Part shown: in pieces, positions 1-39,342 of the stretch
Position numbering within the stretch: the first letter of the stretch is position 1
Layout of the letters: each line of letters begins with the position of its first letter
Origin: Bacteroidota bacterium
GTDB taxonomy: Bacteria; Bacteroidota; JABWAT01
Direction: 5' to 3'
DNA length: 39,342 nucleotides
Assembly: GCA_017303995.1 (NCBI GenBank)
Contig: JAFLBE010000042.1
Coordinates: forward strand, 1 to 39,342
The notes under the pieces: model-generated
Database searches by the model: none
Seen by the model: only the letters and a program-made list of their open reading frames with translations
What the model was told of the DNA's origin: nothing
Program-made: the position numbers and the translations under genes

Positions 1-1
1 A

Positions 2-292
2 ACCGAGCAGGAACTTCAGGGCAAACAACAAGAACTTCAGCAATTCAATCAGACAAAAACTCAGGAACTTCAGCAGAAACAACTTGAACTCTTCAAACCC
101 CTTGAAGATAAAGTTTTGCAGGCTATCGAAACGGTAGCAAAAAAGGAAGGCTTTAGCTTTGTACTTGATAAGGCCAATACACTTTCAAATATTGTACTTT
201 ATTCAGATGATAACCTTGATATTACCTTCAAGGTACTCGACTATCTGAAAACTGTTAAAGCTTCCACCCCAAAATCAGACAATAAAAAGTAA
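2..292 (+). CDS. OmpH/Skp-family periplasmic chaperone, C-terminal part
   Basis: Only the last 96 codons are present; the start lies before the window. The visible protein begins with a Gln/Glu/Lys/Leu-rich stretch of ELQ/QQ repeats (about residues 1-32 of the fragment), as expected for the long coiled-coil arms of Skp. It continues with a mixed segment (KVLQAIETVAKKEGFSFVLD) that matches the C-terminal beta/helix part of OmpH proteins, where a similar KxxGxxxVLD pattern is usual. Skp binds unfolded outer-membrane proteins in the periplasm and hands them to the BAM complex. The position directly before lpxD is the common arrangement in Gram-negative bacteria and supports the call. A terminator hairpin follows 8 bases after the TAA stop. 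Confidence 0.8.
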   Translation, partial: TEQELQGKQQELQQFNQTKTQELQQKQLELFKPLEDKVLQAIETVAKKEGFSFVLDKANTLSNIVLYSDDNLDITFKVLDYLKTVKASTPKSDNKK

Positions 293-300
293 CTCCCCTT

Positions 301-330
301 AAAAGGCTTGCCAGGCGGCAGGCCTTTTTG
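301..330 (+). terminator. Intrinsic terminator after ompH
   Basis: A 12-bp stem (AAAAGGCTTGCC pairing with GGCAGGCCTTTT, one G-T wobble) with an AGGC loop runs directly into a T tract. A second tiny palindrome, TGGTA-TT-TACCA, follows at 329-340. The structure lies only about 30 bases before the lpxD start, so it may act as an attenuator between ompH and the lpx genes and not as a complete stop. Confidence 0.75.
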
Positions 331-362
331 GTATTTACCATTTTCATTTTATTGGAGTCGTG

Positions 363-1418
363 ATGAAATTATCCGAACTAGCTGATTTTCTGGGCGGAAA
401 ACTTGATGGAGATCCGGAACTTGAAGTTTCGGGAATTGCGAAAATTGAGGATGCCGGTTCTGGCCAGATAACCTTTATTTCAAATCCCAAGTACGAAAAA
501 TTTCTTTCAACTACAGAGGCCGAAGCCTTAATCTGTTCACCAGATATTCAGGTTCCATCAAACGGACCAAAGCATATCATTCGGGTTTCAGATCCGTATA
601 GTGCATTTCTGTTCACCCTTGAGCGGTTCAATCCGCCAATGGCCTGGGCTTCTTCAGGAATCCACCCGACTGCAATAATTGATTCAACTGCCCGCCTGGG
701 CTCAAATGTTACTATTGGTCCCGGTGTTGTGATTTATAAAGAAGCAAAAATTGGAAACAATTGCCGGATTCATGCCAATTCTGTTATCGGACCGGCAGTT
801 TCAATGGGTGAAGATTGTTTGCTTTACCCGAACGTCACCGTTTATCATCAGGTTCAGATTCATAACCGTGTCATCATTCACAGTGGTGCTGTTATCGGTT
901 CAGACGGTTTTGGTTTTGTACCCGGAAAAGATGGTTCATACCGTAAAATACCGCAGATGGGATTTGTCATTCTTGAGGATGATGTTGAAATCGGGTCAAA
1001 TACCAGTATTGACAGGGCAACTTTAGGTGCAACGGTTGTTAAACACGGGTCAAAACTGGATAATCTGATTCAGATTGCCCACAATGTAAACGTGGGTGAA
1101 AATACAGTAATGGCCGCACAGGTTGGAATTGCAGGCTCTGTTAAGGTTGGAGCAAACTGTCAGGTTGGCGGTCAGGTTGGGATTGCAGGGCACCTTGAAG
1201 TCGCCAATAATATTAATATTGGGGCACAATCAGGCGTTAGTAAATCACTTACGTTGTCTGGAACTACCTATTTCGGTACACCTGCCAAGCCAATTAAAGA
1301 AGCCTTCAGAATGGAAGGCGCAATGAGACAACTTCCGTCACTTTTCCGCCAGATCAAAGAACTGGAAGATAAAGTTGCCGCACTTGAAGCCAAATCAGGC
1401 GAAGGAAAGCACCAGTAA
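363..1418 (+). CDS. lpxD: UDP-3-O-(3-hydroxyacyl)glucosamine N-acyltransferase LpxD
   Basis: LpxD transfers a second 3-hydroxyacyl chain from acyl-ACP to the 2-amino group of UDP-3-O-acyl-glucosamine, the third step of lipid A synthesis, in the cytoplasm. The 351-residue product has the N-terminal uridine-binding domain (about 1-100), then many hexapeptide repeats forming a left-handed beta helix (about 100-300), then a C-terminal helix (EAFRMEGAMRQLPSLFRQIKELEDKVAALE). The catalytic His is His240, in the motif QIAHNVNVG. A GTG at 360 is also in frame, but ATG 363 is preferred because GGAG (354-357) lies 5 bases before it. The gene ends one base before the start of lpxC/fabZ. Confidence 0.96.
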   Translation: MKLSELADFLGGKLDGDPELEVSGIAKIEDAGSGQITFISNPKYEKFLSTTEAEALICSPDIQVPSNGPKHIIRVSDPYSAFLFTLERFNPPMAWASSGIHPTAIIDSTARLGSNVTIGPGVVIYKEAKIGNNCRIHANSVIGPAVSMGEDCLLYPNVTVYHQVQIHNRVIIHSGAVIGSDGFGFVPGKDGSYRKIPQMGFVILEDDVEIGSNTSIDRATLGATVVKHGSKLDNLIQIAHNVNVGENTVMAAQVGIAGSVKVGANCQVGGQVGIAGHLEVANNINIGAQSGVSKSLTLSGTTYFGTPAKPIKEAFRMEGAMRQLPSLFRQIKELEDKVAALEAKSGEGKHQ

Positions 1419-1419
1419 A

Positions 1420-2814
1420 ATGATCGAAAAGCAGAAAACAATTAAAGGCGAAGTTACCCTTTCAGGTGTCGGACTTCATACCGGGCACACTTCAACGGTT
1501 ACCTTCAAGCCAGCCCCAGAAAATTATGGTTTTGTATTTGTAAGGGTAGATCTTCCGGGTCACCCTGAAGTCCCGGCTGATGTGAATTATGTGGTAGATC
1601 TATCCCGTGGAACCACGATCCAAAAAGGGGAAGCCCGGGTTCATACGGTTGAACATGTACTTGCCTCGTTGGTTGGCTTACAGATAGACAACTGCCGGAT
1701 CGAAATCAGTGCGCCAGAACCTCCGGTGATGGACGGATCTGCAAAACCATTTGTTGATGCGCTTCTTGAAGCTGGCATACTGGAGCAAACTGCATTGAAA
1801 GACTATCTGGTTATTGACCAAACCATTCAATATGTTGATGAAGCCCGTGGTGTACAGATTGTAGGTCTGCCCGCAGATGATTTCAGATTAACTGTTATGG
1901 TTGATTATAACAATCCTGCTTTGGGCAGTCAGCACACGGGTATGTTTACCATCAAGGAATTCGTTGAAGAATTTGCCTCAGCCCGTACGTTTTGCTTCCT
2001 CACCGAAATTGAAATGCTTGCCGAGCAGGGTTTGATCAAAGGTGGCGATGTAGATAATGCAATTGTTATCGTTGACCGTCAGGTTGATGAATCTGAACTT
2101 TCCCGGTTGAAAGAAAAGCTCAAACTTGAAGGTGATCTGGTTGTAGGTAACACTGGTTTCCTGAACAACAAAGAGTTAAGGTACAAAAACGAACCTGCAA
2201 GGCATAAACTTCTTGATCTGATGGGTGATCTTGCTCTTATCGGTGCACCGCTAAAAGGCCAGGTTCTTGCAGCACGTCCCGGTCATGCGGCCAATATTGC
2301 CTTTGTTAAAGAATTAAGAAAACTCGTTGATGCGCGAAAGCTCACCCGGAAATTCCAGCATGTAAAAAAAGAAGGTGTTGTTTTTGATATCCAGGCGATT
2401 GAAAGAATTCTGCCTCACAGATATCCGTTCTTGCTGATTGACAGAATTATTGAATTTAAGCTGGATGAGAAAATTACCGCCATTAAAAATGTTACCCGCA
2501 ATGAACCCTTTTTTAACGGGCATTTTCCGGGTCAGTCGGTCATGCCCGGTGTACTCATTGTAGAAGCAATGGCTCAAGCTGGCGGAATTCTGCTTTTAAA
2601 TGGTATTGAAAATGCTGCAGAAAACCTGGTTTACTTTATGTCAATCGATAACTGCAAATTCAGAAAACCGGTTACTCCCGGTGATCAGTTAATCATTGAA
2701 ATGGAAATGGTTTCAAGACGCCGGAAAATTTGTGGAATCAGAGGGAAAGCAATGGTGGATGGTGCGGTTGTCTGTGAAGCAGATATGATGGCATCCATTG
2801 TAGAAAGAGGATAA
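1420..2814 (+). CDS. lpxC/fabZ: Bifunctional UDP-3-O-acyl-N-acetylglucosamine deacetylase / 3-hydroxyacyl-ACP dehydratase
   Basis: This is a 464-residue fusion. Residues 1 to about 310 are LpxC, the zinc deacetylase that commits the cell to lipid A synthesis. The zinc ligands are visible as HTVEH (His79), His262 and Asp266 (RHKLLDLMGD), with the catalytic His289 in RPGHAAN. Residues about 320-464 are FabZ, a hot-dog-fold dehydratase of fatty acid elongation, with the active-site pattern NGHFPGxxVMPGVLIVEAMAQAG (His368, Glu382). The fusion is known from Bacteroidota, Chlorobiota and relatives. The frame is open upstream to 1375, but ATG 1420 starts the conserved LpxC N-terminus (MIEKQKTIKGEVTLSGVGLH) and is preceded by GAAGGAAAG. 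It sits one base after lpxD and one base before lpxA. Confidence 0.97.
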   Translation: MIEKQKTIKGEVTLSGVGLHTGHTSTVTFKPAPENYGFVFVRVDLPGHPEVPADVNYVVDLSRGTTIQKGEARVHTVEHVLASLVGLQIDNCRIEISAPEPPVMDGSAKPFVDALLEAGILEQTALKDYLVIDQTIQYVDEARGVQIVGLPADDFRLTVMVDYNNPALGSQHTGMFTIKEFVEEFASARTFCFLTEIEMLAEQGLIKGGDVDNAIVIVDRQVDESELSRLKEKLKLEGDLVVGNTGFLNNKELRYKNEPARHKLLDLMGDLALIGAPLKGQVLAARPGHAANIAFVKELRKLVDARKLTRKFQHVKKEGVVFDIQAIERILPHRYPFLLIDRIIEFKLDEKITAIKNVTRNEPFFNGHFPGQSVMPGVLIVEAMAQAGGILLLNGIENAAENLVYFMSIDNCKFRKPVTPGDQLIIEMEMVSRRRKICGIRGKAMVDGAVVCEADMMASIVERG

Positions 2815-2815
2815 T

Positions 2816-3601
2816 ATGTCTGCATTGATTCATAAATTCTCAGAAATTTCGCCCAAGGCACAACTTGGAAATAATGTTAGTGTCGGCCCATTTACTGTTA
2901 TTGAGGATGATGTTATCATTGGTGATAATGTTGTAATTTCATCAAGTGCTTTGATTGGTAATGGGGCACGAATTGGTAACAATGTAAAAGTTTTTCACGG
3001 AGCAGTCGTTTCAACCGCACCGCAGGATTTGAAATATGCCGGCGAACCCACAACACTTGTCGTCGGGGATAATACCGTAATTCGTGAGTTTTGTTCACTT
3101 AACCGTGGAACAACCCATTCAAACACAACGATTATCGGTTCTGATTGTTTGTTAATGGCTTACGTTCACGTGGCGCATGATTGTAACATCGGCAATAAAG
3201 TAATTCTGGCAAACGGCGTTCAGGTTGCAGGTCATGTTGATGTTCATGAACAAGCCATTGTTGGCGGCATGACGCCAATTCATCAGTTTGGTAAAGTTGG
3301 TGCTCATTCGATGATCGGTGGTGGATTCAGAATTACCAAAGACGTTCCGCCTTATACCCTTGCCGGCCGTGAACCTTTGATTGCTGAAGGATTAAATCTG
3401 ATAGGACTTCGCCGTCGTGGATTTAGCCGTGAAACCATTGAAGCGCTTGATAAATCTTTTACGATACTATATCGCCGTGGTTTAAATGTTTCAGATGCAC
3501 TCCGTGCGATTGAAGCCGAAATACCACAACTCCCTGAAGTTGCCTATTTTGTTGATTTCATCCGCAAATCTGACCGGGGGATCATTCGGGGACCGAAATG
3601 A
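2816..3601 (+). CDS. lpxA: Acyl-ACP--UDP-N-acetylglucosamine O-acyltransferase LpxA
   Basis: LpxA performs the first step of lipid A synthesis, moving a 3-hydroxyacyl chain from ACP to the 3-OH of UDP-GlcNAc. The 261-residue length is typical. The N-terminal two thirds is a hexapeptide-repeat beta helix (ISPKAQLGNNVSVGPFTVIEDDVIIG and on), with the catalytic His in VHVAHDCNIGN (His121), and the C-terminal helical part has the usual GLNLIGLRRRGFS. The start follows the TAA of lpxC/fabZ by one base, with AGAGG upstream. Its last bases overlap the next gene as ATGA, implying translational coupling. Confidence 0.97.
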   Translation: MSALIHKFSEISPKAQLGNNVSVGPFTVIEDDVIIGDNVVISSSALIGNGARIGNNVKVFHGAVVSTAPQDLKYAGEPTTLVVGDNTVIREFCSLNRGTTHSNTTIIGSDCLLMAYVHVAHDCNIGNKVILANGVQVAGHVDVHEQAIVGGMTPIHQFGKVGAHSMIGGGFRITKDVPPYTLAGREPLIAEGLNLIGLRRRGFSRETIEALDKSFTILYRRGLNVSDALRAIEAEIPQLPEVAYFVDFIRKSDRGIIRGPK

Positions 3602-4389
3602 TTCCCGGGCGTTTTATTGAAGACGCCGCTCTGCAGGGTTATGAAAATATGGCTATCGATTCTGCCCTGGTCGAATCAGTTCTTAGCGGACTTGGGCTTC
3701 CAACCTTTAGAACTTATTTTTGGTCTCCCAACACCTTGTCCTTAGGTTACCATCAACCCCTGAGTGAAGTCAATCTCCCGTCTTTGAATTCTGCCGGAAT
3801 CGGGCTTGTCAGACGTCCAACAGGAGGGCGAGCTGTTTGTCATGCTGGGGAACTCACTTATTCCGTAGTTGTCCCCCTCGGTGAAAAAGCGCCGTCTGAA
3901 TGGTATGATCTGATTCACCAATCCTTTCATGAAGCTTTTGCCAGGCAAGCCATTCAAACCGGGTACACACATCACAATGATGACTTTAAATCGGTTTATC
4001 AGAATCTGCCGTCAGTTCCCTGTTTTATATCGTCAGCAAAAAGTGAATTGATGCTCAACGGAAAAAAACTGGTTGGATCTGCTCAGCGGATTTATGGTCC
4101 GGTTTTACTTCAGCACGGCAGTATTCTTCTTGATAAAAGCCACCTTGACATTGTAAAGTATTTGTCATTTTCAAAAAGCGAAGATGCTGATTCACTTCTT
4201 GATTTACTGAACCAGAAATCAACCAGTATTGCCCAGGAAAATCTTTCCTTTTCTGTTTCAACGTTTATTTCAGACCTAAAAAAAATACTTCCCGAAAAAC
4301 TCGGGATAGAATTTTCACCAGGTAATTTGGTTCCTGAAGAGCAGGAGCTTGTTTATCACCTATCAAAAAAATACAGGAAAACAGAATGA
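3598..4389 (+). CDS. LipM/LplA-like octanoyl- or lipoyl-protein transferase
   Basis: This belongs to the BPL/LplA/LipB catalytic superfamily. The 263-residue protein has the [19 protein letters not shown] motif (about 72-90), which forms the lipoyl/octanoyl pocket, and [11 protein letters not shown] (about 154-164), which carries the conserved Lys. Cys142, in [17 protein letters not shown], matches the position of the active-site Cys of Bacillus LipM (an ACF...GRKVAGSAQ pattern). An octanoyl-ACP:protein transferase is therefore more likely than an ATP-using lipoate ligase. This is an inference: the longer C-terminal domain of E. coli LplA appears to be missing. The gene overlaps lpxA (ATGA) and panB (ATGA), so it is translated within the lipid A operon. 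Substrates would be lipoyl domains such as E2 subunits or GcvH, none of which are in this window. Confidence 0.82.
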
Positions 4390-5201
4390 GCGTTCATACT
4401 GCAAGCCGCCGTGTAACCACTCAGGTCATCAGAAATATGAAGGCCGCAGGCGAAAAAGTTGCCATGTTGACTGCCTATGATTTTACGATTGCCCGTCTTT
4501 TGGATGCCGCAGGGATCGATATTCTTTTAGTTGGTGATTCGGTCGGGAATGTATTTTCGGGTTACGATACAACCTTGCCTGTAACCGTTGAACAGATGAT
4601 TTATCATGCGCAGGCTGTAGTAAGAGGAACAGAAAGAGCGCTCGTGATTGTTGATATGCCCTTTCTTTCCTTTCAGATAAACCCGGAAGATGCGTTGAAA
4701 AACGCTGGTAAAATCATGAAAGAATCGGGTGCGGGTGCAGTTAAGCTTGAAGGTGGTGAATTTGTAGTTCCTGCAATAAAAAAAATAACGGAAGCAGGAA
4801 TCCCGGTAATGGGACACCTTGGTCTTACACCCCAGAGTATTCATCAATTCGGAACCTATAAAGTACGAGCCAAAGAAAAGGCCGAAGCTGATAAACTGAT
4901 CATTGATGCAAAAGCACTTGAGACAGCAGGTTGTTTTGCCGTTGTACTTGAAAAAGTACCTGCAGAACTGGCGAAAAAGGTCACTGCCTCAATTTCAATT
5001 CCAACTATTGGAATAGGTGCCGGAACGGATTGTGACGGTCAGGTTCTGGTTAGTTATGATATGCTTGGTCTGTTCAATGATTTTCATCCGCGATTTGTGA
5101 GAAGATATGCAGAACTAGGTGAACAGGTTGATTCTGCAATTAAATCTTACGTAAAAGATGTGAAGGATAAGAACTTCCCTTCAAAAGAGGAAAGCTATTA
5201 A
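4386..5201 (+). CDS. panB: 3-methyl-2-oxobutanoate hydroxymethyltransferase
   Basis: PanB makes ketopantoate from alpha-ketoisovalerate and 5,10-methylene-THF, the first committed step of pantothenate (CoA) synthesis. The 271-residue protein has the normal length and motifs: [19 protein letters not shown] near the N-terminus, [19 protein letters not shown] with the metal-binding Asp, [29 protein letters not shown], and the C-terminal LEKVP with the conserved Glu, followed by [25 protein letters not shown]. The start ATG overlaps the stop of the LipM-like gene. No panC or panD is nearby. It is the last gene of the lpx operon; a repeat-rich noncoding gap follows. Confidence 0.97.
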
Positions 5202-5206
5202 ATGCA

Positions 5207-5339
5207 GGGACGTGGGACAAGTGACGAGGGACTAAAAGGCAATTACGGGTTACAGCCAGCCCCGAATGCTTTCGGGGGGCCACAGATTACGGGTTACTGC
5301 AAGGACAAGGGACGTGGGACAAGGGACTAAAAGGCAATT
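5207..5339 (+). repeat. Intergenic direct repeat pair with internal hairpin
   Basis: Two related copies of GACGTGGGACAAG...GGGACTAAAAGGCAATT lie about 100 bases apart (about 5207-5244 and 5309-5339). Between them TACGGGTTAC also occurs twice (about 5244-5253 and 5288-5297). A small hairpin, CCCCGAA-TGCT-TTCGGGG (5260-5277), sits in the middle and could slow transcription out of panB, although no T tract follows. No open frame is supported here. Confidence 0.6.
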
Positions 5340-5371
5340 GGGGTTGCATGTTCACAGGGAATTCAATAATT

Positions 5372-5402
5372 AAGGTCACTGAGCGGAGTCGAAGTGCCCT
5401 TG
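5372..5402 (+). repeat. GAGCGGAGTCGAAG intergenic repeat, copy 1
   Basis: This 31-base element (AAGGTCACT-GAGCGGAGTCGAAG-TGCCCTTG) matches the one at 7342-7372 with two differences. Short motifs of this type are scattered through noncoding DNA in many Bacteroidota. It lies 40 bases before surE. Confidence 0.7.
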
Positions 5403-5442
5403 AAACTTTTTACAGAGAAACTAATTAAATCAAAAGTAAAAC

Positions 5443-6213
5443 ATGTCAAAACCAAAAGTATTAGTTTGTAATGATGACGGGATTAATGCCCCCGGAATTC
5501 AGGCTCTTGCTACCGCACTTAAAAAACATTTTGAGGTAACCGTTGTTGCACCCGATAAACAAATGAGTGCTGTTGGGCATGCTATCACCATTCACTCCCC
5601 ACTCAGGGTTTCTGAATATAAAATTGATGGTGAGTTTTTTGGTTACGCAGTAAATGGAACCCCGGCGGATTGTGTGAAACTTGCACTTCGCTCTATCATG
5701 AAAGAGAATCAACCTGATCTGATCATTTCTGGTATCAATCATGGTGGAAACACCTCAACTTCAATTATTTACTCAGGAACAGTCTCTGCTGCCACCGAAG
5801 CCACTTTTCTAGGAATTCCGGCTATTGCCATCAGTCTGGCAACTTATGGCGTTCCAGATTTTTCACTTGCTGCAGATTATGCCGTACGTCTCGGTTTAAT
5901 GGTTCTTGAAAAAGGTATTCCTGGTGGCTTGTTGTTAAATGTAAACATTCCGCCTGTACCGAAAGAAGAGATCAAAGGTGTAAAAGTTACCCGGATGGGA
6001 AATTCAATCTGGGATGATGATTTTGATCACCGTAAAGATCCGCATGATAATACGTACTATTGGTTGACCGGAAAGCTGATTATTGTGGATGACGCTGATG
6101 ACCAGGATGAAATTGCTGTCTCACAAAACTTTATTTCAATTACACCAATTCAATTCGATTTAACCGCATACAAATTTTTGGATGAGTTACAAAAATGGGA
6201 ATTGCCGCAATAA
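5443..6213 (+). CDS. surE: 5'/3'-nucleotidase SurE
   Basis: SurE is a metal-dependent nucleoside monophosphate phosphatase linked to stationary-phase survival and nucleotide pool balance. The 256-residue product begins KVLVCNDDGINAPGIQAL, where Asn10-Asp11-Asp12 supply metal ligands. It continues with the family motifs VVAPDKQMSAVGHAITI, YAVNGTPADCVKLAL, DLIISGINHGGNTSTSIIYSGTVSAATEA and LLLNVNIPP. ATG 5443 gives the standard N-terminus; no strong ribosome-binding site is visible (AAAGTAAAAC). The 3' end overlaps the next gene by 19 bases. Confidence 0.96.
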   Translation: MSKPKVLVCNDDGINAPGIQALATALKKHFEVTVVAPDKQMSAVGHAITIHSPLRVSEYKIDGEFFGYAVNGTPADCVKLALRSIMKENQPDLIISGINHGGNTSTSIIYSGTVSAATEATFLGIPAIAISLATYGVPDFSLAADYAVRLGLMVLEKGIPGGLLLNVNIPPVPKEEIKGVKVTRMGNSIWDDDFDHRKDPHDNTYYWLTGKLIIVDDADDQDEIAVSQNFISITPIQFDLTAYKFLDELQKWELPQ

Positions 6214-7304
6214 TTTTAGATTTAAAATCAGTCAGAGCCTGGATTGCCTATTACGTTCCTGATAGTGTAATGGGTGATCTTGCTTTTATGGGTCTTATGC
6301 TCACAGCCGGATTTGTTCTGGCTATGATTGTTAAGCTTATCGTAAAACTCGTTGAAAAGTATGTTACGACGGCAACAGAAACTGATCTGGATGACAAAGT
6401 TCTGTCGCTAGTCAATCAGTCAATTGCTCAGGTTATTTACATCATTGCATTTTATTTTTCTTTTGATGAGATCAGAGAACATTTTTCTGAGCATTCACAA
6501 AAGATTATAATTGGGATTGCAGTAACCATTTTTGTGTTTTTGATCTGTCGGTTTTTTTCGAGGCTTTTTGATATTGTTCTGCAATGGTTTATCGAAAATG
6601 TAGCATCAAAAACAGAAACTTCAATTGATGATGAACTTGCACCTCTTATTGACCGTCTGGTCAAGATATTTATTTACGTTGCAGGTACCGGTGTGGTTCT
6701 CAAATATTTTGATGTTGACCTTACCGGGCTTGCCATTGGAGGTGCTGCCGTATCCTTTGCCGTGGGTTATGCTTCGCAGGATACGTTGGCAAATATGATT
6801 GCAGGATTTGTGATCATGATTGACCGCCCGTTCAGGGTAGGTGACCGGGTTAAAATGGTAACTTCTGGTTTAATTGGGGATGTTATCAGAATCGGACTTC
6901 GTTCGACAAAAATCCTCAATTTTGATAACCATGTGGTGATTATTCCGAATTCAGAAATTGCAAAAAGCCAGCTTATCAATTTAAGTTATCCTGATCCGGC
7001 TTCACGGATCAAACTTGATATTCCTGTAGCTTATGGTACTGATGTGAACATGGTAAAAGCACTTCTGGTGAACCTGGCGAAAGCACACCCTGAAGTTCTG
7101 GAAGATCCGGAACCAAAATCATTTTTTATAGAATTTAAGGATTCGGAATTGCTGCTAACTTTGATTTGCAGGGTTTCGCATTACAAAGATGAATTCCGGG
7201 TGGCAGAAGATCTTCGGCTTGCAATTGAAAAATCATTCCGTGAGAATGGAATTGTAATTCCGTTTCCCCAAATCGTAGTCCATCAACGGGAAAATGGAAA
7301 ATAG
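6195..7304 (+). CDS. MscS-family small-conductance mechanosensitive channel
   Basis: The 369-residue inner-membrane protein has four hydrophobic helices in its first half (about 28-50, 75-92, 100-120, 150-170). The MscS pore signature GLAIGGAAVSFAVGYASQDTLANMIAGFVIMIDRPFRVGDRVKM follows (about 177-222), where the Gly/Ala-rich helix lines the pore, and then the cytoplasmic beta domain (IGLRSTKILNFDNHVVIIPNSE) and the C-terminal vestibule domain. Such channels open on membrane stretch to release solutes after hypo-osmotic shock. The ATG at 6195 lies inside the end of surE; ATG 6270 is a less likely alternative because it would shorten the first helix region. The overlap suggests co-transcription with surE. 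Confidence 0.93.
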   Translation: MGIAAIILDLKSVRAWIAYYVPDSVMGDLAFMGLMLTAGFVLAMIVKLIVKLVEKYVTTATETDLDDKVLSLVNQSIAQVIYIIAFYFSFDEIREHFSEHSQKIIIGIAVTIFVFLICRFFSRLFDIVLQWFIENVASKTETSIDDELAPLIDRLVKIFIYVAGTGVVLKYFDVDLTGLAIGGAAVSFAVGYASQDTLANMIAGFVIMIDRPFRVGDRVKMVTSGLIGDVIRIGLRSTKILNFDNHVVIIPNSEIAKSQLINLSYPDPASRIKLDIPVAYGTDVNMVKALLVNLAKAHPEVLEDPEPKSFFIEFKDSELLLTLICRVSHYKDEFRVAEDLRLAIEKSFRENGIVIPFPQIVVHQRENGK

Positions 7305-7341
7305 TTACAAGTTAAAAGTGGCAAGTTACAAGTGATAAAGC

Positions 7342-7372
7342 AAGGTCACAGAGCGGAGTCGAAGTGCTCTTG
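7342..7372 (+). repeat. GAGCGGAGTCGAAG intergenic repeat, copy 2
   Basis: Second copy of the 31-base element at 5372-5402 (29 of 31 bases equal), here 90 bases before the next gene. The bases just before it contain a repeated GTTACAAGT (7306-7333). The surE-mscS pair is thus flanked by the two copies in the same orientation. Confidence 0.7.
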
Positions 7373-7461
7373 TTTTACATTTTTCAAGTTGATCATTGTG
7401 AAGTTCTCAAATGCTTTTGGTTTTATAAGTGTAATAGAAAACGCTTCATTTATTTTAGCCA

Positions 7462-8007
7462 ATGAAGAAAAAATCGTATCTAATTGATCTCAGTGCTTTA
7501 ACAGTTACCAACCAAACAGGTGGGCTGGAAATTGAACTCAAATGGCGATCATTTGTTTACATTCTTGCATTGATTTTGGGTGTTGTTGCTGTTACGGTCA
7601 TGATCAGTACCCAATGGAAAACGCTGACCTTTACAGGGTTTACCTTTCTGGAAAAACCCTTTGCAATTGTAATCTGTGCCGTGGCTTTTGCACTTCTTGC
7701 TTTTACCTATTATTGCTTAGCCCGCTTCTTCAACAAGACCAGGATTGTAATATCAGATCATCTGATGACCATAACTCATGGTCCGCTTCCCTGGCATCTT
7801 AATACGGTTTTATCACTTTCAGATATCAGGTTATTTGAAGTTAAAGTCAGAAGAGAGAAAACCAGACAGGGGCAAGGGCCACCATTTTACAGAATTGAAG
7901 CTTTATTGCATTCGGGAAAATGGAAAATGATAACCCCTTATCATGAAGATGAGGATCTAATCAGAGAGATCGAAAGGTTAATCAGAGATCAGGTCAAAAT
8001 TGGCTGA
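7462..8007 (+). CDS. Two-TM membrane protein of unknown function with PH-like C-terminal part
   Basis: No named family is recognised with certainty. The 181-residue protein has a short polar N-terminus, two hydrophobic helices (about 32-48, VYILALILGVVAVTVMI; about 68-90, FAIVICAVAFALLAFTYYCLARFF), and then a soluble beta-rich domain starting NKTRIVISDHLMTITHGPLPWHLNTVLSLSDI. The pattern of a helix pair followed by a strand set with GPLPW resembles membrane-anchored bacterial PH-like proteins; this is a guess from pattern. It stands alone between a repeat-containing gap and convergent glgC, about 50 bases from the glgC stop. No ribosome-binding site is obvious before the ATG. Confidence 0.7.
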   Translation: MKKKSYLIDLSALTVTNQTGGLEIELKWRSFVYILALILGVVAVTVMISTQWKTLTFTGFTFLEKPFAIVICAVAFALLAFTYYCLARFFNKTRIVISDHLMTITHGPLPWHLNTVLSLSDIRLFEVKVRREKTRQGQGPPFYRIEALLHSGKWKMITPYHEDEDLIREIERLIRDQVKIG

Positions 8008-8056
8008 AAAATAATCAGCTTCGTCCGGTTTTTGAAAATTTTGATGGAATTAAACC

Positions 8057-9322
8057 CTACTTAAACTGCCGTCTTCCAACCACAACGATTCCGCCATCAG
8101 AAACCGTAAACCGTTTTTTATCTTCTTCCGCATCATAGCCAATAATGGTTCCGGCTGGAATGTGGTTATCCCGGTCAATAATTGCCCTTTTTATCTTGCA
8201 GTATCTGCCGATGTCAACATGCGGGAAAATGACAGATTCATGCACTTCTGCCCAGGAATTCACCCTGACATCGTAATGTAACACTGATTTATTTACTTTT
8301 CCGCCAGAAATGATGGTGCCGGGTGCAACGAGCGAATCCAGCATAAATCCGACACGGCCTTCCTGTGTATTCTGGAAAATAGTTTTTGCAGGCGGGTAAG
8401 TTTTGAATGCTGTTCTCAGCGGCCACAGCGTACTGTACATATTAAATGCAGGTGCAATTCCAGTCAGATCCATATTCGCAGCCCAATAGGAATCAAGATC
8501 ACCCACATCACGCCAGTAACCAGAATCGGGTGTCCGGGGATCCAAAACCCGTTCCCGTCGGCCATCCGGATAACTTTTAAATAGATAATCTCTTATTTTA
8601 TTCAGCTTAGAAAACGGATAGGCACAAACTTTTTCCTGACTGATTAATCGGGGTAATATGTGCTGCCCAAAATCATCGCCCGGTATTTCACGTAGGGTGT
8701 GAATTAAATTATCCCGGTTGAAAAGATAAATCCCCATCGAAACCAATGCCATTGCCGGGTTTCCGGGAATTGTGGCCGGGCTTACCGGTTTTTCTTCAAA
8801 TCCAATAACCTGATACTGTTCGTTTACGGTCAAAACCCCATATTTTCCTGCTTCTTCAACAGGTACTTCTATGGCTGAAATTGAAAGTGCTGCATCGGTT
8901 TCAAGGTGGAAATCCCGAAACAGTTCATAATTCATTTTGTAAATATGGTCGCCGGAAAGGATAAGAAAATGGCTTGCCTGTGTTGATTCGATGAGATATA
9001 GGTTTTGCCGGACGGAATCTGCGGTCCCTTTATACCAGTCTGAGCTTACCCGCATTTGCGGTGGTACAATTCTAAGATAATGACCCAGAGAATGATTGAA
9101 TATATTCCATCCCTCATCAATATGATCCATGAGGGACTGAGCCTTGTATTGCGGAAAAACCATAATATTGTATATCTCGGAATTCACACAATTACTCAGT
9201 GCAATATCAATAATCCGGTAAATGCCACCGAAATAAACAGCAGGCTTAGACCGGTCACGGGTAAGCGGATAAAGCCGTTCTCCCCGGCCACCGGCGAGAA
9301 TGATTGCAACTGTATCTTTCAA
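8057..9322 (-). CDS. glgC: Glucose-1-phosphate adenylyltransferase
   Basis: GlgC makes ADP-glucose from ATP and glucose-1-phosphate, the rate-setting step of bacterial glycogen synthesis. The 421-residue protein shows the N-terminal nucleotidyltransferase signature ILAGGRGERLYPLTRDRSKPAVYFGG (about 8-33), SGDHIYKMNY with the catalytic metal site, FEEKP for sugar-phosphate binding, SGYWRDVGDLDSYW, and a C-terminal left-handed beta helix (VAPGTIISGGKVNKSVLHYDVRVNSWAEVHESVIFPHVDIG). No glgA, glgB or other glycogen gene is adjacent. GGAGGAACCCTTGAAAG precedes the ATG on the minus strand. The allosteric type cannot be predicted from this reading. Confidence 0.96.
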   Translation of the reverse strand: MKDTVAIILAGGRGERLYPLTRDRSKPAVYFGGIYRIIDIALSNCVNSEIYNIMVFPQYKAQSLMDHIDEGWNIFNHSLGHYLRIVPPQMRVSSDWYKGTADSVRQNLYLIESTQASHFLILSGDHIYKMNYELFRDFHLETDAALSISAIEVPVEEAGKYGVLTVNEQYQVIGFEEKPVSPATIPGNPAMALVSMGIYLFNRDNLIHTLREIPGDDFGQHILPRLISQEKVCAYPFSKLNKIRDYLFKSYPDGRRERVLDPRTPDSGYWRDVGDLDSYWAANMDLTGIAPAFNMYSTLWPLRTAFKTYPPAKTIFQNTQEGRVGFMLDSLVAPGTIISGGKVNKSVLHYDVRVNSWAEVHESVIFPHVDIGRYCKIKRAIIDRDNHIPAGTIIGYDAEEDKKRFTVSDGGIVVVGRRQFK

Positions 9323-9521
9323 GGGTTCCTCCTCTGCCGTCTGAAATAGGGTGATGGAATTGAAGGAAATCCGGTTTATTTACCGGAAAGGGAAAATGGA
9401 CAATAAACTCTTTATAAGCTACGGACTAAAAATCAAATATGGAAGGGAATCAGAGAATAATAATGAAGTTATAATCTATTGAAAAGAATGAGGTTGCTAA
9501 TCGTTTTATAATTCTAATAAT

Positions 9522-9550
9522 TTGAACATAATTTAATCATATGCTATCTT
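9522..9550 (+). promoter_or_regulatory. Candidate sigma70-like promoter for the 9593 lipoprotein gene
   Basis: TTGAAC and TATCTT are separated by exactly 17 bases in AT-rich DNA, 43 bases before the ATG of the lipoprotein gene. The fit to a -35/-10 pair is good for the spacer and moderate for the hexamers. The rest of the 270-base gap (9323-9592) shows no other clear signal. Confidence 0.4.
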
Positions 9551-9592
9551 CATTCATAACCACCAAATCTCTACAAAACCAAAGGGGAAAAT

Positions 9593-10330
9593 ATGAAAGA
9601 AAGAAGTCTATTTAAGCTGCTGTATATTTTACTGATTCCAATTCTTTTTGGGTGCGAAGGCTCAACCGGACCAGAGGGTCCGGCATTAAAGGGAAGCATA
9701 GCTGGTTTTGTAATCCCGGTTTCAGCGGACGGCGAGTTTGTAGGTGATAAATCAGGGATTGCAGTTACAATAGAGGGGACCTCGCAAACAACCACAACAA
9801 AATCAGACGGGTCGTTTATTTTTTCTGGGATATCCTCGGGAGTTTATACTCTTGTTTATGCCAAAGCAGGATTTGGTCTTTCGAAAACCGTAGCTTACCA
9901 GTACATTGGTGGTGGAACTTCTTTTATCGGAACTGTTTATATTTGCGAACCTCCGACCTTTACTGTTTCTGAACTATCATTCGGTACTTCAGCAACTTCG
10001 ATTAAAATTACACTATCCGAACCATTTTCAACTTCGAAGCGGATACAGTTTTTTGTCAGCCCCACATCAACGGTTTCAAAAGACCCTAAAAATTACAGCT
10101 ATTCAACTGGCTGGATAGCAACCTACCCAACTGGTACTTCAAACTTTACCATATCTGTTACGTCATTTCGAGATGCTGGTATTTCATCAGGAAATGAGGC
10201 ATTTTTTATTGCATATCCTGCCACAGACGGAACAAAAATCAGTGGGTACACTGACCTTGAAACCGGAAGATTTGTTTATACGAACCTGAATAATACCCCT
10301 TCAAATGTCTATAGAATAGTAGCCCCCTGA
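9593..10330 (+). CDS. Secreted lipoprotein with carboxypeptidase-regulatory-like domain
   Basis: The 245-residue protein starts with a lipoprotein signal (KLLYILLIPILFGC, lipobox Cys21), then EGSTGPEGP, the short collagen-like GxxGPxGP stretch common at the mature start of Bacteroidota lipoproteins. Residues about 32-100 (GSIAGFVIPVSADGEFVGDKSGIAVTIEGTSQTTTTKSDGSFIFSGISSGVYTLVYAKAGF) match the CarboxypepD_reg/SdrD B-like beta-sandwich pattern. The remainder is Ser/Thr-rich and beta-predicted, with no catalytic motif. It is likely an outer-membrane or surface-anchored structural or binding protein. AAAGGGG lies before the ATG. The gene is monocistronic: it has its own candidate promoter and a strong terminator. 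Confidence 0.82.
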   Translation: MKERSLFKLLYILLIPILFGCEGSTGPEGPALKGSIAGFVIPVSADGEFVGDKSGIAVTIEGTSQTTTTKSDGSFIFSGISSGVYTLVYAKAGFGLSKTVAYQYIGGGTSFIGTVYICEPPTFTVSELSFGTSATSIKITLSEPFSTSKRIQFFVSPTSTVSKDPKNYSYSTGWIATYPTGTSNFTISVTSFRDAGISSGNEAFFIAYPATDGTKISGYTDLETGRFVYTNLNNTPSNVYRIVAP

Positions 10331-10353
10331 GAATTTTAAATAAGTTTTTTCCC

Positions 10354-10392
10354 TTAAACACAAAAGGCGGTATTCCCGCCTTTTGTGTTTAA
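10354..10392. terminator. Strong bidirectional intrinsic terminator
   Basis: A perfect 17-bp inverted repeat (TTAAACACAAAAGGCGG with its complement) has a 5-base TATTC loop, and A/T-rich stem bases provide a U tract in both directions. It separates the + strand lipoprotein gene from the end of the long - strand glycan operon and can serve both. Confidence 0.92.
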
Positions 10393-10408
10393 TAAATCAA
10401 AAAGTAAT

Positions 10409-11122
10409 TTATTTAATTTCAATTCCGCCTAAAACGGCAGTTCCAGTGATCCTGAGAATGGGTGCAGGAGTTTCAGACGAAACCTGATTTCTAAGTCGCT
10501 TATCTTCAATTCCACCCAAGAAAGCCTGTGCCTGAATGTCAATATCCCATTCATACGGAACATAAAGTTCACATCCGCCAAGAAGCACCATGATATCAAT
10601 TGTTGCACCTGTTACCAATTTAGCCTGCCGAAGATCAATTTCAGCTCCGCCAAGTACAACGGTGATTTTTCCACCGGTAAAGTTTTGGGACATTGACCGG
10701 ATATTTGAACCGGATAAAAAGGTTGAGCTGTTCAGCATATCTTCATTTCCTTCAACAGGTGTAATTGAATCGGGAGTATTCGCAGTGATATTTTTTCGTG
10801 AAAAGGCGTCAATCAGAATCCAGATACCAACGAGTACAAGCAAGGCAGGCCACCAGGTTTGGATCAGATCATAATCAAACAGGTCGAGCGTATGAAAAAG
10901 GAAAAAAAGGCCAACTGCAATTAGAATATAACTGCCAGTAGACCGGTTATTACCTCGTGTGATCAGCTGATGGGAACCAATGTAGATTAAAATCAGAGGC
11001 CACCATGTTGATACCAAATCACCAAAATCATAAACCTCTAACTTATCCAGAAGAATAAAAAGTCCAATGGCAATCAGAAGAAGAGCAAATCCGGTTCGTG
11101 GTGGAAGTACAGGTCTGTTCAT
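10409..11122 (-). CDS. LiaI/LiaF-like four-helix membrane protein
   Basis: The 237-residue protein has two copies of a LiaI/LiaF-like TM unit: GFALLLIAIGLFILLDKLEV...DLVSTWWPLILIYIGSHQL (about 11-54) and SYILIAVGLFFLFHTLDLFDYDLIQTWWPALLVLVGIWIL (about 64-103). Each has a helix, a short turn ending in TWWP, and a second helix. The C-terminal part (about 145-237, GGKITVVLGGAEIDLRQAKL...VLLGGCELYVPYEWDI...AFLGGIEDKR) is the repeated beta-strand domain of LiaF/YvqF proteins. In Firmicutes LiaF controls an envelope-stress two-component system; in Gram-negative bacteria the role is unknown. A GGAG precedes the ATG by 6 bases. It is the last gene of the glycan cluster direction, 54 bases after the GT4 stop. 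Confidence 0.8.
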   Translation of the reverse strand: MNRPVLPPRTGFALLLIAIGLFILLDKLEVYDFGDLVSTWWPLILIYIGSHQLITRGNNRSTGSYILIAVGLFFLFHTLDLFDYDLIQTWWPALLVLVGIWILIDAFSRKNITANTPDSITPVEGNEDMLNSSTFLSGSNIRSMSQNFTGGKITVVLGGAEIDLRQAKLVTGATIDIMVLLGGCELYVPYEWDIDIQAQAFLGGIEDKRLRNQVSSETPAPILRITGTAVLGGIEIK

Positions 11123-11175
11123 ATCTAGCTCCGGTTAAGGGTAAATTTTGGTTTACGATAGAGGGGATTATAAAG

Positions 11176-12261
11176 TTACTTGTGCCGTAAACTCACAAAC
11201 TCAAGGAAGGCAACAATTTCCCGTTTCATGCGGTCGGAGTCAAATGTTGTAATAACCATTTTTCGGGCTTCTTCTGCAACAAGTCGTCTTTTTTCAGGAT
11301 TCAAAAAGGCTTCATCAAGAAAGAGCGTTGTATCCTGTTCGATGTTTTTTCCAATCAGCCATCCGGTTTCACCATGAACCATAAATTCCTCAGCACCGCC
11401 AGCACCTGAAGTTGTTATGGTTGGTACGCCAAGAACCATTGCTTCTAAAAGTGCGTTCGAAATACCTTCACTCGCAGACGTCATCAGAAATACATCAGAA
11501 CCCGAAACAATAGGATATGGATTTTTCACAAATCCTGTAAAAATGACCTGATTTTGAATTCCAAGTTCCGTGGCAAGTGATTTTAATCTTTTCTCATCAG
11601 GTCCGCCACCAATAATAATCAATCCTGGTTTTCCATCAGGCCAGGCGTGCCGGTTTATAAAATCTGAAAAACCAATTATTGCAAGATCATGTCCCTTTCT
11701 TGGTGACAATTCACCAACTGAAACAACCCGGAACGTAAAATCAGGAAACTCGGGGGCAGGTTGTGCCGCCAGATTTTCAACTTCATTGTAAAAAATACCG
11801 TTATAAATCACCTTGATTCGTTCAGGATTCATATATGGGATTTCGAGAAGCTCGGTTCGGATTGAATTGGCGTTAACGATGATGCCATCTGCAAGGAAGG
11901 AATATATAAACTGATGAAAAAAACCAGGTTTTGGGTTCCGGGCAATTCCAAGTCTGAGAACGTTTACCCGGCCTGTCAGTCGGGCAGCAAGCCCAGCCAG
12001 AACATAATCTTTTCGCTTGGTTGGAATCAGAACGTCAACATGATGACGGTTGATCAGTTTGATGAGAAGGCTAAGAGTATAAACATCAGCTTCAGAAAAA
12101 AAGGGCAATTTGAATTTTGGGAGTAAAAACCGGTCACCGATTGCTTCATCTCTGAATGCAAGTAAAACCGTATGATCTTCACTAAGTTTTCTGGATGCCT
12201 GAAGCATCCATCGCTCGTTTCCACCCCAGGTTTTTGCAGAATTCAAAAATAAAATAGTCAC
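11176..12261 (-). CDS. GT4-family glycosyltransferase
   Basis: This 361-residue GT-B fold retaining glycosyltransferase would transfer a sugar from a nucleotide donor to a glycan acceptor at the inner face of the membrane. The N-terminus TILFLNSAKTWGGNERWMLQAS is the acceptor-side Rossmann fold. The C-terminal Glycos_transf_1 domain contains VVSVGELSPRKGHDLAI, VIFTGFVKNPYPIVSGSDVFLMTS and the EX7E motif EGISNALLEAMVLGVPTITTSGAGGAEE. The start codon is GTG; no earlier good start is seen. It lies 15 bases after the ABC exporter gene. Its N-terminus and EX7E region resemble the GT4 at 25295-26398, so the two are probably paralogues. The donor sugar cannot be read from sequence. Confidence 0.92.
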   Translation of the reverse strand: MTILFLNSAKTWGGNERWMLQASRKLSEDHTVLLAFRDEAIGDRFLLPKFKLPFFSEADVYTLSLLIKLINRHHVDVLIPTKRKDYVLAGLAARLTGRVNVLRLGIARNPKPGFFHQFIYSFLADGIIVNANSIRTELLEIPYMNPERIKVIYNGIFYNEVENLAAQPAPEFPDFTFRVVSVGELSPRKGHDLAIIGFSDFINRHAWPDGKPGLIIIGGGPDEKRLKSLATELGIQNQVIFTGFVKNPYPIVSGSDVFLMTSASEGISNALLEAMVLGVPTITTSGAGGAEEFMVHGETGWLIGKNIEQDTTLFLDEAFLNPEKRRLVAEEARKMVITTFDSDRMKREIVAFLEFVSLRHK

Positions 12262-12276
12262 ATGTTTACCCGATGA

Positions 12277-14157
12277 TCAGGAAGGTTCCTGGGTGGTTTT
12301 AGGGTCATTTCTGAATTGCAGATGATGGAGTCTCTGATAGTCAGGAGAACTAACCAGAAGTTCTTCATGCCTGCCAGCCGCCACGATATTACCTCCGCTT
12401 AAAACAACAATTTTGTCTGCATGCTGAATGGTCGAAAGCCGGTGGGCAATGGCCAGAACAGTCCGGTTTTTCATGAGTTTGTATATTGCATCCTGCACCA
12501 GTTTTTCTGACTCTGTATCAAGTGCGGAAGTTGCCTCGTCAAGAATTAAGATGGGTGGATTCTTTAAAATGGCTCTGGCTATAGAAAGTCGTTGTTTTTG
12601 TCCGCCAGAAAGCTTTATTCCGCGCTCGCCCGTTATGGTATCAAGTCCATGTTCCATTTTCTCGATGAATTCCCAGGCATTTGCATTTTTTGCAGCATCA
12701 ATGACTTGTTCGTCGGTAACTGAATCCATACCATAACTGATATTGTAGCGAACGGTTTCATTGAATAAAACCGATTCCTGAGCTACAATTCCAATCTGTT
12801 TTCTCAGCGATTCAAGTTTTACGTCTCTGATATTAAAACCATCAATTGAAATTGTACCTTCATTGATTTCATAAAACCGCGGAACCAAATCAACGATTGT
12901 TGTTTTTCCGGCACCAGAATGACCGACAAATGCAACCGTTTCACCCCGATTTATAGTCAGATTAACTGAGTGAAGCACGATCGGATCTTCAGGATTATAC
13001 CTGAAAGATACATTTTTGAATTCAATACTCTGGCTGAAAGGTTGAAGGGTAACGGCAGTCTGAGAATCATAAACTTCAGGAATAGCATCAAGCGTTTTAA
13101 CAATCCGTTCAGCTGCAGCCATTCCGTTTTGGATAACATTATTGACATTCGTCAACTCTTTCAATGGCTGGAAAATGGTCATCAAAAATACCAGGAACCT
13201 GATAAAATCTTCTGCCTTCAGACCTTCGCCGGTGTAAACCTGTGACCCGCCATACCAAAGCAGAAATACAAGAACCATTACAATGATGACTTCATTTAGA
13301 GGCGAGGTTAAATGAGTGAGGCGGGTTGCACGAAAATTCGCACGGAAATAACCTTTATTTGCATCCTGAACCCGTTTTTCTTCATGCTGTTCATTGGTAA
13401 ATGCTTTCACAACCCGGATGGCCATCAGCATTTCCTGGAAATAATTGAATACAACACCAATTTGAGCAAATACCCGTCGGCTTCTCCGGCGAATACTTTG
13501 TCCGATTTTCCAGATAGAAAAGGCTGAAAGGGGAATAACGGTTAGCGTAATCAATGCCAGTTGCCAGTCAATCAGAAACATGATAATTATATTCACAATA
13601 ATCTGGAAAGGAGCTAAAAGCATTCTTCCGAAACTATTGTTAATCATTGAGTTAACTGCATTTACATCATTAAATACAATAGAGGTAAGTTCTCCTGAAT
13701 TATTTCCTTCATAAAAAGAAACGGGAAGTCTGACCAAAGCAGAGGTGAGTTTATCACGCATCAGGGTGATAATTTTCAGTTCAATATAACTGAGCAGAAT
13801 TTTGCGGTAATACTCGACAATGTTTTTAAAAAGGTAGGAAAAAAAGATAATCAGACAGACAATTTTAAGCGTATCAAACCGGTTTTCCTGAACAATAAGA
13901 GATTTAATTCCCAGACTGATTTTATCATAAAAACTTTGTCCGCCAACCAGTTTGGTGACTTGATTGGAGTTTGTCTGTGTTTTAAGATCAGCCTGACCAG
14001 AAACGACATCAGGGTTGAATAACTGCTGAATAAAATCAACCGAGACCCAAAGGGAAACCGAGTTGAACATGATGAAAAACAGGGTGAGAAAAAAGGAAAG
14101 AACAATATGTTTCCACCAGGGTTTTGCAAAAGCGAGAACTTTTAAATATAAATCCAT
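12277..14157 (-). CDS. MsbA-like ABC exporter (fused TMD-NBD half-transporter)
   Basis: The 626-residue protein has a six-helix exporter domain (about 1-345) and one nucleotide-binding domain (about 375-610). Visible motifs are Walker A GHSGAGKTT (about 412-420), the Q loop IGIVAQES, signature LSGGQ (516-520), Walker B ILILDEATSALD and the switch His in AIAHRLS. As in MsbA it should act as a homodimer; its place inside a glycosyltransferase cluster suggests it flips a lipid-linked sugar or glycolipid across the inner membrane. Residues about 48-90 hold an unusually long, polar first periplasmic loop (NPDVVSGQADLKTQTNSNQVTKL). The true lipid A flippase MsbA cannot be excluded. It lies four bases after the preceding GT4 stop. 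Confidence 0.9.
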   Translation of the reverse strand: MDLYLKVLAFAKPWWKHIVLSFFLTLFFIMFNSVSLWVSVDFIQQLFNPDVVSGQADLKTQTNSNQVTKLVGGQSFYDKISLGIKSLIVQENRFDTLKIVCLIIFFSYLFKNIVEYYRKILLSYIELKIITLMRDKLTSALVRLPVSFYEGNNSGELTSIVFNDVNAVNSMINNSFGRMLLAPFQIIVNIIIMFLIDWQLALITLTVIPLSAFSIWKIGQSIRRRSRRVFAQIGVVFNYFQEMLMAIRVVKAFTNEQHEEKRVQDANKGYFRANFRATRLTHLTSPLNEVIIVMVLVFLLWYGGSQVYTGEGLKAEDFIRFLVFLMTIFQPLKELTNVNNVIQNGMAAAERIVKTLDAIPEVYDSQTAVTLQPFSQSIEFKNVSFRYNPEDPIVLHSVNLTINRGETVAFVGHSGAGKTTIVDLVPRFYEINEGTISIDGFNIRDVKLESLRKQIGIVAQESVLFNETVRYNISYGMDSVTDEQVIDAAKNANAWEFIEKMEHGLDTITGERGIKLSGGQKQRLSIARAILKNPPILILDEATSALDTESEKLVQDAIYKLMKNRTVLAIAHRLSTIQHADKIVVLSGGNIVAAGRHEELLVSSPDYQRLHHLQFRNDPKTTQEPS

Positions 14158-14161
14158 AGTC

Positions 14162-15370
14162 TCAACTAAATATTAAAGGGTCTTTGGAAACTCTGCTGAG
14201 AATTTTTTCTGTCATTATAATACCCCGTCGTTTCCAAAGAAAATCAGTGGCGGTGGCCTGTGCATTTTCACGAAAACGGGTGAGCAATACTTTGTCAGTA
14301 AGCAAAGATATCAGAGCATCGGCCAGTGCTTGAGCATTTTCCGGTTCGGCAAGCAAGCCTTCTTTACCAGATGACATAAAGTCTCTGACTGAAGGAAGAT
14401 CAGAAGCCACAACGGGAATTCCGTATGAAAGGTAATCAAAAAATTTATTAGGTGCAGTCAGAAACTGGTTATAAAACACAGCTGTTAACGGAATAACACC
14501 AACTGTTAACGTTTTTAGGTGTTTTTCAACCTCAGTAAAAGGAATCCAGCCTGTAATTTCAACTTCTTTATCAAGTTCGAGGGCACAAATTCTCTCTGCA
14601 ACCGGTTTGATTTCTTCATCATTCCGCCCACCAATAAGTACAAGCCGGAACGGGATTTCTTTCTTTTTCAGAATTGATACAGCATCAAGAAGTGTATTCA
14701 TCCCTTTTTTTAGCTGAAGGCTGCCACTGTAACCTATGACCGGAATTGTGCCTTCGGGAGCGTATTCGGGCTGATGAATTGCTACCAACCCAGGCATGGC
14801 AGATTGAACAGAAAAGCCGGATGGGAGATATTTCCTGAACCATCCGGCTTGTGATTCCTGAAGGCAAAGCAAACCAGTTAACTCTGGAATGAACTTTTTT
14901 TCAAGTAAATGATACTTCGCGGCATTTTTCGGATTAAGATCTGGCTGAAGGGAAAGATCAAGGTAAAAATTGTGTGGCTGGTAGAAAACCGGGATACCGG
15001 TTTTCTTTTTTAACCTGACGAGAAAAGGCAATGCCCCCGGATCACGGGATATTACTGCAGTTACCGGATGATTGGCATTATGAATCTTTCTGATTGCACT
15101 GAAAACTTTAAAATAAAACCACTGATTGGTTTTAATACCAAAGAATCGTTTCTCAGGAAGCATTTTTATTGTCAGGTTCTCTATCGAATTGAGTCCGAAC
15201 TTTTGAAAAAGCTGATCCGTAGTAAAGTCGGCACTTTTCGATTGAACAAAAAGGGTGGTTTCAGAACCAGCTTCCGCCAGACCAATTGCATTGAATAATG
15301 TGAAATTGACTGCAGGAAGATTTTCATCCATTCTGACTTTGTTCACATAAATCAAATGGGGTTTATTCAC
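14162..15370 (-). CDS. GT4-like glycosyltransferase
   Basis: The approximately 402-residue protein has a GT-B fold. The N-terminal strand and loop read KPHLIYVNKVRMDENLPAVNFTLFNAIGLAEAG, and the C-terminal domain has PVIGYSGSLQLKKGMNTLLDAV, VEITGWIPFTEVEKHLKTLTVGVIPL and PNKFFDYLSYGIPVVASDLPSVRDF. The last motif replaces the usual EX7E with the NKxFDYLxxG variant. The frame is open to an ATG at 15394, but that start has no ribosome-binding site. A GTG at 15370, nine bases after GGGGAAAAA and overlapping the upstream stop as GTGAATAA, gives the expected N-terminus and is chosen. It overlaps the phosphoglycerol transferase gene by 8 bases. Confidence 0.87.
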   Translation of the reverse strand: MNKPHLIYVNKVRMDENLPAVNFTLFNAIGLAEAGSETTLFVQSKSADFTTDQLFQKFGLNSIENLTIKMLPEKRFFGIKTNQWFYFKVFSAIRKIHNANHPVTAVISRDPGALPFLVRLKKKTGIPVFYQPHNFYLDLSLQPDLNPKNAAKYHLLEKKFIPELTGLLCLQESQAGWFRKYLPSGFSVQSAMPGLVAIHQPEYAPEGTIPVIGYSGSLQLKKGMNTLLDAVSILKKKEIPFRLVLIGGRNDEEIKPVAERICALELDKEVEITGWIPFTEVEKHLKTLTVGVIPLTAVFYNQFLTAPNKFFDYLSYGIPVVASDLPSVRDFMSSGKEGLLAEPENAQALADALISLLTDKVLLTRFRENAQATATDFLWKRRGIIMTEKILSRVSKDPLIFS

Positions 15371-17321
15371 CAGGTTTTTCCCCAACCAGACCATTTTTAC
15401 GATTTTGAATCATCCATTGAGTGGTTTGAAACATCGTGAGCGTGTACGCTTTCATTTCTCTTACCAGGTCGGGATATTTTTCAATCAGGTTGGTTTCTTC
15501 CTCATCTTTATACCTGAAAAGAAACTCCTTACCCGAACCACCTAAAATCAGATAAAACTCGTCATCCAGACAGCCAATGTTGGTTCCACTTGAAAAATAA
15601 GCGAAGGGTCGTGATTCTTTGGTGAGGTCAACACCCAGCGTGTTGTTGATGTAAGGTTGTTTTAAAATGCCCATCAGTGTTGGAAAAATATCAATTTGAA
15701 GAGACAATTTATCATCTGACTTTGGTTGAATATGATCAGGGGAGAAAAAAATCAGTGGAGTGTGATGGTAGCAAAGGGGCTGATCGTAAACGTGGTTCAC
15801 TTTAAATCCATGATCTGCGACGAGCACAAAAATTGTGTTTTTATACCAGGGCTGTTTTTCGGCCAATTTAAAAAATTCTTTCAAACTCCAGTCGGCTAAC
15901 TGAAATCTCTGATCATCATCCTTTTTCGCTGTCGGAATAAAGCCGGGAGGTCTTGCCAATGCAGTTTTTTCATGGGCGGAAATGGTAAGAAAGGAGGCAA
16001 GAAAGGGTTTGTTCTGCTTATGAAGGCTGTCAAGAACCGGAAGTGACCAGTTAAACATGAAGTGATCGGTCACGCCCCACTTGTTGAAAATGGCTTCCAT
16101 CGGGTAATCAGCCTGGCTGAAAACACGATCGAAACCGTTAAAGGAGAGAAAACCACCCATGTTGTCAAAATCTTTTTTACCGGTACAGAAGAAGGCGGTG
16201 TTATAACCCAGATTTTTCAGGGTTAGCGGAAGCCCGGCATAGGGCTTTCCGTTACCAATTGAGGCCTGCATTGGCCGGTTACCTTTTAAAGTAGGGAAAC
16301 CGGTCATGGTGCCATAAATTCCGTTTCGGGTATGCACACCCGTTGTGTAGGTGTTTTTATAAAGCAGAGAAATACTTGCAAGACTATCAAGAAACGGTGA
16401 AAGACCTTTTTCACGGCCGTAAAGTCCGGTTTTGTATGCAGTCTGACTTTCAAGGATCAGAAGAACCACATTTTTAGGCGATTCAACGGAGTCTGGAATC
16501 ACCTTTCTGGCGATGGGGCTGGCAAGATCTGATGTGATTCCCAGGTACTTCCTTGCATTTGAAATTGCAGTTTCATCATCAGTATACTCAACTTTATAAA
16601 CTGCATAGGAATCAACAAGATTAAAAACAGGATTCAGGGCAAGCTGGTTAATAAAAGTAAAATCACTGAAAAATGCATCAGCTGTAACGGCTGGTTTTCC
16701 GTTGAAATCATAATCACCACGCATACCGAGAAAAAGTCCGGCAAAGGAAAGGAATAGAACTCCTGCTTTCGTTCCAGGTTTAAGAGCAGGTTCCGGGTTT
16801 CTAAAACAGGAAACTTCAATGCGGAGAATCAGGTACCAGAAAAGAAACCCGATCATAAAGCCCCAGATAATAAAGGGGATAAAAGACCAGTCGGCCAGCA
16901 ATAACTCCATCATCATTCCGGGGTTATCACTCCAGGTGAGAATGTCATTTGAGAGCCGGCTTCCATAATAATCAAAATAAGGCGGATCAGACATAGCACA
17001 GGCGATTACAAAAGCGAAGGCAGCCATAAAATAAATGCTAAAAAACCTTACCAGCCATTTGGGCTGCCATTTAAAGAGCCAAGTAAAAGCAAGCAGCAGA
17101 TAGGGGATTACAACCACCCCAGAAATGACCCTTGCATCGAAGGCTAATCCATGGTAAAAGGAAAGAAATAGAAATTCAGCTGAGTCGCGGTCGATAAGGT
17201 GAAAATTCATCACCAAAAGCATGAGCCGGAATCCGGTTGAAAGAATCATTCCGGATATAAAAATCCAAAACATAAACTGCAGCCAGGGTGGTGTAAATTT
17301 GCGAAAAGAGACCATCAGCAT
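15363..17321 (-). CDS. LtaS-like sulfatase-fold phosphoglycerol (alkaline phosphatase superfamily) transferase
   Basis: This 652-residue inner-membrane protein has about five N-terminal TM helices (about 15-38, 50-80, 92-110, 147-168, 184-200) and a large periplasmic sulfatase-fold domain (about 285-600). Catalytic features match LtaS: Glu291 in VVLLILES, nucleophile Thr331 in TTGVHTRNGIYGTMTG, and Asp503-His504 in VADHG. Relatives move phosphoglycerol from phosphatidylglycerol onto teichoic acid or glucans (LtaS, MdoB/OpgB); others hydrolyse or transfer phosphoethanolamine or sulfate. In this cluster it probably decorates the glycan with a phospho-substituent, an inference from context. Four bases separate it from the GT2 stop. 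ATG 17315 is an alternative start. Confidence 0.88.
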   Translation of the reverse strand: MLMVSFRKFTPPWLQFMFWIFISGMILSTGFRLMLLVMNFHLIDRDSAEFLFLSFYHGLAFDARVISGVVVIPYLLLAFTWLFKWQPKWLVRFFSIYFMAAFAFVIACAMSDPPYFDYYGSRLSNDILTWSDNPGMMMELLLADWSFIPFIIWGFMIGFLFWYLILRIEVSCFRNPEPALKPGTKAGVLFLSFAGLFLGMRGDYDFNGKPAVTADAFFSDFTFINQLALNPVFNLVDSYAVYKVEYTDDETAISNARKYLGITSDLASPIARKVIPDSVESPKNVVLLILESQTAYKTGLYGREKGLSPFLDSLASISLLYKNTYTTGVHTRNGIYGTMTGFPTLKGNRPMQASIGNGKPYAGLPLTLKNLGYNTAFFCTGKKDFDNMGGFLSFNGFDRVFSQADYPMEAIFNKWGVTDHFMFNWSLPVLDSLHKQNKPFLASFLTISAHEKTALARPPGFIPTAKKDDDQRFQLADWSLKEFFKLAEKQPWYKNTIFVLVADHGFKVNHVYDQPLCYHHTPLIFFSPDHIQPKSDDKLSLQIDIFPTLMGILKQPYINNTLGVDLTKESRPFAYFSSGTNIGCLDDEFYLILGGSGKEFLFRYKDEEETNLIEKYPDLVREMKAYTLTMFQTTQWMIQNRKNGLVGEKPGE

Positions 17322-17325
17322 CCGG

Positions 17326-18249
17326 TTATTTATTTAATTTCAGGTAATACCAGCTTTTTAGCCAGCGTTTCAGACTTCGTGGGGTAATCGATGATTTGCT
17401 CAGACGGGAGGCTATATAAAAGTTTTCAAGAAATTTTCCATAATTCCGGTCACTGAAAAAAGAGTGTGCCCCGATCATGTACACTTCAGCAGTGGCTTTG
17501 TTTTCAAGAGCCTTATACTCAGGTTTAAGATTTGCCTGTCTGAAGATTTTCTCCATCACTTTTACGCGGTCAGCATGCATGATGGCTGTTTTTTTGGAGG
17601 TATTTCCGCCATGATAACGATATAGGGTGAGTGGTTTTGGAAGGTAATAGAAATTCATTCCCAATGATGCCATGCGAAGCCAGAGTTCGTAGTCACCGCA
17701 GGTTTTAAAAGATTCATCGAAACAACCGGCTTTTTCAAAACTTGATTTTTTCACCATGACTGCGCTGGGCATCAGCACATTTTTTATAACCAGTTTTTTA
17801 AAAAGATTTTCTGAATTTAGTGAACTAGCCAGTATGTGTTTATCTGATGCATGATGGCGTTTCCCTTCCGGAAAAAACTTAATCAGATCGGTAAAAACCA
17901 GATCCAGGTCTGGATTCTTTAAAAAGCAGGCCATTTGCTGTTCAATTTTCTCTGGTTCCCAGATATCATCCTGATCAAGAAAGGCAATGAATTCACCTTT
18001 TGCTGCTTTTACACCGGCATTCCGGGCAGACGCTACGTCACCGTTCTTCTGACAAAGAATTGTCTTTGTGCCCTGCCAGTGTTCTGCAGTTTCAAGCGAC
18101 TTGTCTGTAGATCCGTCATCAATAATAATGGTTTCCAGGTTTGGCCAGGTTTGTACAGTGATGCTGTTCAGGCAAGCATCAAGATACTTTATTCCGTTAT
18201 AAACCGGAACAATGACCGAAACGAGGGGGGAGCCCGTCACATTTTTCAT
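17326..18249 (-). CDS. GT2-family glycosyltransferase
   Basis: This is a 307-residue inverting GT-A enzyme. The N-terminal domain reads PLVSVIVPVYNGIKYLDACLNSI, TIIIDDGSTDKS, ASARNAGVKAAKGEFIAFLDQDDIW (the DxD-type metal/nucleotide site) and later MVKKSSFEKAGCFDESFKTCGDYELWLRMA with the acceptor-side catalytic Asp region. No membrane helix is present, so the enzyme is cytoplasmic and membrane-associated at most. It shares the SARNAG and FLDQDDxW blocks and the length class with the GT2 at 19695-20657. It lies 14 bases after the GT4 at 18264-19448 in transcription order and is part of the same operon. Confidence 0.93.
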   Translation of the reverse strand: MKNVTGSPLVSVIVPVYNGIKYLDACLNSITVQTWPNLETIIIDDGSTDKSLETAEHWQGTKTILCQKNGDVASARNAGVKAAKGEFIAFLDQDDIWEPEKIEQQMACFLKNPDLDLVFTDLIKFFPEGKRHHASDKHILASSLNSENLFKKLVIKNVLMPSAVMVKKSSFEKAGCFDESFKTCGDYELWLRMASLGMNFYYLPKPLTLYRYHGGNTSKKTAIMHADRVKVMEKIFRQANLKPEYKALENKATAEVYMIGAHSFFSDRNYGKFLENFYIASRLSKSSITPRSLKRWLKSWYYLKLNK

Positions 18250-18263
18250 GAAAATTTTACTGT

Positions 18264-19448
18264 TTAATTTTTCGGTAAACCAGAATGAAAGTTAAATAAA
18301 TCCAGCATCCTTCGTGTAAGAATTTCCCAGGTGAAACCTGTCTGAATTCTTGAAAGCCCGCTTATGCCTAGCTTTTTCTTTAAATCCGGATTTCTGAAAA
18401 TAGTAAGAATCCGATCAGCAACTGCTTCTTTGTCATCGGGTTGAACCAGATATCCATTGACACCATCTTCAATAGCATCAGGAATTCCACCAGAATAACT
18501 ACCAATAACCGGAGTCAGGCAAGCATTGGCTTCAAGAAAAGTAATTCCAAAACCCTCACTGTCATTGTTAGCTTTTAAAACCCGGCTCACCATGATGTAG
18601 ACATCTGCCATGCTGTAGTAATCATTCAAATCTTCATCATTGATAAAGCCAGTGAAAAAAACTTGTTTTTCAAGTTTATACTTTGAAATCAACAGTTGAA
18701 GTTTCTGGTAAAAATCTTCACGCCAGGGTCCGCCAATCACATAAACGGCTTCCGGAAATTCGTTCAGGATTTTTGGGAGTGCTTCGATTACCGTATCATG
18801 CCCTTTTCGTTCAATTACCCTTGATAAGGTCAGGATCACTTTTGAGGTTTCAGGGATGCCCAATTTCCGTTTGAAGTCAAGCGTATTCTCAGAATGTTTA
18901 AACCGGTTCAGGTCAACGCCATTTGGCACAAAGTAGATATGATCGTGTCTTTTATTGGCCATTTTTTCGAGGATAGCATCACGGGTAAAATTACTGACCG
19001 CGATAACCGCAGTTGACAGTGCAATTGTTTCTTTAAATGCCCCAATATCAGATGCTTTTTTTAATTTGGTTACTTCGAGACCATGAGCAATGGTTAGCCA
19101 CTGTGCTTTCGGGTAAACCTTTCTCAAAAAACGAATCGGTGCAGCCAGTTCCCAGGTTGTTGCAATGATGATACCTTCTGGGTTTTTCCTTAAAAATTTC
19201 CAGGAATACCAAAAACTGTAGAGCCAACGCCAGGTCTTCCAGTCATGAGCTGCCATTTTTTCAATTTCATAAGGTTTCCCCTGATGAAGACTCAAATCAG
19301 GTTTTGTTTTCCAACGGGAAAAAACGGTGACTTTTTCTCCTGTTTTCCCAATGTTTTCGGCAACGCCCATGGCCCATTCTGCGATACCACCCCCAGCACA
19401 GGGTGGAAAGTTTTCGGTGAAAATGGCGAAATGTCTGGTTTTTTTCAT
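18264..19448 (-). CDS. GT4-family glycosyltransferase (paralogue of 23132-24271)
   Basis: This 394-residue GT-B enzyme has the N-terminal motif FAIFTENFPPCAGGGIAEWAMGVAENIG, a central GIIIATTWELAAPIRF, and a Glycos_transf_1 domain with ILTLSRVIERKGHDTVIEALPKI, QVFFTGFINDEDLNDYYSMADVYIM and the EX7E motif EGFGITFLEANACLTPVIGSYSGG. The same blocks, in the same order, are found in the gene at 23132-24271, so the two arose by duplication. The start ATG overlaps the stop of the small ORF at 19445 (ATGA), which suggests translational coupling. Confidence 0.94.
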   Translation of the reverse strand: MKKTRHFAIFTENFPPCAGGGIAEWAMGVAENIGKTGEKVTVFSRWKTKPDLSLHQGKPYEIEKMAAHDWKTWRWLYSFWYSWKFLRKNPEGIIIATTWELAAPIRFLRKVYPKAQWLTIAHGLEVTKLKKASDIGAFKETIALSTAVIAVSNFTRDAILEKMANKRHDHIYFVPNGVDLNRFKHSENTLDFKRKLGIPETSKVILTLSRVIERKGHDTVIEALPKILNEFPEAVYVIGGPWREDFYQKLQLLISKYKLEKQVFFTGFINDEDLNDYYSMADVYIMVSRVLKANNDSEGFGITFLEANACLTPVIGSYSGGIPDAIEDGVNGYLVQPDDKEAVADRILTIFRNPDLKKKLGISGLSRIQTGFTWEILTRRMLDLFNFHSGLPKN

Positions 19449-19664
19449 GTTGCCGGCAATTGTTTAGAATAGCGAAGATAAGCTGAATTCATAAAACGGG
19501 AAAGCAAAGTGGGCACATCCGGGTTAAATTCTGATCGGGGAATCACTAGTTTTGGAAAATGGGAAACAATTTTTATTCCAAAAAGAAATAATGAAGACGG
19601 TAAGATGCCTTTTTCAATGCAGACCTGCAGATTGATCAAGATAAAAAAATAGTTTTTTTTTCAT
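19445..19664 (-). CDS. Small ORF broken by an A9 homopolymer; possible frameshifted or phase-variable gene
   Basis: An open frame of 64 codons (19639-19445, TTG as first possible start) ends in a TGA that overlaps the next gene's ATG. A normal start, ATG 19664, lies upstream but in another frame: ATG is followed by nine A residues and reads MKKKLFFYLDQSAGLH before a stop. If the run had eight A residues, ATG 19664 would read MKKNYFFILINLQVCIEKGI and continue in frame to the overlap, giving a 72-residue protein. The protein has an N-terminal hydrophobic patch and a polar C-terminus (PRSEFNPDVPTLLSRFMNSAYLRYSKQ). I recognise no family. It could be a remnant, a sequencing error in the run, or a switch by slippage. 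Confidence 0.35.
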
Positions 19665-19694
19665 GGATTTAAATTCTTATTATTTGCAGGATTT

Positions 19695-20657
19695 TTATCG
19701 GTTAAACCAGGCCATAACAAGAGAAATCAGGTATCGCTTGATTGATTTTCCAAGCGACTTTTTTTTGGCAGGATAGCCATACTGGTTTAGTTTTCTGTTT
19801 GTCATGAAAAACTCATACATGAAATGCGGAACCATTTTCCTGAATGTTTTTGGTCTGATTCTGTAAAGTAAAGAATTAACACGATCGAGATTAATCTCAC
19901 ATAATTTGAGTTTAAGAATATCCTGGGTTGATGCTGGAAGTGGCAGATTCTGATAATGTCTTACAATCTGTGAGCTTGTTCGAAGCATTCTTACCCAGTT
20001 ATTTGATTCATTTTGAGAATGTCGCCGCCAAACCGACAAGGGCTTATCCACATAAAAATAGATGGGAAACCCATGCTCGCTAATTTTCAGATACATGGCC
20101 CAGTCGTCATGTGGTTCAAACCTGGTTTGAAAACGTCCTGCAACTTTAAATACAGAGTGATGAATGACAGGAACTGATGAATATATAAAATTCCCGGCCA
20201 GCAATGCAGAAAGCTGGTCTGCTGATTCTGCTTTTTTCAGGTAAATTTCCAGCTTTGTTTGGGTTGTTTTTAAAACCCGATCCTGATTATCTATTACCTG
20301 AACCGGTGAGACAATCATACAAGGAACAGCTTTAAACTCAACCAAATTTAGTTGTTCGCTTAATTTTTCAGGAAACCAAAAATCATCCTGATCAAGAAAG
20401 GCAAGATAATCACCTGTTGCATTCTCGATTCCGGTATTTCTGGCAGCGGCAACCCGACCGTTTTTCTGAAGAATATACCTGATCCGGGGATCATCCGGAA
20501 GCACAGATTTTATAAATTCCTCTGGTCCGCCATCGTTAATAATCAAAAATTCACTTACCGGATAAGTTTGATTCAAAACAGATTCAATGGCTCTTACAAC
20601 ATGGTGGTTTGGATTGTAAACAGCCATAATGGCTGAAACACGGGCATTCTGGCTCAC
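19695..20657 (-). CDS. GT2-family glycosyltransferase
   Basis: This is a 320-residue GT-A enzyme. Its conserved blocks are VSAIMAVYNPNHHVVRAIESVLNQTYPVSEFLIINDGG, NGRVAAARNTGIENATGDYLAFLDQDDFWFPEKL (nucleotide and metal binding) and FEPHDDWAMYLKISEHGFPIYFYVDKPLSVWRRH, close to chondroitin/rhamnosyl-type GT2 enzymes. The C-terminal 80 residues are basic and helical (FRKMVPHFMYEFFMTNRKLN, KSLGKSIKRYLI) and may contact the membrane. The start codon is GTG at 20657, overlapping the upstream gene's stop (GTGA). It shares the AARNTG/FLDQDDxW blocks with the GT2 at 17326-18249. Confidence 0.93.
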   Translation of the reverse strand: MSQNARVSAIMAVYNPNHHVVRAIESVLNQTYPVSEFLIINDGGPEEFIKSVLPDDPRIRYILQKNGRVAAARNTGIENATGDYLAFLDQDDFWFPEKLSEQLNLVEFKAVPCMIVSPVQVIDNQDRVLKTTQTKLEIYLKKAESADQLSALLAGNFIYSSVPVIHHSVFKVAGRFQTRFEPHDDWAMYLKISEHGFPIYFYVDKPLSVWRRHSQNESNNWVRMLRTSSQIVRHYQNLPLPASTQDILKLKLCEINLDRVNSLLYRIRPKTFRKMVPHFMYEFFMTNRKLNQYGYPAKKKSLGKSIKRYLISLVMAWFNR

Positions 20658-21430
20658 GGGTTATCCACTTTTTCGGAATCTTTGTTTTTTTCCTGCTGGT
20701 AAATTTCAACGAATCTTGTCATGCCAACCATTGCGTACTTTTCAATTTCCCGGTCAAGGTGGCCAAATAATTTGGTATAATGTTGACCTGAGGCATGGAA
20801 ACAAGTGTGATCCCTGATAATTCCATTCCGAAGGCCAAGTCTTTTTTTCAATTGACGGGTTAAGGCACCATACTCACCCTTTTTCATCGAAAGATCTGTA
20901 AAAATGAATTTCCACCTGATCTTTTTATACTCTGACTTTCTCATACAGGAACACCATCCACCGGTGGGACCTTCTTCGATGACAAGATCGTTTCGACTCA
21001 CAAGTGTGTACATTTCGGGTCCTGGTTTGGCGCCATTGGTAAATTCATTCTGAATAACATTCAGAGCCAGATAACCAAAATCAGAAAAGTTGGACATGTA
21101 CTTTTCAAAAATGGTATCGATGTTTTCAGGAAATTCAATTACATCATCATCAACAATGACAATGTATTCTCCTTTTGACATTCTAAAAAGTTGTTTGTAG
21201 GAATTGAGACCAAAGTTCTTTTTCAGTTTTTTATAGGTTACAGATGAATATTTCAACGCAGTTTCTTCAGTTTTGTCTGTGGAGCCATTATCCAGTACAA
21301 GTATTTCACACAGATCAGGAGAAGAAATACTTTTGGTAAGACTATTTAGACATAAATCCAGAAACTTATAGCGATTCCAGGTCAGGATAACAAAACTGAA
21401 TTTTACTTTTTTTGATTTAAATCCAAACAT
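20654..21430 (-). CDS. GT2-family glycosyltransferase
   Basis: This is a 258-residue GT-A enzyme with KFSFVILTWNRYKFLDLCLNSL, EILVLDNGSTDKTEE, NFGLNSYKQLFRMSKGEYIVIVDDDVIEFP (the DDD metal site) and a Trp/Cys-rich acceptor region EEGPTGGWCSCMRKSEY. The frame is open to 21550, inside the preceding gene, but the extra 40 residues look non-coding. ATG 21430, with GGAG five bases upstream on the minus strand, gives the proper N-terminus MFGFKSKKVKFSFVI. It lies 43 bases after the RgpF-like gene and overlaps the next GT2 by 4 bases. Confidence 0.9.
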   Translation of the reverse strand: MFGFKSKKVKFSFVILTWNRYKFLDLCLNSLTKSISSPDLCEILVLDNGSTDKTEETALKYSSVTYKKLKKNFGLNSYKQLFRMSKGEYIVIVDDDVIEFPENIDTIFEKYMSNFSDFGYLALNVIQNEFTNGAKPGPEMYTLVSRNDLVIEEGPTGGWCSCMRKSEYKKIRWKFIFTDLSMKKGEYGALTRQLKKRLGLRNGIIRDHTCFHASGQHYTKLFGHLDREIEKYAMVGMTRFVEIYQQEKNKDSEKVDNP

Positions 21431-21473
21431 GAATTCTCCACTGAAAAATTGACGGTTCTGAACCAGTTTCAGT

Positions 21474-22217
21474 TCAGGGCCTGCGAAAATCGGGTAACCG
21501 GGGTATCCACCAATTTGAAAGCCGCAAAACCAGCCTGAACAGAATAACATTATTTTTGAGTCTTTGGGGGGTGAGTAATTTTATTTTTACAAACGGACAT
21601 CCATGAAAAAATAACCGAAAAGGGGACCTGATGGTATGGTTACGTCGGTCGTTCCCATGATATAACCCCGATACTGTGAACCCGGCTTTTTCGAAAAACC
21701 GGGTTAGCCCGAATTCATAGGTGTCAATCACTTTTTGCCTGTCGTTGATAGGAACGATGGAATCCCAGAACTGAAGAAAGGCCGGATCTTTGAGAATCTT
21801 CTGATGATATAAAAAGAGAAAACTCTGAATATGCCTTTCGATCTGAAAGCTGAGAATTGCTCCGGTCAAATCTGCCTCAACTGCCATAAGGCGTCTGAGA
21901 TAGGTTTTGAATCCATAAAACGGCCCGATTATACTGCTGTTGATAAACAAAACCTCTGTATAATGGCTTCCAATCTCATTTCTGTATCTGTTTACACCCT
22001 GCTTCCACGAGTAAAAGTCGTACCCAATGTTTTCACAAAAAACAATCTCAGAACACAGGCTCTTCAGCCTGCTTAATACAGCCTGATCTTGAATGGGTGA
22101 AGAAGAAACAAAACAAAGTGTTCCCTTTGCCTTTTTCAGTTTATTCAGTGTATAAAAAGTATGTTCAGATACTGTTGCATCCGGATGAAAATGGGCATAT
22201 AAAATGAGCAATGACAT
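21474..22217 (-). CDS. RgpF-like (rhamnan synthesis F) glycosyltransferase-type protein
   Basis: This 247-residue protein carries the RgpF family pattern: LLILYAHFHPDATVSEHTFYTLNKLK at the N-terminus, EIVFCENIGYDFYSWKQGV (the N-x-G-x-D-F block), YTEVLFINSSIIGPFYGFKTYLRRL and ILSFQIERHIQSFLFLYHQKILKDPAFLQFWDS. RgpF enzymes take part in rhamnose-containing cell-wall polysaccharide side chains and O-antigens. In this protein the usual LND.S motif reads FINSS. It is shorter than many members, which often have a second domain. AAGAG precedes the ATG by 6 bases. The donor is unknown, and no rhamnose synthesis genes are in the window. Confidence 0.78.
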   Translation of the reverse strand: MSLLILYAHFHPDATVSEHTFYTLNKLKKAKGTLCFVSSSPIQDQAVLSRLKSLCSEIVFCENIGYDFYSWKQGVNRYRNEIGSHYTEVLFINSSIIGPFYGFKTYLRRLMAVEADLTGAILSFQIERHIQSFLFLYHQKILKDPAFLQFWDSIVPINDRQKVIDTYEFGLTRFFEKAGFTVSGLYHGNDRRNHTIRSPFRLFFHGCPFVKIKLLTPQRLKNNVILFRLVLRLSNWWIPRLPDFRRP

Positions 22218-22279
22218 GAAAAACTCTTGAAAACTTTTTCTTGGTTGAAGGGTATACTGTTTTGGGTTTTTACCAGGAT

Positions 22280-23128
22280 TTATGGGTTTGGTTTACCCTG
22301 TTTTTCCCGGTCAGGTAACCAGCTGGCAGACACATTGTTTGTAAAATAAGCATCCCGTTCCTGATGGGACATGATATCTAAAGCAGGAAACCAGGGAAGA
22401 TGAACAGCAGAAAACGAACCGGCTACTCTGACAGCAGAAACAAAATTAAACCGGTACTGGCTTTTATTGTAGACTGCAAAGGTTGTGTCGATCGGGGCAC
22501 CGTATATTTCAAGAGCATCATGTTTTACCTGCTGAGACCAGAACTGTTCTTCCCACTCCCTGATTGAATAGGATTTTGTGAATGGAAACGGGGTTCTTCC
22601 GATTTTATGAGTAACCAGATTGCCGATTTGGCCGGGAGGATCTAAGGTTAGCGCAAATCCGGCTTTAAAAACTTTGAATTCTTCAGTAAGGGAAATCAGA
22701 ATCTCAATAAAGTTATCTGGCAGGATTGGGTTAAGTTCGAGATCAGGGTCGGTGTAAGCAAAGTGTTCAGGCCAAAGCGGATAAATTTCGGGGCGGAAAC
22801 CCACCATATGACCAAAATTATAAGTACTTTTTATAATAATAGCTTTCCCTGAGGAACCCATTTCATTCAATATTTTGAGTGTATGGATATTCGTTGAGGC
22901 GTTATCAATGATAATGGGTGTAAATTTTCTCTTGTTTAAAAATTGAACAATATTAGAAACATATCGGATATTATTATAACAAATAATGATAACAGGAACC
23001 CGATCGGGGCACTCTGGCAATCTTGCTTTTATTTTTTCTGCCAGCACATTTGCGTGTTTTATCTGCAGAAGTTTTTTTTTCTTATTCTTACTAGAAAAGA
23101 AGTGTTTTAAAAAAAATAAATCAAACAT
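22280..23128 (-). CDS. Divergent GT-A (GT2-like) glycosyltransferase
   Basis: The 282-residue protein has a short basic N-terminus (SSKNKKKKLLQIK), then a GT-A core: VPVIIICYNNIRYVSNIVQFLNKRKFTPIIIDNASTN, a glycine-bearing STYNFGHMVGFRPEIYP, and FAYTDPDLELNPILPDNFIEIL with the DPD metal motif. The later part (DPPGQIGNLVTH and FWSQQVKHDALEIYGAPIDTTFAVYNK) has the PIDTTFAVY pattern seen in a set of uncharacterised bacterial GT2-like proteins. No membrane segment is present. It starts 3 bases after the stop of the GT4 gene. The acceptor and donor cannot be inferred. Confidence 0.78.
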   Translation of the reverse strand: MFDLFFLKHFFSSKNKKKKLLQIKHANVLAEKIKARLPECPDRVPVIIICYNNIRYVSNIVQFLNKRKFTPIIIDNASTNIHTLKILNEMGSSGKAIIIKSTYNFGHMVGFRPEIYPLWPEHFAYTDPDLELNPILPDNFIEILISLTEEFKVFKAGFALTLDPPGQIGNLVTHKIGRTPFPFTKSYSIREWEEQFWSQQVKHDALEIYGAPIDTTFAVYNKSQYRFNFVSAVRVAGSFSAVHLPWFPALDIMSHQERDAYFTNNVSASWLPDREKQGKPNP

Positions 23129-23131
23129 ACT

Positions 23132-24271
23132 TTATAGACTAATTACAAGTTTTTTTGCCACAGCTTCCCACGTCAGGGAATTTAAAATCCGGTCACGGCC
23201 TTGTTGCCCAAGTTTATGTGCAAGTTCGGGGGTTCCGAGTAATTCAAGCAGGCGACCTTCTATTTCCTTCACGTTTAACGGTTCAACCAGATAACCGGTT
23301 TCACCCTGAACAATGGCATCGGCAACGCCACCTGAGTTTCCGCCGATAACCGGTTTTTCACAGGCGTTGGCTTCGAGATAAGTTATGCCGAATCCCTCTG
23401 TGTCGCCGTTAATTTCACGGCTGGGCATGATGTACACATCGCAAAGATTATAATACTGATTTTTTTCTTTCGGATCGACAAATCCGGTAAAAACCACGTC
23501 GTCTTCGACACCAAGATCGGCTGCAAGTGCTTTGAGTTTGCTGATGTATTCAGCATCTCCCTTTCCGCAAATCAGATAAACCAGTTCAGGGAACACGGTT
23601 TTTATTTTCGGAAGGGATTGAATCACCACATCATGACCTTTTCGTTCAATGACTCTGGCGAAAGTAAGAATGATTTTTTTACCTTCAGTGTGATGCCGAT
23701 TCTGCAATAATGTCACATCTGAAACCGGGTAGAAATCGGCAACGTCAACACCATTCGGGAGCACAACTACTTTTCTTTCAGGAAGGTGATAGTTTGCGTC
23801 AATTTGATCTTTGGTAAACTGACTGACGGCAACAATTTTGGTAACCTTGTTAAGCGTATGTTTCAGCCAGAGTTTTTTCAGGAATGGCATTGGCCGGGTG
23901 ACTTCAAGTCCGTGAACCACAAGAATGAGCGGGATCTCATTTTTTTTGCAAATGGATACAATTCCCCTCGCCACATTCCAGGTTGTGGCAATAATCAGAT
24001 CAGGTTTTTCACCGGTTGACAACAACTTTTGAACTGCCCGTTTGCAGATCCAGGTTCTGAATTGTTTCCAGTTTTTCCCTTCAATCGGAACGGTTTTAAA
24101 TGGCCATTTTTCTGATTCAAATTCGGCAAGATCAGGTCTCGGGCGGAATAAAACCGTAACTTTTTTCCCGGCAGAAGTCAATCCTTTTCCAATTCCGGCA
24201 GCCCATTGGGCAATGCCGCCTGGATAAGGAGGAAAGTCTTCTGAAAGAATGACGATATGTTCAGGTTTCAA
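23132..24271 (-). CDS. GT4-family glycosyltransferase (paralogue of 18264-19448)
   Basis: The approximately 379-residue GT-B enzyme begins PEHIVILSEDFPPYPGGIAQWAAGIGKGL and carries LIIATTWNVARGIV, LTFARVIERKGHDVVIQSLPKI, VVFTGFVDPKEKNQYYNLCDVYIMPS and EGFGITYLEANACEKPVIGGNSGG (EX7E). Its block order is the same as in 18264-19448. The frame is open to an ATG at 24298, but a TTG at 24271 overlaps the preceding stop as TTGA and has AAAGGAG eight bases upstream; it also aligns with the paralogue's start. TTG 24271 is therefore preferred, an inference that N-terminal data could settle. Confidence 0.92.
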   Translation of the reverse strand: MKPEHIVILSEDFPPYPGGIAQWAAGIGKGLTSAGKKVTVLFRPRPDLAEFESEKWPFKTVPIEGKNWKQFRTWICKRAVQKLLSTGEKPDLIIATTWNVARGIVSICKKNEIPLILVVHGLEVTRPMPFLKKLWLKHTLNKVTKIVAVSQFTKDQIDANYHLPERKVVVLPNGVDVADFYPVSDVTLLQNRHHTEGKKIILTFARVIERKGHDVVIQSLPKIKTVFPELVYLICGKGDAEYISKLKALAADLGVEDDVVFTGFVDPKEKNQYYNLCDVYIMPSREINGDTEGFGITYLEANACEKPVIGGNSGGVADAIVQGETGYLVEPLNVKEIEGRLLELLGTPELAHKLGQQGRDRILNSLTWEAVAKKLVISL

Positions 24272-25320
24272 TTCAACAGCTCCTTTGCCGCAACCCAAAC
24301 CGCATCGGGTTTGATGTCTGCAACCTGGTACGATTCAGACTGAACCGTGCGGTAGGGAATTCCATACGGGTAAAACCGGCCGGAGTGAAGATTACCAGCT
24401 TGAAATAACCCGCAAACCGGAATACCAAAACAGGAGGCAACGTGAATCTGCGACGTGTCTGGGGTAATTAAAAGGGCGAGTTTCGAAATAAGTTCACCAG
24501 CTTCGAAAATACTTTTTGTATCGGGTGATGGAATGACCAGTCCAGAGAAGGCTTCCAGAGATTTTTTGTCGTCCATCCGGTCACCAACGGCAAAAACAAT
24601 AACTTCTTTTCCCATCAGGCTGATCAGGTTTTTCCAGTTTTCAACCGTCCATTCCCGGTCAGGATTTCCGGCGCTGAGATTGAGACCGATCACTTTTTGC
24701 CCGGAAAGAGAAACAGCCAATTCTTTGATTTCCGGCCGGATTTCTGCAGGCGGCAGATACGGTTTTAATTCTTTTTCGGAATAAGATATACCCAGATAAC
24801 GGGCGATCAGGGCATTTTTTTCGATGATATGGCTGTAAAAATCCACATGAAACAGAAAATTAAAATAATTGGGATGATAGTCATGATAAATGCCCACTTT
24901 ATACCGGGCTTTAATGAAAAGTGTTTGAATCATGAAATTGAACGACGGGTGATCTTTCGTGTTAAATAAAACATCAACCTGCTTATTCCATCCAAAACGG
25001 TAATACTTCCGGATGTTTTCTTTTACCCGGTAAACGGCAGAAATGTTGGGATCCTGCTCGAAAAAACTGGCAGAAACCCGGCTGAAACAAACTAAATTGA
25101 TGTCGAGATCCGGCTTGTGGGTTTTTAAAAGGCGGATCGTTGGCGTTAATAAAATGCAATCTCCCAGTTTTTCCTGGGCAAGAATCATCACAGAACTGAT
25201 TTCACCTTCTGGTTTTAGCTTTTCAGGGAGCGGACCTGTCATCCAACCCAGCAAACGGATGAGCCACCGTTTGTTTTTCCGGTTGATGTCTTTTTTAATG
25301 TCCTGTTTTTCTTTTTTCAT
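24268..25320 (-). CDS. GT9 (ADP-heptose:LPS heptosyltransferase-like) glycosyltransferase
   Basis: The 350-residue protein belongs to the heptosyltransferase family, which adds heptose or related sugars to LPS inner core or other glycans. It begins with a basic, Lys-rich segment (about 1-22). The GT-B fold follows, with SSVMILAQEKLGDCILLTPTIRLLKTHKPDLDINLVC, IGLNLSAGNPDREWTVENWKNLISLM, and LISKLALLITPDTSQIHVASCFGIPVCGLF, where TPDTSQIHVAS is the classic donor-binding loop. The phosphate-binding Asp and the H-A/S motif are kept. The start overlaps the preceding GT4 by 26 bases, and the stop overlaps the next gene's TTG start. Confidence 0.9.
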   Translation of the reverse strand: MKKEKQDIKKDINRKNKRWLIRLLGWMTGPLPEKLKPEGEISSVMILAQEKLGDCILLTPTIRLLKTHKPDLDINLVCFSRVSASFFEQDPNISAVYRVKENIRKYYRFGWNKQVDVLFNTKDHPSFNFMIQTLFIKARYKVGIYHDYHPNYFNFLFHVDFYSHIIEKNALIARYLGISYSEKELKPYLPPAEIRPEIKELAVSLSGQKVIGLNLSAGNPDREWTVENWKNLISLMGKEVIVFAVGDRMDDKKSLEAFSGLVIPSPDTKSIFEAGELISKLALLITPDTSQIHVASCFGIPVCGLFQAGNLHSGRFYPYGIPYRTVQSESYQVADIKPDAVWVAAKELLN

Positions 25321-26398
25321 CCAGCTTGCTTTGAAAGTAAGTTTCCAGCTGGCGAACCATGGCCGGGATAGTAAATTCTGATTTCACACGGGCTTCACCT
25401 GCTTTTCCAAAAGCAGCCATTTGCTCAGGGTTTCCCAGAAGTTCCAGTATTTTTTGTGCAAGAATGTCGGGGTTTTTAGCCGGAACAATGATACCGGTTT
25501 CGCCGTCGTTCATTAATTCCCGGGCACCATTAACATCGGTTGCAATTACCGGTTTCCCGACGGCCATGGCTTCCATAACTACGTTTGGCATGCCTTCAAA
25601 TAAGGAACTGAGAACGAAAAGATCGCAACCTTTCATGAGCGGATCGACATTTTCAATAAACCCGAGAAATTTTACTTTTTCTTCAACGCCAAGATTCCGT
25701 GCATGGGCTTTCAGTTCGTCTTCAAGTTTACCTTTTCCGGCAATCACCAGAACCAGATCATCCCGTTTGTGCGAAACGGTAGCGAAAGCAGTAATCAGGT
25801 CATCAAATCCCTTTTGATCAGACAATCGACCGGCGCTGAGAATGACCTTTTTCCCAGGGTAATCTTTTGAAAAATCATAGGCAACAACACCAGATTTATC
25901 TGCAATTCCGTTGTAAATGACTTTTACGTGATCGGGTTTAAACCAACCGTAACCTTCGTAGGCTTTTTTGATGGTTATCGAATTGGTGAGAATGCCATCG
26001 GTAAGATTGGTAAGGGTGACTTTGTGTTTCCATTTGTTGCCGGCAAGCTGAATGCCGTGTCGGGCGATGACAACTGGCTTTCCAACAATTCGTGCGGCAA
26101 GGCCAGCAACCCGAACGTCTTTGTTCAGGTTACAGACCATGATTTCAATATCTTCAGCTTTGAGAAACCGGGCAATTTTCCAGGTCATGATGGGGCCGAT
26201 ATCGGCACGGATGTTGAATATGCGGGTAGGAACGCCAGCTTTTTCGGCTTCCTGAAGGACTTCAGAGCCTTTTTTCCCGCCTACAAAAACTTTGTGACCG
26301 GCCTTATGGAGCCCGCGTGCAGCACGAACCATCCATTTTTCACCGCCACCCAGTTTATTGACGCCGATTGAATTGATAAAAAGAATATTCATAATCAT
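25295..26398 (-). CDS. GT4-family glycosyltransferase, first gene of the glycan operon
   Basis: This 367-residue GT-B enzyme starts MNILFINSIGVNKLGGGEKWMVRAARGLHKAGHKV. It contains VILSAGRLSDQKGFDDLITAFATVS, VKFLGFIENVDPLMKGCDLFVLSS and EGMPNVVMEAMAVGKPVIATDVNGARE (EX7E), as in GT4 enzymes of LPS core and O-chain synthesis. ATG 26398 and ATG 26392 are both possible starts; neither has a clear ribosome-binding site. No gene on this strand lies just upstream, so the promoter for the whole cluster is probably in 26399-26626, together with a foldback repeat. It resembles the GT4 at 11176-12261 in both terminal blocks. Confidence 0.93.
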   Translation of the reverse strand: MIMNILFINSIGVNKLGGGEKWMVRAARGLHKAGHKVFVGGKKGSEVLQEAEKAGVPTRIFNIRADIGPIMTWKIARFLKAEDIEIMVCNLNKDVRVAGLAARIVGKPVVIARHGIQLAGNKWKHKVTLTNLTDGILTNSITIKKAYEGYGWFKPDHVKVIYNGIADKSGVVAYDFSKDYPGKKVILSAGRLSDQKGFDDLITAFATVSHKRDDLVLVIAGKGKLEDELKAHARNLGVEEKVKFLGFIENVDPLMKGCDLFVLSSLFEGMPNVVMEAMAVGKPVIATDVNGARELMNDGETGIIVPAKNPDILAQKILELLGNPEQMAAFGKAGEARVKSEFTIPAMVRQLETYFQSKLDEKRKTGH

Positions 26399-26460
26399 CC
26401 GGAATAAAATGCAAATATCAGAAAGAAAGCCGGGAAATTCTAATCAGGAAGGGGTGAATA

Positions 26461-26626
26461 ATGGTAAATTGTCAGAATCAGGATTTTCGGGATTTAAGGA
26501 TTTACAGGATTGGAAAGATGACTCTTTTTCATCTTTTTAATGGGTTCAATTCTGATTCAAATTTCTTTCTGATTGTATTTCATTCTGTTCATCCATAAAT
26601 CCTGCAAATCCTGATTCTGACAGTGG
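26461..26626. repeat. Foldback repeat, copy 1 (left flank of the toxin-antitoxin cassette)
   Basis: The ends form a 16-bp perfect inverted repeat, GTCAGAATCAGGATTT (26471-26486) against 26609-26624. The inner parts also pair in reduced form (GGATTTACAGGATT against AATCCTGCAAATCC). A second copy in the same orientation lies at 27304-27464. The outer blocks are strongly conserved; the middle is diverged. The right end is 2 bases from the toxin stop and may double as its terminator. The type is a known widespread intergenic repeat in Bacteroidota-related genomes. Confidence 0.8.
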
Positions 26627-26956
26627 TTAGCTCAAAATACGCTTTTGCAATAGGGTTTGCATGTCACGCCGACCGTCAGAAATTAAAATGATGTAGACCT
26701 TCAAATCCTGAACTTTGTAAATAATCCGGTATGGTTTAAAAAATAATTCACGGTAATCAAGAATTCCAAGAACTGCCAACTCGTTTGGGTAAACACCTCT
26801 AAGCGGAAATTCCCGCAGCGTCTCCAGTTTTTTTTCAATAGAAGAAAGAACGTATTCTGCAGCGTTTTTGCTGTCGTTATCAACCAGGAAAGAAAAAATT
26901 TCTTCCAGATCTTTTTGAGCTGAAACAGTTAAAAAGACCTGAAAAATCGTACTCAT
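26627..26956 (-). CDS. ParE/RelE-superfamily toxin
   Basis: The 109-residue protein matches ParE-type toxins: an N-terminal strand VFLTVSAQKDLEEIFSFLVDNDSKNAAEYVLSSIEKKLETLREFPLRGVYPNEL, then the core strands GILDYRELFFKPYRIIYKVQDLKVYIILISDGRRDMQTLLQKRIL. The YRIIYKV and I-x-DGRRDMQ endings are family hallmarks. ParE toxins act on DNA gyrase and RelE toxins cleave mRNA on ribosomes; the sequence favours the ParE branch but does not decide. The start overlaps the antitoxin stop by 4 bases, as usual for such pairs. A repeat directly adjoins its stop codon. Confidence 0.88.
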   Translation of the reverse strand: MSTIFQVFLTVSAQKDLEEIFSFLVDNDSKNAAEYVLSSIEKKLETLREFPLRGVYPNELAVLGILDYRELFFKPYRIIYKVQDLKVYIILISDGRRDMQTLLQKRILS

Positions 26957-27225
26957 TTTCTGATTTTTTCCCTGATAGATTGAAGACTTTGTTCAAGAGG
27001 AATCACCGCTCCGGCTGCAATTTCCTGATTCCCAATGGCAAGAATCTTTAGAAGTGCCATTGTTTCCTGGTTTTGCTCCCATGACCTGATGTCCTGAAGT
27101 ACGGCTTTTGCTTCGCCATTCTGGGTTATGACGATTGATTCACCGTTTTCACCAAGGGTTCTGATCATTTCAGCTGCATGTGCCTTCAGGTAACTGATTG
27201 GTTTTATTTGTTCGGAAAGTTTCAT
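26953..27225 (-). CDS. Phd/YefM-family antitoxin
   Basis: The 90-residue protein begins KLSEQIKPISYLKAHAAEMIRTLGENGESIVITQNGEAKAVLQDIRSWEQ, the Phd/YefM DNA-binding fold, in which the N-terminal strand-helix dimerises on an operator and the C-terminal tail (GAVIPLEQSLQSIREKIRK) wraps the toxin. It is the first gene of the pair and overlaps the toxin gene by 4 bases. GGAG lies 11 bases before the ATG. The upstream palindrome over the -10 box suggests autoregulation. Confidence 0.9.
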   Translation of the reverse strand: MKLSEQIKPISYLKAHAAEMIRTLGENGESIVITQNGEAKAVLQDIRSWEQNQETMALLKILAIGNQEIAAGAVIPLEQSLQSIREKIRK

Positions 27226-27246
27226 TTTTTTTGTACTCCATTAACC

Positions 27247-27281
27247 AGACCAAATTTAGTCTTAATATGGGTCAGATTCAA
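27247..27281 (-). promoter_or_regulatory. Promoter and candidate operator of the toxin-antitoxin operon
   Basis: On the minus strand TTGAAT (27276-27281) and TAAATT (27253-27258) are spaced by exactly 17 bases. The -10 box reads TAAATTTG, which also fits the Bacteroidota TAnnTTTG box. It is overlapped by an inverted repeat (AGACCAAA-TTTAGTCT, 7 of 8 pairs, 27247-27262). Phd-type antitoxins bind such palindromes. The site is 22 bases from the antitoxin start. Confidence 0.5.
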
Positions 27282-27303
27282 ATAGGAAAAATACAAATGG
27301 GGA

Positions 27304-27464
27304 ATGGTTAATTGTCAGAATCAGGATTTTCGGGATTTATTGATTTGCAGGATTGGATTGAAAATCCTGAATATTTTTACGGAATGAAAGCAGATTCAAA
27401 TTTTTGCTGATTTTTTTTCATTCTGTTCATCCATAAGTCTTGCAAATCCTGATTCTGATAGTGG
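27304..27464. repeat. Foldback repeat, copy 2 (right flank of the toxin-antitoxin cassette)
   Basis: Direct-orientation copy of the element at 26461-26626. The first 34 bases differ by one base, and the last about 40 are nearly equal; the end palindrome pairs at 15 of 16 positions. The two copies bracket the toxin-antitoxin genes, and no other gene lies between them. Confidence 0.8.
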
Positions 27465-27488
27465 GTTTTTATAAAAGTGGGCACCTTC

Positions 27489-28139
27489 CTAATATCTCAC
27501 TACTTTTTCCCTTTTTGTAAAAGCATTTACAAAAACCGTATCCGTAAAAGATTCTTCGGGTTTTCCATTTCGTTTTAAAATCCAGCTTATACCAAAATTT
27601 ATATTACCCTGACAGATCATTTCTCTGGCACGCGGGGGCTGATTGGATACGGAGTAATTAGCTCCCTCTCCAGGTGCATGAAACCGGAGATATTCATCGT
27701 TGGTGAGTGATGAATCTGTTTCAAAACGAACCAATAAAGTTGCATTGGGCTTCAAACCAATATTCTGGTTTGATCTGCCCTCAGTGCCAAAAGAACGAAC
27801 TTCAACTGTGTATTTTAGTTTGGCAACACCATCTGTCTGAAAGGTTTCAGGGCTGGAAATGGTTAATTGCAGTGAAAAAGCATTTGTCGGCGGAAAGTAA
27901 AAGGAACCATCAGACCCGGTTTTGGTTTCACCCAAGAAAACATAAGTTGTTGGAGAAAGAATTCCGTTACTGATCGATTCAACCAGCTTTAATGTAAAGT
28001 TGGGTAGTGGCTGATGGGTTGTAATGTCATATATTTTGCCAGAAACCGGTTCTTTTGTATACTCAGGATCCTCTTTTTCCGTTTTAAAATCACAACCAAC
28101 CAGAATACAAAAGGGTAAAAACAGGAGAAATTTTTTCAT
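27489..28139 (-). CDS. Lipoprotein with carboxypeptidase-regulatory-like beta domain
   Basis: The 216-residue protein starts with a lipoprotein signal (KKFLLFLPFCILVGC, lipobox Cys16). A beta-sandwich pattern follows, VSGKIYDITTHQPLPNFTLKLVES...GETKTGSDGSFYFPPTNAFSLQLTISS (about 33-107), typical of CarboxypepD_reg-like modules. No enzyme motif is visible. AGGAG lies 7 bases before the ATG. It is the last of three - strand genes and follows the paralogous pair at 28215-29760 by 75 bases, so it may be co-transcribed. Its N-terminal layout resembles the lipoprotein at 9593-10330 in type but not in sequence detail. Confidence 0.8.
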   Translation of the reverse strand: MKKFLLFLPFCILVGCDFKTEKEDPEYTKEPVSGKIYDITTHQPLPNFTLKLVESISNGILSPTTYVFLGETKTGSDGSFYFPPTNAFSLQLTISSPETFQTDGVAKLKYTVEVRSFGTEGRSNQNIGLKPNATLLVRFETDSSLTNDEYLRFHAPGEGANYSVSNQPPRAREMICQGNINFGISWILKRNGKPEESFTDTVFVNAFTKREKVVRY

Positions 28140-28214
28140 TTTGAACTCCTCTGATACAATAAAAAAGCAGTCAAAATCATCAGGATTGGGGGGCCTGAAT
28201 ATCCTAAAGGGTAG

Positions 28215-28970
28215 CTAAAATTTGGTGAGATTAAAATTTATACCGGCAGAATAATTAACCGTATTATCTTTTCCATCAACTTTTACGGGCATCATAAATG
28301 TGGTTAAACCAGCAGTGACACTGATCCAGTCAACCCCATAAACATCCATTTCAATAGCTCCATTAATATAGATTCGATATTGAGTATTTTCTTCATCAAT
28401 CAGATCTGTTGAACTGAATGCACCGAAACCGATAAAACCCTGTGGCTTTAAAAAGATCGGTAGTTTTATTCCAACAGCTCCGCCAAGATTGTATGATGAG
28501 AGCATAATATCTTGTTTGGTTGCAAATCCGGTTGAAAAATCCAGGCGGAGAAACATATTTGGCCGTGAGACTAATTCTGAATCCAGATGGAATCCGGCAA
28601 GTGTGCGGTAAAAGTTTGAAACTGAAACCCCTGCAATTGTATTTGAAAAGAACCTTCCGCTTCTGGGCAGAATAACCGGGTAAGTACAATTTTTCAGATC
28701 TACGGTTGAAAACCCAGGATGTTGTGTGATGATTTCGCCTTCAAGGGTTTTTACAAATTGGCTGGTGATTTCATTATCATAGACATGCAGCGAGTCAATA
28801 ACTTTGAAATACAAAAAGACTTGTTCCTCATTCAGAAATCCGTTTGATCTTATTTCAACTGCCTCGCTTGAGAGGCTCAGTTTATTTTTTAAGAATACTT
28901 CAACACTGAGTGATTGTGAAAAGACCTGAGATGCGAAAAGAAAAAATGGAATCACAATTGACAATTTCAT
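28215..28970 (-). CDS. Secreted beta-rich protein of unknown function, paralogue of 29014-29760
   Basis: I recognise no family. The 251-residue protein has a signal peptide (KLSIVIPFFLFASQVFSQ, cleavage about after residue 18/19), a first half resembling a small beta domain (VEVFLKNKLSLSSEAVEIRSNGFLNEEQVFLYFKVIDSLHVYDNEI), and a second half of short alternating strands ending in FNLTKF, an aromatic C-terminus as in outer-membrane barrels. Shared blocks with the next gene are FKIIDSL/FKVIDSL, GFHLDSEL, RLDFSTGF, LSSYNLGGAVG/LSSLNLGAALG and FLKPxGFIGFGAFS. The two genes are 43 bases apart and in the same direction, a tandem duplication. An outer-membrane location is likely but unproven. Confidence 0.7.
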   Translation of the reverse strand: MKLSIVIPFFLFASQVFSQSLSVEVFLKNKLSLSSEAVEIRSNGFLNEEQVFLYFKVIDSLHVYDNEITSQFVKTLEGEIITQHPGFSTVDLKNCTYPVILPRSGRFFSNTIAGVSVSNFYRTLAGFHLDSELVSRPNMFLRLDFSTGFATKQDIMLSSYNLGGAVGIKLPIFLKPQGFIGFGAFSSTDLIDEENTQYRIYINGAIEMDVYGVDWISVTAGLTTFMMPVKVDGKDNTVNYSAGINFNLTKF

Positions 28971-29013
28971 GGTAACCTGCTGGTATTTTAAAAGAATCGC
29001 GGTTTATTAAAAC

Positions 29014-29760
29014 TCAGATTTTGAAATTCAATCCAATAAAAAGAGAAAAATAGTCTGACTGTTTTTTGAAAATAATTGGATTGGGATAAACCGAAATGCC
29101 CCCATTTATTTCAACCCATTCAACTTCCTCGAAATCCCAATTTACAGCACTGATCAGATAAGGCCTTGTTCTGAGAATGCTTTTAGTATCAGTGCTGTTA
29201 CCACTAAAAAGGCCGTAACCTACATAAAACTCAGGTTTCATGAAAACTTGAAATTGATAGCCTAAAGCGGCACCAAGATTAAGTGAGGAAAGAAATGGGT
29301 TTGTTTTGTTATAAAAGCCTGTGGAAAAATCCAGTCTGATTATTAGATTTTCAAAATTTTTCAATTCAGAATCCAAATGAAAGCCAAGCAAGGTGCCTTG
29401 TATTGTGGAAAATGAAACGCCAAAAGAGGAGTTGGAAAAACCATTGTTTTCATCCGGAATATGCACTTGAAACCGGCACGTTGTTAAATTTACAGTAACA
29501 TAGTTTTGGTGCCGGATGATCGTTTCATTGTCGAGCAAAGCCTCGATACTGGCTAAAAGTGAATCATTTCTGACATACAATGAATCAATAATTTTAAAAT
29601 TTGCAAATGTTTTTGAATCACCCTGAAGTCCTCCAGAATGTACAGTTTTCACATTGAAGACAACCTTTTGATTGCCCTTGATAAAGAGATCAACTTCAGT
29701 TGACTGTGAAAAGGAAAGATTTGAAATGAAAAAGACAATAAAACCAAAAAGAAATCGCAT
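29014..29760 (-). CDS. Secreted beta-rich protein of unknown function, paralogue of 28215-28970
   Basis: The 248-residue protein has a signal peptide (RFLFGFIVFFISNLSFSQ). The body matches the downstream neighbour block by block: FKIIDSLYVRNDSLLASIEALLDNETIIRHQNYVTVNLTTCRF, VSFSTIQGTLLGFHLDSEL, LIIRLDFSTGFYNKTNPFLSSLNLGAALGY, FMKPEFYVGYGLFSGNSTD and the C-terminal strand YFSLFIGLNFKI. The last third looks like paired strands of a small outer-membrane barrel. No catalytic motif is visible. It is the first gene of the three - strand genes here and is divergent from the sensor kinase gene at 30005, with a 244-base gap that must hold both promoters; I see no clear box in it. Confidence 0.7.
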   Translation of the reverse strand: MRFLFGFIVFFISNLSFSQSTEVDLFIKGNQKVVFNVKTVHSGGLQGDSKTFANFKIIDSLYVRNDSLLASIEALLDNETIIRHQNYVTVNLTTCRFQVHIPDENNGFSNSSFGVSFSTIQGTLLGFHLDSELKNFENLIIRLDFSTGFYNKTNPFLSSLNLGAALGYQFQVFMKPEFYVGYGLFSGNSTDTKSILRTRPYLISAVNWDFEEVEWVEINGGISVYPNPIIFKKQSDYFSLFIGLNFKI

Positions 29761-30004
29761 ATATAACTTGGGAATAGAGTGAGAATTTTCAAGGGATCAG
29801 GAATCATTCCTAAACATCATGGACGATGAAAAAACCCTTTTATTTTTCGATAAATATAAGAAACATCTAATTTATTGTTTCGCCAGGTGAAAAGCAAAAA
29901 ATAATAATATAGAATCATGCTTGGGTTTGAAACCTTATTGGGTTGCCTTTTTGGTTCCCTCTTCCCTTTTCCCGATATTTGCCACGGTTAAAAAACGGAC
30001 TTGC

Positions 30005-31534
30005 ATGTTTAAACGGTTTACCTTTGTTTTTCTGGTGGTGATTCTTCTTCCTGTCATTTTCTATGCAGGTTGGGTGATTAATTCACTGAATACCAGTGAA
30101 AAAATACTTTCACAGGTTTACAATCAGCAGTTAAACGCAGCACTGATCACCCTGAATCAATATGCATGGAACCAGATTGATGAATGGGCAACTTCGGTAG
30201 ACCAGCTTTCAGGAACCAATATTGACACCCTGCAGGATTTTCTGACCCGGAATCCATCCCTTCGTTTAATTTTGACAACCGACAGTCTGCTTTCCTCGAT
30301 CCGCCTGGTTGGGGCTTCTGCTGTTCATTCTGTTTTTCCTACCGGACTCAGAGACAGTCTTCAGGCAAAAAAGGATAGACTCAGTCAACTCAACCGTTTT
30401 ATGGCCGGCAATAATTACCGGAAGTTTGAGCCGTTTACACTTCCTTCCGTAAATCCGATTGAAAAAATGGTCGTAGTTGTTTTTTCCTCCCGGAATGATC
30501 CTGACCGTTTGCTTGGTTTCGCAGTTGACGCAGGCCGGTTTACCCGTGAAGTAATGAGGTCAAGACTCAATGAGGTTGCGGGTGACGAGTTTATCATTGG
30601 TGTTCTGGCCGGAAATCCAGAACAGATTGTCTATGCAACTCAGGAAATGGAAAATCTTGAATTCAAAGTGACCAAGCCGTTGTGGATTTTGCCAGAATAC
30701 CGGATCGGCATCAGGCTTAAAGGTGCGACTGCCGACGAAATTATTGAAAACCGGCTGGTGCTTAATATGGTTTTAATTGGCATTTTGTCTATTGTATTGG
30801 TCATCGGTGTCGTTTATATCTATCGGTTGGTCAGGCGTGAAGTTGATCTCGTCCGCCTGAAAACAGATTTTGTTTCGAATGTTTCACACGAGTTGCGAAC
30901 CCCGCTGGCTCTCATCAGAATGTATGCTGAAACCCTCGAAATGAACCGGGTTGTGAGTGATGAAAAGCGACAGAATTATTACCGCATTATTCTTTCTGAA
31001 ACTGACCGGTTAGGCCGGCTGATCAACAATATTTTAAACTTTTCACGAATTGAATCTGTCAGGAATCCGTACCAACTTTCACCTCTGGAAGTGAATCCGC
31101 TTGTGGAAAGTGTGGTTTCGCTCTATGAAGTCCAGTTTGAATCTCAGGGATTTGACTGGAAATTTGAAAAGGAAGAAGTGGCCCAGATTATGGCAGATAA
31201 GGAAGCCATTTTTGAAGCCATTCATAACCTTTTAGACAATGCAGTTAAGTATTCGGGTGAACGAAAAGTCATCAGAATAAAGACATTAAAACGCCAGGGG
31301 GCAGTCGGAATATCAGTGAGCGACAGTGGTTCTGGCATTGATCAGAAGTACCACGGCATGATATTTGATAAGTTCTTCAGGGTATCAACGGGATTGGTTC
31401 ACAATACCAAAGGGTCGGGGCTGGGTCTTGCCCTGGTTCAGCACATTGTGAAAAGTCACGGCGGAACCATTGAACTAAAGAGCTCACCAGGTGAAGGTTC
31501 AATCTTCATTTTATGGTTTCCTGCACGAAATTAG
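30005..31534 (+). CDS. Sensor histidine kinase with large periplasmic domain
   Basis: This 509-residue membrane protein has TM1 (about 5-26, FTFVFLVVILLPVIFYAGWVI), a long extracytoplasmic domain (about 27-250) with no recognised name, TM2 (about 251-272, VLNMVLIGILSIVLVIGVVYIY), and a cytoplasmic HisKA domain with the phospho-acceptor His295 in FVSNVSHELRTPLAL. The HATPase domain has HNLLDNAVKYS (N box), SDSGSGID (G1) and KGSGLGLALVQHIVKSHGG (G2). It probably phosphorylates the regulator at 31618-32301. The frame is open to a TTG at 29921, but ATG 30005 gives the natural N-terminus MFKRFTF and is chosen. Confidence 0.93.
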   Translation: MFKRFTFVFLVVILLPVIFYAGWVINSLNTSEKILSQVYNQQLNAALITLNQYAWNQIDEWATSVDQLSGTNIDTLQDFLTRNPSLRLILTTDSLLSSIRLVGASAVHSVFPTGLRDSLQAKKDRLSQLNRFMAGNNYRKFEPFTLPSVNPIEKMVVVVFSSRNDPDRLLGFAVDAGRFTREVMRSRLNEVAGDEFIIGVLAGNPEQIVYATQEMENLEFKVTKPLWILPEYRIGIRLKGATADEIIENRLVLNMVLIGILSIVLVIGVVYIYRLVRREVDLVRLKTDFVSNVSHELRTPLALIRMYAETLEMNRVVSDEKRQNYYRIILSETDRLGRLINNILNFSRIESVRNPYQLSPLEVNPLVESVVSLYEVQFESQGFDWKFEKEEVAQIMADKEAIFEAIHNLLDNAVKYSGERKVIRIKTLKRQGAVGISVSDSGSGIDQKYHGMIFDKFFRVSTGLVHNTKGSGLGLALVQHIVKSHGGTIELKSSPGEGSIFILWFPARN

Positions 31535-31569
31535 TTAACTCTATCAAGTATTTTCTTAAAAAAATGATG

Positions 31570-31577
31570 TAAATTTG
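31570..31577 (+). promoter_or_regulatory. TAnnTTTG-like box before the response regulator
   Basis: TAAATTTG in the 83-base gap between sensor kinase and regulator fits the Bacteroidota -7 consensus TAnnTTTG. No matching TTTG -33 element is clear upstream, so the regulator may or may not have its own promoter. Confidence 0.25.
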
Positions 31578-31617
31578 CTCAATTCTCTTACATCGGCTTT
31601 AGTTAAAGGCGTTTACC

Positions 31618-32301
31618 ATGCAAAAAATTCTTATTGTTGAAGATGAAATTCAACTCGCATTCGGGTTGAAAGATAACCTGGAACTTGAAGGTTACCAGGT
31701 TGAGGTTGCCAATAATGGTCTCGAAGGATATGAACAGCTCACCAAAAGCCAGTTTGATCTGGTCCTTTTAGATGTGATGCTTCCAGGCATGTCTGGTTTT
31801 GAAATTCTGAAACGAATCAGACAACTGGGAAATGTGACTCCGGTTATCATGGTCACCGCCAAGTCAGATGAGATTGACAAAGTTCTCGGGCTTGAACTGG
31901 GTGCAGATGATTACATGACCAAACCCTTTAGTTTGCGTGAATTGTTTGCCCGTGTAAAGGCCGTTCTCCGTCGTCAGTCTGGTTCACCTATTTCAGTCAC
32001 GACACCGGTCACTATTGGTATTCTTACCGTTGATTTTGCCAATTATACAGCAAACCACAATGGTGAGTCGGTTGCCATGACCCCGAAAGAAATAGAAGTT
32101 TTGAAATTTTTGTGGGAGCGGAAGAATCAGACCGTCAGCCGTGATGAACTGCTTACTCAGGTTTGGGGATATGACGAAACCATCAGCTCAAGAACCGTTG
32201 ATAACTTCATTCTGAAAATCCGCCAGAAAATGGAAGAAGATTCTGCACACCCGAAACATATCATTACCATTCATGGTGTTGGGTATAAGCTGATTCCTTG
32301 A
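31618..32301 (+). CDS. OmpR/PhoB-family response regulator
   Basis: The 227-residue protein has an N-terminal receiver domain with acidic Asp9 and Glu10, phospho-acceptor Asp52 in VLLDVMLPGMSG, Thr80 in VIMVTAKS and Lys102 in YMTKPFSLREL. The C-terminal winged-helix DNA-binding domain contains MTPKEIEVLKFLWERKNQTVSRDELLTQVWGY and RTVDNFILKIRQKMEEDSAHPKHIITIHGVGYKLIP, typical of OmpR-type regulators. Its gene follows the sensor kinase in the same direction. Its target genes are not visible; the divergent secreted-protein genes at 27489-29760 are the nearest candidates. Confidence 0.96.
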   Translation: MQKILIVEDEIQLAFGLKDNLELEGYQVEVANNGLEGYEQLTKSQFDLVLLDVMLPGMSGFEILKRIRQLGNVTPVIMVTAKSDEIDKVLGLELGADDYMTKPFSLRELFARVKAVLRRQSGSPISVTTPVTIGILTVDFANYTANHNGESVAMTPKEIEVLKFLWERKNQTVSRDELLTQVWGYDETISSRTVDNFILKIRQKMEEDSAHPKHIITIHGVGYKLIP

Positions 32302-32313
32302 TTTAAAAGCTAT

Positions 32314-32395
32314 TAGCTATTGGCTGTTAGCTGTTAGGTAAACCAATTCTAAAGGCAAATAAGAATTCAACCTAATAGCCAACAGCTAACAGCTA
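32314..32395. repeat. Long imperfect inverted repeat between convergent genes
   Basis: Arms of 26 bases (32314-32339 and 32370-32395) pair with four mismatches around a 30-base spacer. Each arm is itself built of repeated TAGCTGTT/TAGCTATT units. It sits just after the response regulator and runs into the stop of the convergent receptor kinase gene, so it can end transcription from both sides. Confidence 0.75.
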
Positions 32396-35300
32396 TCTAC
32401 CTTCCTTCCCTTCCAGCCATCTCTCCAATTCTTCACCAAAATCTTTTGCTGAACCAAAACGGTCTTCGGGTTGTTTCGCAATTGATTTCATGATAATTGC
32501 TTCAAGGTCTGGGTCAACTTTGTCATTGTAAACTGAAACCGGCTCAGGTTTCTGGTTGAAAATATTGTAGACAAACGCCATATCATTATCACCCGTGACA
32601 GGTAACGTTCCCCCCGAGAGCAATTCATACCCGATTACCCCAAGCGAGTAAACATCTGACGATTCATCCAGCGGCATTCCAACGGCTTGCTGGGGAGACA
32701 TGTAGGCCAGTGTTCCCACCGATGTCCCAAGTCGTGTCATCGTAGCAAAGACGTTGGTTTTTGCCAATCCCAGATCCATAATTTTCACTTCACCAGACTT
32801 CGTTACCATAATATTTTCAGTTTTCAGATCACGGTGAAAAATCCCCGAGTTGTGCATATACTGTATCGCATCGGCAAGTGTTTTCAGCCAGAGCACAATC
32901 TGCTCAACCGAAACCTCACGGGCAAGCCAGTTACGAAGATTCTCACCATCCACATAATCCATAGTCAGATAACGTGATGAACCGGTTGAACCCTGACCAT
33001 AGATTTTCACGATGGAAGGGTGTTCGAGCTGACTGCCTGCTGCAACTTCACGCTGAAACCTGATCACCCCTTCTGCTGTATCGAAGGTTCTGGTGTGATA
33101 CACTTTCAAAGCCAGCATTTTTTTATCAGACGGACTAAAAACCTGAAATACTTTTCCCGATGAACCTTCCCCAATAAGCCGTTCAATACGGTATGGACCA
33201 ATATAATTTGTGCGGATATATCTCTTCCAGGCAAAGGAAAGTCCGATTCCGGACACGGGGAAAAGAGTGGCAAAAAGAGTAGGGATCAGCCAATTTTTCC
33301 AGGGTTCAAGCTGAATGGTAAAGTAAAATCCGAATAGATAAAGGAGCGAGAATCCAATCCACCAGACCGGCCATTTATATATTGATTTCAAATCCCGGCT
33401 TTTAAGTAACCTAAAAATCCCGAAAATAAGGATGCTATGAAACCAGAGTTTTGCAAGTTCTTCCCACCAAATAAAATAGCGAACCAACTTGGTCACACCA
33501 CGGAAAAATAAATAGACTGAATGAAGAGGTTCAGAAAACTCGGTAACAGTTACCAGTGAGCCGGCAGTTACTTCATTTATCCATCTTTCTGATCCTGAAG
33601 GAAAAACAACCCGAACGGAAACCTTGTCCAAATTTCGGGTTGAAAGGATGACTGGCAACGAAAGAGAAGTTGCCGCAGCTGATCCGTTAAACCCAACCGT
33701 TGTCTGACTTAGCGGATTTCCCGCAACTACTGTTCCTGACGGATAAATTTCAATCTGGCAGGTCTGTCCGTCTGCAACTGAAGAAGATCCTTCAGGGCGG
33801 ATTCGGATGAATTTTTCTCTGGAAGCCAGATTGGCAAAAAGTTTGGTTGATTTTCTTCCGAATTCACTTCCCTGGGAAATGAGAATATCAGTTGCGCCGT
33901 CGCCATTGTAATCAGCCGTAAATATATTTCCTTCCGGACTCAGTCCGTTGGTTTCCCGGGTGTCATTAAAGCCCAAAGAGTCGCTGATGAGCAGGTGATT
34001 ACTAATAAATAAATCGGGTTTGCCGTCAAGGTTCACGTCTGCGGCTGAATTGAATCCGTTAGGGAATCCCGGGTAAACAGGTGCAGAACCGAGGTAAACC
34101 GGGTTGTTGTAAATAAGTAAACTGTCTCCTGATATCCGGCCGAAACGATCAGAAATATTACGGTCAGGAAGGAAAATGGAGGGAACTGAATCAGCCGGAT
34201 TTTGAAAAACGACCGAAGCGGTCGTGAGTAGTTTTGGATAGGCCGTCAGAGTGGTGAAGGTTAGTGTTTTTGGATCAAGAACCCCAAGCCAGGAGCCAGA
34301 AACGGCAGAAGTAATAAGCTGATTCCATTTTCCATCAGGCCGGAGAATGAAATTGGTGCTCATCAGCCGGTGTTCTTTTTTAGAATTCAGAAAGGAATAA
34401 TCAGGAAGTGGTGAACGTGAAAACTGTCCGATTCCATTATTCAGGAAAACGATGAGTCCGTTATCCCAATCAGATTTTATCAGGTCATTGTCACCATCGA
34501 GGTCAATGTCAACAAATTGAAGCGAGTGACCCCAGTATATCTGCGAAAAAACCGGTTGATAACTGCCAAGACCCGACCAATCTGTAACATCAGTGAATTT
34601 AGCGTTTCCAGTATTTCGCCAGATCGTCAGTTGGTGATTATCGGTTCTGACTGTTACCAAATCCTGATCGTTATCATTGTCAATATCACCAGAAACAGCG
34701 GTGAGAGATCCGTTGCTGCTTTTTAGAAGGCCCGATTCAAAAGTCACATCAGAAAAAATGCCGGTTCCGTTATTTTTCATTAGCAAATCTGGCTGACCCA
34801 TTTCGCCGGTGAGCAACAGGTCTGGGGCATGATCACCATCCGCATCGAAGAAAAGTCCGCCACGGGACGTTGCAGTAATGTTGGCTTCGGCTGAACTTTC
34901 ACGGAAGGAAATTTTTCCCCGTTTGGATGACCTGTAAATTCCATCTGACGTGAGGAAAATGAGTTTATCGTCTGTGGAGCCTGGAATTTCACTGACTGCA
35001 TTCAATCCGGATTTTAACTGACCGGCATCCAGAACAGGCAGCCAGGAGTTGTCAGATTTCAGCCGGAAGATAGTGTTGTTTTGAGTGATAAAAAGTGAAC
35101 CGGATTTTGTCTTTCGGATCGCATTTATCCTTAAACCCGGAAATGGAGTTGGAATCAGGCTGGAAACTTTTCCATCAAAACTGACCACCTCACCCTGATC
35201 GGTTGCAAGAAAGAGTGTGCCGTTTTCATCTGCATCCATACTGATGATGGTGGTTTTAATTGGAAGCGGAATCAGTTTGCCGAAAGCATCATCAAACCGG

Positions 35301-35896
35301 ATGAATAGTCCGTTCCGGCCGGCAACATAAACAAGGTTGGGGCCGATGGCTTTAACAACATTAAAATCTTTGTCGAAATCACCATCGCCATCCTTCCAGA
35401 TTACGGGTGAATGAACCGGCACCCAGGATTTGTTTTTATACCTGAGAATTGCACTTTTTTGTCCGACCAGCCAGATGTCATTTTCAGACCAGCCATCGAT
35501 AGATTTGATGATTGTGTAGTCGATTTCATCCCATTTAATCAGCGGGATGTCAATGCGGTTCCAGTTTTGTCCGTTGAAGTGATAGAAAATGTATTTCCAA
35601 TTGTCGTAATGGACAAGATGGTGAAGACCAAAAACAGAAGTTGGCGAAAAGACTTTAAGAATGGGTGAATCAGAATAGGGGAAAGCCATTGAGACTTTCC
35701 ATTTGCCGTTTTTGAATTGGTAAAATCCGCCTGCCGTTTCAAATCCGCCACCACCGGCAGATGCAAATCCGTTGAGAGAATCCAGCATAATGATTTGATT
35801 GCCATTGGCAATTCGTTGCTGGAAAAGCGGAATCAGGTCCTGGGCCTGAACCTGAAAAGCAAAAAGGAGAATTGAGAAAAGGAGTTTGAATTTCAT
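32393..35896 (-). CDS. Receptor-like membrane Ser/Thr kinase with FG-GAP/VCBS sensor and ASPIC/UnbV-like domain
   Basis: This 1167-residue protein has a signal peptide (KFKLLFSILLFAFQVQA, 1-18). An extracytoplasmic part of about 780 residues starts with WD/two-component-propeller-like repeats (about 20-330). It then carries FG-GAP/VCBS calcium loops DADGDHAPD (351-359), DIDNDNDQD (404-412), DIDLDGDND (463-471), DVNLDGKPD (620-628) and DYNGDGATD (662-670), and an ASPIC/UnbV-like domain (about 693-787, ending in VRVVFPSGSERWINEV). Three TM helices (about 817-832, 842-862, 869-889) put the C-terminus inside. The kinase (about 902-1160) is intact: GEGSSGKVF, Lys931, HRDLKTEN (Asp1023, Asn1028), DLG (Asp1041), GTLAYMSPQQ. 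The frame extends to 35932, but ATG 35896 starts the signal peptide. The gene is monocistronic. Confidence 0.93.
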   Translation of the reverse strand: MKFKLLFSILLFAFQVQAQDLIPLFQQRIANGNQIIMLDSLNGFASAGGGGFETAGGFYQFKNGKWKVSMAFPYSDSPILKVFSPTSVFGLHHLVHYDNWKYIFYHFNGQNWNRIDIPLIKWDEIDYTIIKSIDGWSENDIWLVGQKSAILRYKNKSWVPVHSPVIWKDGDGDFDKDFNVVKAIGPNLVYVAGRNGLFIRFDDAFGKLIPLPIKTTIISMDADENGTLFLATDQGEVVSFDGKVSSLIPTPFPGLRINAIRKTKSGSLFITQNNTIFRLKSDNSWLPVLDAGQLKSGLNAVSEIPGSTDDKLIFLTSDGIYRSSKRGKISFRESSAEANITATSRGGLFFDADGDHAPDLLLTGEMGQPDLLMKNNGTGIFSDVTFESGLLKSSNGSLTAVSGDIDNDNDQDLVTVRTDNHQLTIWRNTGNAKFTDVTDWSGLGSYQPVFSQIYWGHSLQFVDIDLDGDNDLIKSDWDNGLIVFLNNGIGQFSRSPLPDYSFLNSKKEHRLMSTNFILRPDGKWNQLITSAVSGSWLGVLDPKTLTFTTLTAYPKLLTTASVVFQNPADSVPSIFLPDRNISDRFGRISGDSLLIYNNPVYLGSAPVYPGFPNGFNSAADVNLDGKPDLFISNHLLISDSLGFNDTRETNGLSPEGNIFTADYNGDGATDILISQGSEFGRKSTKLFANLASREKFIRIRPEGSSSVADGQTCQIEIYPSGTVVAGNPLSQTTVGFNGSAAATSLSLPVILSTRNLDKVSVRVVFPSGSERWINEVTAGSLVTVTEFSEPLHSVYLFFRGVTKLVRYFIWWEELAKLWFHSILIFGIFRLLKSRDLKSIYKWPVWWIGFSLLYLFGFYFTIQLEPWKNWLIPTLFATLFPVSGIGLSFAWKRYIRTNYIGPYRIERLIGEGSSGKVFQVFSPSDKKMLALKVYHTRTFDTAEGVIRFQREVAAGSQLEHPSIVKIYGQGSTGSSRYLTMDYVDGENLRNWLAREVSVEQIVLWLKTLADAIQYMHNSGIFHRDLKTENIMVTKSGEVKIMDLGLAKTNVFATMTRLGTSVGTLAYMSPQQAVGMPLDESSDVYSLGVIGYELLSGGTLPVTGDNDMAFVYNIFNQKPEPVSVYNDKVDPDLEAIIMKSIAKQPEDRFGSAKDFGEELERWLEGKEGR

Positions 35897-35968
35897 GTCG
35901 GGCAAAAATCGGGGGATGGCAGAAGAAAACAAAATTGAGGGGAGGGTTCATCGAAATTAGGGGCTGCA

Positions 35969-35986
35969 GGAGCGCACCCCGGGTAG
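35969..35986 (-). repeat. Diverged GTAG-hairpin (REP-like) remnant
   Basis: GGAGCGCACCCCGGGTAG resembles the GGAGCG-CCCTCT-CGGTAG of the copy at 36552-36570 and stands opposite to the array that follows. Evidence is short and the call is tentative. Confidence 0.3.
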
Positions 35987-36045
35987 TGGTGATCTGAAAT
36001 TTAAAATGTGGTGGATTTGGTTGGAATGAATCGGTGGGAGGGTGT

Positions 36046-36463
36046 TTTCTACCAAGAGGCCACACCGCTGGTGCTACTGGGGGAGATTGGAATTGTTGGA
36101 TTTTTACCAAGAGGTCGCACCGCTGGTGCTACAGGGGAAATTGGAATTGTTGGATTTCTACCGAGAGGCCGCACCGCTGGTGCTACAGGGGAAAAATTGG
36201 CTTTGGGATTTCTACCGAGAGGCCGCACCGCTGGTGCTACAGGGGAAAATTGGCTTTGGGATTTTTACCAAGAGGCCGCACCGCTGGTGCTACAGGGGAA
36301 ATTGGAATTGTTGGATTTCTACCGAGAGGCCGCACCGCTGGTGCTACAGGGGAAAAATTGGCTTTGGGATTTCTACCAAGAGGTCGCACCGCTGGTGCTA
36401 CAGGGGGAGATTGGAATTGTTGGATTTCTACCGAGAGGCCGCACCGCTGGTGCTACAGGGGGA
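36046..36463 (+). repeat. REP-type palindromic repeat array, 8 units of about 54 bp
   Basis: Units start at about 36046, 36101, 36155, 36209, 36262, 36316, 36370 and 36425 and are 53-55 bases long. Each has TTTCTACCRAGAGGYCGC, then GCACC-GCT-GGTGC (a 5-bp hairpin), CTACAGGGG and a variable spacer of two kinds (GGAATTGTTGGA or GGCTTTGGGA). Read on the other strand, GTAG abuts the hairpin, as in REP elements. Because the period is close to a multiple of 3 and contains no stop, all three + frames stay open across the array; they are not genes. The rest of 35897-36614 shows no coding signal. Confidence 0.9.
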
Positions 36464-36541
36464 AACGGCTCATTTTAGTGATTTATCATGACGAAAAATC
36501 AAAGAAATATCTTTCAAATAATAAAAGGCAATTTTTTTAAT

Positions 36542-36573
36542 TAGCTCCGGTAGGAGCGCCCTCTCGGTAGAAA
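36542..36573 (-). repeat. Inverted REP copy at the left edge of the transposase unit
   Basis: TAGCTCC-GGTA-GGAGCG followed by CCCTCTCGGTAGAAA is the reverse complement of the TTTCTACCGAGAGG...GGAGCTA pattern. It uses the GCTCC/GGAGC stem and not the GCACC/GGTGC stem of the array. Confidence 0.8.
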
Positions 36574-36596
36574 GCTGGTTATAAAGGGAAAACAAG

Positions 36597-36607
36597 CCCC
36601 GGAGGGG
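36597..36607 (-). terminator. Small CCCC-GGA-GGGG hairpin after the transposase gene
   Basis: A 4-bp GC stem with a 3-base loop lies 8 bases after the transposase stop on the minus strand. It is either an element-end hairpin or a weak terminator; no T tract is present. Confidence 0.35.
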
Positions 36608-36614
36608 TGACCCA

Positions 36615-37076
36615 TCAATCTACCCAGTCAAATAAATATTTTGGATTATATTCAATATCAAATAATTCCAGTAGCTTAATATATTCATCATGAAATGTGT
36701 TTTTTTGGTGATGATCAGGTTGATTTCGAATATAAGTTATTACGTTCTTCACCTGACTTTTTGAATAACTAAATGCCCCATAACCCTCCTGCCATGAAAA
36801 TTTTCCCGGCATCCAGCTATTATTATTTATGAAATTGGATGAACTGCTTTTAATATCCCTGACCAAATCAGAAAGAGATTGATTGGGGTTTATTCCTACA
36901 AGAAAATGAAGATGATCAGGCATACAAAATATGGCCAAAGGTTTATGATTTCTGACCAAAGTCATGCCAACAATGTAGCGTTCTAATTCTTCTCTGTGTT
37001 TTTCAGCAATGAGATTATTTCTTCCCTGAACGGTAAAAACAATATGAATGAACAATTGGGTGTATGTATTGGCCAT
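36615..37076 (-). CDS. IS200/RAYT-family Y1 (HUH) transposase
   Basis: The 153-residue single-domain protein shows the HUH motif MPDHLHFLVGI (His55, His57) for metal binding and a helix with the likely catalytic Tyr115 in VKNVITYIRNQPDHHQKNTFHDEY. A basic N-terminus (MANTYTQLFIHIVFTVQGRNN) matches the family start. Such enzymes cut and join single-stranded DNA at hairpins next to short guide sequences; RAYT members are linked to REP elements. The frame is intact, so it may be active. It is flanked on both sides by palindromic repeats of the same sequence family, which supports the RAYT reading, although the tail resembles IS200/IS605 TnpA of Bacteroidota. Confidence 0.92.
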   Translation of the reverse strand: MANTYTQLFIHIVFTVQGRNNLIAEKHREELERYIVGMTLVRNHKPLAIFCMPDHLHFLVGINPNQSLSDLVRDIKSSSSNFINNNSWMPGKFSWQEGYGAFSYSKSQVKNVITYIRNQPDHHQKNTFHDEYIKLLELFDIEYNPKYLFDWVD

Positions 37077-37134
37077 ATTTTTATCTCGGAATTATATAAA
37101 AATATGGAATTGGTATTTATTTTTCAACTGAATT

Positions 37135-37163
37135 GAGAGAGGTCGCTCCTACGGAGCTAGGGG
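37135..37163 (+). repeat. REP copy at the right edge of the transposase unit
   Basis: GAGAGGTCGCTCC-TAC-GGAGCTAGGGG has the same stem subtype as the inverted copy at 36542-36573 and the opposite orientation to it. Confidence 0.8.
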
Positions 37164-37180
37164 ATTGTATGGGCAGGTGT

Positions 37181-37330
37181 CTTCTACCAAGAGGCCGCAC
37201 CGCTGGTGCTACTGGTGGAGATTGGAATTGTTGGATTTCTACCGAGAGGCCACACCGCTGGTGCTACTGGGGGAAACTGGGATTTTGGATTTCTACCAAG
37301 AGGCCGAACCACTGTTGCTACTGGGGGAAA
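37181..37330 (+). repeat. REP-type array, right block of 3 units
   Basis: Units start at about 37181, 37235 and 37290 with a period of 54-55 bases, in the same orientation as the left array. The first two keep the GCACC/GGTGC or CACC/GGTG stem. The last (GAACC-ACT-GTTGC) has lost base pairs and looks degenerate. Apart from these repeats, the stretch 37077-37407 shows only one further short repeat and no gene. Confidence 0.85.
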
Positions 37331-37360
37331 TAATTAAATTCATTCTTTGGTTACTGAGCC

Positions 37361-37386
37361 TGTGGTCAGTGAGCTTGTCGAACTGT
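37361..37386 (+). repeat. GAGCTTGTCGAA-type intergenic repeat
   Basis: GGTCAGTGAGCTTGTCGAACTG is related in layout to the GGTCACTGAGCGGAGTCGAAGTG elements at 5372 and 7342 and to well-known noncoding repeats of Bacteroidota. It lies between the REP array and the SWIM-protein gene end. Confidence 0.5.
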
Positions 37387-37407
37387 CGAAATACTAACTT
37401 CTTCAAA

Positions 37408-37773
37408 TCAATTTACCGCGACTGAAATTCCCTCATTTAGCTTCTGACCAAAATCGTAATTTACCTGCCTGACAAGGTCGTCGCGCTTCGATTTTTGTTT
37501 TTCGATAAGCTGCAGGCGTTTGTAGTAGGAAATCAGTTCACCATCAAAGCCGGGTTGGCGAAGAGCTTTGAGCACAGCATCAAGCTGATCGGCCTGTTTT
37601 TTATCAAAAAGAATTGATTTATCGCCATTGATCATGGCGAGGCGGTGGCGGCAAACCCTTTTCCAATCCCCATGGGGGCAGTCACATAAAATGCGGACTT
37701 TTCCATCTGAAAAATCAAAGGTAACGTTGTAATAATGACTATGGCTGCTTTTCGATTTCAGAATAATCTTCAT
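37408..37773 (-). CDS. Small SWIM-type zinc-finger protein
   Basis: The 121-residue protein has a beta-strand start (IILKSKSSHSHYYNVTFDFSDGKVRILCDCPHGDWKRVCRHRLAMINGD). Its C-x-C-x8-C-x-H cluster (Cys30, Cys32, Cys41, His43) fits the SWIM zinc finger, a DNA- or protein-binding module. A second half of charged helices (ADQLDAVLKALRQ, YYKRLQLIEKQKSKRDDLVRQVNYDFGQ) looks like a coiled segment. AGGGG lies about 9 bases before the ATG. It is a lone gene after the REP locus. Related small SWIM proteins sit near mobile or repair genes, but no partner is visible here. Confidence 0.8.
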   Translation of the reverse strand: MKIILKSKSSHSHYYNVTFDFSDGKVRILCDCPHGDWKRVCRHRLAMINGDKSILFDKKQADQLDAVLKALRQPGFDGELISYYKRLQLIEKQKSKRDDLVRQVNYDFGQKLNEGISVAVN

Positions 37774-37949
37774 GGACTATTCCCCTTTCTTCACTGATGC
37801 CAATATGACTGGGGATGATATTCGGGTAAGGCAAAGATAGGAGGGTAGATAGCTAAAGAAAATAACGAATACGTAAATTCTACATTAATTTTATCAGAAA
37901 ATTACTGATAAAAATGTAATAAGTAAAAAGGTAATGGTTTTTGGGATAT

Positions 37950-37980
37950 AAAAAACAGGGGCAATGAGCCCCTGTTTTTT
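37950..37980. terminator. Intrinsic terminator of glyS, usable from both sides
   Basis: AAAAAACAGGGGC pairs perfectly with GCCCCTGTTTTTT around a 5-base loop, giving a 13-bp stem whose ends supply a U tract in either direction. It lies 9 bases after the glyS stop. The rest of 37774-37949 is AT-rich with no gene. Confidence 0.9.
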
Positions 37981-37988
37981 GTTGGATT

Positions 37989-39296
37989 TTATCCGATTTT
38001 TTCTGCCAGAAAAGCTTTAACTTTATCCAGCGAAATGCGTTCCTGTTCGCCCGAATCGCGGTAGCGAACCGTTACCGTATTGTCTTCTTTTGTCTGGTAA
38101 TCAACAGTGAAACAGAACGGTGTACCTGCCTCATCCTGACGGCGGTACCGGCGGCCGATTGCTCCCGATTCATCATAGAAAACTTTCCAGTTTTTCTGCA
38201 GATCGCGGAAGAGATTGTCGGCAAGTTCTGAGAGTCCGTCTTTTTTAACCAAAGGAAGCACGGCAGCTTTGATCGGCGCCATTTTCGGGTGAAATCTCAT
38301 GACCACGCGGGTTTCTCCACCCAATTCGTCTTCATCATAAGCATCAACCATGAAGGTCAGAACCGAACGGTCACAACCAGCTGAAGTTTCAACGATAAAC
38401 GGAATGTATTTTTCGTTGGCTTCCTGATCGTAATACTGCAGGTTTTTACCTGAATATTGCTGATGGTTTTTCAGATCGAAGTCAGTTCTGGAGTGAATAC
38501 CTTCCAGTTCCTGCCAGCCAAACGGAAATTCATATTCGATGTCGTAGGCATCAGAAGCATAGTGAGCCAGTTCGGTCGGGCCATGCTGGTGAAAACGAAG
38601 TTTATCTTTTTTGATTCCGTTTTCGAGGTACCAGTTAAACCGTTCTTCACGCCAGGTATTCATCCAGCCATCTTCGGTGCCGGGTTTAATGAAAAACTGC
38701 ATTTCCATCTGTTCAAATTCACGGGTTCTGAAAATGAAGTTACCGGGTGTGATTTCATTCCGGAAAGCTTTTCCAATCTGGGCGATACCAAACGGCAGTT
38801 TCTGGCGGGCAGATTCCCGCACGTTATGGAAGTTTACATATATTCCCTGAGCCGTTTCGGGGCGGAGGTAAACAATGTTGGTATCTTCTTCAACCGGACC
38901 CATAAAGGTCTTGAACATGAGGTTAAACATTCTGGGTTCAGTGTAGGAATCACGGGTCCCACAGGTTGGGCAGGGTTTGGTCAGATCAATTTTATCTGAA
39001 CGGAAACGGGATTTACACTGTTTGCAATCCACCATAGGGTCGGTAAAGCCGTCAACGTGACCGGAGGCTTTCCAGACGGTTGGGTGCATGAGGATGGAAG
39101 CATCAATTCCTTCAATATTATCATGCTTCTGGGTCATGGCCTTCCACCAGGCATCTTTTACATTTCTTTTCAGCTCGACGCCGAGAGGGCCGTAATCCCA
39201 GCAGGAATTAAGTCCGCCATAAATTTCGCTTGACTGGAAGACGAATCCTCTCCGTTTGGAAAGGGAAACCAGTTTTTCCATTGTGTCCTGGGCCAT
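37989..39296 (-). CDS. glyS: Glycyl-tRNA synthetase, alpha2 type
   Basis: This class II synthetase of 435 residues charges tRNA-Gly in the cytoplasm. Visible features are the N-terminal [29 protein letters not shown], the zinc cluster CKQC (91-94) and CPTC (109-112), motif 2 [30 protein letters not shown], and motif 3 [24 protein letters not shown]-terminal anticodon-binding domain follows (about 335-435, [26 protein letters not shown]). The dimeric type is the eukaryote-like GlyRS found in Bacteroidota, Actinobacteria and others, unlike the alpha2beta2 E. coli enzyme. Length is at the short end for the family. AAGGAG precedes the ATG by 6 bases. Confidence 0.97.
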
Positions 39297-39342
39297 GAAA
39301 ACTCCTTTTTGGCAGATGACTGGATATCACCGGCCGGCTTGT

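Follow-up and report, generated by a model that had tools for sequence, protein, structure and literature searches.

A predicted sensor-first receptor Ser/Thr kinase of the Bacteroidota: propeller ectodomain, shared receptor chassis, and a probable sigma54 activator partner in relatives

We describe a gene from a Bacteroidota bacterium whose product is probably a single long receptor of the inner membrane, with a large sensor made of propellers on the outer side and a Ser/Thr kinase on the inner side. Our preferred reading, to which we assign a probability of about 0.7, is a transmembrane receptor Ser/Thr kinase with a periplasmic propeller sensor, three transmembrane (TM) helices, and a cytoplasmic kinase, whose target in most relatives outside the window's class would be a sigma54 activator. 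The window is the whole stretch of DNA that was analysed, 39,342 nucleotides in length. Within it, the gene occupies positions 32393-35896 of the minus strand, with its ATG at 35896, as a single uninterrupted open reading frame of 1167 aa. The order of domains in the protein is signal peptide, YCF48-like propeller, FG-GAP region, UnbV/ASPIC-like end, three TM helices, and PknB-type kinase. The original prediction, made from this DNA alone, was of a Ser/Thr kinase receptor with all parts in one gene; the intact reading frame and the domain matches bear it out. The features of the gene and its neighbours are as follows.

35840..35896, minus strand: signal peptide, residues 1-19, signal-peptidase-I type (sequence, hydropathy)
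34922..35839, minus strand: first propeller, YCF48/PSII_BNR-like, residues 20-325 (homologue Pfam matches, profile search, AF2 crop/Foldseek)
33827..34921, minus strand: FG-GAP/VCBS region, residues 326-690, with five calcium-type loops (FG-GAP_3, CRTAC1 profile, motif count)
33527..33826, minus strand: UnbV/ASPIC-like beta domain, residues 691-790, ending after an FPSG motif (homologue Pfam matches)
33410..33475, minus strand: predicted TM helix 1, about residues 808-829, followed by a Lys/Arg-rich loop (homologue hydropathy, AF2 helix 789-832)
33314..33370, minus strand: predicted TM helix 2, about residues 843-861 (hydropathy, AF2)
33233..33289, minus strand: predicted TM helix 3, about residues 870-888 (hydropathy, AF2)
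32453..33193, minus strand: PknB-type Ser/Thr kinase domain, residues 902-1148 (Pkinase, PknB structures, invariant residues)
29921..31534, plus strand: neighbouring sensor histidine kinase (HisKA and HATPase), convergent with the receptor gene
31618..32301, plus strand: neighbouring OmpR-type response regulator, convergent with the receptor gene

Architecture of the receptor

The signal peptide, which the original prediction had also noted, is recognizable by sequence and hydropathy, with cleavage placed between FQVQA and QD. The window protein is of the signal-peptidase-I type; many homologues from other families start with a lipobox-like Cys. Because of this residue, the N-terminus of such homologues is probably lipidated, with the C-terminal part anchored by the TM helices.

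The predicted ectodomain is a double-propeller sensor: a YCF48-like propeller, followed by a CRTAC1-like FG-GAP propeller, followed by a UnbV-like sandwich. The first third of the protein (about residues 20-325) is a separate YCF48-type propeller, apart from the FG-GAP region. Its profile retrieves YCF48 structures (E 3e-13), and Pfam matches PSII_BNR in 8 of 12 homologues. Two motifs, YSDxP (74-78) and WDxxDY (122-127), are invariant in the family and may mark a putative binding site. The original prediction had overlooked this propeller.

The second region matches FG-GAP_3 (PF13517) in four stretches (E 1.4e-15). When the profile of the whole ectodomain is compared with solved structures, CRTAC1 (9etn) is found at E 3e-20, YCF48 at about 1e-11, and integrin alpha-4, weakly, at 0.004; the low-confidence AF2 model leaves the number of blades undefined. 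The propeller assignment, which had been proposed for checking by domain search and structure prediction, is supported by profile searches, and of the "integrin-like FG-GAP" label the FG-GAP part stands; the nearest solved relative by profile is CRTAC1 rather than integrin. At least five DxDxDxxxD-type loops had been reported. We count six calcium-type loops, a predicted motif class of the form D-x-[DN]-x-[DN], at residues 169, 351, 404, 463, 620, and 662; 0.25 are expected, and none of 2000 shuffles attained six. The sixth motif, at residue 169, sits in the first propeller, outside the FG-GAP region. Binding of calcium or glycans, as the original prediction proposed, is a putative function. 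A UnbV-type end had likewise been proposed: UnbV/ASPIC (PF07593) is matched in 5 of 12 family members (best E 6.4e-7) and also in homologues with other outputs, whereas in the window protein taken alone Pfam gives no significant match to it. Profile searches favour the assignment, and the end of the ectodomain in the window protein is probably a divergent UnbV/ASPIC-like domain.

Structure models were built by AF2. The full-length model, from an alignment of the window protein with the proteins of its related loci, is of low confidence (mean pLDDT 45), and its top Foldseek matches, the double-propeller ectodomains of BT4673 and BT4663, are suggestive only. A crop of residues 20-334 reaches a mean pLDDT of 53, rising to about 80 over some of the second half; Foldseek on this weak N-terminal crop places YCF48 first and also lists Bacteroides sensor ectodomains and the PknD propeller (1rwi).

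Three TM helices had been predicted, and three appear in the hydropathy of homologues and in the low-confidence AF2 model (789-832, 836-862, and 870-897). In the window protein, the last two pass the cutoff of the hydropathy scan; in most homologues, all three do. This holds for most homologues of every output class, often with a Lys/Arg-rich loop after TM1.

The C-terminal domain belongs, by sequence, to the Hanks/PknB-type Ser/Thr kinases and is a predicted catalyst. Pfam assigns residues 902-1148 to Pkinase (E 2.9e-46), one of only two Pkinase matches in the whole window genome, and the closest solved structures by sequence are those of PknB (E 6e-42). The catalytic core is complete: G-loop, VAIK-Lys, C-helix Glu, HRD, DFG/DLG, and APE-like motifs are all present, among them GEGSSG (909), ALK (929-931), HRDLKTEN (1021), MDLG (1040), and YMSPQ (1065). 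The activation loop is Thr-rich (TMTRLGTSVGT), and the catalytic residues are invariant across 12 homologues. The complete Hanks kinase of the original prediction is therefore confirmed, as is its reversed order of sensor, three TM helices, and kinase, opposite to that of usual PknB-type kinases. The likeness to eukaryotic receptor kinases holds for topology; the kinase itself is PknB-like.

Distribution and neighbouring genes

A full-length orthologue is present in all four species of the window's class, the other three standing at 84, 63, and 44% overall against the window protein. Across the phylum, the protein was found in 13 of 394 sampled genomes, in families f1, f4, f7, and f32; a profile search in another class gave 14 kinase-type members, one of them cut by a contig end, and added family f28. 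All parts co-occur in a single gene in several families of the phylum, as expected from the architecture first proposed. In the kinase tree, the four kinases of the window's class lie on a long branch between the receptor-kinase group and proteins with an N-terminal kinase, and their position relative to other receptor kinases depends on the root. Because of this long branch, the tree does not establish that the fusion arose only once.

Outside the window's class, the gene after the receptor encodes a receiver-less GAF-sigma54 activator in 9 of 13 members (L063, L064, L066-L071, and L094, the last by its visible N-terminal part only). This operonic activator has roughly 577 aa and is composed of a conserved N-terminal region of roughly 95 aa, a GAF domain, a Sigma54_activat AAA+ domain, and a Fis HTH, without a receiver; the seven other copies seen in full or for the most part share 53-89% identity with the L063 copy. 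No activator lies beside the receptor in L065, L090, and L091, which belong to genus g26, or within the DNA seen downstream of L092. Gene order in the relatives points to a pathway from receptor kinase to sigma54 activator to transcription, and on this gene order the activator would be a phosphorylation target.

In the window's class, none of the four members has an adjacent sigma54 activator, and the neighbour in the window is a two-component system; because the activator is not adjacent there, we infer the activator step for the window's own lineage. The best activator homologue in the window organism, L075 on contig C73, may serve as the partner and is the best candidate, an uncertain one. 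We do not claim it as an orthologue: it is 38-40% identical, is unlinked to the receptor gene, and is without the N-terminal FVSxxSxxFMxLS-like pattern typical of operonic activators.

The two-component neighbours of the window gene bear on a different reading, in which the kinase would have broad effects on the envelope, or would target the adjacent histidine kinase and OmpR-type regulator by Ser/Thr cross-talk onto the regulator, instead of a sigma54 activator. The convergent pair is kept in three of the four class members, from two genera (the window, L073, and L072), and Ser/Thr kinases are known to control OmpR-type regulators such as CovR and WalR (PMC4601284). We nonetheless consider this reading unlikely: the pair is convergent with the receptor gene and not co-transcribed with it, the linkage is missing in L074 despite a conserved receptor, and members from other families do not show it, their common neighbour being the sigma54 activator.

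A probable shared chassis with exchanged outputs

Homologues of the ectodomain and three TM helices are also fused to histidine kinases of two kinds. At 10 loci (L095-L103 and L116), the output is a HisKA_3/HATPase-type kinase, and each adjoins a receiver-type regulator resembling the NarL/FixJ one scanned in L096. The kinases of L034 and L096 were assigned to this group by Pfam scan and those of the remaining loci by sequence; L034, whose record carries the name Chlorobiaceae bacterium BC.017, is the same protein as L095. At eight further loci (L105, L111-L115, L117, and L118), the protein ends in a HATPase kinase. An NtrC-type regulator is the next gene in the seven loci whose downstream DNA was retrieved (L111-L115, L117, and L118), identified by Pfam for L111, L113, and L117 and by size and start of sequence for the others; in L105, the start of a receiver protein is visible as the next gene.

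Because the search profile (A2) contained L034, the comparison was repeated with separate profiles of the ectodomain and TM part, A4 for the Ser/Thr-kinase type and A5 for the HisKA_3 type. These align over essentially their whole length (hhalign probability 100, E 2e-77), with a probability of 96.4 (E 1e-9) for the TM part alone and 99.3 for the first propeller alone. A4 also aligns with the NtrC-coupled group (probability 100, E 1e-64). Between TM parts alone, the match of the NtrC-coupled histidine kinase group is marginal to the Ser/Thr-kinase type (probability 67) and strong to the HisKA_3 type (96.7). Different outputs coexist within genomes: G030, G115, and G262 each have both a Ser/Thr-kinase-type and an NtrC-coupled receptor, and G325 has both a Ser/Thr-kinase-type and a HisKA_3-type receptor.

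In these comparisons, the receptor looks like a modular chassis with exchangeable outputs. This suggests that a single receptor body was rewired to several kinds of signalling inside the cell. The swap also appears to run the opposite way, with a related kinase on another ectodomain: L150 and L151 of family f26 carry a Reg_prop propeller and Y_Y_Y ectodomain, like that of Bacteroides hybrid sensors, on a C-terminal Ser/Thr kinase that clusters with the kinases of the window receptor family (100/98 in the kinase tree). A further proposal is that, in the course of evolution, the chassis moved between His-Asp and Ser/Thr phosphorylation, and that the partner changed with it, from NtrC with a receiver to a receiver-less GAF-sigma54 activator switched on when its N-terminal region is directly phosphorylated on Ser/Thr. 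We rate this just short of an even chance; if true, it would be a Ser/Thr "two-component system" feeding sigma54.

The exchange of outputs also bears on whether the protein is instead an adhesin or structural surface protein, with a minor kinase tail and an ectodomain for attachment rather than sensing. FG-GAP and CRTAC1-like propellers without a kinase are common in the phylum, where they make up most search matches, and L074 has a 2495-aa FG-GAP/fn3/laminin-G protein. Such a role is improbable for the window protein, whose catalytic kinase residues do not vary among the 12 homologues and which is anchored by three TM helices; the joining of homologous ectodomains to histidine kinases with cognate-looking regulators argues for sensing. 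Finally, the gene for a secreted FG-GAP protein might have been joined to a kinase gene by misassembly or a frameshift. The unusual domain order is the sole point in favour of this reading, which is ruled out to near certainty: every full-length homologue carries all parts in a single gene, none split at the junction as the original prediction had considered, the layout recurs in independent genomes from five families (f1, f4, f7, f28, and f32), and alignments run continuously across the ectodomain-kinase junction.

Proposed signalling and relation to known systems

Sequence comparison shows the architecture, its conservation, the operon partner of relatives, and the exchange of outputs; we infer how a transmembrane receptor kinase of this kind might take its place in the envelope, sense a ligand, become active, and phosphorylate an activator. 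Once exported, both propeller regions, together with the UnbV-like domain, would form the sensor in the periplasm, and the three TM helices would anchor the receptor in the inner membrane, with the C-terminal PknB-type kinase in the cytoplasm. A stimulus at the ectodomain would pass through the three-helix unit, probably via altered dimer geometry, and the kinase would be switched on by autophosphorylation of its activation loop. Since the identical chassis occurs with histidine kinase outputs, the ectodomain and three TM helices may be regarded as a self-contained sensing and transmission module. The active kinase would then phosphorylate a regulator of transcription. For most relatives outside the window's class, this regulator is likely to be the GAF-sigma54 activator of the adjoining gene, and sigma54-dependent transcription would follow.

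Few receptor Ser/Thr kinases of bacteria have a known cognate transcription factor, and the kinase usually comes first. A sensor-first family that often stands beside a dedicated sigma54 activator would offer a simple route from envelope stimulus to promoter via Ser/Thr phosphorylation. In addition, since homologous units of ectodomain and TM helices are also coupled to histidine kinases with NarL- or NtrC-type regulators, there is a means to ask if one transmembrane signal serves both kinase chemistries. Most worth following are the shared chassis and the sigma54 partner.

Known systems resemble the receptor in parts. According to a review of the eSTKs, the kinase lies at the N-terminus and the sensor, as a rule, at the C-terminus, and the propeller of PknD is an osmosensor (PMC4601284). 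Mycobacterium tuberculosis PknD (kinase, TM helix, NHL propeller) likewise joins a PknB-like kinase across the membrane to a beta-propeller sensor, and a Foldseek search with the first propeller finds, among others, its extracellular domain (1rwi); the window receptor differs in having its sensor first and kinase last, three TM helices rather than one, and two propeller regions plus a UnbV-like domain. Against the PASTA/PknB receptor kinases (NF033483), only the kinase part is matched (242.9 bits against a 450-bit cut-off); Pfam finds no PASTA repeats in the window protein, and the domain order is reversed.

The Bacteroides hybrid two-component systems (BT4663, BT4673, and BT3049; double propeller and Y_Y_Y) also place a periplasmic double propeller and beta-sandwich before a C-terminal kinase. 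The propellers of the window protein are of other sequence families, with no Pfam match to Reg_prop or Y_Y_Y; it has three TM helices and a Ser/Thr rather than His-Asp output, its C-terminal domain being a Ser/Thr kinase in place of the hybrid-type chain of histidine kinase, receiver, and AraC HTH. CRTAC1/LOTUS and other FG-GAP and UnbV/ASPIC proteins have an FG-GAP propeller followed by a UnbV/ASPIC domain, the succession predicted for the window protein, and CRTAC1 is the best solved relative, but CRTAC1-like proteins have no TM-kinase part. Like the NtrC family of bEBPs, the operonic activator of relatives contains an AAA+ sigma54-interaction domain and a Fis HTH; in it, a GAF domain and the roughly 95-aa N-terminal region replace the receiver, and its partner is a Ser/Thr rather than a histidine kinase.

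CHASE2-type receptors have an N-terminal ectodomain, about three TM helices, and exchangeable outputs including Ser/Thr and histidine kinases, and likewise reuse a three-TM chassis with different cytoplasmic outputs; their ectodomain is unrelated to that of the window protein as far as Pfam shows, with no CHASE2 match in the latter. We found no description of an FG-GAP/UnbV (ASPIC) receptor kinase in the open-access literature. Receptor Ser/Thr kinases are a known class, of which the window protein would be a sensor-first member.

Repeats, a transposase gene and a toxin-antitoxin pair near the receptor gene

Immediately upstream of the gene for the propeller-kinase receptor lie two repeat arrays and a transposase gene; a toxin-antitoxin pair is also encoded in the window:

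26627-27225, minus strand: Phd/YefM antitoxin and ParE toxin pair
36046-36461: repeat array 1, 54-55-bp unit
36615-37076, minus strand: Y1/IS200-like transposase gene, between both arrays
37182-37330: repeat array 2, 54-55-bp unit

Every unit of both arrays carries the palindrome GCACCGCTGGTGC, which occurs in the window in 10 copies at no more than 1 mismatch, against 0.04 expected; an 18-bp form of the repeat has 6 copies in the genome, all of them at these arrays. Together, the arrays and transposase gene look like a REP array with its own RAYT-type transposase. The same Phd/YefM-ParE pair is also found close to the receptor gene of the sister species (L073).

Receptor loci of genus g26

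Ammonium-transporter-like genes lie near the receptor gene in the three g26 loci (L065, L090, and L091), joined in L065 by a glnB-like gene; these neighbours were recognised by visual inspection of the N-terminal sequence of their products. The gene for the receiver-less GAF-sigma54 activator is not adjacent to the receptor gene in any of the three. In L091 (G577:C45), a single in-frame TGA interrupts the ectodomain frame of an otherwise intact gene, reflecting either a pseudogene or a sequencing error.

Other combinations of ectodomain and kinase

Seven loci (L111-L115, L117, and L118) encode a homologous ectodomain on a histidine kinase. Several of these kinases share a conserved FSHGEWALKNLNSL-like motif at the expected place of the phosphoacceptor helix, and a Pfam HisKA-type match is absent from all 3 scanned. 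The group may represent an undescribed DHp type partnered with NtrC regulators.

Two loci of family f26 each encode a Reg_prop/Y_Y_Y propeller ectodomain with a C-terminal Ser/Thr kinase and apparently 1 TM helix:

L150:993-3764, minus strand
L151:1279-4095, minus strand

Their sensor resembles that of hybrid systems, and their output is Ser/Thr.
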